In this document: in pieces, positions 1 to 59,474 of the stretch
Numbering within the stretch: the stretch's first letter is position 1
Layout: the number at the start of each line of letters is the position of its first letter
Assembly: GCA_021324945.1 (NCBI GenBank)
Contig: JAJPID010000066.1
Coordinates: 1-59,474 of the forward strand
Reading direction: 5' to 3'
Source: Lysobacterales bacterium
GTDB lineage: Bacteria; Pseudomonadota; Gammaproteobacteria; Xanthomonadales; Rhodanobacteraceae
Length of the DNA: 59,474 nt
The notes under the pieces: model-generated
Databases searched by the model: none
Told to the model about the DNA's origin: nothing
Seen by the model: only the letters and a program-made list of their open reading frames with translations
Program-made: the position numbers and the translations under genes

Positions 1-217
1 GCCCGGCGAGAAGCGCAGGGCAGTCGAGCCAACCGGACGTTGGCGAGACCGTCATGCCGGCGCAATGGTTTTGGCTACTTTTGCCGAAACAAAAGTAGCC
101 CGCTCGCCTTGGAGGCGAGCGGAAAAAGACATGGATGTCGAAGTTTCGGATTCAAAAGCGCGACCTCCGACGACACAGTCACGGGATCCGGCTTGCGTCG
201 GAACGACGTCCAAACAA
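1..217. repeat. Repeat-rich intergenic edge downstream of rplI
   Basis: No gene is supported here. Two adjacent perfect hairpins stand out. The first has arms ggctacttttg and caaaagtagcc around a 6-nt loop (about 67-94). The second has arms ccgctcgcct and aggcgagcgg (about 99-121). A segment near 180-207 (gggatccggcttgcgtcgga) resembles the 'ccggcttgcgtcgg' repeats scattered through Xanthomonadales intergenic DNA. Open frames through here, one running antisense into rplI, are products of these repeats. The repeat nature is inferred from structure and general recollection, not from an alignment. Confidence 0.5.
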
Positions 218-240
218 AACGGGCGCCATTGGCGCCCGTT
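218..240 (-). terminator. Rho-independent terminator of rpsF-rpsR-rplI
   Basis: There is a perfect 10-bp stem, aacgggcgcc and ggcgcccgtt, with a 3-nt loop. Read on the minus strand it is followed by the T-rich run TTTTGTTTG. It lies 31 bp past the rplI stop codon. This is a textbook intrinsic terminator for the ribosomal operon. Confidence 0.9.
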
Positions 241-270
241 CGATCACATCCCGAATGCGCTCGCGCGAGG

Positions 271-720
271 TCATTCCTCCGCGATCACCTTCACCTTGAC
301 GGTCGCCTGCACATCGGCGTGCAGGGCGAGGTGCACTTCGTATTCGCCGAGGTTGCGCAGCGGGCCTTCGCCCAGGATCACTTCGCTCTTTTCCAGTTCC
401 AGGCCTTGGGCGCTGAAGGCTTCGGCGATTTCGCGCGGACCGACCGAGCCGTAGAGCTTGCCTTCCGGGCTGGCGTTGGCCTTGATGGTGGCCTCGGCGC
501 CTTCAAACTTGGCTGCACGCGCCTGCGCGGCGGACAACAGTTCGTTCGACTTGGCTTCGTACTCGGCGCGGCGCTTTTCGAACTCCGCGACATTGGCTTC
601 GGTGGCGGGCACGGCCTTGCCGCGCGGCACCAGATAATTGCGGCCGTAACCGGGCTTGACCTTGACCTTGTCGCCGAGGCCGCCCAGGTTTTTCACTTTC
701 TCGAGAAGGATGAGTTCCAT
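271..720 (-). CDS. rplI: 50S ribosomal protein L9
   Basis: 149 aa, the usual length for L9. The N-terminal domain begins [19 protein letters not shown] and carries the RNA-binding region [13 protein letters not shown]. It is followed by the long connecting helix (about residues 42-75) and the C-terminal domain containing [16 protein letters not shown]. It binds 23S rRNA near the base of the L1 stalk. The frame stays open 37 codons upstream, but only the ATG at 720 gives the conserved L9 N-terminus. It is the last gene of rpsF-rpsR-rplI, 150 bp after rpsR, and is followed by a strong terminator. Confidence 0.97.
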
Positions 721-870
721 TGAAATCTCCGATTCGTTAGCGCCGGGACTTCGCCCGACGCAACCGGTGTGGTTGTCCGAATGCTCGTCGCTTGGTTCGC
801 CCCATCCTGCCTGCGGCCATCTTCCCCGCAAGCGGAGCTAAGGAATCAATGGACGACCAAACGTTGTCGA

Positions 871-1101
871 TCAAACAAAATGGTTATCGCTGTAAGGCAG
901 CAACGCCAGGAACCGCGCGCGGTTCACCGCGTCGGCGAGCTGGCGCTGATAGCGCGCCTTGGTGCCGGTGATGCGGCTTGGCACGATCTTGCCTGTCTCG
1001 GTGATGTACTGGCGCAGGACGTTGAGATCCTTGTAGTCGATCTGCTTCACGCCCTCGGCGGTGAAGCGGCAGAACTTCTTGCGGCGGAAGAATTTGGACA
1101 T
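871..1101 (-). CDS. rpsR: 30S ribosomal protein S18
   Basis: 76 aa, full length. The start [13 protein letters not shown] and the core [27 protein letters not shown] are diagnostic of S18, which sits with S6 on the 30S platform. It lies 27 bp downstream of rpsF and upstream of rplI in the conserved operon order. The C-terminus (YSDNHFV) differs slightly from the common LPYTDRH ending, within family variation. Confidence 0.97.
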
Positions 1102-1128
1102 ATCGATATCTCCGGATTCGGGGCTCGC

Positions 1129-1530
1129 TTACGCGGCTTCTTCGCGGTCGGCAAAGGCGTCCCCGCCGAAGCCTTCCTCATCGCGGCGACGCGGCGACTT
1201 CTCGTCCTTGTCCTTGGCCTTCATGATCGGCGAAGGTTCGGTTTCGGCTGCATCCATCTTCATCACCAGGTGGCGCAGCACCGCATCGTTGAAGCGGAAA
1301 CCGGAAACCAGTTCATCGAGCGCCTTCTGCCCACACTCGATGTTCATCAGCGCGTAGTGCGCCTTGGCCAGATGCTGGATGGGATAGGCGAGCTGTCGGC
1401 GGCCCCAGTCCTCGACGCGGTGGACCTTGCCGCCATCGGCCTCGACCAGCGCCTTGTAGCGTTCGAGCATGCCGGGCACCTGCTCGCTCTGGTCCGGGTG
1501 GACCAGGAACACGATCTCGTAGTGACGCAT
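1129..1530 (-). CDS. rpsF: 30S ribosomal protein S6
   Basis: 133 aa. The S6 fold is clear: [19 protein letters not shown] at the start, [16 protein letters not shown] in the middle and HYALMNIEC. The C-terminus (about residues 95-133) is a charged tail rich in Lys, Glu and Asp, as in many proteobacterial S6 proteins; in E. coli this region receives glutamate residues from RimK. It is the first gene of the ribosomal operon, and S6 pairs with S18 from the next gene. A GAGGAAAAACA stretch just before the start gives a good ribosome binding site. Confidence 0.97.
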
Positions 1531-1645
1531 TGTTTTTCCTCTCGGGTGTCGCCCTGGCTCGCGCCGAGGCAGGCAGCCTCCCGACCGGAAGCCGGCGGTG
1601 AGGCAAGGGTCTTCGCTCGCATAAATCGCGGGCGAAAGAGGCGGA

Positions 1646-1675
1646 ATTTTAAGGGGTAACCTGCTGAAACCGCAA
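1646..1675 (-). promoter_or_regulatory. Candidate sigma-70 promoter for rpsF operon
   Basis: On the minus strand, TTGCGG (1675-1670) is followed after 18 bp by TAAAAT (1651-1646), about 115 bp upstream of the rpsF start. This is the only AT-rich hexamer pair in the gap between the A-type carrier gene and rpsF. Inferred from consensus only. Confidence 0.45.
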
Positions 1676-1680
1676 GCGTG

Positions 1681-2022
1681 TCAAACCGGCGCGTCGACCG
1701 TGAAGCTCTCGCCGCAACCGCACTGGCCGGTCGCATTGGGATTGTGAAAGACGAACGAGGCATTCAAGCCCTGCCGTTCGAAATCGATTCGCGTGCCGTC
1801 CACGAACGGCAGCGACTTGGGATCGACGACCACCTTCACCCCTTCCAGATCGAACACGCGGTCCTCGGCCGCGATGGCGTCGGTCAGGTCAACGGTGTAG
1901 CCGAATCCGGAGCAACCGGTCTTCCGGATGCCGAAGCGCACACCGGCGGCGTGCGGGTGCTTCGCGAGGTATTCGCGCATGCGCGCGGCGGCGGATTCGG
2001 TGAGTTGGATGGCCATCGACAT
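1681..2022 (-). CDS. A-type iron-sulfur carrier (IscA/SufA family)
   Basis: 113 aa from ATG 2022; ATG 2016 two codons later is equally possible. The three family cysteines are present: one in [10 protein letters not shown] and two in GQCGCGESF. The residues between, such as [19 protein letters not shown], are typical of the HesB/IscA fold. A-type carriers accept an Fe-S cluster from the scaffold and pass it to apo-proteins. The sequence has features of both IscA and SufA, so I give no symbol. The gene is unlinked to the suf operon at 37-43 kb, which has no carrier gene of its own. Confidence 0.92.
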
Positions 2023-2055
2023 TCGGGTTGCGCGACTCGATAACAGGATACACCG

Positions 2056-2080
2056 GTTGCCTGCACGCAGGCTCCTACAA
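2056..2080 (-). repeat. REP element (GTAG type)
   Basis: Read on the minus strand this is TTGTAGGAGC followed by the perfect palindrome GCCTGC-GT-GCAGGC and AAC. A GTAG tetranucleotide 5' of a short palindrome is the hallmark of REP sequences mobilised by RAYT/TnpA-REP proteins. Related copies are at 5346, 17848, 25281 and 30735. Confidence 0.7.
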
Positions 2081-2146
2081 GGATGCACGCTTCGCTATCA
2101 TCGCCGGCTCACACTCTTGATGCGGCACAGACCACAAGGTTTCAAG

Positions 2147-3553
<1,407 letters not shown>

Positions 3554-3757
3554 ACCCTCCGTCATTCCGGGGCTGCGCCAGCAGCGCAGAACCGGACTGC
3601 GAAGGCAGGACGCCGAAGCGAACATCGGCGTAGCCGATGGCCAGAAAGGCGAGCCGCAGGACGCGGCGAGTAATCCTGTGCCTTTGACTTCGGCTAGAAG
3701 AAAAATTCACTGAATTCCTCCTTGCGCGGAAATGACGAACACAACGTCCAACACCAG

Positions 3758-4552
3758 ATGAGATCCGTGTTTTTCAGGTCGCTTCAATCCACGCTGGTAC
3801 TCGCGTTGATGGTACTGCTCGCCGCCTGCGCGCATTCGGTCAAACTGCCGCTGGTGCCGATGGCATTGCCTTCGCTCGCGGCGGCGACGCCGCCTTCGCG
3901 CGACGACGCGACCAAGAAATTGGAAGCGGCTACGCCCTGCTGCAAGGCGTGGAGCGAGTTGCCGTTCAAGGATGCGCTGCCGGACAAGCCGAAGGATTAT
4001 TTGTTCGACGCCAACAGTCCGGTGGCCGACATTGACGGCCAGCGCACGCACTTTTTGACCTTCGTGCTGCCACCATACGAGAAGCCTTATCGCGTGCTGT
4101 TCAAGGCCGAACCCTCCGCACGTTACCTGCAATCGAGCTATCTCTTCGCGCCCACCGTCACTCTGCTCGATGCGCAATTCGAGCCGCTTCGCAGCGAAGA
4201 CGTGAAGCTGTGCGAATACATCGGCTGGCGGCCGACGTTGTCGGGCGCGTTCGGCAGCTTCACCATCGATGATGTGCAAGCAAAATATCTGGTCGTCACC
4301 ACTTCGCCCGCGCAGTTGAAAGCGAGTACGTACTGGGAACAGTCGCCGGCGGGATTCACTTCGGATGTGTCCTCGCCCCCGGCCAGCTCCGGCAGTTTCT
4401 CGATCCCGCATGGGCCGGACGGCCCCTTGAGCGTCGGACGGCTGACCAGCGGCTATGAGAACGCGGTGGATAATGCAATTTGCGCCAAGCCGAAATCGGG
4501 GACGGGGCTGCTGCCGCAGTTGCGCCAATCGATGCACAACATGCTGCGCTGA
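3758..4552 (+). CDS. MalM-family lipoprotein
   Basis: 264 aa from ATG 3758. A lipoprotein signal peptide ends in the lipobox LLAAC (about residue 24), predicting an acylated membrane-anchored periplasmic protein. The central part resembles the MalM maltose-operon periplasmic protein: a jelly-roll-like stretch with YLFAPTVTLLDAQFEPL (compare SVFAPNVLILD in MalM) and a segment KYLVVTTSPAQL. The function of MalM itself is not established and no maltose genes are nearby. The stop overlaps the ribosome binding site of the next gene, so the two are probably co-transcribed. Family assignment is moderate. Confidence 0.75.
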   Translation: MRSVFFRSLQSTLVLALMVLLAACAHSVKLPLVPMALPSLAAATPPSRDDATKKLEAATPCCKAWSELPFKDALPDKPKDYLFDANSPVADIDGQRTHFLTFVLPPYEKPYRVLFKAEPSARYLQSSYLFAPTVTLLDAQFEPLRSEDVKLCEYIGWRPTLSGAFGSFTIDDVQAKYLVVTTSPAQLKASTYWEQSPAGFTSDVSSPPASSGSFSIPHGPDGPLSVGRLTSGYENAVDNAICAKPKSGTGLLPQLRQSMHNMLR

Positions 4553-4563
4553 AGGAGACATCG

Positions 4564-5352
4564 ATGGATCTGGACTTGACCGGCCGTCACGCGCTGGTGT
4601 GCGGGGCTTCGCAAGGCATCGGCCGCGCCTGCGCAATCGAGCTGGCGCAACTGGGGGCGGACGTCACGTTGCTCGCGCGGCGTGAGGCAGTGCTGCGCGC
4701 ATTGGCCGACGAGTTGCCGCATACGCATCCGTCGCAGAGACACGGTTTCGTCGTCGCCGACAGCGGCGATACGGAACGCTTGCGTGCACGAGCCGAAGCG
4801 CTCGCCGCCGGCGCGCCGGTACATATTCTTGTCAACAACTCCGGTGGTCCGCCGCCCGGGCCGGTGCTGGACGCGCGGGCCGAGGATTTTCTCGATGCCT
4901 ATCGCAACCACCTGCTCGCCAATCATGTGTTGGCCGAAGCAGTGATCCCGGGTATGCGCGTCGCCGGTTACGGCCGCATCGTCAACATCATTTCCACTTC
5001 GGTGAAGGAACCGATCATCGGTCTTGGCGTCTCCAACACCACGCGCTGGGCGGTGGCGAGCTGGGCCAAGACGCTGGCGACGGAATTGGCACCGTTCGGC
5101 ATCACCGTCAACAACGTGCTGCCCGGCTCAACCAAGACGCCGCGCATCGAGCAGATCGTGGCGACGCGCGCGCAGAAATCCGGGGCCAGCGTGGAAGACA
5201 CGCAGCACGCGATGGAAACGGAAATCCCGATGCGCCGTTTCGCCGATCCTTCTGAAATCGCCGCCGCAGTCGCATTCCTGTGTTCACCCGCGGCGAGCTA
5301 CATCACTGGCATCAATGTACCGGTGGATGGCGGACGCACGCGCTCGTTGTAG
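4564..5352 (+). CDS. SDR-family oxidoreductase with atypical active site
   Basis: 262 aa. The Rossmann cofactor motif is CGASQGIG (residues 13-20), NNSGG occurs near residue 90, and the C-terminus has the SDR ending ITGINVPVDGG. The catalytic serine region (IISTS) is present, but where classical SDRs have YxxxK this protein has S157-N-T-T-R161. A subfamily of FabG-like SDRs shares an SNxxR pattern, so loss of Tyr and Lys may be a subfamily trait. A strong AGGAG lies 7 bp before the ATG. It precedes an aldehyde dehydrogenase gene, suggesting a shared catabolic role; substrate unknown. The stop codon lies within a REP-like element. Confidence 0.9.
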   Translation: MDLDLTGRHALVCGASQGIGRACAIELAQLGADVTLLARREAVLRALADELPHTHPSQRHGFVVADSGDTERLRARAEALAAGAPVHILVNNSGGPPPGPVLDARAEDFLDAYRNHLLANHVLAEAVIPGMRVAGYGRIVNIISTSVKEPIIGLGVSNTTRWAVASWAKTLATELAPFGITVNNVLPGSTKTPRIEQIVATRAQKSGASVEDTQHAMETEIPMRRFADPSEIAAAVAFLCSPAASYITGINVPVDGGRTRSL

Positions 5353-5385
5353 GAACGCGCTCAGCGCCGCCTTTTGGGGCGCGCG
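5346..5385 (+). repeat. REP-like element over the SDR stop codon
   Basis: TTGTAGGAACGCGCTCAGCGC begins inside the last codons of the SDR gene: the TAG stop is part of the GTAG signature. A second inverted pair (gcgcc and ggcgc around a tttt-containing loop) follows at about 5367-5383 and may also act as a hairpin after the gene. It is a diverged member of the family at 2056 and 30735. Confidence 0.55.
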
Positions 5386-5475
5386 ACGGGTGCTGGCAAA
5401 ACCACTGCACGTCTGTCGCGCGCAGGGCGCACTTCTCCATCTGCGTGATGCGCCGCTTGCGGTAAGCTTGAGCGG

Positions 5476-6936
5476 ATGGCCCCCCTCACCCTCGCCAATC
5501 TGATCGACGGGCAATTGCGCGCGCCGTGCACGGGCGCGTATCTGGACGTGTTCGAGCCGGCGACGGGCACGGTGTACGCGCGCTGTCCGGATTCCGACCA
5601 GCGCGATGTCGAACTGGCGGTGCAAGCGGCGCAACGTGCCGCGCCCGCCTGGGCCGCGCTCTCCCACGGTGAGCGTGCGAAACATCTGCACCGGCTGGCC
5701 GATGCAGTCGAAGCGCGGCTCGATGAGTTCGCTCTCGAGGAATCGCGCGATACCGGCAAGCCGGTGAAGCTCGCGCGCAGCGTGGACATCCCGCGCGCGG
5801 TCGCGAACCTGCGCTTCTTCGCCGAGGCGATCACGCAGTGGCCCGGTGAAACCCATGCCGATGCGCGGGCATTCAACTACACGCTGCGGCAACCGCTCGG
5901 CGTGGTCGGCTGCATTTCGCCCTGGAATCTGCCGCTGTATCTGTTCACCTGGAAAATCGCGCCCGCGCTGGCGGCAGGAAACGCGGTGGTTGCAAAACCT
6001 TCCGAGATCACTCCGTTCACTGCGTTCCGCTTGTCGGAACTGGCGATCGACTGCGGGTTTCCGCGCGGCGTGTTGAACATCGTGCAGGGCACCGGACCCG
6101 CCGTTGGCAAAGCCATCGTCGAGCATCCGCACATCAAGGCGATTTCATTCACCGGCTCGACGCGCACCGGCGCGGCGATCGCGGCGCAAGCGGCACAGTC
6201 ATTCAAGAAGGTTTCGCTGGAGATGGGCGGCAAGAATCCGGCGGTCGTGTTCACGGATGCCGATCTGTCCGAGACCCATCTCGACACCATCGTGCGTTCG
6301 GGTTTCTCCAACCAGGGCGAGATCTGCCTGTGCGGATCGCGGCTACTGGTGCAGCGGTCGATTTACGATGAATTCAAGCGGCGTTACCTTGCCAAAGTGC
6401 AAGCGCTGCGCGTGGGTGATCCGCAGGACGAACGCAGCGATCTGGGCGCGCTGGTTTCCAGTGCGCATTTCGACAAGGTGACCACCTGCATCGAGCGCGC
6501 GGTCGCGGAAGGTGGCCGCGTATTGTGCGGCGGCGAGGCGGTGAAGCTCGACGGGCGCTGCGCCGACGGCTGGTTCGTGGCACCCACCGTGATCGAAGGT
6601 TTGCCGCAAGACTGCGCGACCAATCGCGAGGAGATCTTCGGCCCCGTGGTCACCCTGCTGCCGTTCGCGGACGAAGACGAAGCGGTCGCGATCGCCAACG
6701 GTACCGAGTACGGCTTGGCCGCGTCGTTGTGGACGTCCAATCTCGATCGTGCGCAGCGCATGGCCGAACGGCTGGAATTCGGCATCGTCTGGATCAACTG
6801 CTGGATGCTGCGCGACCTGCGCACGCCGTTCGGCGGCGTGAAAAACTCCGGCGTGGGCCGCGAAGGCGGTTTCGAAGCGCTGCGCTTTTTCACCGAACCG
6901 AAAAATGTCTGCATTGCACGGTCAAGCTCTGCCTAG
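5476..6936 (+). CDS. Aldehyde dehydrogenase, 2-aminomuconate 6-semialdehyde type
   Basis: 486 aa, NAD-dependent aldehyde dehydrogenase. The catalytic Glu is E249 (SLEMGGKNP) and the nucleophile is C284 in NQGEICLCGSR. The GEICLCGSR block and the C-terminal RDLRTPFGGVKNSGVGREGG followed by FFTEPKNVC are characteristic of the 2-aminomuconate/2-hydroxymuconate semialdehyde dehydrogenase group (AMSDH, DmpC/XylG). This oxidises the ring-cleavage semialdehyde in tryptophan (kynurenine) or meta-cleavage pathways. A RidA-type deaminase gene 2.4 kb downstream supports the aminomuconate reading. The substrate is inferred. Confidence 0.9.
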   Translation: MAPLTLANLIDGQLRAPCTGAYLDVFEPATGTVYARCPDSDQRDVELAVQAAQRAAPAWAALSHGERAKHLHRLADAVEARLDEFALEESRDTGKPVKLARSVDIPRAVANLRFFAEAITQWPGETHADARAFNYTLRQPLGVVGCISPWNLPLYLFTWKIAPALAAGNAVVAKPSEITPFTAFRLSELAIDCGFPRGVLNIVQGTGPAVGKAIVEHPHIKAISFTGSTRTGAAIAAQAAQSFKKVSLEMGGKNPAVVFTDADLSETHLDTIVRSGFSNQGEICLCGSRLLVQRSIYDEFKRRYLAKVQALRVGDPQDERSDLGALVSSAHFDKVTTCIERAVAEGGRVLCGGEAVKLDGRCADGWFVAPTVIEGLPQDCATNREEIFGPVVTLLPFADEDEAVAIANGTEYGLAASLWTSNLDRAQRMAERLEFGIVWINCWMLRDLRTPFGGVKNSGVGREGGFEALRFFTEPKNVCIARSSSA

Positions 6937-7000
6937 GTGCGCTCGGCATTTTGCGTGCCGGCGGTGCTCGCCTCGCTCACTGCCGCGAGCTGCGATCTCA

Positions 7001-7016
7001 TGTACTGACGTGTACA
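7001..7016. promoter_or_regulatory. Inverted repeat TGTAC-N6-GTACA upstream of can
   Basis: Perfect 5-bp arms TGTAC and GTACA are separated by tgacgt. The right arm overlaps TACACT (7013-7018), a fair -10 hexamer lying 76 bp before the carbonic anhydrase start. It may be an operator. No regulator family can be named from the sequence. Confidence 0.35.
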
Positions 7017-7093
7017 CTCCGGTTCCTGCGCTCCGGCGACACGCAGCCTGCCTTCGCTCGCGACGCTAATCAGAGCTTCCCAAGAGAGCACGC

Positions 7094-7744
7094 ATGTCAC
7101 CCAAAGACCTGCTCGAGAAAAATCGTCAATGGTCGGAAGAAATCCGCGCGCGCGATCCGGAATTCTTCGCGCGGCTGTCGCGGCAGCAGGCGCCGAAGTA
7201 TCTCTGGATCGGTTGCTCGGATTCGCGCGTGCCGGCCAATCAGATCGTCGACCTCGCCCCCGGCGAGGTATTCGTGCACCGCAATGTCGCCAATCTGGTG
7301 GTGCATGCGGATCTCAACTGCCTGTCGGTAATGCAATTCGCGGTGGACGTGCTGAAAGTCGAGCACATCATGGTGGTCGGCCATTACGGCTGCGGCGGCG
7401 TGCAGGCCGTGCTGGAGAACCAGCGCGTCGGCCTGGCCGACAACTGGCTGCGCCATGTCGGCGATGTGCGGGCGGCGCACGCGGCGATGCTGGAGTCGCT
7501 ACCCGCGGATTCGCGGCACGCCCGGCTGTGCGAACTGAACGTGATCGAGCAGGCAGTGAACGTCTGCCGCACCACCGTGGTGCGGGACGCCTGGGAGCGC
7601 GGCCAGAAACTGGCCGTGCACGGCTGGTGCTATGGCCTCTCCGACGGGCGCATCCGCGATCTCGGCATGGATGTCGCGCGGCCGGAGGATTTGGAAAATG
7701 TGTATGCGCGCACCCTGCAGCGCGCGGCGGCGGCGAACTTCTGA
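7094..7744 (+). CDS. can: Beta-class carbonic anhydrase
   Basis: 216 aa, close in length and sequence to E. coli Can. The zinc ligands are C41, D43 (IGCSDSR), H97 and C100 (VVGHYGCGG), and R45 pairs with D43 as usual. It interconverts CO2 and bicarbonate in the cytoplasm and supplies bicarbonate to carboxylases. It follows the aldehyde dehydrogenase gene after a 157-bp gap with its own promoter candidate, so it may be transcribed separately. Confidence 0.96.
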   Translation: MSPKDLLEKNRQWSEEIRARDPEFFARLSRQQAPKYLWIGCSDSRVPANQIVDLAPGEVFVHRNVANLVVHADLNCLSVMQFAVDVLKVEHIMVVGHYGCGGVQAVLENQRVGLADNWLRHVGDVRAAHAAMLESLPADSRHARLCELNVIEQAVNVCRTTVVRDAWERGQKLAVHGWCYGLSDGRIRDLGMDVARPEDLENVYARTLQRAAAANF

Positions 7745-7875
7745 GGCAGTCCACTCCCGCGACTTTCGACACAGCCACGACCCCGCCGGGGCAACGTACA
7801 CTGCCACCATTGCATGCAGGACGAAGCGTGGCCGCTTTGCCGTTCTATCCTGCCGTGACAGATGTGGAGCAACGC

Positions 7876-9333
7876 ATGCTTGCACGCGCAATGCAGGTCC
7901 TGATCCTCGCCGTGCTGCTGGCATCGAGTACCGCGCGCGCGCAAAACGATCTCAGCGCCATCGGTGTGCGTGCGCAGCAAGTCGAGGCGGTAGAGCGTTC
8001 CGAGCAGATCATGCAGGACGCCCAGCGACGCAAGGGCCTTCTCGCGCAATACCAGGTGATGCGTCGCGCCTACGCAGCCAGCAACAATGCGAATTTCCGG
8101 GTGATCTTCGGCCAATACCTTTCCTGGTACCAGACCTTCATAGGCGACTATCCCGACGCCCTGCAGAGTTTCTCGATCAAGGAATCGCCGCTGGCCGACG
8201 ATGCCCCCTCACCGCTGGGTCAGCCTGGCGTGCATCCGGTGACGGCGCTCACTTACATTCCAAGGCTGGCGAAGTCGTACAAGGCGGTGTTCTTCAACGA
8301 GGCGCACAACGTGCCGCTGACGCGTTCGCTGACCGTGCAACTGCTGAAGGCACTGCGCGAGGAGGGTTTCAACACCTTCGCCGCTGAAACGCTCTATCGC
8401 ACCGATACAGATCTCGCCAAACGCGGTTATCCGATCTCGGATTCGGGTTTCTACACACGCGAACCGATCTACGCGGAAATGGTACGGGAGGCGCTGAAGC
8501 TGGGCTACAAGGTGGTCGCGTACGAGGCCGACGACCAGTACCAGGGCGATGCGCGCGAAGCGCAGCAGGCGCGACATCTCGCCAGCCTCTTCAAGGACGA
8601 TCCGAATACCCGGCTGGTGGTGAATGCGGGGTACGCGCACATCCAGAAAGAAGGCAGATTTCTCGGCGGGCAGTCGATGGCCGAGCATTTCATCCAGGAC
8701 ACCGGCATTCAGCCTCTGTCGGTCGAGCAGACCATGCTGATCTCGCACGACGGCAGTTCGATGGATCATCCGTACTACACGGCCGTGGCGCAGACTTTGA
8801 ACCCCGCGCAACCGATCGTGTTCGTGGACCACGACGGCAAGCCATGGTCCCTGCGGCCCGGTTACGATGTCAGCGTGTTCTTTCCGATGACGCATTCACG
8901 CGACGGGCGTCCGACCTGGCTGACATTGGGCGGCCTGCGCGTGCCGTATCACATCGATGGCGGAATTTGCCAGAACCAGTTTCCCTGTCTGATCGAGGCG
9001 CGCTATGCGAATGAGGGGGACGATGCGATTCCCGCCGACCGCATGGTGCTGGACGTGATTCCGCTGATGATGGTCGGCCACATCGAGGTGACGACATCGG
9101 ACGCCAGCGTGACGCCTTCTGGTGAACTCTATCTGCGCCCCGGCAGGTATCGCCTCAGCGTCACCGACGAAAGCAACCACACCGTGGCGCGGCAAACCAT
9201 CGTCGTGCGACCCGACACGGAACAGGTGGGCACGGCCGATGCGGCTGGTGCCAATGCGATTCCGCAAGGCTGCGCCACCGCAGCCACAGTGGCGCCGACG
9301 TTTCAATCGCTCTGCGGCGCGACGCAGCCATGA
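7876..9333 (+). CDS. Exported protein with EreA/ChaN-like Glu-His motifs
   Basis: 485 aa from ATG 7876, preceded by GGAG. Residues 1-23 are a Sec signal peptide ending TARAQ. No certain family. The region 137-260 carries a pattern typical of the EreA/ChaN/TIKI-like superfamily: NEAH (E142, H144) in place of GExH, then E171 (FAAETL), a helix-rich stretch, and H255 in VVNAGYAHIQ. EreA-type enzymes hydrolyse esters and ChaN-like proteins bind haem, so the activity cannot be given. The C-terminal 120 residues look like a beta domain (GELYLRPGRYRLSVTDE). Its stop overlaps the next start (ATGA), so it is translationally coupled to the RidA protein. Confidence 0.85.
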   Translation: MLARAMQVLILAVLLASSTARAQNDLSAIGVRAQQVEAVERSEQIMQDAQRRKGLLAQYQVMRRAYAASNNANFRVIFGQYLSWYQTFIGDYPDALQSFSIKESPLADDAPSPLGQPGVHPVTALTYIPRLAKSYKAVFFNEAHNVPLTRSLTVQLLKALREEGFNTFAAETLYRTDTDLAKRGYPISDSGFYTREPIYAEMVREALKLGYKVVAYEADDQYQGDAREAQQARHLASLFKDDPNTRLVVNAGYAHIQKEGRFLGGQSMAEHFIQDTGIQPLSVEQTMLISHDGSSMDHPYYTAVAQTLNPAQPIVFVDHDGKPWSLRPGYDVSVFFPMTHSRDGRPTWLTLGGLRVPYHIDGGICQNQFPCLIEARYANEGDDAIPADRMVLDVIPLMMVGHIEVTTSDASVTPSGELYLRPGRYRLSVTDESNHTVARQTIVVRPDTEQVGTADAAGANAIPQGCATAATVAPTFQSLCGATQP

Positions 9334-9755
9334 GCGGCGCCATCCGCACCGAAAGCGCGCCTGCGCCGGTCGGCGCGTATCCTCATGCGCGGCGCGCAGG
9401 CGACTTTCTCTTCCTGTCCGGGATCGGTCCACGAGTGCCCGGCAGTGACGCGATTCCCGGTAACGTGCACGATCCGCGCGGCAAGCTGGTGGGTCACGAC
9501 ATCGCAGCGCAATGCCGGCAAGTGTTCGCCAATGTGCGCGCGGTGCTGCAGGCTAGCGGCGCCCGCTGGGAAGACCTGATCGACGTCACCGTGTTCCTCA
9601 CCGACATGGCGAACGACTTCCGGACATTCAACGCGGTCTGGGCCGAGCATTTCCCCGATGCGGCGACCGCGCCCTGCCGGACCACGCTGGGCATCACTTC
9701 GCTGCCCACGCCGATCGCGATCGAATTGAAGTGCATCGCGCGTGTCCGCGGTTGA
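9330..9755 (+). CDS. RidA/YjgF-family deaminase, possible 2-aminomuconate deaminase
   Basis: 141 aa, a complete RidA fold: AGDFLFLSGIGPR near the N-terminus, QVFANVRAVLQASGARWEDLIDVTVFL in the centre and the family arginine R117 in PCRTT, followed by LPTPIAIELKCIA. RidA proteins hydrolyse reactive enamine/imine intermediates. One branch (AmnD/NbaF) deaminates 2-aminomuconate in tryptophan or nitrobenzene degradation. The AMSDH-type dehydrogenase upstream makes that role plausible but not proven. It begins inside the stop of the exported-protein gene and ends directly against the convergent gene at 9756 with no gap. Confidence 0.9.
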   Translation: MSGAIRTESAPAPVGAYPHARRAGDFLFLSGIGPRVPGSDAIPGNVHDPRGKLVGHDIAAQCRQVFANVRAVLQASGARWEDLIDVTVFLTDMANDFRTFNAVWAEHFPDAATAPCRTTLGITSLPTPIAIELKCIARVRG

Positions 9756-10130
9756 TCAGAACACGGTCGGCCCTTTCGCGCCAAACGACACCTCCATCGC
9801 GGCGAAGATCAGCGCCAAGATCATCAGCGCCACGCCCCACACCAGCCAGCGGCAGGTATTGCGGTAGTGCGCGATTTCGTGATCCTCGATCTGCAACGAG
9901 CGGAACAGCGCAACCAGTTGCATCAGCATCGACACGATCATCAGCACGGTGGAAATACTGAAACGCCACGACCACTCCTGCGTCGCCTCGAACGCCCAAT
10001 AACGCAGGAAGGACAGGGAGAAGCCCACCAGCACCGAGATCGCGGTGATGATGCCGGCGCGATAGCCGTCCGGCGTGTAGCGCACAGGCTCTTCGCGCGC
10101 GGTCTGTGGTGACGCATTCGGATCATCCAT
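9756..10130 (-). CDS. Small membrane protein, three TM helices
   Basis: 124 aa; not recognised. A strong AGGAGGCGCA sits immediately before ATG 10130 and fixes the start, although the frame is open further upstream inside hutG. Hydrophobic segments are at about residues 26-47, 60-78 and 92-115, with a short polar N-terminus and a polar loop (SLQIEDHEIAHYRNT). This suggests an inner-membrane protein of unknown function. It follows hutG by 23 bp on the same strand. Its stop abuts the RidA stop in the opposite orientation. Confidence 0.8.
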   Translation of the reverse strand: MDDPNASPQTAREEPVRYTPDGYRAGIITAISVLVGFSLSFLRYWAFEATQEWSWRFSISTVLMIVSMLMQLVALFRSLQIEDHEIAHYRNTCRWLVWGVALMILALIFAAMEVSFGAKGPTVF

Positions 10131-10153
10131 TGCGCCTCCTTCGGCTGTAACCG

Positions 10154-10948
10154 TCAAGTTGTCAGACAGGTCTCCAAGAGTGCCCGGATCGCGCGCTGCA
10201 CGGGCGCCGCGCGGTGCGGCTGGTATTCGAAGCTGTCCTCGTCCATGTAGGTGCACTGCGCCAACTCCAGTTGCACCGCGTCGATGCCGCCTTCAGGATT
10301 CCCGTAATGGCGGGTGATGTAGCCGCCCTTGAAGCGGCCATTCACCACGTGATCGTAACCGCCTTCGCCACCGCCGGCGTTCGCGCGCAATACCGCTTCC
10401 AGCCGCCTCTGCAATGCTTCGGAACAACTCGATCGGTCGGCCGTGCCGAGATTGAAATCCGGCAGGCGTCCCTCGAAGAACATCGGCACGCGGCTCCGGA
10501 TCGAATGACCATCCCACAACACGGCATGTCCGTGTTCCGCGCGCAGCCGCTGCAACTCTTCGCGCAGCGCAGCGTGATAGGGATGCCAGTAGTGCTGCAC
10601 GCGTTGCGTGATCTCTTCCGCGTGCGGTGCCTGGTTCTGCAGATAGATCGGCTCACGGGCGAAAGTCTGCAACGGAACCAATGCCGTTTCGCTGTGACCC
10701 GGATACAGCGCGTGACCATCGGGCGGTCGATTCAGATCGACCACGTAACGCGACCAGCGCGGCAGAATTAGGGAAGCGCCGAGTTCCCGCGCGAACGCAT
10801 ATAAGCGGCCAACGTGCCAGTCGGTATCCGGCACGCGCAAGGCCTGGTGCGTCATGCGCGCGGCGATTTCGTCCGGAATCGCGGTGCCGTCGTGCGGCAG
10901 GCTGACCAGCAGCGGTACGCTGCCGCGGTGGAGGGTGAAATGCTCCAT
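10154..10948 (-). CDS. hutG: N-formylglutamate deformylase
   Basis: 264 aa, the N-formylglutamate amidohydrolase family. It opens with SVPLLVSLPHDGTAIPDE and contains VVDLNRPPDG, LWDGHSIRSRVP, a potential metal-ligand cluster and GGYITRHYGNPEGGIDAVQLELAQ. The enzyme completes histidine catabolism by splitting N-formylglutamate to glutamate and formate. No hutH, hutU, hutI or hutF lies in this window; a HutD-like gene is 23 kb away. It sits 15 bp downstream of gor. Confidence 0.93.
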   Translation of the reverse strand: MEHFTLHRGSVPLLVSLPHDGTAIPDEIAARMTHQALRVPDTDWHVGRLYAFARELGASLILPRWSRYVVDLNRPPDGHALYPGHSETALVPLQTFAREPIYLQNQAPHAEEITQRVQHYWHPYHAALREELQRLRAEHGHAVLWDGHSIRSRVPMFFEGRLPDFNLGTADRSSCSEALQRRLEAVLRANAGGGEGGYDHVVNGRFKGGYITRHYGNPEGGIDAVQLELAQCTYMDEDSFEYQPHRAAPVQRAIRALLETCLTT

Positions 10949-10963
10949 CGCCGAAGTGTAGCG

Positions 10964-12310
10964 CTACGGCATCAATACAAACTCCTCCGCCGACGTGGGG
11001 TGTATCGCCACGGTGCGCAGGAGATCGCCACGCGTGGCGCCCATGCGCACCGCCACCGCGAAGCCTTGCAGCATTTCGTCCATTCCAGAGCCGATGCCGT
11101 GCAAGCCAACGATGCGCTCGTCCTCGCCGAGCGTGACCATTTTCATCCGCGTGGGCTGCTCGTGATCGGCCAGACGCTCCAGCATCGGCATGAAAGTCGC
11201 CCTGTGCACGCGCACGGCTTCGCCGTACTGTGCACGCGCTTGCGCCTCGGACACTCCGACACTGCCCACCGGTGGATGCGAGAACACCACGCTCGGAATG
11301 TTGCTGTAGTCCAGATGGGCATCGCTGTCGTCGCCGAATAGGCGCTCGGCCAGTGCGCGGCCCGCAGCGACTGCCACTGGCGTCAGCGCGCGCTTGCCGT
11401 TGACATCCCCGAGCGCGTATACGCCGGGCGCGCTGGTGTTCTCGTATGCATCGGTGGCGATGTGACCGTCGCTGTCCAGCCGCACGCCGACCGCATCGAG
11501 ATTCAAAGACTCCACGTTCGGCACGCGTCCGACCGCCCAGATGACTTGGTCGTAGGGGCCGTGCCGCGCATGATCGGCGCAATCCAGCCACAACGCGTCA
11601 TGTTCGCGCAGTGCCCCGCGCACGGCGCACTGCCCGTGTTGCACGATGCCTTGTGCATCCATCGCCGCGCACAGCGCATCCCCCAAATCCGCATCGAAAT
11701 GCGACAGCAGCCGGCTGCGCGAGAACAGTTCCACCTTTGCGCCGAGCGCGTTCAACACGCCCGCCAGTTCCACCGCGATGTAGCCGCCGCCGACGATGCC
11801 AACACGGCGCGGGCACTCGCGCAGCTTGAAGAACCCATCCGAATCAATGCCGAGTTGCGCGCCGGGCAGATCCAGCACGCGCGGCCGCGAACCGGTGGCG
11901 ATGGCGATGTGCGGCGCGCGGTAGGTGACGTCGTCAGCTTCCAACGTGTGCGCATCGACAAAGCGTGCATTCGCCGCGACCATTTGCACACCGTGTTCTT
12001 CCAGCCGCCGCGCATAAGCGTGGCGCGCGCGTTCGACATAGGCTTCACGCCGCCGCACGAACGCCGCCCAATCCAGTGCGCCCGGTCGGGAATCGAAACC
12101 GATCTCGACCGCCAGCGCCTGCATGCGCGCCAGTTCCGCGGCCAGCCACATCGCCTTCTTCGGCACGCAGCCGCGATTGACGCAGGTGCCGCCCAGTTGA
12201 TGCGGTTCGAACAGCGTGACTTTCGCGCCGCGCCGTGCGGCGCGGATCGCCAGCGCGAGGCCCGCCGAACCACCGCCGATGACCAACAGGTCGGATTGCG
12301 TCTGCGCCAT
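10964..12310 (-). CDS. gor: Glutathione-disulfide reductase
   Basis: 448 aa (E. coli Gor 450). FAD-binding GGGSAG at residues 12-17, redox-active disulfide C43/C48 in GGTCVNRGCVPKK, the NADPH domain GGGYIAVELAGVL near 170, the second FAD motif YALGDVNGK and the dimer-interface base His437 in AIHPTSAEEF. It keeps glutathione reduced using NADPH in the cytoplasm. The frame is open 71 codons upstream into the neighbouring oxidase gene; ATG 12310 gives the family N-terminus and lies 5 bp after that gene's stop, indicating one operon. Confidence 0.95.
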   Translation of the reverse strand: MAQTQSDLLVIGGGSAGLALAIRAARRGAKVTLFEPHQLGGTCVNRGCVPKKAMWLAAELARMQALAVEIGFDSRPGALDWAAFVRRREAYVERARHAYARRLEEHGVQMVAANARFVDAHTLEADDVTYRAPHIAIATGSRPRVLDLPGAQLGIDSDGFFKLRECPRRVGIVGGGYIAVELAGVLNALGAKVELFSRSRLLSHFDADLGDALCAAMDAQGIVQHGQCAVRGALREHDALWLDCADHARHGPYDQVIWAVGRVPNVESLNLDAVGVRLDSDGHIATDAYENTSAPGVYALGDVNGKRALTPVAVAAGRALAERLFGDDSDAHLDYSNIPSVVFSHPPVGSVGVSEAQARAQYGEAVRVHRATFMPMLERLADHEQPTRMKMVTLGEDERIVGLHGIGSGMDEMLQGFAVAVRMGATRGDLLRTVAIHPTSAEEFVLMP

Positions 12311-12315
12311 CTCGC

Positions 12316-13569
12316 TCACACGCCGAATCGCGCAGGCGAATACGGCGCCGGGTCGATCGCCGGCTGCGTGCCGCCGAGCAGCGCGGCGACCAGTTCTCCC
12401 GTCGCTGCGCACATGCTGACGCCCAACATGCCGTGACCGGTAGCGAGCGTCAGATTGTTGAAGCGCGTGCTCGAACCGATCAGCGGCACTTCGTCCACGC
12501 ACATCGGCCGCCAGCCCCACCACTCCTCCAGCAATTCAGCGCCGAACGGCGCTCGCAGGTACGCCTGCGCGCCACGACGCAGCGCATCCAGCCGCGTGCG
12601 ATTGAGCGTTTCATCGTAGCCTGCGAATTCCATCGTGCTGCCCAACCGAAAACCGGAAGACCAGGTCGTAACGCACACACCTGGTTCGCGCAGCACCACC
12701 GGCCGTCGCGGCGCGGGATTGGGCAAGGACGTGGTGATCGAGTAACCTTTGCCCGGCTGGATCGGTAAACGCAAACGCAAGTGCCGCGCAATTTTCGGCG
12801 ACCATGCACCCAGCGCCATCACGATCCGATTGGCCGCGAAATCGCCGCGCGTCGTGCGCACCGAATCGATCCGTTTGCCGGAACAGGCGAACCCCTCGAC
12901 GCGCACACCGTTCTCGATCGTCACGCCGCGCGCGCGCACGCGCCGCTCGAGGCCGGCGACCAGCTTGTCCGGCCGCAATTGCGCATCGTCCGGATGCCAC
13001 ACGCCGCCGGCGATGCCGGGTTTCAGCGCCGGCTCCATCGCCAGCACGCGGTCGGGATCGAGAATCTCCGTGCGCACGCCCAGTTCGTTCGACCAGTCCA
13101 CGTCGTGGCGATCAGCCTCCAGCGCGCGTCCATCGCGGTAGACGTACAGGGTGCCGAGTTGCGCATATTCGCAATCGATGCCTTCTTCGGCCAGCCATTG
13201 CGGCAGGAGTGCCTGGGAACGTTGCAGGATCGCGCAGCGCGCCAGCGCAGCGCGCTGCGCATCGGTGGTGTTACAGTGGCGGGCGAATCCCAGCAACCAA
13301 CGCCAGCGCTCGAAATCTGGACGGGGATTGACGTACAGCGGCGCGTCACGTTTGGTCATCCAGCGCAGCGCCTTCCACGGCACCCCGGGTACGGACAAGG
13401 GAATCGCGTGACTCGGGGTCAAGGTGCCGCAGTTGCCGTGCGAGGCGCCCGCTCCGGGCTGCGCCTGCTCCAGTACGCGCACGGAAGCCCCGGCGCGAGC
13501 CAAGACCAGCGCGCAGGAGAGGCCGATCACGCCGCCGCCGAGGATCAATACGTCATGGCTTTCGGACAT
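12316..13569 (-). CDS. DadA-like FAD-dependent amino-acid dehydrogenase
   Basis: 417 aa. The DAO-family FAD motif is at the N-terminus (DVLILGGGVIGLSCALVLARAG), followed by PGAGASHGNCGTLTPSHAIPLSVPG, a pattern seen in D-amino-acid dehydrogenase small subunits. The C-terminal WWGWRPMCVDEVPLIG and ATGHGMLGVSM complete the fold. DadA oxidises D-amino acids to keto acids and feeds electrons to the respiratory chain; the related D-hydroxyproline dehydrogenases are an alternative. First gene of a minus-strand run with gor and hutG. Confidence 0.9.
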   Translation of the reverse strand: MSESHDVLILGGGVIGLSCALVLARAGASVRVLEQAQPGAGASHGNCGTLTPSHAIPLSVPGVPWKALRWMTKRDAPLYVNPRPDFERWRWLLGFARHCNTTDAQRAALARCAILQRSQALLPQWLAEEGIDCEYAQLGTLYVYRDGRALEADRHDVDWSNELGVRTEILDPDRVLAMEPALKPGIAGGVWHPDDAQLRPDKLVAGLERRVRARGVTIENGVRVEGFACSGKRIDSVRTTRGDFAANRIVMALGAWSPKIARHLRLRLPIQPGKGYSITTSLPNPAPRRPVVLREPGVCVTTWSSGFRLGSTMEFAGYDETLNRTRLDALRRGAQAYLRAPFGAELLEEWWGWRPMCVDEVPLIGSSTRFNNLTLATGHGMLGVSMCAATGELVAALLGGTQPAIDPAPYSPARFGV

Positions 13570-13663
13570 CGAGGAAGTTTAGCGGCGACACGTGGGGAAT
13601 GCCGCCGCACGGCGCCTTGGCATTATTCCTGCACCACTCCCGGACAGACACAGGGAGCCCGCC

Positions 13664-13939
13664 ATGATCTCGACAGAACATGCCGCATTGACCGTGCCCG
13701 AAATCCTGTTGATGCTGCGTGCACCGGGCGCCGGCTGGCTGGCGACTTTGCTCACCGCGTTGGACGAAGCCCAGCGCGACCCGGACTTCGATGCGCGTCA
13801 GCGTCTGGCCTTGGCGCAATTGACGGCCGAACAAGTTTTGCCCAGCGCCGTGGTCGACGCCGCACGCCGGCGCGCCGCTTCGTTCGAACTCGAGCTGGAA
13901 CTGGCCGCCAGCTCACTGCCGCAGGCCGGTGCGGCGTAG
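13664..13939 (+). CDS. Hypothetical protein, small soluble
   Basis: 91 aa; not recognised. ATG 13664 is preceded by CAGGGAG, a good ribosome binding site. The sequence is mostly helical by composition, without signal peptide or membrane segment: an N-terminal part ALTVPEILLMLRAPGAG and an acidic-hydrophobic C-terminus FELELELAASSLPQAG. It is divergent from the DadA-like gene and 201 bp upstream of the NlpC/P60 lipoprotein. The codon bias matches its neighbours, which supports a real gene. Confidence 0.7.
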   Translation: MISTEHAALTVPEILLMLRAPGAGWLATLLTALDEAQRDPDFDARQRLALAQLTAEQVLPSAVVDAARRRAASFELELELAASSLPQAGAA

Positions 13940-14140
13940 CCGACTGTTTCGCTTGACGCGTCACGAATCTCATCTGTGCCGGCCCTCCGGGGCTGGACGG
14001 ATGGGAAATCCTGCGTTACCTTCGCGCCATCTTCATCGCTTCGACACCATGTCTTCATCCCGCCGCCACGGCTGCGTCCCGAATTCGCCCGATTCTGCGG
14101 GCGGGCGCGTGCCTTGGCGCTCGACGAAGAGGACGGAGCG

Positions 14141-14644
14141 TTGACCGGCGCGCAGCGCTGGTTGTTCCGTCTCGTCGCGCTCAGTCCAGCGCTAGGACTT
14201 GGCGCATGCGCCACTACCCCGCCGCCGCCGGCGCAAGCCGCCAATGACGTGCTGTTTCGCGCCATAGGACTGGTCGGCACGCCGTACCGTTACGGCGGCA
14301 ACACCCCGCAAAGCGGTTTCGATTGCAGCGGACTGGTCGATTACGTCTTCCGCAGCTCGGCCGGCGTGGTGCTGCCGCGCAGTTCCGGCGAAATCGCCGA
14401 CGTGGATGCCCCGCGTGTGAAAACGACTCAGCTTGCGCCGGGTGATCTGCTGTTTTTCGGCAGTCGGCGGCACGTCAATCATGTGGCCATCTACGTGGGC
14501 AAAGGCCGCTTCGTACATGCGCCCAACCGTGGCGGCACCGTGCGGCTCGATGAACTGGATGGCGATTACTGGCGTAGCCATTTTCTCTATGCCAAGCGCG
14601 TGCTGGAATGGCGGCCGGGCGCCGACACCGTCGCATCGAACTGA
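14141..14644 (+). CDS. NlpC/P60-family lipoprotein (cell-wall peptidase)
   Basis: 167 aa from a TTG start at 14141. This start gives a clean lipoprotein signal peptide ending in LGAC and has AGAGGA about 8 bp upstream; a GTG at 13976 would instead bury the signal peptide 55 residues in. The catalytic triad is C62 (FDCSGLVDYVF), H114 (VNHVAIYVG) and H126 (FVHAPN). NlpC/P60 enzymes cut peptidoglycan stem peptides, typically between D-Glu and diaminopimelate. The short length indicates a single catalytic domain tethered to a membrane, resembling MepS/Spr-type endopeptidases. Confidence 0.85.
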   Translation: MTGAQRWLFRLVALSPALGLGACATTPPPPAQAANDVLFRAIGLVGTPYRYGGNTPQSGFDCSGLVDYVFRSSAGVVLPRSSGEIADVDAPRVKTTQLAPGDLLFFGSRRHVNHVAIYVGKGRFVHAPNRGGTVRLDELDGDYWRSHFLYAKRVLEWRPGADTVASN

Positions 14645-14649
14645 ACCAC

Positions 14650-14670
14650 GCGCGCCAGCTTCAGGCGCGC
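14650..14670 (+). terminator. Stem-loop after NlpC/P60 gene
   Basis: GCGCGCC and GGCGCGC pair perfectly around a 7-nt loop, 5 bp after the stop codon. There is no T-run, so this is a possible but non-canonical terminator or mRNA-stabilising hairpin. Confidence 0.4.
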
Positions 14671-14805
14671 ACACAGCATCGCCCGCCTCATCGACTCCCG
14701 CAGACGTATCCAGCGACCGGGGATGACTTGCAACGGTTCTCCTTCGGCCAGCCCTGCCGCTATGCTTGCGGTTTGGCCCTGCGGCCGGATTGCGGAGAGC
14801 TTTCC

Positions 14806-15213
14806 ATGCAGAACCTCGCTATCTTGTTGGGCCGCATCGGCCTCGCACAGATCTTCATCCTCTCGGGCGTGCAGAAGATCGCCAACTACAACGCGACGGC
14901 CGGCCTGCTTGCCTCGCATGGCTTGCCGCCGGGCCTGCTGCCGCTGGTGATCTTCGCCGAACTTGGGGGCGGCCTTGCGGTACTGTTCGGATTCCTCACA
15001 CGCTGGGCCGCTATCGGCTTGTGCGTATTCACCCTGCTCGCGGCGTTCTTCTTCCACAACAACTTTGCCGACCAGATGCAGGCGATCAACTTCATGAAGA
15101 ACATCGCCATCGCCGGAGGCTTTCTGGTGCTGGCCGCTTTCGGGCCCGGCGCCGCCGCGCTGGATGCGCTGTGGAAAAGGAAACGGCGCACGAGGGAGAA
15201 GCTGAGCTTTTAA
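14806..15213 (+). CDS. DoxX-family membrane protein
   Basis: 135 aa with four predicted membrane helices (about residues 5-22, 44-65, 68-86, 100-120). The DoxX/YqjF signature is present: RIGLAQIFILSGVQKI in helix 1, a short loop with GLPPG, FAELGGGLAVLFGFLTRWAA in helix 2, and FFHNNFADQMQAINFMKN before helix 4. The family includes putative quinone-linked membrane redox proteins of poorly defined role. Start chosen by GGAG upstream. Monocistronic by spacing. Confidence 0.9.
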   Translation: MQNLAILLGRIGLAQIFILSGVQKIANYNATAGLLASHGLPPGLLPLVIFAELGGGLAVLFGFLTRWAAIGLCVFTLLAAFFFHNNFADQMQAINFMKNIAIAGGFLVLAAFGPGAAALDALWKRKRRTREKLSF

Positions 15214-15450
15214 GCCAGCGTGAGCTGCCAGCTCGCGTCAAATCAGTGTCGGGAGGTGTCAACCCCACAAAGTTCGAGGCGCACGTCCTTGTGCACACGC
15301 CGATGTCTTGCGGACACCTGTGACTCCTTCCTGGTGCTTCGATGCTGGATCAAAGCTCTTGCGCGATGCAAATCCCGATGCGGCATGTCTCGGCAAGGCG
15401 GCGCGCGGCGCGGGACTGCCAGGCCGTCAGAGACGCCTCCAGCGAATATC
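15214..15450. other. Gap between DoxX gene and slyD, no gene seen
   Basis: Convergent 3' ends. I see no conserved frame, no strong terminator and no clear repeat. Several frames are open on the plus strand but show no family sequence. Left unannotated. Confidence 0.4.
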
Positions 15451-15942
15451 TCAGTGTTGGTGCCCATCACCCGCGTGTGCGTGCCCGTGCGCGAGCTCTT
15501 CCGGCGTCGCCGCCCGCACATCCGTGATTTCGATGTCGAAATGAAGGGTTTTCCCTGCGAGAGGATGGTTGTGGTCGACATCGATCGCGCTCATGCCGAT
15601 CTTGTGCACGGTGACGAGGCGCTGGCCGCCGTCGCGCGTCTGCAGCACGGTCTGCATGCCCGGTTTCAATCTGTCCGCATGCTGGAAATATTTCTTCGGC
15701 ACGCGCTGGATCATGCCCTCGCGGCGTTCGCCGTAGCCGTCTTCCGGTGCGACGTCGATTTCGAAATGTTCGCCCGCTTCGCGGCCTTGCAGTGCCCGCT
15801 CAACACCAGGCACCAATTGCTGGTGACCCAGCAGCGCGAACATCGGCGTGCCACGCTCGCGCGAACTGTCCAGCGGCTCCGCGGCGCCCCTCTCGCTGAC
15901 GCTGTAGTGGAAACTCACCACGGTGTTCTTCGCGGCTTTCAT
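15451..15942 (-). CDS. slyD: FKBP-type peptidyl-prolyl isomerase SlyD
   Basis: 163 aa. SlyD architecture is clear: an FKBP core split by the insert-in-flap chaperone domain (about residues 70-125, containing GYGERREGMIQRVPKKYF), with VSFHYSVSE at the start and DHNHPLAGKTLHFDIEI at the end. The C-terminus HGHAHAGDGHQH is a His-rich metal-binding tail. It catalyses prolyl isomerisation, acts as a chaperone and in enterobacteria delivers nickel to hydrogenase; the tail here is short. Monocistronic, 43 bp upstream of the next minus-strand gene. Confidence 0.94.
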   Translation of the reverse strand: MKAAKNTVVSFHYSVSERGAAEPLDSSRERGTPMFALLGHQQLVPGVERALQGREAGEHFEIDVAPEDGYGERREGMIQRVPKKYFQHADRLKPGMQTVLQTRDGGQRLVTVHKIGMSAIDVDHNHPLAGKTLHFDIEITDVRAATPEELAHGHAHAGDGHQH

Positions 15943-15985
15943 CGTGTCGGCGCTCCGGGCAAAATGCGCATGCTAACCGAGCGTG

Positions 15986-17212
15986 TCACGACTCGACGCG
16001 CGGCATGCCGAATCTCACCCCACGCGCTTCCGGCCCGAATCCGGCCAGCAGCGTCAGCAAGATCGCCACGCAGCCGATCCACACGCTCTGTGCGAACGCG
16101 TAATCGCCGCCGCGCGCATGTGCCAGCCACGCGAGAATGGTCGCGGTTCCGGCCGCGATGAGATTGCCGAGCTGATAGGCGAATCCGGGCAACGTGCCGC
16201 GTACGTCGTCCGGCGAAAGTTCGTTCAAGTAGCTCGGCACCACACCCCACGCGCCCTGCACCGCGACCTGGATCAGGAACGCGCCGAGTCCCAGCAGGAT
16301 CAGCGAATTGCCATACGTCCACAACGGAATCACCGGCAATGCCAGCAGAGCGGCAATCGCCATCGCGCGCCGGCGGCTGATTTTTTCCGACCACGCGCCG
16401 AACGTCAGTCCGCCGACCAGCGCACCGAGATTCAGTACGATCGTGAGCAAGCTCACCAGGTGCGTATCGAAATGCTTTTGCGCTTTCAAGAATGTCGGAT
16501 ACACATCCTGCGAGCCGTGGCTGAACATGTTGAAGGCCGCCATCAGCAACATCAGATAGACGAACAAACCCCAGTGGCCGCGCATCGCTTTCAATGCGCC
16601 CAGTCGCGCGCCGCTGCGCTGTTGGAATACTGGCGATTCAGGCACCCTGCTTCGGATGTAAAGCACCAGCAGCGCCGGCGCCGCGCCCAGCACGAACATG
16701 CCGCGCCAGCCGATCGTGTTGAACAGCAGGCCATACAGCAATGCGCCGATCAGGTAACCGCAGGGATAGCCGCTCTGCAGCAGGCCGGAGACGATGCCGC
16801 GCGCTCTCGGCGGAATCGATTCCATTGCCAGCGAGGCGCCGATGCCCCACTCGCCCCCCATCGCGATGCCGAACAGCGCGCGCAACACCAGCAGCACGAT
16901 CAGCGACGGCGCGAACGCGCAGGCCAGCTCCAGCACCGAATACAGAACGATGTCCAGCATCAATATCGGCCGGCGACCGAAGCGATCCGCCAACCGTCCG
17001 AAGATCAGTGCGCCCAGCGGACGGAACGCCAGCGTCAGCAGCAATGCCAACGTGACTTCGGTGACGCCGACGCGAAACGTGCGTGCGATCTCCGGGATCA
17101 CGAACACCAGCAGAAAATAGTCGAATGCATCGAGCGTCCAGCCGAGGAAACTCGCCGCGACAGTGTGACGCTGCGTGCTGTCCAGCTCGCGCAAGATGCC
17201 GAGCGTGCTCAT
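15986..17212 (-). CDS. MFS transporter, sialate/lactate (SHS)-like
   Basis: 408 aa, about 12 membrane helices. The first helix carries FLGWTLDAFDYFLLVFV, a signature of the SHS family (JEN1 lactate and NanT sialate permeases). The MFS loop motif is GRLADRFGRRP and the second half repeats FGAWSEKISRRRA. The likely substrate is a monocarboxylate or similar acid taken up with protons. The start ATG at 17212 overlaps the stop of the cytochrome c'-like gene by 4 bp (ATGA), so expression is coupled. The open frame upstream of this start is antisense noise within that gene. Confidence 0.88.
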   Translation of the reverse strand: MSTLGILRELDSTQRHTVAASFLGWTLDAFDYFLLVFVIPEIARTFRVGVTEVTLALLLTLAFRPLGALIFGRLADRFGRRPILMLDIVLYSVLELACAFAPSLIVLLVLRALFGIAMGGEWGIGASLAMESIPPRARGIVSGLLQSGYPCGYLIGALLYGLLFNTIGWRGMFVLGAAPALLVLYIRSRVPESPVFQQRSGARLGALKAMRGHWGLFVYLMLLMAAFNMFSHGSQDVYPTFLKAQKHFDTHLVSLLTIVLNLGALVGGLTFGAWSEKISRRRAMAIAALLALPVIPLWTYGNSLILLGLGAFLIQVAVQGAWGVVPSYLNELSPDDVRGTLPGFAYQLGNLIAAGTATILAWLAHARGGDYAFAQSVWIGCVAILLTLLAGFGPEARGVRFGMPRVES

Positions 17213-17769
17213 TTGCCTTGCGCTGCCGGCGCGTATTGCAAATCGTCCAGCATTGGCGTTTTCGGTCGGCCGATGATCAGCATCGGATTGCCCGCGACGC
17301 GATGGCAGCCGGTGCACGCGGCCGAAAGATCGTCGTAGGCCTGGGCGAATTTCGCCTTGTCGTGCGTGCCGATCGCAGCCATCAGATTCTTCAGCGGCAC
17401 ATTCAACATCGCCGGCATGATTTCCGACAATTTCTGCGGTTGCAGTTCGGCGGCATCGCCGTTGGTTTCGACGATGCCCTGGATCGCCTCGCCGATTTCG
17501 CCGGCCATGTAATAGGCCAGATTCCAGTTGCCCGCTTCGCCCGCCCACCACAGCCGATCGTGGCGCAATTCCAGAATGAGCATTTGATTGCCGAGTTCCG
17601 GCTGCGTGCGTTTTTCCAGTTCGGCGATACGCTGTTCCAGTGCCTTGATCCGTGCAGTTTGCGCGGGGTCCGAGGCTTGTTGCGCGCCTGCCTGAGCGGC
17701 AAAGGCCGAGGGATTGGCCAATGCGCAAATTGTGCTCATTGCGATCGCCGCGCGCCGCCAACCATTCAT
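17209..17769 (-). CDS. Exported cytochrome c'-like protein
   Basis: 186 aa from ATG 17769, preceded by GAGGAGCGATC. Residues 1-24 form a signal peptide (ending AFAAQ), followed by a short coiled-coil segment ARIKALEQRIAELEKR. The rest is helical and carries a single haem c motif CTGCH near residue 152, followed by RVAGNPML. A haem site close to the C-terminus of a helical domain is typical of class II cytochromes (cytochrome c'). Electron transfer or gas binding in the periplasm is inferred. It is divergent from rnfA and translationally coupled to an SHS-type transporter. Confidence 0.8.
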   Translation of the reverse strand: MNGWRRAAIAMSTICALANPSAFAAQAGAQQASDPAQTARIKALEQRIAELEKRTQPELGNQMLILELRHDRLWWAGEAGNWNLAYYMAGEIGEAIQGIVETNGDAAELQPQKLSEIMPAMLNVPLKNLMAAIGTHDKAKFAQAYDDLSAACTGCHRVAGNPMLIIGRPKTPMLDDLQYAPAAQGK

Positions 17770-17847
17770 GATCGCTCCTCGTTCATATTGATCCATTGAT
17801 GATCGCAGAAATGACATCGCTGCGCGTCAAGCGGCGCTGTCGGCCCG

Positions 17848-17875
17848 GTCGCCTGCGCACAGGCTGCTACTACAA
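17848..17875 (-). repeat. Diverged REP element upstream of rnfA
   Basis: On the minus strand: TTGTAGTAGCA followed by a stem GCCTG-TGCG-CAGGC and GAC. It belongs to the GTAG-type family. Its end contributes the TACAAT hexamer (17871-17876) that could serve as the rnfA -10 element, with a predicted transcription start at or next to the rnfA ATG. Confidence 0.55.
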
Positions 17876-17882
17876 TTCAGGG

Positions 17883-18443
17883 ATGCAAGGATTCGCCGCC
17901 ATCCTGATCGGCGCCGCCCTGGCGAACAACGCCGCGCTCGCTTACCTGCTCGGGCTCGATCCCGCCTTGCACGGCGAGAGGCGGCTGCTCGACGCGGCAC
18001 GGCTCGCGCTTGCCACGGGTGGCGTGTTGGTCGCAGCGGCGATCGTCTGCTGGCTGATCGAACGCTTTCTGTTGACGCCTTTCGATCTCGACTGGCTGCA
18101 CGCGTTGGTTTGGCTGCTGGTGGTCACGGCGCTGGCACCTTGGCCGCGCGCGTTACTGGGCCGGCACGGTTCCCTTCCGGCCCTGTCACCTCTGCTGCTG
18201 ATTGGCAACGGCTTGGTGCTGGGTGCGCTCGCGTTGAACGCGCATGCCGGTTTCATCGCGATGGCAGGTCGCACGCTTGGTATTGTGATCGGCTTCGGCA
18301 TTGTCCTGCTGCTGTTCACGGCGATGCACGACCGTCTGAACGACGCCGACGTGCCGGCGCCGTTTCGCGGCACGCCGATCCTGCTGATCACCGCGGCGAT
18401 CATGGCGCTGGCATTCATGGGCTTCACAGGTTTCGGAAGATGA
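17883..18443 (+). CDS. rnfA: Rnf complex subunit A, missing Fe-S cysteines
   Basis: 186 aa, about six membrane helices, aligning along its length with E. coli RsxA/Rnf[17 protein letters not shown] against VLVNNFVLVKFLGLCP, and [26 protein letters not shown] against the near-identical RnfA end. RnfA and RnfE pair in the inner membrane and together hold a [2Fe-2S] cluster through two Cys each. Here both RnfA ligands are changed: D26 for the LGLC cysteine and G110 for the TNC cysteine. The only Cys is C56. First gene of the rnf operon. The ATG lies 7 bp after a TACAAT -10-like hexamer, so the mRNA could be leaderless. Confidence 0.88.
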
Positions 18444-18982
18444 TGACGGCGATCACAACGCTGTTGCTGCTCGTCTTGTTCGCCGCTGCCTGCGCGGCTT
18501 GGCTGCGCACTGAGCAAAGCAGGGTCGATGTCGAGGCGCTGACCGAACGCATCAACGCACTGCTGCCGCAAACACAATGCACGCGTTGCGGCTATCCCGC
18601 GTGCAGACCCTATGCGGAAGCGATCGCCCATGGCGAGGCGCCAATCAACCGCTGTCCGCCCGGCGGCGAGGCGGGCATCCGCGCCCTCGCCGCCTTGACC
18701 GGACGTGCCGTGCAGCCGCTCGATCCTGCGTGTGGTGAAGAAATGCCGCCGCGCGTGGCGCTCATCGACGAGGACGCCTGCATCGGCTGCACCAAGTGCA
18801 TCCAGGCCTGCCCGGTTGATTCGATCGTCGGTGCGGCGAAAGTGATGCACACGGTGATCTCGCAGCAATGTACCGGCTGCGAATTGTGCATTCCGCCCTG
18901 TCCGGTCGATTGCATCGCCATGGTGCCGCTGCTCGTGGATGCGCGCGAAGCCGCGCGCCCGGCAGTGCCGTACGCGGCATGA
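18440..18982 (+). CDS. rnfB: Rnf complex ferredoxin subunit B
   Basis: 180 aa. One N-terminal membrane helix (residues 3-21), then the CX2CX4C-X16-C cluster site ([16 protein letters not shown] and NRCPPGG), then two 4Fe-4S ferredoxin motifs, [14 protein letters not shown] and [14 protein letters not shown]. All twelve expected cysteines are present, so this subunit looks fully functional. It passes electrons between RnfC and the membrane subunits. It starts at ATGATG overlapping the rnfA stop and ends overlapping the metallophosphoesterase start (ATGA). Confidence 0.95.
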
Positions 18983-20019
18983 ACAACTTGCTGGCGAAAA
19001 TCCGGCTCGCGCGCTGGTACGTGCGGTTGGCGCTGTGGCTGATCGCGCTGGGGCTGTTTTGCGTGCTTTGGCCCGCGCTGGAATTCCAGCGCTTCATCAT
19101 CGAGCCCGAGAACCGTTGGAAAGCGTTTCTGCAGCTCGCAATGCTGCACGGCTCGTGGTTGCTGTTTCCGCTGATCGCGGAAGCGGCACTGATCCTGGTC
19201 GATCGAGAGCGCCGACATTATTACCGTCGTGCCATCGGTGCGGCGCTTGTGCTGCTGTTGTCCCTGACGGCCGTGTACGCGCGCTTCGTCGAACCGCGCC
19301 TGCTGGTAGTGCGCACCACCGTGGTGCCGGCGCCGGTCGATCTGGATATAGCGTTGGTGGCAGACGTCCACGTCGGCCTGTTCACGCGCACCGACAAACT
19401 GCAGCAGATGGTCGAACGGTTGAACGCGTTGCATGTCGATCTGGTGCTGTTCGCCGGCGACCTTACCTACGATCCGCCGCGCGATCTCGCTGCCGCGCTC
19501 GCGCCATTGAAACATTTGAACAAGCCGATGTACGCGGTACTCGGCAATCACGACGTGCAACTGCCCGGGCCGCCGCTGGAAACGAAGATTCGCGCGGCGC
19601 TGACCGGCGCGCCGGTGATCTTCATCGAACACCGTGTGCTGGATTTTCCGCGATTCCGCCTCGCCGGTTTGTACGACTACTGGACCGCTCTGGACGACAC
19701 GGATTTTCTGCGCGCGCTACCGCCCGACAAGCCTTTGCTCGTGCTGATGCACCAGCCGCATTCCCTGCGCGAATTGCGCGGTGTGGATTTTGCGCTGGCG
19801 ATGGCCGGGCACACGCATGGCGGCCAGGTCGCGCTGCCGTGGATCACCGCGGCGGTGTTCAAGGTCGATCGCGGCGAGATCTACATCGATGGGCTGCACC
19901 ACACGCCGCTTGGCAATCTGTTCGTGACACGCGGCGTGGGCGTGACCGGTACGCCGGTGCGGTTGAATTGCCCACCGACGATCGACTTGATCGAACTGCG
20001 ACGAAATGCGAAAGAATAG
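18979..20019 (+). CDS. Membrane-anchored metallophosphoesterase inside the rnf operon
   Basis: 346 aa. Three hydrophobic helices come first (about residues 14-34, 53-74, 82-100). A calcineurin-like phosphoesterase domain follows, with all metal motifs: DVHVG, GDLTYD, GNHD, MHQPH and GHTHGG. The layout resembles the YkuE/YaeI and LpxG-like phosphodiesterases, some of which cleave UDP-diacylglucosamine or other lipid-linked phosphates. The substrate is not known. It sits between rnfB and rnfC, overlaps the rnfB stop by 4 bp and precedes rnfC by 9 bp. This is not part of the standard rnf cluster, although the coupling implies co-expression. Confidence 0.92.
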
Positions 20020-20028
20020 GATCCACGT

Positions 20029-21576
20029 GTGCGCATCCATCGTTTCCATGGCGGGCTGAAGTTGCAAGGCCGATACGGCGCCGCGCCTGCGCCGATCCGT
20101 GATTGCCCGCCGCCTCCGCGGCTGTACGTACCGTTGCTTGCGCGCGAAGGCAAAATCGAGCCGATCGTTGCGATCGGCGCACGCGTGCTGCGCGGCCAGT
20201 GCATCGGCGAACCGCGCGGCATCGGCGCGCGCGTGCACGCCGGTACATCCGGCACGGTGATCGCGATCGAACAACGCGATGTCGCATCATCGAAATTCGT
20301 GCACGCCTCGTGCATGGTGATCGAGGCGGATGGTCAGGACCACTGGCAACGTTCACCCGCCATCGATGATTGGCGGAACGCTTCGCGCGAAACATTGCTC
20401 GCGCGTCTGCATGATGCCGGCATCGTCGGTCTGGGTGGTGCGGCATTCCCCGTCGACATCAAACTCGCCGCGCCGGCCGAAACGTTGATCCTCAACGGCG
20501 CCGAGTGCGAACCCGGCATCGGTTGCGATCGCGCGCTCATGATCGAACGTGCGCGGGAAGTGGTGCAAGGCGCGGCGCTCCTGGCGCGCATCGTCGGCGC
20601 GCGGCAGACGATCATCGTATTGGAGGATTCGTTGCAGGATGCTCATGCGGCGATGGAAAGCGCGCTGCGTCTGCACCCATTCGAGGGTGCGGCGCTGGCA
20701 CAGGTGCCGACGCGCTACCCGCAAGGCGGCGAGCGGCAATTGATCCAGACGCTCACCGGCCGGGAAGTGCCTGCGCACTGCCTGCCGCGCGAAATCGGCG
20801 TGCTCTGCCAGAACGTCGGCACTGCGGCGGCGGCCTGGCGCGCGGTTGCGCACGGCGAAGCGCTGACGTCGCGCATCGTCAGCATCAACGGTGCGGGGTT
20901 GACCCACCCGGGTAATTACGAGGTGCGCATCGGCACCCCAATCGCATGGCTGCTCGAACAGGTCGGCGGTTTTCCGCCGCGTGTCGCGCGTCTGGTAGCG
21001 GGCGGCGCGATGATGGGCGTCGCATTGCCGCACGACGACATCCCCATCGATGCAGGTTGCAACGGGATCCAGGTGCTGGATGAAAGCATGATCAAACCGC
21101 CGGCGCCGGAAATGCCGTGCATCCGCTGCGGCGAATGCGTGCGGGTGTGTCCTGCGCAATTGCTGCCACAGCAGTTGTTCGCGAATCTGATGCGTGACGA
21201 CTCGCCGCGCGTGCAGCTACACAAGCTGGATGCCTGCATTGAATGCGGCTGCTGCGCGACGGTGTGCCCTTCGCAGATTCCGCTGGTGGCGTGGTATCGC
21301 TGGGGCAAATTGCAATTGCGCGAGCAGACAAAAGCGCGCGAACTGTCGCAAGCATCGCGGGTACGATTCGAAATACGCAATGTCCGGCTGCAACGCGAAC
21401 GCGAAGAGCGCATTGCGCAACGCACGTCCGGCGAGCTTCCGGCGGAAAGCCGGGTCGCGACGATCACCAAGTCCGACGTGCTGGCCGCCATCGCGCGCAG
21501 CCGTGCGCGGCGCGACGCGCAGCGCCGCTCGCAACGCGATAGGCAGAATTCCGATGGCGATGGAGAGGGCCAATGA
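20029..21576 (+). CDS. rnfC: Rnf complex NADH-binding subunit C
   Basis: 515 aa from a GTG start. It begins IHRFHGGLKLQGR, similar to the FKGGI start of RnfC. It has the NADH/FMN Rossmann-like region GLGGAAFP and NGAECEPGIGCD (related to NuoF), an SLBB-like segment, and two 4Fe-4S motifs, CIRCGECVRVCP and CIECGCCATVCP. The C-terminal 80 residues are a charged Arg-rich tail, shorter than the long repeat tail of E. coli RsxC. It is the cytoplasmic entry point for electrons from NADH. Its stop overlaps the rnfD start. Confidence 0.94.
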   Translation: MRIHRFHGGLKLQGRYGAAPAPIRDCPPPPRLYVPLLAREGKIEPIVAIGARVLRGQCIGEPRGIGARVHAGTSGTVIAIEQRDVASSKFVHASCMVIEADGQDHWQRSPAIDDWRNASRETLLARLHDAGIVGLGGAAFPVDIKLAAPAETLILNGAECEPGIGCDRALMIERAREVVQGAALLARIVGARQTIIVLEDSLQDAHAAMESALRLHPFEGAALAQVPTRYPQGGERQLIQTLTGREVPAHCLPREIGVLCQNVGTAAAAWRAVAHGEALTSRIVSINGAGLTHPGNYEVRIGTPIAWLLEQVGGFPPRVARLVAGGAMMGVALPHDDIPIDAGCNGIQVLDESMIKPPAPEMPCIRCGECVRVCPAQLLPQQLFANLMRDDSPRVQLHKLDACIECGCCATVCPSQIPLVAWYRWGKLQLREQTKARELSQASRVRFEIRNVRLQREREERIAQRTSGELPAESRVATITKSDVLAAIARSRARRDAQRRSQRDRQNSDGDGEGQ

Positions 21577-22631
21577 CGACTTTCGCCATCGCGCCCGCAC
21601 CTCACCTGCCCGCGCGCACGACGGTGCGGCGCGTGATGGGCGACGTGCTGATCGCGCTCGTCCCGGGCGTGGTCGCGCAGGTGTGGTATTTCGGTTTCGG
21701 CGTGCTGGCGCAGATCGCGCTGGCGATTTTCTTCGCGCTGATTTTCGAATCGGCCATGCTGCGCCTGCGCGGCCAAACGCAAAGGCCGTGGATCGGCGAT
21801 CTCTCCGCGCCCGTGACGGGCGCGCTGTTCGCGCTGTGTGTCCCCGCGTGGTCGCCGTGGTGGATTTCGTGCATCGCCATGTTCGCGGCGATCGTTTTCG
21901 CCAAGCATTTGTATGGCGGACTCGGAAAGAACATCTTCAATCCGGCGATGGTCGGTTACCTCGTCGTACTGCTCGCGTTTCCGCTGGCGCTGGCGCGTTG
22001 GCCTGCGCCGGCCCCGCCGACAGCGCATGCGCCTGGCTTCGGCGATCTCCTGCAAACAATCTTCAGCGGTCATCTGCCCGCTTCGCAGAATTTCGACGCA
22101 CTTTCGCAGGCCACCCCGCTGGACACGGTGAAGATCGAGGCTGCGCGTGGTTACACGCTCGCGGAGATCCGAGGCAATCCGGTATCTGGTCAAATATTCG
22201 GCGATCTCGGTAGCAATGGTTGGGAATGGATCGCCAACTGGTATGCGGTTGGCGGCCTATACCTCTTGTGGCGGCGCGTGATCCATTGGCACGTGCCCGT
22301 GGCGCTGCTCGGCACCACGATCCTGCTCACCGTTCCGGCGTGGATCATCGATCCCGACGTCAATCCGCTGCCGTTACAGCACGTGTTCTCCGGCGGCCTG
22401 ATGCTGGCGGCGTTCTTCATCGCCACGGATCCCGTGACTGGAGCGGCCACACCGCGCGGACGCTTGATCTTCGGCGCGGGTGTGGCCGCGTTGACGCTCG
22501 CGATCCGCCGCTGGGGCGCATATCCCGATGGTGTGGCCTTCGCCGTGCTGCTGATGAATTGCTGCGCGCCTTTGCTGGACCGCATCACCATCCCGCGCGC
22601 GTATGGCTATGGCCTCTCGTGCGATGAGTAA
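21573..22631 (+). CDS. rnfD: Rnf complex subunit D
   Basis: 352 aa, an NqrB/RnfD membrane protein with about nine to ten helices. The covalent FMN site is retained: Thr in SQATPLDTVK, equivalent to SGATPL in other RnfD proteins. Further family blocks are FAKHLYGGLGKNIFNPAMVGY, PLPLQHVFSGGLMLAAFFIATDPVTGA and RRWGAYPDGVAFAVLLMN. It forms part of the ion-translocating core. It starts within the rnfC stop (ATGA) and overlaps rnfG by 8 bp. Confidence 0.95.
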   Translation: MTTFAIAPAPHLPARTTVRRVMGDVLIALVPGVVAQVWYFGFGVLAQIALAIFFALIFESAMLRLRGQTQRPWIGDLSAPVTGALFALCVPAWSPWWISCIAMFAAIVFAKHLYGGLGKNIFNPAMVGYLVVLLAFPLALARWPAPAPPTAHAPGFGDLLQTIFSGHLPASQNFDALSQATPLDTVKIEAARGYTLAEIRGNPVSGQIFGDLGSNGWEWIANWYAVGGLYLLWRRVIHWHVPVALLGTTILLTVPAWIIDPDVNPLPLQHVFSGGLMLAAFFIATDPVTGAATPRGRLIFGAGVAALTLAIRRWGAYPDGVAFAVLLMNCCAPLLDRITIPRAYGYGLSCDE

Positions 22632-23235
22632 CCGCAACGTCTCTGTCGCATTCGCGATCGCGATCCTCTGTATCGCGATCTTGATCGGCGCCTGGGCGTG
22701 GCTCTCGCCGCGCATCCACGCGCAAAGCGAACACGCGCGGCTGACGGAACTGGCAGATGTGCTGCCACCCTTTCTCTACGACAATGATCCGTTGACCGAT
22801 CGCATCATGATCAGCGATCCGTTGCTGGCTACCGATCGGCCATTGCCGGTGTTGCGCGCGCGGATGCACGGACGACCGATCGCGTTGGTGCTGCATGCGG
22901 TTGCGCCAAACGGTTATGGCGGCCCGATCGTTCTGCGCATCGGCATTCGCTACGACGGAAGCCTCATCGCCGTGCGCGTACTGGAGCCACACGAAACGCC
23001 GGGCATCGGCGATTCGATCGAGCGCACCAGCAGCCACTGGATCGAACGGTTCCGCGGACGCTCGTTGCGCAGTCCCGAAGAGGACAAGTGGAAACTGCGC
23101 ATGGACGGCGGCGACTTCGATCAGCTCGCTGGCGCCACCGTCACGCCGCGCGCCGTGGTCGCAGCGGTGGCAAACGCGTTGCGGTTTTATGGCGAGAATC
23201 GTACAAGATTGTTCTTGCCGTCGAATCGATCATGA
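22624..23235 (+). CDS. rnfG: Rnf complex FMN subunit G
   Basis: 203 aa. One N-terminal membrane helix (about residues 7-27), then a periplasmic FMN-binding domain. The covalent flavin site is the Thr in QLAGATVTPRAVV, matching the S/TGAT motif of RnfG and NqrC. Also visible are HETPGIGDSIE (family: ETPGLGD) and WIERFRG. ATG 22624 lies 6 bp inside the rnfD 3' end; an earlier in-frame ATG at 22603 is less likely. Its stop overlaps rnfE (ATGA). Confidence 0.92.
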   Translation: MSNRNVSVAFAIAILCIAILIGAWAWLSPRIHAQSEHARLTELADVLPPFLYDNDPLTDRIMISDPLLATDRPLPVLRARMHGRPIALVLHAVAPNGYGGPIVLRIGIRYDGSLIAVRVLEPHETPGIGDSIERTSSHWIERFRGRSLRSPEEDKWKLRMDGGDFDQLAGATVTPRAVVAAVANALRFYGENRTRLFLPSNRS

Positions 23236-23759
23236 TCACCACACGCTCGATGGTCCCCTGGCTCTCCCTCTGTCCGCTGCTCGCGGTCGCGCGCGGCTGG
23301 GGCGAGGCGCTGGTATTGGCGATCGGTTTGCTGGTGTGCGCCGTCGCAACCTCGATCGCCTTGAAGATATCGCGAAGGTTCGTGAGCGCATCGCTGCTTT
23401 CGCCGTTGACCGTGCTGGTCGCGGGAACTGTCGTGGTGCTGGAACAACTTGCACTGTCGGCATGGTGGCCGGATTGGAATACGACGATCGCGCCGTGGTG
23501 GGCGCTGGTCGCGGGACTGTCGGTGCTCGTGTGTTGCCCAGCGGGTAATTCAGACGACAACCGGAGCTTTACGCACAGCCTGGAACTCGCGTCGGCTCTT
23601 TCGGCGGCGCTGCTGATCGTCGGTATCGCGCGCGACGGTTTCGGACGCGTGTTCTGGATCGCGAACACGCCGGCAGGCGTGCTGGCATTGCTGGCGTTGT
23701 TGTTGGCGGGGATCCAAGCGCTGCGCCTCTCCTCTTTCTTCGAGCGAAGAGGGAAATAA
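23232..23759 (+). CDS. rnfE: Rnf complex subunit E, short and divergent
   Basis: 175 aa against about 230 in E. coli RsxE. The match starts at WLSLCPLLAV (family LLGLCPLLAV), so the usual N-terminal half-helix with the NN motif is missing and no upstream start can supply it. Both predicted [2Fe-2S] ligands remain: C14, and C101 or C102 (VLVCCPAG against IVTNCIVVG). About five hydrophobic helices follow. Identification rests on operon position and the CPLLAV block. RnfE pairs with RnfA, which here lacks its cysteines. It ends directly before nth with no gap (TAA then ATG). Confidence 0.82.
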   Translation: MITTRSMVPWLSLCPLLAVARGWGEALVLAIGLLVCAVATSIALKISRRFVSASLLSPLTVLVAGTVVVLEQLALSAWWPDWNTTIAPWWALVAGLSVLVCCPAGNSDDNRSFTHSLELASALSAALLIVGIARDGFGRVFWIANTPAGVLALLALLLAGIQALRLSSFFERRGK

Positions 23760-24404
<645 letters not shown>

Positions 24405-24465
24405 CCCTCTCCCGTCCGGTCATTTCGCGGAAGTGGCCGGACACCTTTCAGCAAGCGGGAGAGTG
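24405..24465. repeat. Nested hairpin repeat after nth
   Basis: The outer arms CTCTCCCG (24407-24414) and CGGGAGAG (24456-24463) pair perfectly, and the inner arms GTCCGG (24414-24419) and CCGGAC (24437-24442) pair around 17 nt. The 'cctctcccgc...gcgggaga' motif recurs at 39257-39280 and 59254-59278. It probably acts as a structured end for the rnf-nth transcript, although no T-run follows. Confidence 0.6.
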
Positions 24466-24490
24466 AACATCGAGCTGCTATGCTTGCGCG

Positions 24491-25165
24491 ATGCAGTACG
24501 AACAAAACCGCGACACGGAAGTCCACGGCCCGCGCATGGCCGCGCGCTTCCGCGGTTTTCTTCCCGTGGTCGTCGATGTCGAAACCGGCGGCTTTGATCC
24601 TGAGCGCGACGCGCTGCTGGAAATCGCTGTTGTTTGCATCCGCATGGAAGCCGATGGCGTGGTGCATCCCGAGCCTTGCATCTCCACGCACGTACAGGCG
24701 TTTCCCGGCGCGAACATCGAACCGAAATCGCTGGAGATCACCGGCATCGATCCGGATCATCCGTTCCGCGCCGCGCTGTCCGAACGCGAGGCCTTGGAGC
24801 ACGTGTTCAAGCCCGTGCGAGCGGCGATGAAGGCCACCGGTTGCCAGCGCGCGATCCTGGTCGGACACAACGCCGCCTTCGATCTTGCATTCCTCAACGC
24901 GGCCGTACGCCGCAGCGGACACAAACGCAATCCCTTCCATCCATTCTCGTGTTTCGACACCGCAACGCTCGCCGGTTTGGCGTATGGACAAACCGTGCTC
25001 TCGCGCGCGGTGCAGGCGGCAGGTTACGAATGGAACCCGGCCGAGGCGCACTCGGCCGTGTACGACGCCGAGCGCACGGCCGAATTGTTCTGCGCGATCG
25101 TCAATCGCTGGAAGGGATTGGAGGATTGCGAGAAGGAGAAGCGGGGCTTTCACGAGATGCCTTGA
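24491..25165 (+). CDS. rnt: Ribonuclease T
   Basis: 224 aa (E. coli 215). DEDDh exonuclease motifs are in order: VDVETGGFD (Asp, Glu), [13 protein letters not shown] (Asp) and the final [14 protein letters not shown] (His, Asp). The phrases [22 protein letters not shown] and AHSAVYDAE match RNase T rather than the DNA polymerase epsilon subunit. It trims 3' ends of tRNA and other stable RNAs. It stands alone after the repeat following nth. Confidence 0.95.
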
Positions 25166-25280
25166 ATGGCATCTCGCATCGGCGAGCGCCCGCACACTGA
25201 CCTGCGTGCAGGAAAGCGATCCAGGAAGACTGCTGGCTTCAGGTCGCTTCGAGACGCGTGCCCGCAACGCGTATCATTTT

Positions 25281-25306
25281 GATTGCATGCAAACAGGTTC
25301 CTACAG
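25281..25306 (-). repeat. Diverged REP element
   Basis: On the minus strand: CTGTAGGAACCTGTTTGCATGCAATC. The GTAG core is kept, but the stem has drifted and the main palindrome is now TTGCATGCAA. It lies between the convergent rnt and PiT genes. Confidence 0.45.
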
Positions 25307-26425
25307 AGCAAACATCTGCACCAGCCGCACCAGCACCCACGCCACCAGCGCGCTCACCGGCAGCGTCAGCAGCCAAGACCATACCATGCGCTCCACCACC
25401 GTCCATCGCACGGCATTGAAGCGCTTGGCCGCACCCACACCCATGATCGCCGCGGAAACATTGTGCGTGGTCGAAACCGGCAGCCCGAACACCGACGCGG
25501 TGATGATCACGGCCGCCGATGAAGTTTCCGCAGCGAATCCGTTGATCGGATGCAGCTTCACCATCTTGTGTCCGAGTGTCTTGATGATTCGCCAGCCGCC
25601 GCCCGCGGTGCCGGCCGCCATCACCAGCGCGCACAAGACCTTCACCCACACCGGAATCGGAAACGATTCGGTGGTGCCGGGAATGCGCAGGAAAGACAAC
25701 CACGGCGGCAACGCGTCCAGTTGATGCGCGGCGGTGGCGCCCGCCAGCGCCAGCGCGATGATTCCCATCGTCTTCTGCGCATCGTTCATGCCGTGCGACA
25801 CGCCCATTGCCGCGGCGGAAAACAACTGCGCCTTGCCGAAGAACAGGTTCACGAACGGCGTGCGGCCCAGCCGGCGCAGCCAGCCCTTGCGCGTGGCGAA
25901 GAACCCGAACAGCCAGAACAACGCGCCCATCACCAGGATACCCAGCACGAAACCCGCGATCGGGGAAGTCACCATCGGCACCACCACTTTGGGGATGATG
26001 CCCTTGCCCTGCCACCAGTGCGCGCCGCCCTGGCTCCAGATGATCGCGCCGAAATTGCCGCCGCTGGCCGCGATCGCCGAGCCGCACAAGCCGCCGATCA
26101 GCGCGTGCGACGACGATGACGGCAAGCCCAGCCACCAGGTCAGCAGATTCCACACGATCGCGCCGAGCAAGGCGCAGATCAGCAATTCCGCGCCGACGTT
26201 GACCACGCCCGCGTCGATCAGTCCGGCCGCGATGGTCTTGGCCACCGCAGTGCCAATCAGCGCACCGATCAGATTCGTCACTGCAGCCAGCAGCACGGCC
26301 TTGCCCGGCGTCAACACCTTCGTCGCGACCACTGTCGCGATCGAATTGGCGGTATCGTGGAAGCCGTTGATGTATGTGAACATCAACGCGATCACGATCG
26401 TGGCGACGAGCAGGCCGATGGTCAT
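25301..26425 (-). CDS. Low-affinity inorganic phosphate transporter, PiT family
   Basis: 374 aa, about ten membrane helices. Both PiT signature repeats are present: INGFHDTANSIATVVATKV near the N-terminus and GVSHGMNDAQKTMGIIALAL in the second half, with SSSHALIGGL and STTHNVSAAIMG motifs. It moves phosphate, or metal-phosphate, with protons across the inner membrane. ATG 26425 is chosen as the family-like start (MTIGLLVATIVIALMF); no good ribosome binding site is visible. The gene follows the DUF47 gene on the same strand, the usual PiT partner arrangement. Confidence 0.93.
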   Translation of the reverse strand: MTIGLLVATIVIALMFTYINGFHDTANSIATVVATKVLTPGKAVLLAAVTNLIGALIGTAVAKTIAAGLIDAGVVNVGAELLICALLGAIVWNLLTWWLGLPSSSSHALIGGLCGSAIAASGGNFGAIIWSQGGAHWWQGKGIIPKVVVPMVTSPIAGFVLGILVMGALFWLFGFFATRKGWLRRLGRTPFVNLFFGKAQLFSAAAMGVSHGMNDAQKTMGIIALALAGATAAHQLDALPPWLSFLRIPGTTESFPIPVWVKVLCALVMAAGTAGGGWRIIKTLGHKMVKLHPINGFAAETSSAAVIITASVFGLPVSTTHNVSAAIMGVGAAKRFNAVRWTVVERMVWSWLLTLPVSALVAWVLVRLVQMFAL

Positions 26426-26579
26426 TGCGGCAAATCGGGGGCCGGGGACGAGTAGCGGGGGCGCATAAATCGCGGCCCATGGCAAGCTTGCGGTGCAACA
26501 ACGGGAAGCTGATCAGTCCTGCACGCGATTGAAAACGCGCGAGCGAGGCGCCGCCGCAACCAATCCCCCATTCCCCGCA

Positions 26580-27209
26580 TCATGAATTCTTCAACACGAT
26601 CGAGTAGATAACATTGCCCACGTCGCGGCAGCGGTCGATCGCCTTCTCCAGCAATTCGAACAGGTCTTTCGCCAGCAGCACGCGGATGGGATCGCCGCCG
26701 GCTGTGTACAGGCTGCGATAGGGATCGAGCAGCATGCGGTCGGCTTCGGATTCGATCGCCTGCAGGCGATCCTGCAACTCCTTCATGCGGTCGATGCGCA
26801 GACCGTTGCGCAATTCGGCCACCATTTCCGCGACCACTTCGGTGGCACGCATCAGCAAGCCGGCGCGCGAGGCGAAATCGATGTCGCGCACGCGCTCGGA
26901 AACCAGGGCGTAGCGCTCGGCGAATTTCTCGATGGTCTTGGGGATCCGGTACAGCGCCGAGGACATGGCCTCGATGTCTTCGCGATCCAGCGCGGTGACG
27001 AAGGTATTGACTAACGCCTCGCTGATCTGCGCGGCGAGCTGCTTTTCGCGCCGGCGCGCGGCGCGGAAGCTGTCCAGCACCGGTGCGTCGCTGCGGTGCT
27101 CCAGCAGCGATTGCAGCGCGTGCGCGCCCTCGCGCGCCGCCTGTGCGCTGGCCTCCAGTAGGCTGTAGAACTTGTCGCCTTTGCCGAACATCGTCTGCAG
27201 CGAAAACAT
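26580..27209 (-). CDS. DUF47-family PhoU-like accessory protein
   Basis: 209 aa, wholly helical in composition. ATG 27209 is preceded by AGGAGCCTGTC. The start MFSLQTMFGKGDKFYSLLEASAQ and the centre IPKTIEKFAERYALVSERV match the DUF47 (TIGR00153/PhoU-like) family that accompanies PiT transporters and is thought to modulate them. The C-terminal DLFELLEKAIDRCRDVGNVI is also typical. It is probably the first gene of a two-gene phosphate operon. The 154-bp gap before PiT contains G-rich 'ccccattcccc' repeat sequence. Confidence 0.9.
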   Translation of the reverse strand: MFSLQTMFGKGDKFYSLLEASAQAAREGAHALQSLLEHRSDAPVLDSFRAARRREKQLAAQISEALVNTFVTALDREDIEAMSSALYRIPKTIEKFAERYALVSERVRDIDFASRAGLLMRATEVVAEMVAELRNGLRIDRMKELQDRLQAIESEADRMLLDPYRSLYTAGGDPIRVLLAKDLFELLEKAIDRCRDVGNVIYSIVLKNS

Positions 27210-27289
27210 GACAGGCTCCTGACAGTCGCGCGGCAAGATATTTCAGGGATGTTACACGAGCGTGACAGCGGAGCCTCCTTCCATTGAGA

Positions 27290-27317
27290 AAGGATGGAAA
27301 AGCATCCTTGCTACACT
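27290..27317 (+). promoter_or_regulatory. Palindrome with -10 hexamer before CNNM gene
   Basis: AAGGATG (27290-27296) and CATCCTT (27303-27309) form a perfect inverted repeat around GAAAAG, followed directly by TACACT (27312-27317), a fair -10 hexamer. The palindrome would lie in the -35/spacer region, a place where an operator could act. The start codon at 27352 is 35 bp further on. Confidence 0.4.
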
Positions 27318-27351
27318 CTCCGCATGGACGACCTTCGCTCGCCTTGAGCCA

Positions 27352-28686
27352 ATGCTGACCGAGCTGGGACTGGTGTTGCTGCTGGCGCTGTGCAACGCCT
27401 TCTTCGCACTCTCCGAAATCGCGCTGATCGCCTCACGCAAGAGCCGCCTGAAGCACTTGGCGCGCAGCGGCCGGCAGGCGCAGATCGCCTTGCGGCTGGC
27501 CGAACACCCTGAGCGCTTTCTCTCCACCGTCCAGGTGGGCATCACGCTGATCACGCTGATCACCGGCGCGGCCACGGGCACCGCAGTGAGCGACGACATC
27601 CGCAACTGGCTGCTGCACTTTCACTTGCCGGGCTTGGCGGCCTATTCCACCGCGATCGGGCTGTCGGTCGGCTTCATCATCGTCACCACCATCAACATCA
27701 CCGTCGGCGAACTGGTGCCCAAGCGCGCCGCGCTGGCCGGCCCAGAGCGCATCGCCTGCGTGATCGCCACGCCGATGCTGGTGCTGTCGTGGCTGACCGC
27801 GCCATTCGTATGGGTGTTGAACCGTTTGAGCGGCTTTGCGCTCGCACTGCTCCGCCTGAACCGCGTACGTCGCGAGAAGATCACCGAAGAGGAAATCCGC
27901 CTCCTGGTGGCGGAAGGCACGGAACAAGGCGTGCTCGATCCCGACGAGCGCAACATGGTCAACCGCGTGCTGCGGCTGGGCGACCGCAGCGTGGACTCGG
28001 TGATGACGCCGCGCCCGCGCATCGCATGGCTGGATGCCGCCGCGCCGCTCGCGGAGAACCTCGCCGTGCTGCGTACCACGCCGTTCTCACGTTATCCGGT
28101 CTATCGCGGCAGCGAGGACGACGTGGTCGGCGTGCTGGAAGTGAAACGCCTGCTGCAGGGGATGTCCGTCGAAACACGACTGCCCGAGCTGTTCAAGAAA
28201 CTGGCGAAACCGCTGTTCGTGCCGGGTACCGCGCGCGCGCTGGATCTGCTGGAAGAGTTCCGCGACGCGGAAACGCAGTTCGCGCTGGTGGTAGACGAAT
28301 ACGGCGGCATCGAGGGCCTAGTGACCTTGAACGATCTGCTGAGCGCGGTGGTCGGCCGCGCCACGCCCGCGGAAGGCGAAGCCCCGCGCGGTGCGCCGGT
28401 GGTGCGTCGCGACGACGGCGGTCTGCTGGTGGACGGTTCGGTTTCCACCGACGACCTGCGCGAACTGGTGCAGCGGCTGGAATTGCCGAACGAAGACGAA
28501 GGCGATTTCCGCACCGTGGCCGGAATGATGATGGCCGCGTTCGGACGCATCCCCGAAGCCGGCGAATCGTTCGACTGGCGCGGCTTGCGTTTCGAAGTCG
28601 TCGATCTCGACGGCGCGCGCATCGACAAGGTGTTGATCACGCCGATTGCGGACGAGGAAGAGGAAGCGGGGATCGGTGGTGGGTGA
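27352..28686 (+). CDS. CNNM/CorC-family membrane protein with CBS domains
   Basis: 444 aa. The DUF21 (CNNM) membrane domain spans about residues 1-190, with NAFFALSEIALIASRKSRLKHL, LSTVQVGITLITLITGA and TINITVGELVPKRAA. A CBS pair follows (about 205-330: VMTPRPRIAWLD, YGGIEGLVTLNDLLSAVVG), and the C-terminal CorC_HlyC domain ends the protein (FDWRGLRFEVVDLDGARIDKV). Such proteins export or sense Mg2+/Co2+; older names call them hemolysins. The start is uncertain, since an upstream in-frame ATG at 27262 would add 30 residues with no family match. Confidence 0.92.
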   Translation: MLTELGLVLLLALCNAFFALSEIALIASRKSRLKHLARSGRQAQIALRLAEHPERFLSTVQVGITLITLITGAATGTAVSDDIRNWLLHFHLPGLAAYSTAIGLSVGFIIVTTINITVGELVPKRAALAGPERIACVIATPMLVLSWLTAPFVWVLNRLSGFALALLRLNRVRREKITEEEIRLLVAEGTEQGVLDPDERNMVNRVLRLGDRSVDSVMTPRPRIAWLDAAAPLAENLAVLRTTPFSRYPVYRGSEDDVVGVLEVKRLLQGMSVETRLPELFKKLAKPLFVPGTARALDLLEEFRDAETQFALVVDEYGGIEGLVTLNDLLSAVVGRATPAEGEAPRGAPVVRRDDGGLLVDGSVSTDDLRELVQRLELPNEDEGDFRTVAGMMMAAFGRIPEAGESFDWRGLRFEVVDLDGARIDKVLITPIADEEEEAGIGGG

Positions 28687-28809
28687 TTAGAAGCGGAAAT
28701 TGGGGATTGGGAGCCAAGGCGCTCCGCTCCGTCACCTCAGCAAGCTTGCGAGTCCGAAAGCGCTTCGATGCATTCTCGATTGCAGCAACGCCCGATTCTT
28801 GCGTCCCAA

Positions 28810-29562
28810 CTATCCGCCCCCATTCCGCCGCTCTTTCGCCAACCGCGCCATCCTCTCCGCATCCGCGAGGATTCCGTGCAGCACGCGCAATTCGCGCGCG
28901 TCGGGTTGCGCGCGCTGGAAGAATCGTCGCAGGCGCTGTTCGATGGTTTGCGCCGAGCGTCCCTTGTGGAACTCGATTTCGTGCAGCGCGTTAAACAGAT
29001 GCCGGAAGAATTCTTCCATCTGCGCCGATGATGCCGGTGGATCGCGCGGTACGGGCGGCGCGACCGGCTCGTCCAGCAGCGCGAGACGCATTTCGTAAGC
29101 CATTACCTGCACCGCCTGCGCCAGATTGAGCGAGGAGAAATCCTCGACGCTGGGAATGCGCACCATCGCGTGGCAGAGCATCAGCTCCTCGTTGTCGAGG
29201 CCGGACTGCTCATTGCCGAACAGCAGCGCGATTTGCTCGTCGCATTTCACTGTCGCCGCGATTTCGGCCGCCGCTTCGCGTGGCGTAAGCTCGCGCAACG
29301 CGATGCCGCGCCGGCGCGCGCTCAATCCGAGCACAAAAGTGCAGTCGGCGATCGCATCGGCAACGTTCGCATGCACTTGCAAGTTCGAGAGCACGTCAGC
29401 CGCGCCCGCAGCCATCGCCTGCACCTGTGGGTCCGGGTAACGGTGGGGCGAGACCAGCACCAGTCGATCGAAGCCCATCGTTCTGATCGCACGCGCCGCC
29501 GAACCGATGTTGCCCGGGTGCGAAGTGCGCGAGAGGACGAAGCGGAGGCGGCTGGAAGACAT
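28810..29562 (-). CDS. trmJ: tRNA (cytidine/uridine-2'-O-)-methyltransferase TrmJ
   Basis: 250 aa (E. coli TrmJ 246). The SPOUT fold is recognisable: RFVLSRTSHPGNIGSAARAIRTMGFDRLVLV at the start, ALLFGNEQSGLDNEEL and IPSVEDFSSLNLAQAVQVMAYE forming the trefoil-knot SAM site. The C-terminal helical extension (EEFFRHLFNALHEIEFHK) is TrmJ-specific. It methylates the 2'-O of nucleotide 32 in tRNA. It is divergent from suhB, the same conserved neighbour pair as in E. coli. Confidence 0.95.
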   Translation of the reverse strand: MSSSRLRFVLSRTSHPGNIGSAARAIRTMGFDRLVLVSPHRYPDPQVQAMAAGAADVLSNLQVHANVADAIADCTFVLGLSARRRGIALRELTPREAAAEIAATVKCDEQIALLFGNEQSGLDNEELMLCHAMVRIPSVEDFSSLNLAQAVQVMAYEMRLALLDEPVAPPVPRDPPASSAQMEEFFRHLFNALHEIEFHKGRSAQTIEQRLRRFFQRAQPDARELRVLHGILADAERMARLAKERRNGGG

Positions 29563-29890
29563 CCGGCGAACAGTGAGCGGTAAGGGTAAAAAAGCATAAC
29601 AACACTCGCGGTTCCGGGGCCGTTCGCGCAGCGAGCGGAACCACGGATCCTTGGCCATGGATGACATCCCTCAAGCAGCCGCCCTCTCCAGAGCAGATGA
29701 CAAAATCTGTACATGGACTTTGCCCTTTGGGCCAACCCTCGGTTGTTCAAATACCCCAGCGAATTTGTCGGGATCGCGGCTGCGCCGAGAAAGTCGTTAC
29801 GCCGTCCCGAGTTCGAGTCCGAAGTCCCGCTATAATTGCGACTCGTCGCCTCGTGCGACGTGTTCTTTAAATCCACCAAGGTAATCAGCA
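29563..29890. other. trmJ-suhB divergent intergenic region
   Basis: A 328-bp gap without a gene. It holds the two divergent promoters and a long suhB leader. A near-perfect TATAAT is at 29831-29836; a convincing -35 is not visible. A tRNA-like phrase (gttcgagtcc at 29811) has no supporting cloverleaf. Open frames here show no family sequence. Confidence 0.5.
29831..29836 (+). promoter_or_regulatory. suhB -10 element
   Basis: TATAAT lies 54 bp upstream of the suhB start, leaving a leader of roughly 48 nt. The -35 position (about 29808-29813) reads cgagtt, a poor match. This suggests an activator or an extended element. Confidence 0.55.
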
Positions 29891-30700
29891 ATGGCCCGAC
29901 CCGCCGTCACCGTCGCGGTGCGCGCTGCGCGCGCCGCGGGCAACGTCATCCTGCGCTACATGAACCGGGTCGGGAGCCTCACCGTGGTGGAGAAACAGCA
30001 TCTCGATTTCGCTTCCGAAGTCGATCGCCTCGCGGAAGCCGAAATCGTGCGCGAGTTGAAACGCGCCTATCCCGATCACGCGGTGCTCGGCGAGGAGTCG
30101 GGTGCTTCCGGCAAGGGCAATGCGCGCTTCACCTGGGTGATCGATCCGCTGGACGGCACGCACAATTACCTGCGCGGCATCCCGCAGTTCGCGGTGTCGA
30201 TCGCTCAACTGGACCGCGGCGAGCCGATGCACGGCGTGGTTTTCGATCCGCTGCGCGACGAGCTGTTCACCGCCAGCAAGGGCGACGGCGCGTTTCTCAA
30301 CGATCGCCGCATCCGTGTCAGCAAGCGCGAAACGCTGGAGGGCGCCTTGCTCGCCACGGGTTTCCCGTTCCGCCAGCGTGCACACCTCGATGCACAACTG
30401 GCGATGACGCGCGCGTTGCTCGACAAAGCCGAGGACCTGCGCCGCGCGGGCTCCGCCGCGCTCGATCTGGCTTGGACGGCGAATGGACGTCTGGACGGCT
30501 ATTTCGAACCGGGCCTCAAACCTTGGGACATGGCAGCCGGCTGCCTGCTGGTGCGCGAAGCCGGTGGACGCTATTGCGACTTCGCGGGCCGCGACGGTCT
30601 GCCCGCTTCCGGGAATATCGTCGCCGGCAACCATCACATCGTTGAGCAGATGGTGGAGGCGATCGCGCCGGCGTTGACGCCAGAGTTGTTGAAGGTTTGA
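29891..30700 (+). CDS. suhB: Inositol-1-monophosphatase SuhB
   Basis: 269 aa (E. coli 267). Metal and phosphatase motifs are in order: GEESG, WVIDPLDGTHNYLRGIPQFAVSI and KPWDMAAGCLLVREAGG. Besides inositol phosphatase activity, E. coli SuhB associates with the Nus factors in rRNA antitermination. It is divergent from trmJ and convergent with the rhomboid gene. Confidence 0.95.
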   Translation: MARPAVTVAVRAARAAGNVILRYMNRVGSLTVVEKQHLDFASEVDRLAEAEIVRELKRAYPDHAVLGEESGASGKGNARFTWVIDPLDGTHNYLRGIPQFAVSIAQLDRGEPMHGVVFDPLRDELFTASKGDGAFLNDRRIRVSKRETLEGALLATGFPFRQRAHLDAQLAMTRALLDKAEDLRRAGSAALDLAWTANGRLDGYFEPGLKPWDMAAGCLLVREAGGRYCDFAGRDGLPASGNIVAGNHHIVEQMVEAIAPALTPELLKV

Positions 30701-30734
30701 TCGCCAGCAAACTGATTCTTACAAAGCGACCGTT

Positions 30735-30757
30735 ATAGAAGCCTGCCTGCAGGCGAC
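30735..30757 (+). repeat. REP element between suhB and rhomboid gene
   Basis: ATAGAAGCCTGCCTGCAGGCGAC: the palindrome GCCTGC-CT-GCAGGC is perfect, while the 5' tetranucleotide has drifted from GTAG to ATAG. It sits between two convergent genes, a typical REP location. Confidence 0.6.
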
Positions 30758-30759
30758 AC

Positions 30760-31419
30760 TCAGCGCATCAACACGCGTTTCGGCCTGATCGGGAATTTCC
30801 CGCGCCAGTACTGGATCAGGAAGAATCCGCCGACCGCTCCGCCCAGATGCGCGAAGTGGGCGACGCCCGCTTGCGTGCCGGTGATGCCGAGGAACAGTTC
30901 CAGCAACATGTAACCGATCACCGCGATCCAGGCCGGCAGCGGAATCGGCAGGATCAGCGCAATGATCTTGGCTTGCGGATACATCATGCCGAACGCCAGC
31001 AGCAGGCCGAAGATCGCACCGGACGCGCCCAGCGTCGGATAAAAACCCCCGGTGAAGAAGTGCACCACGCACAGGTGCGCTGCGGCGGCGATCGCTGCGC
31101 AGAACAGGTAGTAGAAGATGTAATGGCGCCAGCCGAAGAGTTGCTCGATCGGCCCGCCGAACATGTATAGCGCGAGCATGTTGAAACCGATGTGCGCCCA
31201 ACCGCCATGCAAAAAGGCGTAAGAAAGCAACTGCCACCAGCGAAAACCGACGGTCAACGGCACACCCGACGCCGTGTAGCCGGCAAGTTGGTCCGGTCCC
31301 AGCGGCCACAACGCGCAATGCAGGATCAGCCAGTCGCCGAAACCAGCCTGCATCAGAAGGAACACCGCGATATTCACGATCAGCAGGGCCAACGTGACGG
31401 AGGGCAGTTCAAAGCGCAT
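30760..31419 (-). CDS. Rhomboid-family intramembrane serine protease
   Basis: 219 aa with about six membrane helices. The active site is S133 in GASGAIFGLLLAFG and H191 in HFAHLGGAVGGFF. The oxyanion-hole region is also kept (FLHGGWAHIGFNMLALYMFGG). It cleaves membrane proteins within the bilayer; its substrates are unknown. It lies 3 bp downstream of a GNAT gene in a minus-strand run that starts with the M20 peptidase. Confidence 0.93.
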   Translation of the reverse strand: MRFELPSVTLALLIVNIAVFLLMQAGFGDWLILHCALWPLGPDQLAGYTASGVPLTVGFRWWQLLSYAFLHGGWAHIGFNMLALYMFGGPIEQLFGWRHYIFYYLFCAAIAAAAHLCVVHFFTGGFYPTLGASGAIFGLLLAFGMMYPQAKIIALILPIPLPAWIAVIGYMLLELFLGITGTQAGVAHFAHLGGAVGGFFLIQYWRGKFPIRPKRVLMR

Positions 31420-31422
31420 CGG

Positions 31423-31878
31423 TCAAACCTTTGACTTGACGAACACCGCCTGCCGCTTCTTTTCCGCATAACCTTCGCGTAGATAAAAGCGGTGTGCGCG
31501 TTCGCGGACTACGTTGGAACGCACCACGAGTTCAGCATAACCGCGGTCGCGCGCCCACGCCTCGACCGCGTGCAACAGCGCCGTGCCGATGCCCGCACCG
31601 CGTGCGTGTTCGTCGACCACCAACCCGGCCAGTTCGACCCGCCCGTCGTGCACAAGATGAAATTGCGCCGAGACTTCAGCCCAACCGACGACGGAGGCGC
31701 CGTCGATCTCCGCCACCAGCACCGCGCCGGCACGGTGCGATTGAATTTCGTGCAAGCGCCGGGCGATCGTGTGCGCATCCGCCGGATATCCGAGCTGATC
31801 CGACAGGCGCGCCAACGCTTGCGCATCCGCCACGGTCGCGGTGCGGATGTGGATCGAGGCGGTCACTGCTGCTTGCAA
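31423..31878 (-). CDS. GNAT-family N-acetyltransferase
   Basis: 151 aa from ATG 31878. A GTG at 31866 would overlap the upstream stop as GTGA and is an equally good start. The acetyl-CoA motif is LVVDEHARGAGIGTALLHAVEAWARDRG, followed by RSNVVRERAHRFYLREGY, which is typical of GNAT motif B. The substrate is unknown. It overlaps the end of the M20 peptidase gene by 16 bp and precedes the rhomboid gene. Confidence 0.9.
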   Translation of the reverse strand: MQAAVTASIHIRTATVADAQALARLSDQLGYPADAHTIARRLHEIQSHRAGAVLVAEIDGASVVGWAEVSAQFHLVHDGRVELAGLVVDEHARGAGIGTALLHAVEAWARDRGYAELVVRSNVVRERAHRFYLREGYAEKKRQAVFVKSKV

Positions 31879-33293
31879 TGTTCCGCGACCACTTTCGCCA
31901 CCACCATCGACACGCGCTTGCCAGTGGGAATGTGCAGGAATTCGTTGGGGCCATGCGCGTTGGAGTGCGGACCGAGCACGCCGGTGATCAGGAATTGCGC
32001 CTGCGGAAATTTATCGCCGAGCATGCCCATGAACGGAATGCTGCCGCCCTCACCCATGTACGCCGGCGGCACGCCGAACGCGGCCTGCGAGGCGTCCGCA
32101 ACCGCCTGCTCCAGCCAAGGTGACAATTGCGGCGCGTTCCAGCCACTGGAGGCCTTCTCCATTTTCAATTCGACTTTGCAGCCGTAAGGCGGATCGCTTT
32201 CCAGCAATTGCTTGAGGAATTCGCCCGCGCGCGCACCGTCCAGCGTCGGCGGCAAGCGCAGCGACAGTTTCACCGCGGTGAACGGACGCAGCACGTTGCC
32301 CGCGCTCTGCAGTGGCGGCAGGCCATCCGCGCCCGTGACCGCAAGCTGCGGCCGCCACGTGCGGTTCAACACCAGCTCGGTGAGATCTTCCGCGACCGGC
32401 TTCATGCCGGGCAGGAACGGAAACTTGTCATACACCGCGTTGCCCAGCACTTGCGCGGAGCGCCGCGCCTGCTCGATGCGTTGCGCAGGAATTTCCACAT
32501 ACAGTTCCTGCGGAATGATCCTGCCGCTGGCGGGATCTTCCAGCCTCGAGAGCAGATCGCGCAGGACGCGGAAACTGTCCGGCACCACGCCGGACGCGTC
32601 GCCGGAATGCACGCCTTCGCTCAAAACGCTGACGGTGAAATTGCCGCCGGTCATGCCGCGCAACGAAGTTGTCAGCCAAAGCTGTTCGTAATTGCCGCAG
32701 CCGGAATCGAGACAGACGACCAGCGAGGGCCGGCCGATCTTCGCGGCGAGATGATCGACATAGAACGGCAGGTCGTAGCTGCCGGACTCCTCGCAGGCTT
32801 CGATCATGATCGCGCAGCGCGCGTGCGGGATCTTCTGCTCTCGAAGCGCCAGCAGCGCCGAGAGCGAGCCAAAGATCGCGTAGCCATCGTCCGCCCCGCC
32901 GCGACCGAACAGCTTGTCGCCTTTCAGCACCGGCGTCCAGGGGCCGAAGCCATCACTCCAGCCGGTCATTTCTGGTTGCTTGTCGAGATGGCCGTACAGC
33001 AGCACGCAATCCTCGCGCTGCGCGCCTGCGCCGTATGCGGGGACGTCTATGAAGATCAGCGGGGTGCGGTTGGGCAAGCGCACCACTTCCAGCGTCGAGC
33101 CGGGCAGCGCCTGGAGTTTGGCGCGCGCCCAGCGCTCCATCAATGTCACCGCATCATCCATGTAGCCGTGCTCGGCCCATTGCGGATCGAACAGCGGTGA
33201 CTTGTTGGGGATGCGGATGTATTCGGTGATCTGCGGCACGACTTCGTCGTCCCACAAGCCGCCCACGAATTCCCGGAGTTTGCTGGCGTCCAT
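31863..33293 (-). CDS. M20-family metallopeptidase (dipeptidase)
   Basis: 476 aa from ATG 33293, with GGAG 6 bp upstream. Dizinc ligands of the M20 family are in order: LLYGHLDKQPE (His, Asp), GGADDGYA (bridging Asp), EACEESGS (catalytic Glu and ligand Glu), CLDSG (Asp) and GPHSNAHGPNE (His). A lid/dimerisation domain is inserted at about residues 205-365. The length and DKQPE motif fit the dipeptidase/carnosinase-like branch rather than ArgE. No signal peptide, so it is cytoplasmic. First gene of a peptidase-GNAT-rhomboid run. Confidence 0.92.
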   Translation of the reverse strand: MDASKLREFVGGLWDDEVVPQITEYIRIPNKSPLFDPQWAEHGYMDDAVTLMERWARAKLQALPGSTLEVVRLPNRTPLIFIDVPAYGAGAQREDCVLLYGHLDKQPEMTGWSDGFGPWTPVLKGDKLFGRGGADDGYAIFGSLSALLALREQKIPHARCAIMIEACEESGSYDLPFYVDHLAAKIGRPSLVVCLDSGCGNYEQLWLTTSLRGMTGGNFTVSVLSEGVHSGDASGVVPDSFRVLRDLLSRLEDPASGRIIPQELYVEIPAQRIEQARRSAQVLGNAVYDKFPFLPGMKPVAEDLTELVLNRTWRPQLAVTGADGLPPLQSAGNVLRPFTAVKLSLRLPPTLDGARAGEFLKQLLESDPPYGCKVELKMEKASSGWNAPQLSPWLEQAVADASQAAFGVPPAYMGEGGSIPFMGMLGDKFPQAQFLITGVLGPHSNAHGPNEFLHIPTGKRVSMVVAKVVAEHCKQQ

Positions 33294-33324
33294 CAACTGC
33301 TCCGCTGGCACACGCGAATCGCGC

Positions 33325-33366
33325 AGTGTAGCGCGGTCGCGGCTCGCGTGTCGGAAGTTTCCGACA
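33325..33366 (-). promoter_or_regulatory. Promoter and palindromic operator before the M20 gene
   Basis: TGTCGGAA-GT-TTCCGACA (33349-33366) is a perfect 8+2+8 palindrome. On the minus strand its left arm reads CCGACA and could serve as a -35, 18 bp from TACACT (33330-33325). A regulator bound there would block polymerase. It could instead act on the divergent comEA-like gene, whose start is 123 bp away on the other side. Confidence 0.45.
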
Positions 33367-33488
33367 ACACGACACCGTGCATGCGCACGTGCGACGCGGC
33401 ATCGGCTGGCAGCGACGGCGCGCGCAGGTGCCGATCATTTGCACCACGCCGAATCGCGGCGCATCGCCAATCATTCGAGGAGACAATC

Positions 33489-33827
33489 ATGATCCGCAGC
33501 ACACTCGCCGCGCTGGCGCTGAGCATCGCCTGCGCCCTGCCCGCCTTCGCCGCCACGCCGGTCGACGTCAATCACGCCGATGCAGCCACCATCGCCAGTT
33601 CGCTCGACGGCATCGGATTGAGCAAGGCCCAAGCCATCGTCGCCTGGCGCGATTCGCACGGCGCGTTCAAGAACGTGGACGACCTGCGCCAGGTGAAGGG
33701 CATCGGCGAAAAGACGCTGGACCGCAACCGCGATGCCATCAAGCTGTCCGGGGGTGCCAAGGTGGCAGCCGCCGCGAAAGCGGAACCGTCGGCTCAGCCA
33801 CGAAAATCGCGTTCGCGCAAGCAGTGA
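33489..33827 (+). CDS. ComEA-like helix-hairpin-helix protein
   Basis: 112 aa with GAGGAG before the ATG. Residues 1-21 form a signal peptide (ending AFAA). The ComEA core follows: VDVNHADAATIASSLDGIGLSKAQAIVAWR and FKNVDDLRQVKGIGEKTLDRNRDAI, two HhH motifs that bind DNA non-specifically. A Lys/Arg/Ala-rich tail ends the protein. Exported HhH proteins of this type help draw in DNA during natural transformation, which fits with type IV pilus regulators in this window. Monocistronic. Confidence 0.92.
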   Translation: MIRSTLAALALSIACALPAFAATPVDVNHADAATIASSLDGIGLSKAQAIVAWRDSHGAFKNVDDLRQVKGIGEKTLDRNRDAIKLSGGAKVAAAAKAEPSAQPRKSRSRKQ

Positions 33828-33888
33828 CGCGTACTCCGAAGCGACGGCGCGCGCTACACTCGCGCGCCGCCACTTCCGGAGCTTGCAC

Positions 33889-34350
33889 GTGATTCTGCCG
33901 CGTTATCGCATCGGCGCTTCCACCATTCCTGGTGCAGGACTCGGATTGTTCATGGAAGAACCTGTGCCGCGCGGCCGCGTGGTCGTCGCACCGGATGGCA
34001 TCGGCGATACGCACACTTTCGAAGAGTTGCAGGAAACGCCGGAACTTGCCGCGCTGCTGCACACCTCCGTGCGCTGGTTCGAAGACCGCTACACCTTGTC
34101 GCCCGATTGGCCGGACGAGTGCTACGTCAATCACGCATTCGAACCGAACGGCCTGTGGCACCTCGGTTTCATCTTCGCCGCGCGCGATCTCGCGGCGGGC
34201 GAAGAAGTGACGATCGATTATCGCCATCTGCTCGCGCCGGGACAGGAAGAGACCTTTCGCGACGCGCGCACCGGCGCGCCGATCATCGGCATGCCTTGGC
34301 GCGAAAGCCTGATGGCGAGCACGCGCGCGCTGCTGGCGTTGCTGACGTGA
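33889..34350 (+). CDS. SET-domain protein
   Basis: 153 aa from a GTG start with CGGAG upstream. SET-domain features: a GAGLGLF motif near the N-terminus, the pseudo-knot pair YVNHAFEPN (NH motif) and GEEVTIDYRHL (the ELTYDY-type motif). SET domains methylate lysine using SAM. Bacterial single-domain examples have few known substrates, and a post-SET cysteine cluster is absent. Its TGA overlaps the GTG start of the HutD-like gene. Confidence 0.85.
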   Translation: MILPRYRIGASTIPGAGLGLFMEEPVPRGRVVVAPDGIGDTHTFEELQETPELAALLHTSVRWFEDRYTLSPDWPDECYVNHAFEPNGLWHLGFIFAARDLAAGEEVTIDYRHLLAPGQEETFRDARTGAPIIGMPWRESLMASTRALLALLT

Positions 34351-34922
34351 GCGCTGCGCTGCAATTGCTTCCTGTCGCGGAGCGCCGCGTGGAACCTTGG
34401 GCCAACGGCCTCGGTCAAACCGCGGTGCTGCTGCGCGAACCGGACGACGAGAACTGGCGCGCGCGCGCCAGCATCGCGAAGGTCGAACGGGATGGCCCGT
34501 TTTCCGAATTGCCGGATACGCAGCGGTTGCTGGTGCCGCTGGATGCGCCGATGGAACTGCGTTTTCCTGGCGGTCGCAGGCAGCGCGCGCAGCGTTTCGG
34601 CGTATTACTTTTCGATGGTGCGCCTGCGCCGTGGGGCATCTTGCCGGAAGGCGCGACGCGTGATTTCAATCTGATGCTGCGTGGCGGTGCGCGCGGCGAA
34701 GTGTTTGCGCGCACGCTGGTGGATTCGCAGGTGCTGCTGCCCGAAGTCGGTGTGCGCTGGCTGATCTACGTCAATCGCGGGCGCGCGCAAATCGCGTGCG
34801 GCGGCACTTCGCTGTCGCTGGAGCCCGACGATGCCGCGCTGCTGGTATTTCCCACAAGTGGCGCGCAACGGGCGGTGATCGAGGGCGGCGGAGAATTGGT
34901 GCTGGCGAAGTTGTACGATTGA
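34347..34922 (+). CDS. HutD-family protein
   Basis: 191 aa from GTG 34347, overlapping the SET gene stop (GTGA). Cupin-like HutD fold: EPWANGLGQTAVLLREP, RASIAKVERDGPFSELPDTQRLLVPLD and a PSG-like turn LLVFPTSGAQ. HutD proteins are often found with histidine-utilisation genes and are thought to limit urocanate or formyl-glutamate levels; the mechanism is not settled. hutG is in the window but 24 kb away. Coupled to the SET-domain gene, so the two may share a function. Confidence 0.85.
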   Translation: MSAALQLLPVAERRVEPWANGLGQTAVLLREPDDENWRARASIAKVERDGPFSELPDTQRLLVPLDAPMELRFPGGRRQRAQRFGVLLFDGAPAPWGILPEGATRDFNLMLRGGARGEVFARTLVDSQVLLPEVGVRWLIYVNRGRAQIACGGTSLSLEPDDAALLVFPTSGAQRAVIEGGGELVLAKLYD

Positions 34923-35037
34923 TGGTCGTTGGCCATGGGTCGTCTGTTCGTCGGTGGATCGCGACGACTCCAGCATGCGCGCCCGACCCATCGACCCGTC
35001 ACACAACCCCGTAACCTGCAGCCCCAACCACAAACCC

Positions 35038-35721
35038 ATGCGCATCCTTGTAGTCGAAGACGATGCCGCGATCGCAAACGCGGTTTGCGAGGCGCTGAAG
35101 CACTCAGGCCATACGGTGGATCATCTCGCCGACGGTCGGCAGGCGATCACCGCGCTGCGCGAACACTCCTTCGCTCTGGTGGTGCTCGATCTCGGCTTGC
35201 CCGGCGCCGAAGGCGATGAGATCCTGCGCAAATTGCGTGCGGATGCCGATCCCGTTCCGGTGCTGGTGATCACCGCCCGCGAGGAACTGGATCAGCGCGT
35301 GCGCGCGCTCGATCTCGGCGCCGACGATTATCTGGTGAAGCCGTTCGCGCTGGCGGAATTCGAGGCACGCGTGCGCGCGTTGCTGCGTCGGCGCGCATCA
35401 CAAGGCGTGCCGACGCTGCGCATCGGCAATCTTTCGGTCGATCTCGCCGGCCGCCGCGCGATGGCGGATGGCGTGCCGTTGGAACTCACCGCGCGCGAGT
35501 TCGGTCTGCTGGAGGCGCTGCTGCTGCGGCGCGGGCGCGTCACCAGCCGCGAACAGTTGATCGAGACTCTGTGCAAGTGGGACGAAACGCTGTCCGACAA
35601 CGGCCTCGACATCGCCGTGTATCGCCTGCGGCGCAAGCTCGACAACAGCGGCGTGCAATTGCGCACCGTGCGGGGCCTCGGGTATCTGCTCGAAGAAGCC
35701 GATGACCCACAACAGCCCTAG
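35038..35721 (+). CDS. OmpR-family response regulator, TctD/QseB-like
   Basis: 227 aa. The receiver domain has phospho-acceptor D51, acidic pocket D8/D9 and Lys in YLVKPF. A winged-helix DNA-binding domain follows from about residue 130 (LTAREFGLLEALLLRRGRVTSREQL and DNGLDIAVYRLRRKLD). It controls unknown targets together with the sensor encoded by the next gene, whose start lies 20 bp inside this gene. TctD/QseB-like systems often govern tricarboxylate uptake or envelope functions, but no target is visible here. Confidence 0.93.
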   Translation: MRILVVEDDAAIANAVCEALKHSGHTVDHLADGRQAITALREHSFALVVLDLGLPGAEGDEILRKLRADADPVPVLVITAREELDQRVRALDLGADDYLVKPFALAEFEARVRALLRRRASQGVPTLRIGNLSVDLAGRRAMADGVPLELTAREFGLLEALLLRRGRVTSREQLIETLCKWDETLSDNGLDIAVYRLRRKLDNSGVQLRTVRGLGYLLEEADDPQQP

Positions 35722-37108
35722 TCTGCGGCGGCGGTTGCTGCTGTTCGTCGCGCTACCTTTGTGCGCGGTACTGGTGTGTGGCGCGGCGTTGACTTACTGG
35801 CTGGCATTGACCTACGCCAACCGCGTTTACGACCGCTGGCTGCTGGATTCGGCGCGCGCACTGGGGCAACTGGTCAACAGCGACGCCGGCCGCAACGAGC
35901 TCTCCGATCAGGCGCGCATACTGCTGCAGTACGATCCGTTCGACCGCGTGGTGTACGCGGTGCGCAGCACGCGTTACGGATTGCTCGCCGGCGATCGCAC
36001 ACTGCCGCAGCCCAAAGCCGCCGCACCGCAACCGGATCCGGTCTATTCCAGTTTTCGCGTCGGCGACCACACGATGCGCATGGTGTCGGTGCTGATCACC
36101 AACCAGGACGATCCCCGCGACACGCTGGTGGTGTCCGCCGCCGAAACCGTGCGCAAGCGGCATCTGCTCGCGCGCGAATTGCTGACCGCGACTGTGCCAA
36201 TCGAATTCGCGCTGATCGTGATCGCGATGGCGCTGGTGTGGTTCGGCGTCAACCACGGCTTGCGCGTGCTCGATCCGTTGACGCGCGAGATCCGCCTGCG
36301 TCACGCCGGGGATCTTTCGCCGTTGCGTACGGACGACGTGCCGCTAGAAGTGCAGCCGTTGGTCGCGACCATCGACGCGTTGCTCAGCCGCGTGGAAAAA
36401 ATGCTGGCCCAGCAGCAGCGTTTCATCGCCGATGCCGCGCACCAGTTGCGCACCCCGCTCGCGGGTCTGCGTCTGCAGGCCGAACGCGCGCTGGCCGATC
36501 CCAGCCCGGGCACGGTACGCGATGCGCTGACGCACGTCGAACGCCTGTCCGCGGGCACGGCACGGGCGGCAGGACAACTGCTCGCGCTCGCACGTGCGCA
36601 AGCGCCCGACGAGGCGATTGGTGCGGCGAAACCGCTTGATCTAGCAGAACTGGTGCGCGACGAAGTGGCCGCGCGCGTACCCGAAGCGCTCGCTCAACAT
36701 GCCGATCTCGGTTACAGCGGGCCTGCGCGCGGCGTGCGCGTGCTCGGCGACGCCGCATTGTTGCGCGAGTTGCTCGGCAACCTGATCGACAATGCGCTGC
36801 GTTACGGCCGGCTCAATGGCATGGTCACAGTATCGGTGCAACCTGAAGCGGCCGGCGAAGTGGTATTGATGGTGGCCGACGACGGCAACGGTGTGCCGGA
36901 ACCCCTGTGGCCGCGGTTGGGCGAGCGCTTCTTCCGCGTCGACGGCAGCGCGTCCGACAGAATCGGTCGGGAGGGCAGCGGTCTGGGGCTCGCGATCGTG
37001 CGCGAAATCGCCGAGCGGCACGGCGCCACGGTAGATTTCGGCCTCGGTTTGGAAGGCCGCGGCCTGCGCGTGGAAGTGAGGTTTCCGGCAATGGCGGCAC
37101 ACGTCTAG
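35702..37108 (+). CDS. Sensor histidine kinase, TctE-like
   Basis: 468 aa. N-terminal helix (about 12-33), a periplasmic sensor region (about 34-160) of the 2CSK_N kind seen in TctE, and a second helix (about 162-183). The cytoplasmic part has H247 in DAAHQLRTPLAGLRLQ, N-box NLIDNALRYG, and G boxes VADDGNGVP and GREGSGLGLAIV. It pairs with the upstream response regulator, and the overlapping genes imply a one-operon two-component system. The signal sensed is unknown. Confidence 0.93.
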   Translation: MTHNSPSLRRRLLLFVALPLCAVLVCGAALTYWLALTYANRVYDRWLLDSARALGQLVNSDAGRNELSDQARILLQYDPFDRVVYAVRSTRYGLLAGDRTLPQPKAAAPQPDPVYSSFRVGDHTMRMVSVLITNQDDPRDTLVVSAAETVRKRHLLARELLTATVPIEFALIVIAMALVWFGVNHGLRVLDPLTREIRLRHAGDLSPLRTDDVPLEVQPLVATIDALLSRVEKMLAQQQRFIADAAHQLRTPLAGLRLQAERALADPSPGTVRDALTHVERLSAGTARAAGQLLALARAQAPDEAIGAAKPLDLAELVRDEVAARVPEALAQHADLGYSGPARGVRVLGDAALLRELLGNLIDNALRYGRLNGMVTVSVQPEAAGEVVLMVADDGNGVPEPLWPRLGERFFRVDGSASDRIGREGSGLGLAIVREIAERHGATVDFGLGLEGRGLRVEVRFPAMAAHV

Positions 37109-37125
37109 ACAGACGCAAGCGCGGA

Positions 37126-37440
37126 TCAGCGGTCATCGCGCGTGTAGATCGTTCCCTCTTCCACTCGCACCGGAAATACTTCGATCGGCATCATAGCCGG
37201 CGGCGCGGTCACCGAACCGTCACGTAAATCGAAACGCGCGCCGTGGCGCGGGCACTCCACTTCGAAACCGTGCAGCTCGCCGCCGGCCAGTTCGCCGCCA
37301 TCGTGCGTGCAGGTATCCTCGATTGCGAAGTACTCGCCGTCGACGTTGTACACCGCGATCGCGGTGTCGCCGTCCCACACCACACGGAATTCGCCGGGCA
37401 GAAGTTCCGCGACCGAGCAGACGGGAACCCAATCCGTCAT
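37126..37440 (-). CDS. Rieske [2Fe-2S] ferredoxin of the suf operon
   Basis: 104 aa. Rieske ligands C44/H46 (CTHDGGEL) and C63/H66 (CPRHGARFD) are present. Short, soluble, without signal peptide, like the MocE-type ferredoxins found next to suf genes in Xanthomonas relatives. It may carry electrons for Suf or another iron enzyme; its role is not established. It is the last gene of the suf run and starts within the stop of the GNAT gene (ATGA). Confidence 0.92.
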   Translation of the reverse strand: MTDWVPVCSVAELLPGEFRVVWDGDTAIAVYNVDGEYFAIEDTCTHDGGELAGGELHGFEVECPRHGARFDLRDGSVTAPPAMMPIEVFPVRVEEGTIYTRDDR

Positions 37441-38000
37441 TCGCCATTTCCAGTCAACGGTTTCACAAGCCACTCGAAACGCAAATCATCGCGCTTCGGA
37501 ATCCCGAATCGCTCATCGCCATACGGAAACGGTTTGTACTCTCCGGTACGGCGGTAGCCGCGGCGTTCATACCAGGCGATCAGCGTGTCGCGGATGTCGA
37601 TCACGCTCATGCGCATCTGCCTGGCGTGCCATTCCTCGCGCGCGACACGTTCGGCTTCGGCCAAGAGCGCGCGGCCGATGCCGGCGCCCTGCAGGTCAGG
37701 ACGCACCGAAAACATGCCGAAATAACCGCTCGGTACGCCATAGTGATTCTGTTTTTCGAGCAGACAGCAGGCCAGCAATTCGCCACCGCGCTCGGCCAGC
37801 AGGATGCGCGCATCATCGCGTGCAATCAATTCCGTGACCTCTTCGAGATCGGTGCGTTGACCATCCAGGAAATCCGCTTCGGTGGACCAACCGGTTCGGC
37901 TGGCCTCGCCGCGATAGGCCGATTCGGTCAGCGCGACGATGGCGTCCGCATCGGCCGCGGTCGCGCAGCGGAAATGCAAGGTCGATTCCCGATTCTCCAT
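37437..38000 (-). CDS. GNAT-family acetyltransferase within the suf operon
   Basis: 187 aa. The acetyl-CoA loop is VRPDLQGAGIGRALLAEAERVA, and the C-terminal IAWYERRGYRRTGEYKPFPYGDERFGIPK is common in GNAT proteins annotated as amino-group acetyltransferases. ATG 38000 is the first plausible start after sufS (14-bp gap); no strong ribosome binding site. Its substrate is unknown. Its location between sufS and the Rieske gene, with a 4-bp overlap to the latter, suggests co-regulation with Fe-S assembly. Confidence 0.88.
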   Translation of the reverse strand: MENRESTLHFRCATAADADAIVALTESAYRGEASRTGWSTEADFLDGQRTDLEEVTELIARDDARILLAERGGELLACCLLEKQNHYGVPSGYFGMFSVRPDLQGAGIGRALLAEAERVAREEWHARQMRMSVIDIRDTLIAWYERRGYRRTGEYKPFPYGDERFGIPKRDDLRFEWLVKPLTGNGE

Positions 38001-38014
38001 TTTCAATATCCGGC

Positions 38015-39316
38015 TCAAGCCAACAGTTTGCGCACGCGCGCGATCGCCGCAACCAGCACGTCGATTTCTTCCGTGGTGTTCCAGAATGCCAACGACGCGC
38101 GCGCCGTGGCCGGGACGCCGTAGAACTGCATCAGCGGGTGCGCGCAATGGTGGCCCGAACGCAGCGCAATCCCTTCCTGGTCGAGCAGCGTCGCCAAATC
38201 GTGCGCGTGCACGCCGTCGATCAGGAACGAAATTACTGCCGCTTTATCCGGCGCAGTGCCAATGAGGCGCAAACCCGGTACTTGCTGCAGCGCCTGCGTT
38301 GCGTAATCGAGCAATTCTCGCTCGCGCGCGGCAATGTTCGTCATGCCGATATCCTGCAGATAATCGACCGCCGCTCCCAGGCCGGCAAAACCCGCGATAT
38401 TGGGCGTGCCGGCTTCGAACTTGTGCGGCGGATCGGCGAACGTGGTGCCGGAAAACTTCACCTCGCGGATCATCTCGCCACCGCCGAAGCACGGTGGCAT
38501 TGCTTGCAAATGTTCGCGTTTCGCCCACAGCGCGCCGGTGCCGGTCGGACCGCACATTTTGTGTCCGGTAATGCAATAGAAATCGCAGCCGATGGACGCG
38601 ATATCCAAGGGCAGATGCGGCGCAGCCTGCGAACCGTCGATCAAAATCGGAATGCCGCGCCGGCGGCATTCCCGAGCCAGCTCTCTCACCGGATTGACCG
38701 TACCGAGCACGTTGGACACGTGCGTGACACAGGCGAGTTTCACTTCGCCCGTCAACGCCTCAACGAACTTTTCGACGATCAATTCGCCTGACTCGGTAAT
38801 CGGCGCCACCTTCAGTTGCGTGCCGATTCGTTCGCACACCAACTGCCACGGCACGATATTGGCGTGATGCTCCATCGTGGTGACGAGGATCGCCTCGCCG
38901 GATTTCAGCTTAGGCAACGCATAACTGTACGCGACCAGATTGATCGCCTGCGTGGTGCCGGAAGTCAGCACGAGCTCGTTGCGGTGCACGTTCAAAAACG
39001 ACGCAAGCTTGTTGCGCGCGCCTTCGTACAACGCGGTGGATTCGCTGCCAAGCTGATGCACGGCTCGCGAAACATTGGCGTTGTGTTCTCGATAGAAGCG
39101 ATCGACCGCTTCGATGACCTGATGCGGCTTTTGCGAAGTGTTGGCGCTGTCGAGATAAACCAGCGGCTTGCCGTGCACGCTGCGCGCGAGCAGCGGGAAA
39201 TCGGTGCGAATGCGCACCCAATCTGGGCCCCCTCTCACTTGCGCTGCGCGTTCGTTCCCCTCTTCCGCATGCGAGGGAGGAATGGAATGGGAGCGTTCAA
39301 TGCGAGAAGCTTTCAT
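38015..39316 (-). CDS. sufS: Cysteine desulfurase SufS
   Basis: 433 aa. PLP lysine K253 (ITGHKMCGP) and active-site C391 in RSGHHCAHP are present, with TTMEHHANIVPWQ and YLDSANTSQKP typical of group II desulfurases. It takes sulfur from cysteine and passes it to SufBCD, usually through SufE or SufU, neither of which lies here. The family domain begins at about residue 33 (VRIRTDFPLL). The first 30 residues are encoded by DNA resembling an intergenic repeat and look added. ATG 39316 overlaps the sufD stop (ATGA). Confidence 0.95.
   Translation of the reverse strand: MKASRIERSHSIPPSHAEEGNERAAQVRGGPDWVRIRTDFPLLARSVHGKPLVYLDSANTSQKPHQVIEAVDRFYREHNANVSRAVHQLGSESTALYEGARNKLASFLNVHRNELVLTSGTTQAINLVAYSYALPKLKSGEAILVTTMEHHANIVPWQLVCERIGTQLKVAPITESGELIVEKFVEALTGEVKLACVTHVSNVLGTVNPVRELARECRRRGIPILIDGSQAAPHLPLDIASIGCDFYCITGHKMCGPTGTGALWAKREHLQAMPPCFGGGEMIREVKFSGTTFADPPHKFEAGTPNIAGFAGLGAAVDYLQDIGMTNIAARERELLDYATQALQQVPGLRLIGTAPDKAAVISFLIDGVHAHDLATLLDQEGIALRSGHHCAHPLMQFYGVPATARASLAFWNTTEEIDVLVAAIARVRKLLA
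39257..39280. repeat. Short repeat embedded in sufS 5' end
   Basis: cccctcttccgcatgcgagggagg closely matches the intergenic copy at 59254-59278 and shares its core with 24405-24465. It is translated as part of the extra SufS N-terminus. Confidence 0.5.
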
Positions 39317-40629
39317 CACTGCGCATTCTCTCGCGGCAAATGCGCCAACAGCAGCGCATCGCAATGCTCGCGCAACGCCTGCGGTTCGACGCCGCTCAGC
39401 GCCACCGCGCAGAACGCGCGCACCAGCAAGATGCGCGCGGTTTCCGCCGGCAGCCCGCGCGAGCGCAGGTAGAACAGCGCGTGCTCGTCGAGTTGCCCGA
39501 TCGTCGCGCCGTGTGCGGCTTTCACTTCATCCGCGTGGATTTCCAGCGCCGGGCGCGTATCGATTTCCGCGCCTTCGGACAGCAGCAGGTTCTTGTTCGA
39601 CAGCTGCGCATCCGCACCATCGGCACCGGGATGCACCGTGATCGCGCCATGGAACACGCCACGCGCGCGGCCGTCGGCCACTCCACGCCAGAGCGAATCG
39701 CTCGCTGTATCGCGGCCATGGTGTTCGATCAGCAATTCGGTATCGACGTGCTGGCGGCCGCGCAACGCGAACGCGCCGCGCGTCTGTGCGCGCGAGCGAT
39801 CGCCGTCTAGCGCGATGCGCAGCTCGTGACGCGCCAGCGCGCCGCCGAGTTCCAGCGCGTGCAATTCAAGTTGCGCATCTTCGTGCAAATGGAAATCGCT
39901 GCGGCGAAACAGCGCCGCGCCGACTGCGGAGTCTTGCAACGCCAGCAGGTCGATCCGCGCGCTTTTCTGCAACACGTATTCACACGCGATATTGGTGAAA
40001 TGCGCGTGCTCGCCTAGGGCGGCGTAATGTTCGATGAGGCGCAAACACGCGCCCTCGCCCAGTTCGACGAAATTGCGCGCGTGGCACGCGATTGCGGCTT
40101 CGGCTTGCGCGCCGAGATGCACGATCCGCAATGGCGCCTCGATCTGCGCAGCGGGCGCGACCCGCACCAGCACGCCATCGGAAGCCAGCGCTGCATTCAA
40201 CGAGGCAAAAGAATCGCGCGGCTCGGTTGCATGGCGCGACAGCAGAAAGCGAAGCGGCTCCGGGTTCTCCACCAGCGCGCGCGACAGCGGCTGCACGCTC
40301 AGGCCTTGCGGTAAATCGTCCAGCCGCGATAGATCGGCACGGAACACGCCATTGACGAATACCAGCCGCGTTCCCTCGATATCCGGCAACGCGAACGTAC
40401 CCTCATCAATCATGCGCGTTGACGCACTTTCATCACGTGCGGAATAACCGCGCTGCTCTAGCGCGCGCAGCGCGGTGTACTTCCACAATTCATTGCGCGT
40501 GTCCGGCAGGCCAGCCGACAAAAACGCCTGCATCGCCTCGTGCCGCGCCGCATCCAGCCAACCGATGCCGCTGGCGGGCAATGCCGCCGCGCGCATGGAT
40601 TCGACGAAAGGTGCAGCGCTCGCGCTCAC
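39316..40629 (-). CDS. sufD: Fe-S assembly protein SufD
   Basis: 437 aa from a GTG start overlapping the sufC stop. SufD features: N-terminal helical part with PDTRNELWKYTALRAL, the parallel beta-helix region, and the C-terminal AHGATIGQLDEHALFYLRSRGL, which holds the conserved His involved in cluster assembly. It forms the SufBC2D scaffold with the products of the upstream genes. The length is within the family range. Confidence 0.95.
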   Translation of the reverse strand: MSASAAPFVESMRAAALPASGIGWLDAARHEAMQAFLSAGLPDTRNELWKYTALRALEQRGYSARDESASTRMIDEGTFALPDIEGTRLVFVNGVFRADLSRLDDLPQGLSVQPLSRALVENPEPLRFLLSRHATEPRDSFASLNAALASDGVLVRVAPAAQIEAPLRIVHLGAQAEAAIACHARNFVELGEGACLRLIEHYAALGEHAHFTNIACEYVLQKSARIDLLALQDSAVGAALFRRSDFHLHEDAQLELHALELGGALARHELRIALDGDRSRAQTRGAFALRGRQHVDTELLIEHHGRDTASDSLWRGVADGRARGVFHGAITVHPGADGADAQLSNKNLLLSEGAEIDTRPALEIHADEVKAAHGATIGQLDEHALFYLRSRGLPAETARILLVRAFCAVALSGVEPQALREHCDALLLAHLPRENAQ

Positions 40630-41390
40630 GCCGCCGCCTCCGCGGGTTTGCGCTCGCGTACCCAGGCGTAGCCGTGCGCTTCCAGTTCCTGCGCGAGGTG
40701 CGCGCCGCCGCTTTCGACAACGCGGCCATCCGCCAATACGTGCACGAAATCGGGCACGATGTAATCCAGCAGGCGCTGGTAATGCGTGATCAGGATGAAG
40801 GCGCGTTTTGGATCACGCAGTGCGTTCACGCCCTCGGCCACCTGCTTCAGCGCGTCGATGTCCAGGCCGGAATCGGTTTCGTCCAGAATCGCGAGCTTGG
40901 GTTCCAGCACCGCCATCTGGAAGATCTCGTTGCGCTTCTTTTCGCCGCCGGAAAAACCCTCGTTGACGGCGCGGTTCATCAGCTCCGGCGGGAGTTGCAT
41001 CCCCTTGAGTTTCTCGCGCACCAGTTGCAGGAATTCGCGCGAATCCAGTTCCGCCTCGCCGCGCGCCTTGCGCTGCGCGTTCAACGCCGCCCGCAGGAAA
41101 TAGGTGTTGTTGACGCCGGGAATTTCCACCGGGTACTGGAACGCCAGGAACACGCCCGCCGCCGCGCGCGCCTCCGGTTCCAGTTGCAACAAGTCACGCC
41201 CCCCGTAAGCGACCGAACCCTGCGTCACCTCGTAGCCGCCGCGCCCGGCCAACACGTTGCCCAGCGTGGATTTGCCCGCGCCGTTAGGACCCATGATCGC
41301 GTGTACCTCGCCGGCGTTCACTTGCAGCGAGAGGCCTTTCAGGATTTCGCGTCCGGCGACGCGGACGTGGAGATTGTCGATTTTCAACAT
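40626..41390 (-). CDS. sufC: Fe-S assembly ATPase SufC
   Basis: 254 aa. ABC-type ATPase with Walker A GPNGAGKST (residues 34-42), signature FSGGEKKRNE and Walker B LAILDETDSGLD. The Q-loop region FLAFQYPVEIPGV is diagnostic of SufC. It powers conformational change in the SufBC2D complex. It starts one base inside the sufB stop (TGATG) and ends in the GTGA overlap with sufD. Confidence 0.97.
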   Translation of the reverse strand: MLKIDNLHVRVAGREILKGLSLQVNAGEVHAIMGPNGAGKSTLGNVLAGRGGYEVTQGSVAYGGRDLLQLEPEARAAAGVFLAFQYPVEIPGVNNTYFLRAALNAQRKARGEAELDSREFLQLVREKLKGMQLPPELMNRAVNEGFSGGEKKRNEIFQMAVLEPKLAILDETDSGLDIDALKQVAEGVNALRDPKRAFILITHYQRLLDYIVPDFVHVLADGRVVESGGAHLAQELEAHGYAWVRERKPAEAAA

Positions 41391-42829
41391 CAGCCTATGG
41401 CCCCCTCGAGCGACACTTCCAGCAGCTTCTTCGCCTCCACAGCGAATTCCATTGGCAGTTCGCGGAAAACCTGCTTGCAGAAGCCGTCCACGATCATCGA
41501 GACTGCGTTCTCCTCGTCCAGCCCGCGCGAGCGGCAGTAGAACAACTGCTCGTCGGAGATCTTGGAGGTGGTCGCTTCGTGCTCGACAATCGCACTCGGG
41601 TTCTTCACCTCCATGTAGGGAAAGGTATGCGCGCCACACTTCTTGCCGATCAGCAATGAATCGCATTGGGTGTGGTTCCGCGCGTTCGCGGCGCTCTTTT
41701 CGATCTTCACCAACCCCCGATAAGTGTTCTGGCCGCGGCCGGCGCTGATGCCTTTCGACACGATCTTGCTGCGCGTGTCGCGGCCGATGTGAATCATCTT
41801 GGTGCCGGTGTCCGCCTGCTGACGATGGTGTGTCAGCGCCACCGAATTGAATTCGCCGACCGAGCGATCGCCACGCAAAATGCAACTCGGGTATTTCCAC
41901 GTGATCGCCGATCCCGTCTCGACCTGTGTCCACGAGATGCGCGAATCGTCGCCGCGGCAGTCGCCGCGCTTGGTGACGAAGTTGTAGATGCCGCCGCGGC
42001 CCTGCTCGTCGCCCGGATACCAGTTCTGCACGGTCGAATACTTGATGTTCGCGCGCTCCAGCGCGACCAGCTCCACCACCGCCGCGTGCAACTGGTTCTC
42101 GTCGCGCATCGGCGCGGTGCAGCCTTCCAGATACGAAACGCTCGCACCCTCTTCCGCGACGATCAGAGTGCGCTCGAACTGGCCGGTGTGGCCCGCGTTG
42201 ATGCGGAAGTAAGTGCTGAGCTCCATCGGGCAACGCACGCCTTTCGGAATGAACACGAATGAGCCGTCGGAAAACACCGCCGAGTTCAGCGCGGCGAAGA
42301 AGTTGTCGCGCTGCGGCACTACCGAGCCGAGATATTGCCTGACGATTTCAGGATGTTCGCGGATCGCTTCGCTCATCGAGCAGAAGATCACGCCGGCTTC
42401 CGCCAGTTCCTTGCGGAATGTCGTGCCGACCGAGACCGAATCGAACACGGCGTCGACCGCCACGCCGGCCAGGCGCGCTCGCTCATGCAACGGCACGCCC
42501 AGCTTGTCGTAGGTTTCCAGCAGTTTCGGATCGACTTCCGCCAGCGACTTCGGCGCCTGCTTCGGTGCGGCGTAGTAACTGATGGCCTGGAAATCGATCG
42601 GGGCAATGTTGAGCTTGGCCCAGGCTGGCGGCGTCATCGTCAGCCAGTGCCGATACGCTTCCAGCCGCCATTGCGTCATCCATTCCGGCTCGCGCTTGCG
42701 CGCCGAGAGCGCATGGATCACGTCCTCGTTCAAGCCCGGCGGCAGCGTATCGGTCTCGATATCGGTGACGAAACCGGCGCTGTAACGTCGGTTCAGCAGT
42801 TGCTGCAAGTCGGTGCGTTCGATCGCCAT
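41390..42829 (-). CDS. sufB: Fe-S assembly scaffold SufB
   Basis: 479 aa (E. coli 495). Family blocks include [68 protein letters not shown] and the C-terminal [17 protein letters not shown] with the conserved Cys. It is the main scaffold on which the cluster is built. GGAG precedes ATG 42829. It lies only 1 bp downstream of the Rrf2 regulator gene, so the whole run is one operon. Confidence 0.97.
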
Positions 42830-42830
42830 G

Positions 42831-43259
42831 TCACGCTCCCGCACGCGGACGCAGCGCGCGTTTGGGTGCCGGCAGCATGTCGGCAAGGCTCACTGCGCGC
42901 AGCGCGGCATCGACCGCGCCGCCCACGCTGCGCCAGCCCTGAGAAACATCGCAATGCGCTTCACGATCGCAGCCGGCCGCGCAGCAATCGGTCATGCCGA
43001 TCGGGCCGTCCAGCGCTTCGACGATATCCGCCAGGGTGATCTCGCCTGCCGGGCGCGCCAGACGATAACCGCCGGCCGCGCCGCGGAAGGATTCGACCAG
43101 ATTCGCGTGCGCGAGCTGCTTCAGCAGCTTGGCAACCGTGGGCAGTTCCAACCGCGTGGCTTCCGCGATCTGCACAGCCGACAGCACCTCGTGCGGCTGG
43201 CGCGCGAGGCAGGTCATCACCACGGAAGCGTAGTCGGCGAGGCGGCTGACCCGGAGCAC
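42831..43259 (-). CDS. Rrf2-family SUF system regulator
   Basis: 142 aa from a GTG start. An N-terminal winged helix ([42 protein letters not shown]) is followed by a cysteine cluster C92/C93, C97 and C103 ([14 protein letters not shown]) that can bind an Fe-S cluster as in IscR. It belongs with the SUF-associated Rrf2 regulators known in Xanthomonas relatives. Apo- and holo-forms are expected to control the operon according to Fe-S demand. First gene of the suf operon, with a palindrome just upstream, so autoregulation is likely. Confidence 0.94.
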
Positions 43260-43272
43260 TTCGCAAATCCTA

Positions 43273-43298
43273 AAATAGGGACTGAAATGGTACTATTT
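43273..43298 (-). promoter_or_regulatory. Candidate Rrf2 operator for the suf operon
   Basis: AAATAG and CTATTT form perfect 6-bp arms around 14 bp (minus strand: AAATAG-TACCATTTCAGTCC-CTATTT). The AT-rich island lies 14-39 bp before the regulator start in otherwise GC-rich DNA and resembles IscR/Rrf2 sites in spacing and in its central 'AGTC'. It probably overlaps the promoter. The assignment to the adjacent regulator is an inference. Confidence 0.5.
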
Positions 43299-43335
43299 CG
43301 CGGCACGGCGCGCAATTTGAGCGACTTCCGCTGGC

Positions 43336-44244
43336 TCATAGCATCGCCGCCACGTGCGCAATAGTGCATTCGCGCAGCGCGGTGAGGTCGTAGCCCCCTT
43401 CCAACGCGGAGACCATGCGGCCCTGCGCGTGAGTGCCGGCCAGCGCACGCAAACGTTGCGTGATCCAAGCGTAGTCGTCGGCGTCGAGTCGCAGTTGTGC
43501 CAGCGGATCGTTGCGGTGCGCGTCGAACCCTGCAGAGATCAACAGCAATTGCGGACGGTGCGCATCGAGCGCAGGGAGGAGAATTTCATCCCACGCCGCG
43601 CGAAACTCATTCGAATCCGCGCCGGGCGGCAGCGGTGCGTTGACGATGTTGCCGGCGCCGCGCTGGTTGCGAGAACCGGTGCCCGGATACAGCGGCATCT
43701 GATGACTGGAGAGGTATTGCACGCGCGGATCGTTCCAGAAAATATCCTGCGTGCCGTTGCCGTGGTGTACATCGAAGTCGACGATTGCGACACGCCTGAG
43801 GCCGTGTCGTTCGATTGCATGCGCTGCAGCCACCGCAACGCTGTTGAACAGGCAGAAGCCCATCGCGGTATCCCGCGTGGCGTGGTGGCCGGGCGGACGC
43901 ACCGCACAGAACGCGCGTTGCGTTTTTCCATCCATGACGTCATCGACGGCCGCACAGACCGCGCCGGCCGCGCGCAGCGCGGCTTCCAGCGACGCGGGCG
44001 ACATCACCGTGTCCGGATCGAGACGCAGCGAATGTCCTTCATTGGCGAAGATGCTCTCGACATACGCCGCATCGTGCACGCGCAGCAGTATTTCGCGCGT
44101 CGCGCACGGCGCCTCCATGCGTTCGGTGTCCGCAAAACACGGATCGTCCAGCGCCTCCAGCACCGCGCGCAACCGCGCTGGCGATTCGGGATGGCCGGGT
44201 CCGGTGTCGTGTTGCAGACAGGCCGGATGCGTGTAGAGGCGCAT
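43336..44244 (-). CDS. Histone-deacetylase-family amidohydrolase
   Basis: 302 aa. Class II HDAC-like motifs: the catalytic His pair in RPPGHHA, the zinc ligands in DFDVHHGNGTQ, the third ligand in SAGFDAHRNDPLAQL, and EGGYDLTAL. Bacterial members act as acetylpolyamine amidohydrolases or on other acetylated small molecules or proteins. Substrate unknown. It begins 5 bp after the adenosyltransferase gene and is probably in its operon. Confidence 0.93.
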   Translation of the reverse strand: MRLYTHPACLQHDTGPGHPESPARLRAVLEALDDPCFADTERMEAPCATREILLRVHDAAYVESIFANEGHSLRLDPDTVMSPASLEAALRAAGAVCAAVDDVMDGKTQRAFCAVRPPGHHATRDTAMGFCLFNSVAVAAAHAIERHGLRRVAIVDFDVHHGNGTQDIFWNDPRVQYLSSHQMPLYPGTGSRNQRGAGNIVNAPLPPGADSNEFRAAWDEILLPALDAHRPQLLLISAGFDAHRNDPLAQLRLDADDYAWITQRLRALAGTHAQGRMVSALEGGYDLTALRECTIAHVAAML

Positions 44245-44249
44245 CTTGC

Positions 44250-44816
44250 TCAGGATTCGCTCCGCTTGCGCCTTTCGTGCTGCCACATTACCTCGCCGTG
44301 TCCGCTGGCGCGCGCCAGCACACGCGCCAGCACGAACAGCAGATCGGAGAGACGATTGAGGTAGTGGATCGCCTGCGGCCGAATGCTTGCATCGCGTGAG
44401 AGCGTCACGACGCGACGCTCCGCCCGGCGGCACACCGTGCGCGCAACATGACACTGCGCCGCGGCCATGCCGCCGCCGGGCAGGATGAATTCCTTCAGCG
44501 GCGGCAAATCGGCATTGAACTGATCGAGCGTGGTTTCCAGCCGCGCGATGTCGGCATCCTCGATCATCGCCATACCCGGAATGCACAGCTCGCCGCCCAG
44601 ATCGAACAGGTCATGCTGGACTTGGTTGAGCGTTTCGATCACCGGCAGCGGCAGATCGGGCACCGCCAGCAGCACGCCGATAACGCTGTTCAATTCATCG
44701 ACGGTGCCATAGGCCTCGACGCGCGCGGAATCCTTGGGAGTGCGCGTGCCGTCGCCCAGGCCGGTCGTGCCGTCGTCCCCGGTTTTGGTGTAAATCTTCG
44801 AAAGACGGTTGCCCAC
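44250..44816 (-). CDS. PduO-type cob(I)alamin adenosyltransferase
   Basis: 188 aa from GTG 44816, which gives the family start (V/M)GNRLSKIYTKTGDDGTTGLGDG. ATG 44855 would add 13 residues. The ATP-binding N-terminal motif TKTGDDGTTGLGDG, VEAYGTVDELNSVIG and the C-terminal RPQAIHYLNRLSDLLFVLAR are diagnostic. It makes adenosylcobalamin from cob(I)alamin and ATP. No other cobalamin or B12-dependent gene lies nearby, so it probably serves salvage. Followed by the HDAC-like gene after 5 bp. Confidence 0.95.
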   Translation of the reverse strand: MGNRLSKIYTKTGDDGTTGLGDGTRTPKDSARVEAYGTVDELNSVIGVLLAVPDLPLPVIETLNQVQHDLFDLGGELCIPGMAMIEDADIARLETTLDQFNADLPPLKEFILPGGGMAAAQCHVARTVCRRAERRVVTLSRDASIRPQAIHYLNRLSDLLFVLARVLARASGHGEVMWQHERRKRSES

Positions 44817-44875
44817 GGCTTTTCTAATAGTGCTGCCATGGACGGCCGCTTTCATGCGCAGGGATGCGCATAAAC

Positions 44876-45442
44876 TTAAGCTGCGGCCATGCGCAGCACG
44901 GACCAGCGCCGACTCAGCAATACGAATCCGCCCAATAGCAGCGCGCTCCACAACACCGTGCCGGGCAGCGAACCGTACTCGTAGAACGGCCAGCCCGCGA
45001 TATAGCACGTGATCAACCCAGCAAAGGTGTGCGGGTACATCGTGCCGGTGAGCCAGACGAAGAAATTGGTGACGAGATAGAAGCCGGTCGCGCTGGCGAC
45101 GGCGGCGATCAGCACGTTCACCGCGCGCACGCGGCCGCGAAGCGAAAAACCGGCGAACGCGGTCAATGCGTAGCAGCCGTACACTACGAGCATCATCGCG
45201 CCGTAGAAACCGATCACCGCGTCCGCGATCAGCAGTGCCAGCAGCGGCACGATGACCGCCAGGCGCTTGTCCGCGAAATACGCCCCGCCGAACAGCGCCA
45301 TCGCTTCCACAGGCGTGAAATTCCACGGCAGCGCGCCCGCGGCAAAGTGCACGGCCAGCCGGTAGACCACCGCAAATGCGATCAGTCCACACAACACCAG
45401 ATTGCGCGGCGTGAACAAAGCGGAAGCATCGGTGCGCGACAT
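44876..45442 (-). CDS. Membrane protein, DUF6580-like putative transporter
   Basis: 188 aa from ATG 45442, preceded by GAGGAATTCGCC. About five or six hydrophobic helices are visible. The block WNFTPVEAMALFGGAYFADK and TNFFVWLTGTMYPHTFAGLITCYIAGWPF match my recollection of DUF6580 putative transport proteins, which look like small substrate-binding membrane components. The substrate is unknown; the nearby cobalamin adenosyltransferase makes B12 or its precursors a guess only. Divergent from ubiH. Confidence 0.82.
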   Translation of the reverse strand: MSRTDASALFTPRNLVLCGLIAFAVVYRLAVHFAAGALPWNFTPVEAMALFGGAYFADKRLAVIVPLLALLIADAVIGFYGAMMLVVYGCYALTAFAGFSLRGRVRAVNVLIAAVASATGFYLVTNFFVWLTGTMYPHTFAGLITCYIAGWPFYEYGSLPGTVLWSALLLGGFVLLSRRWSVLRMAAA

Positions 45443-45513
45443 GGCGAATTCCTCGACGAACGACTCGAATAGCTTACCGCAAAGCGCACGCGGCATCGCG
45501 CTATCATCCGTCG

Positions 45514-46719
45514 ATGCGCGAGAGCACGGACATTCTCATCGTCGGCGGCGGCCTGGTGGGCGCGAGCATCGCCATCGCACTGGATGCGGCGGGGCGCGGT
45601 GCCATGCTGGTCGAAGCCGCCGCGCTGCGTGCACCCGCACAACCCAGTTACGACGAGCGCAATCTGGCACTGGCACGCGCCACGGTGAACGCGCTCACGC
45701 ATCTCGGCGTGTGGAAGCACGTGCAGAGTGCCACGCCGATCACGCGGTTGCATGTCAGCCGCGCAGGGGAATTCGGCGCGGTGCGAGTGTCGGCACGCGA
45801 GGCAGGTGTCGATGCGCTCGGCGCGACGGTTCCCGCGCGCGAACTGGGCAATGCGCTGGAATTGCGGTTACAGGAATCCGAGCAGCTCACACGACTGATA
45901 CCGGCGAAGCTGGAGACGTTGCAATCGATCGAAAACGGCTGGCGCGCGACCCTCCGCATCGGCGATGAGGTTCGTGAAGTCGATACGAAACTGCTGATCG
46001 GCGCTGATGGCAGCGATTCGTTCGTGCGCGCCCAGGTGGGAATCGGCGTCGATGAACACGACTACGCGCAGAGCCTCATCGTCTGCACGGTCACACCGGA
46101 GCGCGATCCGGATGGCTACGCATACGAACGATTTTCCGACGAAGGTCCGGTGGCGCTGCTGCCGCTCCCGGGAAAGCGGTGCGGCCTGATATTGACCGTT
46201 GCATTAGAGCAATCCGCGAACATTCTCGCGTTGAGCGAGGACGATTTCGCAACGCTGGCGCAGCAGCGTTTCGGCTGGAGGCTCGGCCGGTTGTCGCGTC
46301 CGGGCAAGCGCCAGGCGTATCGCGCACGCCGCGTGCTGGCGCAATCGCTGATCGCGCCGCGCGCGGTGGTGCTCGGTAATGCCGCGCAAACCGTGCACCC
46401 GATCGGCGCGCAAGGTTTTAATCTCGGCTTGCGTGATGCGCTGACATTGGCGGAATTGATCGCAGACGCGGATGATCCCGGTGCGCCGGAACTGTTGCGC
46501 GAGTACGCCGCGCGCCGCAAAGCGGATCGGGAAGGCGTGCTGGCTTTCAGTCACGGCTTGATTTCATTGGCATGCATGCCGCAGCCGGCGCTCGCGCCGC
46601 TGCGAACACTCGCGCTGCTTGCGTTCGACAGCGTGCCGCCGCTGAAACGCATGCTCGCGAAGCGCGGAATGGGTTGGCGCGGTACGCCACCGAACGCCTC
46701 GCTGGAACGCACACCATGA
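45514..46719 (+). CDS. ubiH: 2-octaprenyl-6-methoxyphenol hydroxylase UbiH
   Basis: 401 aa flavoprotein monooxygenase. FAD motif GGGLVGASIAIAL at residues 11-23, the middle GADGS motif (LIGADGSDSFVRAQ), and LGNAAQTVHPIGAQGFNLGLRD, whose GNAAQ form (instead of GDAAH) is characteristic of UbiH. It performs an aerobic ring hydroxylation in ubiquinone synthesis. Its stop overlaps the start of a second hydroxylase of the same family. Confidence 0.93.
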   Translation: MRESTDILIVGGGLVGASIAIALDAAGRGAMLVEAAALRAPAQPSYDERNLALARATVNALTHLGVWKHVQSATPITRLHVSRAGEFGAVRVSAREAGVDALGATVPARELGNALELRLQESEQLTRLIPAKLETLQSIENGWRATLRIGDEVREVDTKLLIGADGSDSFVRAQVGIGVDEHDYAQSLIVCTVTPERDPDGYAYERFSDEGPVALLPLPGKRCGLILTVALEQSANILALSEDDFATLAQQRFGWRLGRLSRPGKRQAYRARRVLAQSLIAPRAVVLGNAAQTVHPIGAQGFNLGLRDALTLAELIADADDPGAPELLREYAARRKADREGVLAFSHGLISLACMPQPALAPLRTLALLAFDSVPPLKRMLAKRGMGWRGTPPNASLERTP

Positions 46720-47903
46720 ACACGCGCCGCACGATTCCGGATGTCGCGATCGCCGGCGGCGGAATGATTGGCGCAGCCTGCGCGCTCGCGCTTGCGCGCA
46801 ACGGTTTCGAAGTGGCGCTGATCGAAGCGCGCGAGCCGCAGCCGTGGCGTGCGGAGGATCCCGAGGATCTGCGCGTAATCGCGCTGGCGCCTTCGTCGGC
46901 GAAGTTACTGGATGAACTCGGCGTGTGGAACACGGTTCGGGATGCGCGCGTGTCGCCCTACTCGCGCATGCGCGTGTGGGATGCCGAGAGCGGTGCGGAA
47001 CTCATGTTCGATGCGGTGAATGAAGGCCGCGCGGAACTCGGCTGGATCGTCGAGAACAAACTGCTTCTGTGGACATTGTGGCAGGCGCTGGATCGAGCCG
47101 GAGTACGGCGCGTCTGTCCAAACGAGGTACGCGATTTCGAGGTACGAGGCGATCGCGTGTCGCTGGACATGAATGAAGACGAGACACTGCCCGCGCGCCT
47201 GCTGGTGATCGCCGATGGCGTGAAGTCCACGCTGCGCGACAAGGCCGGAATCCAGACGCGCGGGCGCGATTACGCGCAGCGCGCGGTCGTTGCGCATGTC
47301 ATGACCCAACGTTCACATGAGGCGACCGCTTGGCAACGCTTTGTTCCCGACGGCCCGATCGCGCTGCTGCCGCTGCGCGACGGACGCAGCTCGATCGTCT
47401 GGACCTTGCCGGAAGCCGAAGCGCAGCGCGTGCTGGCGGTCGATGACAGCACATTTTGCGAAGCTATTGGCGTCGCTACCGATTTCCGCCTGGGCCGCAT
47501 CATGGAAACCACGCCACGCGCTTCGTTTTCCTTGCGCCTGCAACTGGCGCAGGCTTACGCAAGCGAGCGCTGCGTGCTGCTCGGCGATGCCGCGCACGCG
47601 GTGCATCCGCTGGCGGGGCAAGGTGCGAATCTCGGTCTGCGCGATGTGGCCGAGCTCGTTTCCGTGTTGAGCGATGCGCGCGATGCAAATCGCGACTTTA
47701 CCGCAATGCACGTACTGAACCGCTACGCACGGCGACGACGTTCCGCCGACACGCTGGACGCGCTATCGTTCGACGCGCTCGCGCGCTTGTTCGCGCTGCG
47801 CGCGCCGCCGCTGGTGACGCTACGCGGCATCGGCATGCGCGTGGTGGATGCACTGACGCCTTTGAAGCGTCGCCTGGCAGATCACGCTGCCGGGCGCATT
47901 TGA
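46716..47903 (+). CDS. UbiI/UbiF/VisC-family ubiquinone hydroxylase
   Basis: 395 aa. FAD motif GGGMIGAACALALARNG, the middle motif VIADGVKSTLRDKAG and LLGDAAHAVHPLAGQGANLGLRDV, the standard UbiI/UbiF form. It performs another ring hydroxylation of ubiquinone synthesis; which position cannot be told from sequence alone. Coupled to ubiH through an ATGA overlap, as in other proteobacteria where the hydroxylases are paired. Confidence 0.9.
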   Translation: MNTRRTIPDVAIAGGGMIGAACALALARNGFEVALIEAREPQPWRAEDPEDLRVIALAPSSAKLLDELGVWNTVRDARVSPYSRMRVWDAESGAELMFDAVNEGRAELGWIVENKLLLWTLWQALDRAGVRRVCPNEVRDFEVRGDRVSLDMNEDETLPARLLVIADGVKSTLRDKAGIQTRGRDYAQRAVVAHVMTQRSHEATAWQRFVPDGPIALLPLRDGRSSIVWTLPEAEAQRVLAVDDSTFCEAIGVATDFRLGRIMETTPRASFSLRLQLAQAYASERCVLLGDAAHAVHPLAGQGANLGLRDVAELVSVLSDARDANRDFTAMHVLNRYARRRRSADTLDALSFDALARLFALRAPPLVTLRGIGMRVVDALTPLKRRLADHAAGRI

Positions 47904-47924
47904 TCAAGAAGGAGACAGACGATC

Positions 47925-48727
47925 ATGCGTACGACTTCGACTTTGTTTGCGCTGCTGCTCCTCGGCGTTTCTTCCTTCGCCCATGCGGCGATGCAGACGA
48001 AAACCATCGACTACACCGCGCATGGCAAATCCATGCGCGGCGTGCTGATCTGGGACGACGCGGTGAAGGCTCCGCGCCCGGCCCTGCTGATGATCCCGGA
48101 CTGGTACGGCATCAACGCCGCCAATGTCGAGTTCGCAAAGACCATCGCGAAGCGCGATTACGTGATCTTCATGGGCGACATGTACGGCAAAGATCTACGG
48201 CCCAAGAACGATGCGGAAGCGATGGCCGCGATCAAACCACTGCTCAGCGACCGCCCGGAAATGCGTGCGCGCGTGACCGCCGCGTTCGATGAGTTGAAGA
48301 AACTCGCGCAGGACAAATCATCGGGCATCGACGCGTCCAGACTCGCCGCAATCGGCTTCTGCTTCGGCGGCTCCTCGGTGCTCGACCTCGCCCGCAGTGG
48401 TGCGAATGTTGCCGCGGTCGTGAGCTTCCACGGCGGATTGTCGACGGACGATCCGAACCTCGCCAGAAACATCAAGGCCAATGTGCTGGCGATGAACGGC
48501 GCCGACGACAAGGCACGATGCCCGACGCCGACAAGTTCATGGACGAGATGCGCATGAGTCCGGCTGAATGGCAATTTGTGGTGTTCGGCCACACGGTGCA
48601 CTGTTTTGCCGAGCCGGGCGCGCACTCGCCACCGGGCTGCGTTTACAACCCGAAAGCGGCCAGGCGCGCGTTCAAGTTGATGCACGACTGGCTGGATGAG
48701 GCGTTTGAGAACAAGAGCCAGTCATGA
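47925..48727 (+). pseudogene. Dienelactone hydrolase-like gene, frameshifted
   Basis: AAGGAG precedes ATG 47925, and a signal peptide spans residues 1-21. The first frame (to a stop at 48557) holds the nucleophile Cys in IGFCFGGSS and the catalytic Asp in MNGADDK. The last part of the protein, with the catalytic His in FGHTVHCFAEPGAHSPP, continues in another frame (about 48518-48727). Aligning the two needs a single-base gain near 48510-48520, so one base appears to be lost. This is either a recent pseudogene or a sequencing error. Intact relatives are exported alpha/beta hydrolases of unclear substrate. Confidence 0.85.
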
Positions 48728-48803
48728 GTTACGGGTTATGGGTTGCAGGCTTGAATTGGCGGCACGCAGGCACCGTCATTTCATTCAACCCACAACCCCT
48801 AAC
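48728..48803. repeat. Long inverted repeat of GGGTT units
   Basis: The arms 48728-48745 (gttacgggttatgggttg) and 48786-48803 (caacccacaacccctaac) pair at 16 of 18 positions with 40 nt between them. It lies between the convergent hydrolase pseudogene and ispB and may terminate both. The telomere-like 'gggttatgggtt' units look like an intergenic repeat family. Confidence 0.6.
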
Positions 48804-48818
48804 ATGCTCAACGATCGC

Positions 48819-49823
48819 TCAATGATCTCTTTCCACCGCATACACCGCCAGAGCGTCCAAGGCGTCGCGGTAGCGTGAAGGAGCAAGTTCGGAAAGCGCC
48901 TTGCGCGCGGAATTGGCGTGGCTCTGCGCACGCTGGCGCACGCGCGTGACCGCGCCCGAGTCGCGGATCGCATCGACGATCGTTTGCAGCGACGACATCC
49001 GCTCGGAACGCAATGCGCGGCGCAGCGTTTCCGCCTGCGTCGGCGAAGCGCATTCGATCGCGTAGATTAGCGGCAGCGTCGGCTTGCCTTCGGCCAGATC
49101 GTCGCCAATGTTCTTGCCCAGCGTCTGCGCATTGGAAACGTAGTCGAGCAGGTCGTCGGCGATCTGGAAGGCAAAGCCCAGTTGCATGCCGTAATGCCGC
49201 AGCGCCTGCTCCTGCACTTCGGACAAACCCGCCAGCACCGCGCCCAGTTGCGTGGCGGCGGCGAACAACACCGCCGTTTTGCGCTCGATAACGCGCAGGT
49301 ATGTGGCCTCATCGATGTCGGCGTTACCGAGATTCAACAACTGCAACACCTCACCTTCGGCGATGGCGTTGGTGGTGTCCGCGAGAATTTTCATCACGCG
49401 CATGCGGTCCAGTTCCACCATCAACTGGAACGCGCGCGAATAGAGGAAATCCCCGACTAGCACGCTGGCCGCGTTGCCCCACAGCGCGTTTGCGGTCTTG
49501 CGTCCGCGCCGCAAGTCGGAACCATCCACCACGTCGTCGTGCAACAGCGTGGCCGTGTGGATGAATTCCACGATCGCTGCGAGCTGGATGTGTTCGTCGC
49601 CGGAATATCCGGCGGCACGCGCGGCCAGCACGTGCAGCATCGGCCGCAGGCGCTTGCCGCCCCCGCCGACAATGTGCTCGCCCACCGCGTGGATCAACGC
49701 GACATCGGATGACAGGCGCGTGCGGATCAGCGCATCCACCGCGGCCATGTCGGATGCGGCCAATGCGCGCACCGCGGCGAAATCGCCGCGCAAGTCAAGT
49801 GGCGAAGTGACTGCCTGGTTCAT
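48819..49823 (-). CDS. ispB: Octaprenyl diphosphate synthase
   Basis: 334 aa (E. coli IspB 323). Both Asp-rich motifs are present: LLHDDVVDGSDLRRG (first) and FQIADDLLDY (second), with GGGGKRLRPML binding isopentenyl diphosphate. It elongates the polyprenyl side chain of ubiquinone, consistent with the nearby ubiH pair. TATAAT on the minus strand (49856-49851) lies 28 bp upstream of the start. Divergent from ssb. Confidence 0.94.
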   Translation of the reverse strand: MNQAVTSPLDLRGDFAAVRALAASDMAAVDALIRTRLSSDVALIHAVGEHIVGGGGKRLRPMLHVLAARAAGYSGDEHIQLAAIVEFIHTATLLHDDVVDGSDLRRGRKTANALWGNAASVLVGDFLYSRAFQLMVELDRMRVMKILADTTNAIAEGEVLQLLNLGNADIDEATYLRVIERKTAVLFAAATQLGAVLAGLSEVQEQALRHYGMQLGFAFQIADDLLDYVSNAQTLGKNIGDDLAEGKPTLPLIYAIECASPTQAETLRRALRSERMSSLQTIVDAIRDSGAVTRVRQRAQSHANSARKALSELAPSRYRDALDALAVYAVERDH

Positions 49824-49850
49824 GCGGGAACGACGACTTGGGGAATCGCC

Positions 49851-49856
49851 ATTATA
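49851..49856 (-). promoter_or_regulatory. ispB -10 element
   Basis: A perfect TATAAT on the minus strand, 28 bp before the ispB ATG. The -35 position reads poorly, so strength is uncertain. Confidence 0.5.
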
Positions 49857-49985
49857 GGCGCACGACGGCCGCCGACACGCCGCGCCGGCGCTGGCCTACG
49901 CGTCCGCGCGCGATTCGCCGCTGACGTGCGCGAGCACGTGATACGATGATCTGTCAACCCGCATCTTCATCCGAGGAACACATCC

Positions 49986-50489
49986 ATGGCTCGCGGCGTC
50001 AACAAGGTCATCCTGATCGGCAATCTCGGCGCGGACCCGGAAACCCGCTACACCGCGTCAGGTTCCGCCATCTGCACCATCCGCATCGCCACGTCGGAAT
50101 CCTGGAAAGACAAGCAGACCGGCGAGCAGCAAGAGCGCACAGAGTGGCATCGCGTGAAGTTCTTCGGGCGGCTTGCGGAAATCGCCGGCGAATACCTGAA
50201 GAAAGGCCGGCAGGTGTATATCGAAGGCTCGATCCGCACCGACAAATACACCGACAAGGAAGGTATCGAGCGCTACAGCACCGACATCATCGCCAATGAG
50301 ATGCAGATGCTGGGCGGCGCGGGCGAAGGTGGTTCGCGCGGTGCCGGTGCCGAGGGCGCCAGCGGTTACCGCGAGCGGCCGCAACAGTCGCAACCGCGTG
50401 GTGGTGCACCCAGCGGCGCTCGTCCCGCGCCCACGCAACAACCCGCGGCCGGCGTGGGGGATTTCGAGGATGACGATATTCCGTTTTGA
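49986..50489 (+). CDS. ssb: Single-stranded DNA-binding protein
   Basis: 167 aa. OB-fold domain over residues 1-110 ([60 protein letters not shown]), then a Gly/Pro/Gln-rich flexible linker, then the acidic tip DFEDDDIPF that recruits repair and replication partners. GAGGAAC precedes the ATG. It is divergent from ispB rather than next to uvrA as in enterobacteria. Confidence 0.97.
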
Positions 50490-50563
50490 CCAGGAAACGG
50501 GAATGGGGAACCGAAAGTGCCCTCCATGAAATCGTCGTTCCGAAGCCATCCGCGACTCATACG

Positions 50564-50601
50564 GATTCCAGATCACGGCTTCGTCGCGTCCGGAATGACG
50601 A
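50564..50601. repeat. Dispersed 'ggaatgacg' repeat, copy 1
   Basis: This 38-nt segment matches the copy at 55348-55385 at 33 of 38 positions. It lies between ssb and the convergent S9 peptidase gene. Shorter relatives occur at 59331-59356 and, in part, near 3567 and 3731. Confidence 0.65.
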
Positions 50602-50613
50602 CAAAGGACGTCG

Positions 50614-52854
50614 CTATTGCCCGTTGAGCAACTTCGCTTGCAGAAAATCCACCGTCGCCTGATCCGCCTTTAGCCACGACGCGTGCCGCAAGAAACCGTG
50701 GATCTCGTCTGGCAATACCATCTCCTCATAAGGCACGTGCCGTTCGTCCAGCCGCCGCGCGAGATCGACGGTCTGGAAGAAGCGAACGTTGCGGTCGTCG
50801 TCGCCCTGGATCAGCAGCACGGGTGAAGTCCACTTCGCCACATCCGCGTCGGGCGAGGAGCGCCACGCCACCTTGATTGCTTCTTCGCGGTCGCCTTGTT
50901 CGTAGCGTTGCGGCGGCTGACCGATCCAGCCTTCATTGAAGCGCGTCCAGTCGTGCACGCCGTGCAGGTCCACGCCGGCCTTGAACACATCCGAATTCCT
51001 CGCCAGCGCCAGCGCGGTGAGATAGCCGCCGTAAGAGCCGCCCCAGATGCCGATGCGTTTCGGATCGACACCGGGCAACTGCTGCAGGAATTTCGCCCCG
51101 GCTTGCACGTCCTGATATTCCGACGCGCCGGTTGGGCCCCAATGTTCCGGATGATTAAACGCATGGCCATAACCGATGCCGAGTCGGTAGTTCACCGACA
51201 GCACGGTGAAGCCGTGATTGGCGAGATACTGATTCACCGCATAGCCGTTGCTGTAGTAATCCATGTAATGCCAGCCGAGCAGCATCTGCCGCGGCGGTCC
51301 GCCGTGCACGAAGATCACCGCGGGTTGTTTGCCGCTCGCATCGTCACGGCGAAATAATTGTCCGTGCACCACCACGCCATCGGCCGCGGTGAAAGTCACC
51401 GATGCCGGCGTCACCAGGTGCGAAACCGGAAAATCGCGCGGCAGCAGATCCGGTTGCAGCAGCCGGCGATCGCCGCCGTCGTCGCGGATCGTCGCGATCA
51501 CCGGCGGCCGCTGCGCGCCGGCATCGATGAAAGCGATCGCGTGTTCGCCCGCGACCACCGGCGTCCATTGCAATGTGTCGCCGGAAGTGAGCGCGCGTGG
51601 CTGCCCGGCATCGACCGGCACTGAAAACAGATGACGGCGATCGTCATCGTCTTTCGTCGAACCCGTATTCGCACTGTAGATCAGCGAGCGTTTGTCGCGG
51701 CTCAGCACCACGTCCTCGACCATGAACTGGCCGGGCGTCAGCAGCAGCGGTTCACCACCGACCACGGGAATCGAATACAGATGCGGCCAGTTGTCCAGAT
51801 CGGCGAGGAAGACAAGACGGTCATTCCCAGCCCAATCCAGATTAGCGCCGCCCGCGGTTTCCGGATACGAACCGAGCAACGTATTGGGGCTCTGCCACAC
51901 CAGCCGGCCGTTGCCGCTCGCGGCATCCGCGATCCAGATCGACCACGGATGAGGCGTCAGTTTCAGCATCGGTTCGGGTGGGCCACCGTCGCCGGGTACG
52001 CGCGTGAAGGCGATGCGCGTGCCGTCCGGCGACCAGCGCGGCATGTCGTCGCGGTGCGTGCTCGGCGCGAGATATTCGATCGGTGTGTGCTCGTCGGTAT
52101 AGACGCCGATGAAGCTGTGGTCGTCGCGATCGGAAACGAAGGCCAGCCGCGTGCCTTCAGGCGACCACTGCAATTGCGAATCCTTGCCGCGGTCGAAGAA
52201 CAGGCGCTTGGGTTCGCCGCTGGCGTGTGTGTCCGCTGCGTGTTTTTTGGAATCCTTGCCGCCGTGCTCTTTCGAATTCTCGCTCTCGCCGCTGTAATCC
52301 AGCGATGCTGTCCACACCTGATCTTCCTTGATGTAGGCGAGCCGACCCTTGGCCGAAATCGCCGGCGCGTCGCCTTCAGTCACTTCATGCGCTTCGCCAT
52401 CCGGCAGGCGCACCGCCCAGATCGTTACCTTCGGCTGCTTCGGATTCGCAGCCGGATCGGGGGCGAGATTCCCTTCCGCCGGCCAGTTTTCGTCGTGATC
52501 GCCGCCGCGAACGAACGCCAGCGCATCGCCCGAAGGCGAGAACGTCAAGTTAGTAAGCTCCTGCCCGTCGTCTTCGGTGAAATGCGTCAGTTGCTTCGGT
52601 TTGAAATCCGGCGCCTGCGCGATCCAGACATTGCGCACGCCGCGCAAGTTGATCACCCAGGCGATACGATCGCCCTTCTCGGCGGCAACCAGACCCTGTG
52701 GAAACGGGTAATCTAGCACCTGTTGCAGGGTGAAATGCTCCGCGCTGTCGGCAAGACTTTTCGCATCGGTTTGATCCTGTGCTGCGCACAACAGAGGCGC
52801 TGCGAGCAAGACGGTCGATGCGATCAGACGGAAATGACGAGCGCTGCGATGCAT
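50614..52854 (-). CDS. Exported S9-family prolyl oligopeptidase
   Basis: 746 aa. Signal peptide at residues 1-25 (ending LLCAAQ). A seven- or eight-bladed propeller with WD40-like TolB repeats occupies about 40-480 (RLAFVSDRD, MPRWSPDGTRIAFTR). The C-terminal alpha/beta hydrolase domain has the nucleophile in GIWGGSYGGYLTALAL, the acid in GDDDRNVRF and the base in PDEIHGFLRHASW. It probably degrades peptides in the periplasm, in the DPP IV/acylaminoacyl-peptidase branch. A good GGGGGAG lies before the ATG. Divergent from the GH92 gene. Confidence 0.93.
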   Translation of the reverse strand: MHRSARHFRLIASTVLLAAPLLCAAQDQTDAKSLADSAEHFTLQQVLDYPFPQGLVAAEKGDRIAWVINLRGVRNVWIAQAPDFKPKQLTHFTEDDGQELTNLTFSPSGDALAFVRGGDHDENWPAEGNLAPDPAANPKQPKVTIWAVRLPDGEAHEVTEGDAPAISAKGRLAYIKEDQVWTASLDYSGESENSKEHGGKDSKKHAADTHASGEPKRLFFDRGKDSQLQWSPEGTRLAFVSDRDDHSFIGVYTDEHTPIEYLAPSTHRDDMPRWSPDGTRIAFTRVPGDGGPPEPMLKLTPHPWSIWIADAASGNGRLVWQSPNTLLGSYPETAGGANLDWAGNDRLVFLADLDNWPHLYSIPVVGGEPLLLTPGQFMVEDVVLSRDKRSLIYSANTGSTKDDDDRRHLFSVPVDAGQPRALTSGDTLQWTPVVAGEHAIAFIDAGAQRPPVIATIRDDGGDRRLLQPDLLPRDFPVSHLVTPASVTFTAADGVVVHGQLFRRDDASGKQPAVIFVHGGPPRQMLLGWHYMDYYSNGYAVNQYLANHGFTVLSVNYRLGIGYGHAFNHPEHWGPTGASEYQDVQAGAKFLQQLPGVDPKRIGIWGGSYGGYLTALALARNSDVFKAGVDLHGVHDWTRFNEGWIGQPPQRYEQGDREEAIKVAWRSSPDADVAKWTSPVLLIQGDDDRNVRFFQTVDLARRLDERHVPYEEMVLPDEIHGFLRHASWLKADQATVDFLQAKLLNGQ

Positions 52855-52929
52855 GGCAATCTCCCCCGGTAGGAATCCGCACTCATACTCGCGTTGCGGC
52901 GCGATGTGAAGTGCGGGCGGTCATGCGCG

Positions 52930-52957
52930 TTGCACGCGCCTGTGAACGTGCTAGCGT
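52930..52957 (+). promoter_or_regulatory. Possible GH92 promoter
   Basis: TTGCAC and TAGCGT are separated by 16 bp, placing a start roughly 25 bp before the GH92 ATG. Matches are weak, so this is a guess within the 134-bp divergent region. Confidence 0.25.
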
Positions 52958-52988
52958 TCCGGCTTCTTCCAAGAATGCCGGGACCGGA

Positions 52989-55382
52989 ATGCACACGAAA
53001 ATCCGTGCACGCCTGTTGATCGTCGGCTCGCTGGCGTGGCTCGACATCGGCGCAACATCGAATACCCATGCCGCGAACGACGGCTGGGGCTCGGTCGATC
53101 CGATGATCGGCACCGGCGGCGACGGCCACACCTTTCCCGGTGCGACCGTGCCCTTCGGCATGATCCAGTTGAGCCCCGACACCGCGATGCCGGAGTTCAG
53201 GCACGCCTACAAGTGGGCCGCAGGTTATCAGTACAGCGATCACAGCATCCTCGGTTTCTCGCACACGCATTTCTCCGGTAGCGGGCACTCGGATCTCGGC
53301 GACGTGCTGCTGATGCCAGGCGTAGGTGCGCCGCAACTCGATCCGGGCGATCCCGACAAACCCGGCAGCGGTTACCGCTCTCGTTTCGATCACAAGAACG
53401 AAGTCGCGCAACCCGGGTATTACGCCGTGACGTTGCAGGATTCGGATGTGCGTGCGGAACTGACCGCCAGCGAACGCGTCGGCTGGCACCGCTACACGTT
53501 TCCGCACGGAAAGGACGCGCACCTACTGCTCGATCTGCGGCCCAGCATCTACGATTATCCGGGCAAGGTACTTTGGGCGCGGCTGCAAGTGCGCAGCGAT
53601 GGCACGGTCACCGGTTACCGCGAAACACGCGGCTGGGCGCCGGGTCGGGCTTTGTATTTCGCGATCCGCTTTTCGCAACCGATGCGCTCGCATCAGTTGC
53701 TGAATCGCGAAACGGACATTGTTTACAAAGGCTTCAAGGGCCCGGCTCCCAATCCTGGCGGCAACGACGCGATCGCCGGAGAGCAGCTGGAAGGCGTGTT
53801 CGAGTTCGGGAAATTGAATTCAGCGTTGCTGATGAAAGTTGCGATCTCGACCGTGAGCGAAGCCAACGCCATCGCCAATCTGGACGCCGACGGCAAGGGC
53901 TGGGATTTCGATGCACAACGCGCGGAGGCGAGGCGCGAATGGCAGCAGGTGTTGTCGGCGATCGAGATCGATGCGCCGGAAGCGGTGCGGAAAAGTTTCT
54001 ACACATCGATGTATCACGCGCTGATCGCGCCGAATCTGTCGATGGACGTCAACGGCGAATATCGCGGGCCGGATCACGAGATACATCGCGCGAACGGCTA
54101 CACGTTCTATTCGACGTGGTCGCTGTGGGACGTCTATCGGGCGCAACAGCCGCTGATGACCCTGATCCAGCCGCAAAAGCGCGTGGACGATTTCGTGCAA
54201 TCGCTGGTGGCCGCGCAGCAGGATAGTCCATACGGCATCCTGCCCATCTGGGCGTATGAAGGACTCGAAACCTGGTGCATGATCGGCTATCACGCGGTGC
54301 CAATCATTGCGGATGCGTACATGAAGGGCATCCGCGGTTTCGACGCGAATGCGGCGCTGAGGGCAATGGTGGCGAGCGCGACGTATGCACCATACGGTGG
54401 TCTGCGCGACTACATGCGGCTCGGCTACGTGCCCGAAGACAAGGAACCGGAATCGGTTTCCAAGACATTGGAATACGCCTTCGACGACTGGACAATCGCG
54501 CGCATGGCCGGTGCGATGGGCAAGGACGACATCGCCACGCAGTTCGAGCAGCGCGCGCGGAACTGGCGCAACGTGTTCGATCCGTCGATCGGTTTCACGC
54601 GGTCGAAATTGAGCGATGGAACGTTTCGCGCACCGTTCGATCCTGCCACCGCGGGCGAGAACAGCGGCTTCACCGAGGGCAATTCGTGGCAGTACTCGTG
54701 GTACGAACCGCAGGACGTAGGCGATTTGATCAAGGAGCTCGGCGGCGACGACAAGCTGGTGGCGAGGCTGGACCAGGTATTCGACGCAAAGATCGATCCG
54801 AAAGTATTCGCCACGCTGGAAGACGTCTCAGGCCTGATCGGCTGGTACGCGCACGGCAACGAGCCCAGTCACCACATTGCGTATCTTTACGACTACGCCG
54901 GCGCGCCGTGGAAGACGCAACAGCGGCTGAAACAAATCATGGACAGTCAGTATGCGCCGACACCGACGGGCCTTGCAGGCAACGACGACCTCGGCCAGAT
55001 GTCGGCGTGGTACATCTTCACCGCGCTGGGTTTTTATCCCGTTGCACCAGCCAGCAATCAGTATGTGATCGGCCGGCCGTTCGTGCGCCGCGCGGTACTG
55101 CATCTGCCGAACGGCAAGACGTTCACGATCAGCGCGGACCATCTGGACGACGCGCATCCTTGGGTCGGTGGCGTTGCGCTGAATGGCAAGTCGCTGAAGC
55201 GCGTGTGGATCGGCCACGACGAAATCCTGGCCGGCGGCGATCTGCATTTCACGATGAGCGCACAGCCGAACAAGACCTGGGGAACGTCACCCGACGCGCG
55301 GCCGTATTCGATCAGTGCGTATAAACAAGATACGCCGGTCAAGAGCAGATTCCGGATCGCAGCTTCGCCGCGCCCGGAATGA
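52989..55382 (+). CDS. GH92-family alpha-1,2-mannosidase
   Basis: 797 aa from ATG 52989. Signal peptide over about residues 1-28, ending NTHAAN. GH92 hallmarks are clear: SVDPMIGTGGDGHTFPGATVPFGM at the start of the mature protein, GFSHTHFSGSG, TFYSTWSLWDVYR, EPSHHIAYLYDYAG and GNDDLGQMSAWYIFTALGFYPV. The family removes alpha-mannose from glycans in a calcium-dependent way. The last 11 residues (RFRIAASPRPE) are read from an intergenic repeat, so the ancestral stop was probably lost. No other glycan genes are nearby. Confidence 0.92.
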   Translation: MHTKIRARLLIVGSLAWLDIGATSNTHAANDGWGSVDPMIGTGGDGHTFPGATVPFGMIQLSPDTAMPEFRHAYKWAAGYQYSDHSILGFSHTHFSGSGHSDLGDVLLMPGVGAPQLDPGDPDKPGSGYRSRFDHKNEVAQPGYYAVTLQDSDVRAELTASERVGWHRYTFPHGKDAHLLLDLRPSIYDYPGKVLWARLQVRSDGTVTGYRETRGWAPGRALYFAIRFSQPMRSHQLLNRETDIVYKGFKGPAPNPGGNDAIAGEQLEGVFEFGKLNSALLMKVAISTVSEANAIANLDADGKGWDFDAQRAEARREWQQVLSAIEIDAPEAVRKSFYTSMYHALIAPNLSMDVNGEYRGPDHEIHRANGYTFYSTWSLWDVYRAQQPLMTLIQPQKRVDDFVQSLVAAQQDSPYGILPIWAYEGLETWCMIGYHAVPIIADAYMKGIRGFDANAALRAMVASATYAPYGGLRDYMRLGYVPEDKEPESVSKTLEYAFDDWTIARMAGAMGKDDIATQFEQRARNWRNVFDPSIGFTRSKLSDGTFRAPFDPATAGENSGFTEGNSWQYSWYEPQDVGDLIKELGGDDKLVARLDQVFDAKIDPKVFATLEDVSGLIGWYAHGNEPSHHIAYLYDYAGAPWKTQQRLKQIMDSQYAPTPTGLAGNDDLGQMSAWYIFTALGFYPVAPASNQYVIGRPFVRRAVLHLPNGKTFTISADHLDDAHPWVGGVALNGKSLKRVWIGHDEILAGGDLHFTMSAQPNKTWGTSPDARPYSISAYKQDTPVKSRFRIAASPRPE

Positions 55383-55385
55383 CGA
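55348..55385. repeat. Dispersed 'ggaatgacg' repeat, copy 2
   Basis: 33 of 38 positions match the copy at 50564-50601. This copy overlaps the 3' end of the GH92 gene and supplies its TGA stop. Confidence 0.65.
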
Positions 55386-55466
55386 ACATGAGAGTTGCTT
55401 TCGCGCCGCCCGGCTCTTGACTTCGATTTTCGATCTAGGACTCGTATCCAACTCCGGGTGCCGCCC

Positions 55467-56846
55467 TCAATCGATCGCCAGCTTTTTCAGCTTGTATCGC
55501 AGCGCGCGGAAGGTGATGCCGAGTTTCCTGGCGGCGGCGGTCTTGTTGTAGCGGGTTTCCTTCAACGCCTTCAGGATCGCTTCGCGTTCGACGTTGGAAA
55601 TGTAGTCGTCCAGGCCCACGCCTTCGCCGGGCGCGAAATCTTCCTCGTCGTCCTCGTATTCCTCTTCTTCGTCGCGCGGACGGGAGACCGACGAGGATGA
55701 GGACGGCCGCAGCATCAGGTCGCTGACTTCGATCACTTCGTGTTCGCACAGCGCCACGGCACGCTCGAGGATATTCTCCAGCTCGCGCACGTTGCCCGGA
55801 AAATCGTATTCGGTGAGCGCCTGCAACGCCTCGGGTTTCAATCTCGGCGGTGCGATGCCGGATTGCTCGGCCAGTCGGTCGAGGATGCGCACCGCCAATT
55901 TGGGTACGTCGTTGCGGCGCTCGCGCAGCGGTGGCACGCGCAGTTCGATCACGTTGATGCGGTAGAACAAGTCCTGACGGAACTGCCCAGTTTGCGTCAA
56001 CCGCGCCAGATCCTTGTGCGTGGCCGAGAGGATGCGCACGTCGACCGCGATCTCGCCGCGCCCACCGATCGGCCGCACGACTTTTTCCTGGATGACGCGC
56101 AGCAGTTTCACCTGCATGTGGAGGGGCAACTCCGCGACTTCATCGAGAAATAGCGTGCCGCCGTTCGCCGCCTGGAAAAGGCCGTCCTTGTCGGCGTGCG
56201 CGCCAGTGAACGAGCCCTTCTTGTGGCCGAAGAATTCGCTCTCCGTCAGTTCGGATGGAATCGCGCCGCAGTTCACCGGCACGAACGGGCCTTGCGCACG
56301 CGGGCCCTGCTCGTGAATCAGACGCGCCACCAGTTCCTTGCCGACGCCGGATTCGCCGCTGATGTAGACCGGTGCCTGGCTGCGCGCGAGTTTCTCGATG
56401 CGTGCGCGCACCTCGGCAATCGCCGGCGAGTCGCCGATCAACCGGCCCTGCGCGGGCGTGCCGCCAGACTGTTTTTCCTCCGCCAGTTTCAGCGCGGTCT
56501 GCACCAGCCGGCGAAGCATGTTGATGTCGACCGGCTTGGAAACGAAATCGAACGCGCCGGCCTTCAGTGCGTCGACAGCGGCCTCGACATTGCCATAGGC
56601 GGTGATCATCGCCACCGGCGTATCCGGATACTGCCGCGCGATCAGCTCGATGATCTCCTGCCCCGTGCCGTCGGGCAGGCGCATGTCGGTGAAACACAAG
56701 TCGTAATGCTGCTCGGCCAGCATGCGTTTGGCCTCGGAGACGTTGGCCGCGGCGTCGACGTTCAGATCCATGCGCCCGAGCGTGATGGAGAGCAGCTCGC
56801 GGATGTCTCGCTCGTCGTCGATCACCAGAACGTTCTGCTTGGCCAT
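55467..56846 (-). CDS. pilR: Type IV pilus response regulator PilR
   Basis: 459 aa, an NtrC-family sigma-54 activator. The receiver domain (1-120) has its phospho-acceptor in LCFTDMRLPDG. The AAA+ domain (about 140-370) has Walker A GESGVGKE, the sigma-54 loop GSFTGA and GTLFLDEV. A Fis-type helix-turn-helix ends the protein (NKTAAARKLGITFRALRYKLKKL). It activates pilin (pilA) transcription with RpoN. An unusual acidic run (DEEEEYEDDEEDFA) links the last two domains. The cognate kinase gene is 734 bp away, past an inserted lipoprotein gene. Confidence 0.94.
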   Translation of the reverse strand: MAKQNVLVIDDERDIRELLSITLGRMDLNVDAAANVSEAKRMLAEQHYDLCFTDMRLPDGTGQEIIELIARQYPDTPVAMITAYGNVEAAVDALKAGAFDFVSKPVDINMLRRLVQTALKLAEEKQSGGTPAQGRLIGDSPAIAEVRARIEKLARSQAPVYISGESGVGKELVARLIHEQGPRAQGPFVPVNCGAIPSELTESEFFGHKKGSFTGAHADKDGLFQAANGGTLFLDEVAELPLHMQVKLLRVIQEKVVRPIGGRGEIAVDVRILSATHKDLARLTQTGQFRQDLFYRINVIELRVPPLRERRNDVPKLAVRILDRLAEQSGIAPPRLKPEALQALTEYDFPGNVRELENILERAVALCEHEVIEVSDLMLRPSSSSSVSRPRDEEEEYEDDEEDFAPGEGVGLDDYISNVEREAILKALKETRYNKTAAARKLGITFRALRYKLKKLAID

Positions 56847-57034
56847 GTGCTCATTACCCGGTCGGGGCCATAATCGTGAAGATTTGCAAAGGGTAGCGCG
56901 CGGGGGGAGGCGATGCCACGGTCGGACAGGCATGACGCGGGTTCGCGATGGATTCGGCGTTGCGGATGCCGAGGATTCGCTACGCTATCCGCGCCTTGCG
57001 CCGGCCTCGATCAAACGTCACGAGGAGACGTCGC

Positions 57035-57397
57035 ATGTCTTCTTCAGACTTCGGGGTGATTGGCTCCTGTGGAATGGCGTTCACGATGCTGCTGGCCGTG
57101 ACCGGCTGCGCCGATTTTGCGCAAACCAGGGCTAGTCAGCAGGCGGACGATCAACAACGCTGCGCTTCCTACGGCTATGTCCAAGGAACCGATGCCTTTG
57201 CCGACTGCATGATGCATCAGTCAGATCGGCGCGATTACAAGCAGGCGCGCGTGCAGGCCAATCTGGCCCGCATGCGCCAGTTGTCGCTCGACCGCTGCGG
57301 CGATCCGGGCTACCCGCTTTGCACCGCCGCCAACATGGATGCGCACCTGGATACCGTCGGCAACTTCTGGTACGGCGACGGGTGTCGCGCGCACTGA
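57035..57397 (+). CDS. Small lipoprotein between pilR and pilS
   Basis: 120 aa; not recognised. GAGGAG precedes ATG 57035. The signal peptide ends in VTGC, predicting a lipoprotein after residue 24. The mature part has five more cysteines (CASYGYV, FADCMMH, DRCGDPGYPLC, YGDGCRAH) that could form disulfides in the periplasm. It is on the opposite strand to pilR and pilS. Spacing, codon use and a good ribosome binding site support a real gene. Confidence 0.78.
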   Translation: MSSSDFGVIGSCGMAFTMLLAVTGCADFAQTRASQQADDQQRCASYGYVQGTDAFADCMMHQSDRRDYKQARVQANLARMRQLSLDRCGDPGYPLCTAANMDAHLDTVGNFWYGDGCRAH

Positions 57398-57580
57398 GGG
57401 TGCGATCCCCGGTGCGAATCCTGTGGTTTTCGAGCGGCGACGAATTGCCCCCCGCATCACGCTTGTGCCATGACGCTTGGCGAAACGACCCGCCGCATTC
57501 GCGATCGGGTGCTGACCGCGATCGATCTCGCCGCGACATTCACTACTCAGGACGATTGCTGCTTCGTTCGACGTTGCGCG

Positions 57581-59206
57581 TCATGCTTCCACCCCTGCAG
57601 CAATGCGCGCCGGCGCGGTCAGGGTGATGCGGAAGCAACTGCCGCCGCCGGCAACGGGCACGTATTCGAGGCTGGCCTGATTGGCCTCGCACATCTGCCG
57701 CGCGAGATAGAGTCCCAACCCTGTTCCGTATTCGTGCGTGGTGAAGAACGGTTCGAAAATCTGCGCGGCGACCTTGGGTGGAATGCCGGGCCCGCGGTCG
57801 ATCACTTCGATCAGCGGCGGCCCATCGTCGGTCGCCAGCCTCGCCACCACCATCACGCGCGCGGGTTCGTCCGGAAGACGGCCGTAACGCAACGCGTTCT
57901 GCACCAGGTTCCACACCACCTGCTGCAAGTGTTGCGGATCGGCGAGCGCCTCGACCGCGTGCGGATACAGCAACGCGCGCAGACTGTCGGCGCCGAGATC
58001 GTTGGCTTCCTTGTATTCCTCGACGAAGGTCAGCGCCCAGGCGTTCAAGTCCAGCGCCTCTGGCCTCGAGCGTTCGCGCCGCGACAACTGGAGAATGTTC
58101 TCGATAATCTCGTTCAACCGCCCGCAGTGGTTGTTGATGATCTCGATCATGCGCTGGTCGGCGTCGGGGATCGATTTCGACTCGGCCAGCAACTGCGCCG
58201 AATAACGGATCGCCGCGAGCGGATTTCTGATTTCATGCGCGATCGATGCGGACAGTCTTCCGAGCGTGGTCAGCGTCAACTGCTCGGCGCGGCGCGACAC
58301 CAGCGAAGTGTCGTCCAGAAAGATCAGCACGTGCGAATCGTCGTTGGCAGCGAGACGCGTGAAGCGCGGCACCACTTCCGGCACGCCTTCGGCCAGCGCG
58401 ATCGCCGTGGAATCCGCCTTGTGCGTGGTGCGCCAGTGGTACAGGCGCCGCGACAGCTCCGGCGCGACTTCGCCGAGATCGCGGCGATCGAGGGCGGGAT
58501 TGCCAAGCAGCATCCACGCCGATTCGTTGATCTGGTGGATGTGGTTGGCATCGTCCACCAGCAACACGCCGGTCTTCATGCGGCGGATGATCAGTTCGTT
58601 GACCTGGCTGAGATTGGCCAGATCCAGTCCGCGGCGCTCGGCCAGCGCCTCACTGGCGCGCATCTGATTACCGAGCGCGTAGCACAGCGCGGCGGTGGCG
58701 AAATACGCCAGACCGAACAAGCCGGACTCCAGCAGATTGCGGCCGATGTCGTCCGCGCCCACCAGCGCCTGCCCCACCATCGCCAGCGCAGCCAGTGCGG
58801 CGAAGAATCCGCCCAGACGCGGCGGCAGCAGCAGCGCGCCGGCGCCGACGTTGATGACCAGCATCGCCGCGATGCCGGTGTGCGCGGCCGGCATCATCAG
58901 CGCGGCCAGCAACGCGGCGGTCACGTCGACGCCGAGGAACGCCGCAACCACCGCGTTCAAGCGGCGCGGCATCTGCCGCGTACGCAGCAACGCCAGCAGC
59001 GCAAACAGCAGATACAGCGCGGCCATCACGCGCGCCAGCGAGGGCGCGCGGACCGGCATCCAGTTTATCAACGCTTCGCTGAAAGACAGTCCGACGTAAA
59101 CCAGAGCCTGTAGCACACGATAGAGATTGAGCACGTATAGCTCGCGGCGGACGTGCTCGCCCGCAGAGGACGCACGCGCAACAGGACTGGCGGAAATGCT
59201 CGACAC
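57581..59206 (-). CDS. pilS: Type IV pilus sensor kinase PilS
   Basis: 541 aa from GTG 59206, which has no clear ribosome binding site, so the start is tentative. About six N-terminal membrane helices (residues 30-180), then a PAS domain (about 195-300: GVLLVDDANHIHQINESAWMLLG), the H-box SASIAHEIRNPLAAIRYSAQLL, N-box VVWNLVQNALRYG and G box GTGLGLYLARQMCEAN. It phosphorylates PilR in response to pilin levels in Pseudomonas. sucC follows divergently, as in Xanthomonas. Confidence 0.92.
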   Translation of the reverse strand: MSSISASPVARASSAGEHVRRELYVLNLYRVLQALVYVGLSFSEALINWMPVRAPSLARVMAALYLLFALLALLRTRQMPRRLNAVVAAFLGVDVTAALLAALMMPAAHTGIAAMLVINVGAGALLLPPRLGGFFAALAALAMVGQALVGADDIGRNLLESGLFGLAYFATAALCYALGNQMRASEALAERRGLDLANLSQVNELIIRRMKTGVLLVDDANHIHQINESAWMLLGNPALDRRDLGEVAPELSRRLYHWRTTHKADSTAIALAEGVPEVVPRFTRLAANDDSHVLIFLDDTSLVSRRAEQLTLTTLGRLSASIAHEIRNPLAAIRYSAQLLAESKSIPDADQRMIEIINNHCGRLNEIIENILQLSRRERSRPEALDLNAWALTFVEEYKEANDLGADSLRALLYPHAVEALADPQHLQQVVWNLVQNALRYGRLPDEPARVMVVARLATDDGPPLIEVIDRGPGIPPKVAAQIFEPFFTTHEYGTGLGLYLARQMCEANQASLEYVPVAGGGSCFRITLTAPARIAAGVEA

Positions 59207-59253
59207 GCGGCGATGATCGTGGCAACGCGACTCGGGTACAAGTCCATCAGGAA

Positions 59254-59278
59254 CCCCTCTTCCGCTTGCGGGAGAAGG
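59254..59278. repeat. Short 'ccctcttccgcttgcgg' repeat
   Basis: An almost palindromic unit matching the sequence embedded in sufS at 39257-39280 and related to the hairpin after nth. Confidence 0.5.
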
Positions 59279-59330
59279 AAGCCAAGTACGCAGCATTTGG
59301 CAGGCGAGAGAACACCCGCGGAGAAGACTG

Positions 59331-59356
59331 GGTTCCGGCTTCCGCCGGAATGACGA
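59331..59356. repeat. Short 'ggaatgacg' repeat, copy 3
   Basis: ggttccggcttccgccggaa followed by tgacga, with an internal inverted repeat (ttccggc and gccggaa). It is a shorter relative of the copies at 50564 and 55348, in the pilS-sucC divergent gap. Confidence 0.5.
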
Positions 59357-59437
59357 ATGACCGCATTGGACTTGCCGCGCGCTTGCCGCGAGAATAGTCA
59401 AGTTTGCGCGCACGCGTGGTGCGCGAAAGGACGCACA

Positions 59438-59474
59438 TGAACTTCCACGAATACCAAGCGAAACAATTGTTCGC
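59438..59474 (+). CDS. sucC: Succinyl-CoA synthetase beta subunit, 5' end only
   Basis: The last 37 bases encode MNFHEYQAKQLF, the near-invariant start of SucC, with AAAGGA 6 bp upstream. The rest lies beyond the window. SucCD make succinyl-CoA in the TCA cycle. The order pilR, pilS, sucC matches Xanthomonas relatives. Confidence 0.93.

Follow-up and report, generated by a model that had tools for sequence, protein, structure and literature searches.

An Rnf operon of Rhodanobacteraceae that lacks most cysteines of the RnfA/RnfE [2Fe-2S] site and may persist as a one-way NADH outlet

In the 2025 review cited here, the electron path of the Rnf complex is given as leading from RnfB via the [2Fe-2S] cluster of RnfA and RnfE to the FMN of RnfG, from there to the FMN and the riboflavin of RnfD and finally via RnfC to NAD (PMC12174285). 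The RnfA/RnfE metal site is called strictly conserved in Rnf and NQR in the cited sections of two papers (PMC9588780, PMC12174285). A single Fe was modelled at this site by Vitt et al. (2022; PMC9588780), who call the cysteines invariant, and a [2Fe-2S] cluster was seen there by Kumar et al. (2025; PMC11889175). For A. woodii it was shown that mutants of the cluster cysteines do not grow on H2+CO2 and that the variants are without ferredoxin:NAD activity (PMC11889175). Several related systems have been described. The Rsx system of E. coli consists of the same subunits, and Na+-NQR has a homologous membrane core. Moreover, one-way half-path NQR/RNF-like systems, encoded by differently built gene clusters, were proposed (Meheust et al., 2021, PMC8238504); in these an RnfD homologue fused to an NqrF-type NAD domain would pass electrons from cytosolic NAD(P)H to a periplasmic FMN domain, only two subunits being apparent in the sections cited (PMC8238504, PMC10979944). 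In full-text searches covering the main text of open papers, no earlier description of an Rnf complex without the cluster cysteines was recognised.

The stretch of DNA analysed here (the window; 59,474 nucleotides) derives from a genome of 2.50 Mb (99% complete, 67 contigs). It encodes all six Rnf subunits in the order A-B-(insert)-C-D-G-E (Table 1); each frame from rnfA to rnfE either overlaps the next or is at most 9 bases away from it, and the operon is intact. The GC3 values of rnfA (0.80) and rnfE (0.78) are like those of the neighbours (0.75-0.79). RnfB, RnfC, RnfD and RnfG all score above the cut-offs of their NCBIfam subfamily models, while RnfA (TIGR01943, 104.9 bits, cut-off 229.3) and RnfE (TIGR01948, 33.7 bits, cut-off 213.4) both score below theirs and above the cut-off of Pfam PF02508. 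With RnfABCDGE of known structure (PDB 9eri, 7zc6, 8ahx) the window shares the six subunits, the operon order, the cofactor residues of RnfB, RnfC, RnfD and RnfG and probably the RnfA fold. However, of the four cluster cysteines of canonical Rnf, RnfA lacks both of its own and RnfE lacks one. Since Rnf subunits are present but the defining cluster cysteines fail, this is, by its sequence, a variant of Rnf: Rnf by its subunits, yet without one defining feature. It differs from Na+-NQR by having RnfB and RnfC in place of NqrF and NqrA and by the loss of the cluster cysteines. In contrast to the half-path systems RnfC is separate, and the eroded RnfA and RnfE as well as an intact RnfB remain; a fusion of RnfD to the NAD domain PF00175 is absent, the RnfD of the window matching only PF03116 in Pfam. 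The metallophosphoesterase gene between rnfB and rnfC, whose ATG lies in a 4-base overlap with the 3' end of rnfB, was rejected as a conserved Rnf partner, as no similar frame was found in the compared rnf loci of relatives (phmmer, E<=1e-5).

Table 1. Genes and codons of the rnf region, in positions of the window.
Feature	Positions	Strand	Remarks
rnfA	17883..18443	+	186 aa, without either [2Fe-2S] cysteine; PF02508 70.2 bits (cut-off 23.8)
rnfA codon Asp26 (GAT)	17958..17960	+	replaces ligand cysteine 1
rnfA codon Gly110 (GGC)	18210..18212	+	replaces ligand cysteine 2
rnfB	18440..18982	+	180 aa; TIGR01944 216.8 bits (cut-off 68.7)
metallophosphoesterase gene, insert between rnfB and rnfC	18979..20019	+	PF00149 51.0 bits
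rnfC	20029..21576	+	515 aa; TIGR01945 429 bits (cut-off 245.95)
rnfD	21573..22631	+	352 aa; TIGR01946 372.2 bits (cut-off 207.05)
rnfG	22624..23235	+	203 aa; TIGR01947 162.9 bits (cut-off 102)
rnfE	23232..23759	+	175 aa from ATG; PF02508 35.5 bits (cut-off 23.8)
rnfE codon C14, last ligand cysteine of four	23271..23273	+	
rnfE codon Ser97, second ligand position	23520..23522	+	
nth (endonuclease III), directly 3' of rnfE	23760..24404	+	PF00730 89.7 bits

The first-pass annotation had placed Asp26 and Gly110 at the two ligand-cysteine sites of RnfA. This assignment agrees with phmmer alignments to the solved RnfA chains 7zc6_A, 9eri_A and 8ahx_A, and the two columns, C26 and C110, are the same in an alignment of 33 rows. 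Two observations had been named as speaking against it, namely cysteines at shifted positions and a second complete rnfA in the genome, and neither was found. The sole cysteine of the protein, C56, sits in a column in which the fraction of Cys is 0.00 among the rows of loci from named genomes, so that a shifted ligand cysteine is absent. Of a second rnfA there is no trace among the PF02508 matches of the genome, which are two in number, rnfA and rnfE of the operon. The AF2 model of RnfA is of medium confidence (pLDDT 72.5, pTM 0.65) and has its best matches in the RnfA chains 9eri_A, 8ahx_A and 7zc6_A (A. woodii, A. vinelandii, C. tetanomorphum), with TM-scores of 0.67-0.69 by query length (9eri_A: 0.69, rmsd 6.7). 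The fold is probably kept, a weakly supported reading because the input alignment contained 32 canonical RnfA.

The partner subunit is affected as well. RnfE keeps its first ligand cysteine, C14, and has S97 at the second position, leaving one of four ligand cysteines at the [2Fe-2S] site of the window. Furthermore, it is shortened at the N-terminus and has lost the GRAEA segment that follows the second site. Its AF2 model has medium confidence (pLDDT 79.1, pTM 0.72). Two adjacent cysteines lie a few residues past the second site and are absent from nine other RnfE rows. As read from these residues, the four-cysteine [2Fe-2S] site of RnfA/RnfE is broken.

The loss recurs in relatives (compared genomes are given as G numbers, loci as L numbers). 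RnfD scores above the Pfam cut-off in 9 of the 147 genomes of the same family, two more giving weak matches, and in all nine RnfA is without both cysteines. The residues at the two RnfA sites are D/G (window), E/G, E/S, D/A in three genomes, D/S, L/A and gap/A. Their RnfE keeps the first cysteine in the window, G200, G211 and G226 and the second in none of the nine. Neither subunit has any ligand cysteine in five of the nine (G262, G239, G272, G217 and G012); in the last four the profile missed RnfE, and the frame between rnfG and nth was taken for it by eye, on position only. One more genome of the family, G251, carries rnfA (F/A) and rnfB and gives no RnfD match. Outside the family there is one case each in two other families of the order, which to judge by named neighbours is probably Lysobacterales. 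G002 has RnfA with G/V, a single PF02508 match in the genome and an rnfCDG locus without detected RnfE, and G373 has RnfA with A/C and RnfE with L/C, thus keeping the second cysteine in both subunits, a loss pattern unlike that of the family clade. RnfA of congeners of these two (G014, G024, G075 and G116) has C/C. Of the 11 Cys-losing genomes, only G373 has Cys at the second RnfA site, the other ten having Gly, Ser, Ala or Val there.

In loci of named genomes RnfA is C/C in 80 of 80; these are the 80 best matches out of 537, in a scan that may omit records very close to the window. In further genomes 83 loci were read, of which 56 (48 genomes) are C/C, one (G066) is cut and the other 26 come from 12 Cys-losing genomes; the 48 C/C genomes are no random sample because they represent best-scoring loci plus chosen places, and in six of them the protein scores low and may be NqrE. 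G281, with a 48-residue RnfA piece at a contig end, and G066, whose frame is cut before the second site, were excluded from the cysteine counts. A PF02508 match of G013 below the cut-off lies in a 501-residue frame that resembles, by eye, a transporter of another family and was dropped. By these site readings the RnfA/RnfE cysteine loss is a clade trait. In a maximum-likelihood tree of RnfC+RnfD (33 rows, 19 of which were flagged by the tree program for unlike letter make-up), the nine family members form one clade (96/95), G002 groups with G014/G024 and G373 groups with G075/G116. Three independent cysteine losses are forced by the well-supported branches of this tree.

The claim that RnfB, RnfC, RnfD and RnfG keep their cofactor residues was borne out by retention counts and alignments. 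In the window, RnfB has each of the 13 invariant cysteines of canonical RnfB, and RnfC keeps the NADH/FMN domain, two 4Fe-4S motifs and 9/9 cysteines. RnfD keeps T181, which we take to be the FMN threonine, as well as the predicted riboflavin ligands N123 and D286, and RnfG keeps Y98 and the putative FMN threonine T172. The corresponding Thr, Asn and Asp of RnfD and Thr and Tyr of RnfG are present in 11/11 Cys-losing genomes; two positions ahead of the FMN threonine of RnfG, G272 has His and G217 has Ser in place of Gly. All 13 RnfB cysteines are found in 10/11 and all nine RnfC cysteines in 10/11 of these genomes (exceptions G226, G002). The roles of the RnfG FMN and riboflavin residues follow the assignment made for A. 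woodii (PMC11889175). G226, listed as a single contig, has its rnfB broken into two frames, with the N-terminal and C-terminal parts apart (L036 7920-8965); either a frameshift or a sequence error may lie behind this.

RnfB itself scores above the cut-off in 146/147 family genomes, though most are without the rest of Rnf, and the same model is above the cut-off in 5/14 control genomes too. Among the best rows of the 146 genomes, a start of the match at or before model position 14 is seen in the 11 genomes that have rnfA or rnfD and also in G229, where the match contains a stop; in G226 it is the second piece that starts this early. In the remaining genomes the best match begins at position 19 or later. 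This suggests that RnfB retains its putative N-terminal membrane part only where the complex is present, and as the RnfB N-terminus tracks the complex it can be argued that the complex still assembles. It also speaks somewhat against an RnfB that is wholly separate from the complex. The lone RnfB of family genomes without the complex is ferredoxin-like and is matched without the N-terminal part.

To locate the erosion, a residue was counted as invariant if its conservation among canonical rows reached 97% (57 to 78 rows depending on the subunit, rows shorter than 85% of the median length and exact duplicates having been dropped), so that canonical rows score high by construction. The extraction HMMs were seeded from the window's own proteins and their scores lean to the variants; the retention counts are independent of these scores. 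The window keeps 39/66 invariants in RnfA and 13/35 in RnfE, and 47/53 in RnfB, 70/74 in RnfC, 54/54 in RnfD and 27/33 in RnfG. Across the 11 Cys-losing genomes RnfA keeps 21-45 of 66 and RnfE (ten genomes) 11-23 of 35, RnfB 47-50 of 53 (G226: 35/53), RnfC 63-73 of 74, RnfD 48-54 of 54 and RnfG 23-32 of 33. RnfA and RnfE thus lose about a third to two thirds of their invariants and, by this measure, the erosion is concentrated in these two subunits. A milder loss is seen elsewhere: RnfC lies below the canonical range in 9/11, RnfD in 6/11 and RnfG in 6/11 Cys-losing genomes, the lowest RnfG being that of G272 (23/33). In the window RnfC (0.95 vs. 0.96) and RnfG (0.82 vs. 0.88) fall below the canonical range and RnfD does not.

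For substitution rates, dN/dS was taken as a simple Nei-Gojobori estimate on GC-rich sequence from pairs that share genomes. In canonical pairs it is 0.05 for RnfA and 0.09 for RnfE (G014/G024) or 0.14 and 0.31 (G075/G116). In the Cys-less pair G200/G211 it reaches 0.36 for RnfA and 0.81 for RnfE, next to 0.24 for RnfB, 0.40 for RnfC, 0.34 for RnfD and 0.42 for RnfG. Six other Cys-less pairs (four among G239, G217, G272 and G012, plus G226/G262 and G000/G211) give 0.52-0.71 for RnfA and 0.54-0.95 for RnfE. Several pairs thus have an RnfE close to neutrality, and RnfA is relaxed. RnfB remains at 0.14-0.30 and RnfC overlaps between the groups (0.27-0.47 Cys-less vs. 0.24 and 0.39 canonical). RnfD (0.28-0.51 in the seven Cys-less pairs vs. 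0.12 and 0.22 in the two canonical pairs) and RnfG (0.40-0.69 vs. 0.15 and 0.40) are, on these estimates, relaxed as well, though less than RnfA and RnfE. The open rnfE frame was discarded as a sign of selection: it is weak evidence, because a simulated neutral rnfE (0.4 substitutions per site) stays stop-free in 20-83% of the runs, the range being the spread by genome.

A changed RnfA/RnfE pair next to less-changed NADH and flavin parts suggests an Rnf complex that is either rewired or decaying in order. The reading that we prefer, with a probability of just under one half, is that in the cluster-free Rnf the ferredoxin-side crossing is dead, while NADH-RnfC-RnfD-RnfG may persist as a one-way electron conduit that leads through flavins from NADH to the periplasm. 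Rnf has two membrane crossings, one via the RnfA/RnfE cluster, which is broken here, and one via RnfD, which looks intact. Without the cluster, RnfB would be unable to pass electrons across the membrane to RnfG, and with this crossing cut the coupled ferredoxin:NAD turnover and the ion pumping would be lost. The RnfD crossing would most likely still run, with NADH feeding RnfC, RnfD and then the periplasmic covalent FMN of RnfG, and this FMN may pass electrons one way to a periplasmic acceptor. RnfA and RnfE would stay as a scaffold that anchors RnfB and RnfG. The flavin transferase ApbE, which attaches the flavins, is present in 11/11 tested family genomes with rnfA or rnfD vs. 8/15 without; since ApbE thus also occurs without Rnf, this distribution fits a use of the Rnf flavins and is no proof of it.

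The cysteine loss, the erosion weighted to RnfA/RnfE, the flavin residues kept in 11/11, the ApbE distribution, the three losses and the RnfB N-terminus all fit the outlet as so far described, as do the A. woodii cysteine mutants (PMC11889175) and the half-path systems proposed elsewhere (PMC8238504). The mild erosion of RnfC, RnfD and RnfG, the raised dN/dS of RnfD and RnfG, the remnants in G364, the split rnfB of G226, the His and Ser variants of RnfG, the ApbE genes in genomes without Rnf and the lack of a match to the cytochrome-like neighbour of rnfA in the loci of relatives are, at the level of these comparisons, arguments against it. A more far-reaching form, in which within this bacterial order a two-crossing redox pump became a one-crossing NADH outlet at least three times through closure of the RnfA/RnfE cluster path, with an acidic residue that replaced the cysteine and was mostly kept in the family clade, is put forward tentatively, the odds leaning against it.

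The main rival is ordered decay, which we regard as a serious, if somewhat improbable, explanation. Here Rnf is no longer needed and the cluster pair decays first, followed by the rest until RnfB alone is left; the window would be at an early to middle stage, its complex doing little or nothing. Such a course accords with RnfD being without a match at E<=0.001 in 136/147 family genomes next to the RnfB retained in 146/147, and with 10/10 other sampled genomes of the window's genus having no RnfA or RnfD match. It also accords with the RnfE dN/dS of 0.54-0.95 in six Cys-less pairs and 0.81 in G200/G211, with RnfC, RnfD and RnfG being mildly eroded too, with the split rnfB of G226, with G373 as an intermediate having lost one Cys per subunit, and with G364, which has pieces only, including an RnfA C-terminal remnant within the rnfB frame. 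However, the window keeps 54/54 invariants in RnfD and 70/74 in RnfC vs. 13/35 in RnfE, so that constraint on RnfC and RnfD seems to have outlasted the cluster. Moreover, in 6/7 Cys-less pairs frames and flavin-site residues persist although the identity of RnfC and RnfD has dropped to 54-70%, and the operon of the window is intact. In G364 itself, the RnfB frame (L212 1468-2265) matches the C-terminal part of RnfA with its N-terminal part, and an open frame with only the RnfC ferredoxin domain (L211 5946-7234) adjoins an RnfD remnant and nth; this genome may be further along in the loss or may have a reduced system of another kind.

The residue that replaces the first RnfA cysteine bears on decay and on a further alternative. 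The ligand-1 column is acidic (Asp/Glu) in 7/11 Cys-losing genomes, all seven in the family clade. Of the 190 columns with no more than 5% acidic residues in canonical RnfA, none besides this one is acidic in more than 4/11. As a column pattern this speaks against plain decay of RnfA, although shared ancestry explains part of it. The cluster-free RnfA/RnfE might instead carry a proton or cation via the acidic residue, a redox-free ion path driven by turnover of RnfC, RnfD and RnfG, and a Na+ placed next to the cluster in A. woodii (PMC11889175) would suit this idea. We consider it improbable, as the position is Leu in G272, a gap in G012, Gly in G002, Ala in G373 and Phe in G251 (read apart), the seven acidic RnfA share ancestry and RnfE is near neutral in several pairs. 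In addition, the GRAEA segment lost from the RnfE of the window holds, counted from C108, the Na+-site residue E115 of A. woodii.

The first-pass annotation had proposed a variant Rnf complex in which the cluster is lost or asymmetric or in which Asp26 serves as a ligand. The variant with a lost cluster has stronger support than had been claimed, since RnfE is altered as well and relatives show the same trait. The asymmetric cluster and the ligand role of Asp26 fared badly. A cluster held by other ligands, as an example by Asp26 of RnfA together with Cys14 and Ser97 of RnfE, could draw on the first RnfE cysteine kept in the window, G200, G211 and G226, but it is very unlikely: Gly110 offers no ligating side chain, the second RnfA site is non-Cys in 10/11, all four positions are without Cys in G239, G272, G217 and G012 (their RnfE being assigned by position), and the two further adjacent cysteines of the window's RnfE are missing from the nine other rows. 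Asp26 as a replacement ligand is thus unlikely as far as the alignments go. Least probable of all is a SoxR-reducing (Rsx) role as in E. coli: the subunits are the same and NCBIfam Rsx models are among the matches, but the cluster cysteines are lost, the window genome has neither SoxR above the cut-off nor a RseC match, and the occurrence of SoxR (4/11 Cys-losing, 0/4 canonical and 4/12 family genomes without Rnf) and RseC (0/11, 2/4 and 0/12) does not track the cysteine loss.

If the preferred reading of a one-way NADH outlet holds, natural cluster-free complexes that arose three times beside intact flavin and NADH sites would separate the two membrane crossings of Rnf. They allow a direct test of the second crossing alone and of the need of the cluster for ion transport. 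Moreover, the presence of rnf genes alone is unsafe ground for annotating ion pumping.

Further observations concern the surroundings of the rnf genes. A divergent frame adjoining rnfA (17209-17817, minus strand) encodes 202 aa with CTGCH near the C-terminus, which is presumably a heme c motif of the CxxCH type, and has no Pfam match. It may perhaps encode a c-type cytochrome of the periplasm that could accept electrons; as a conserved Rnf partner it was rejected, as phmmer gave no match at E<=1e-5 in the compared loci of relatives. In the window and in G200/G211 there is a single joined rnf operon. Many relatives have rnfAB in one place and rnfCDG(E) in another (L026, L036-L040, L142-L147, L213, L215-L223). 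A methionyl-tRNA synthetase gene (Pfam) adjoins rnfAB in G226, G217, G239, G262, G272, G012, G251, G373, G364 and canonical relatives, and nth adjoins rnfCDG(E) in all compared loci except that of G002 and the partial locus of G281.
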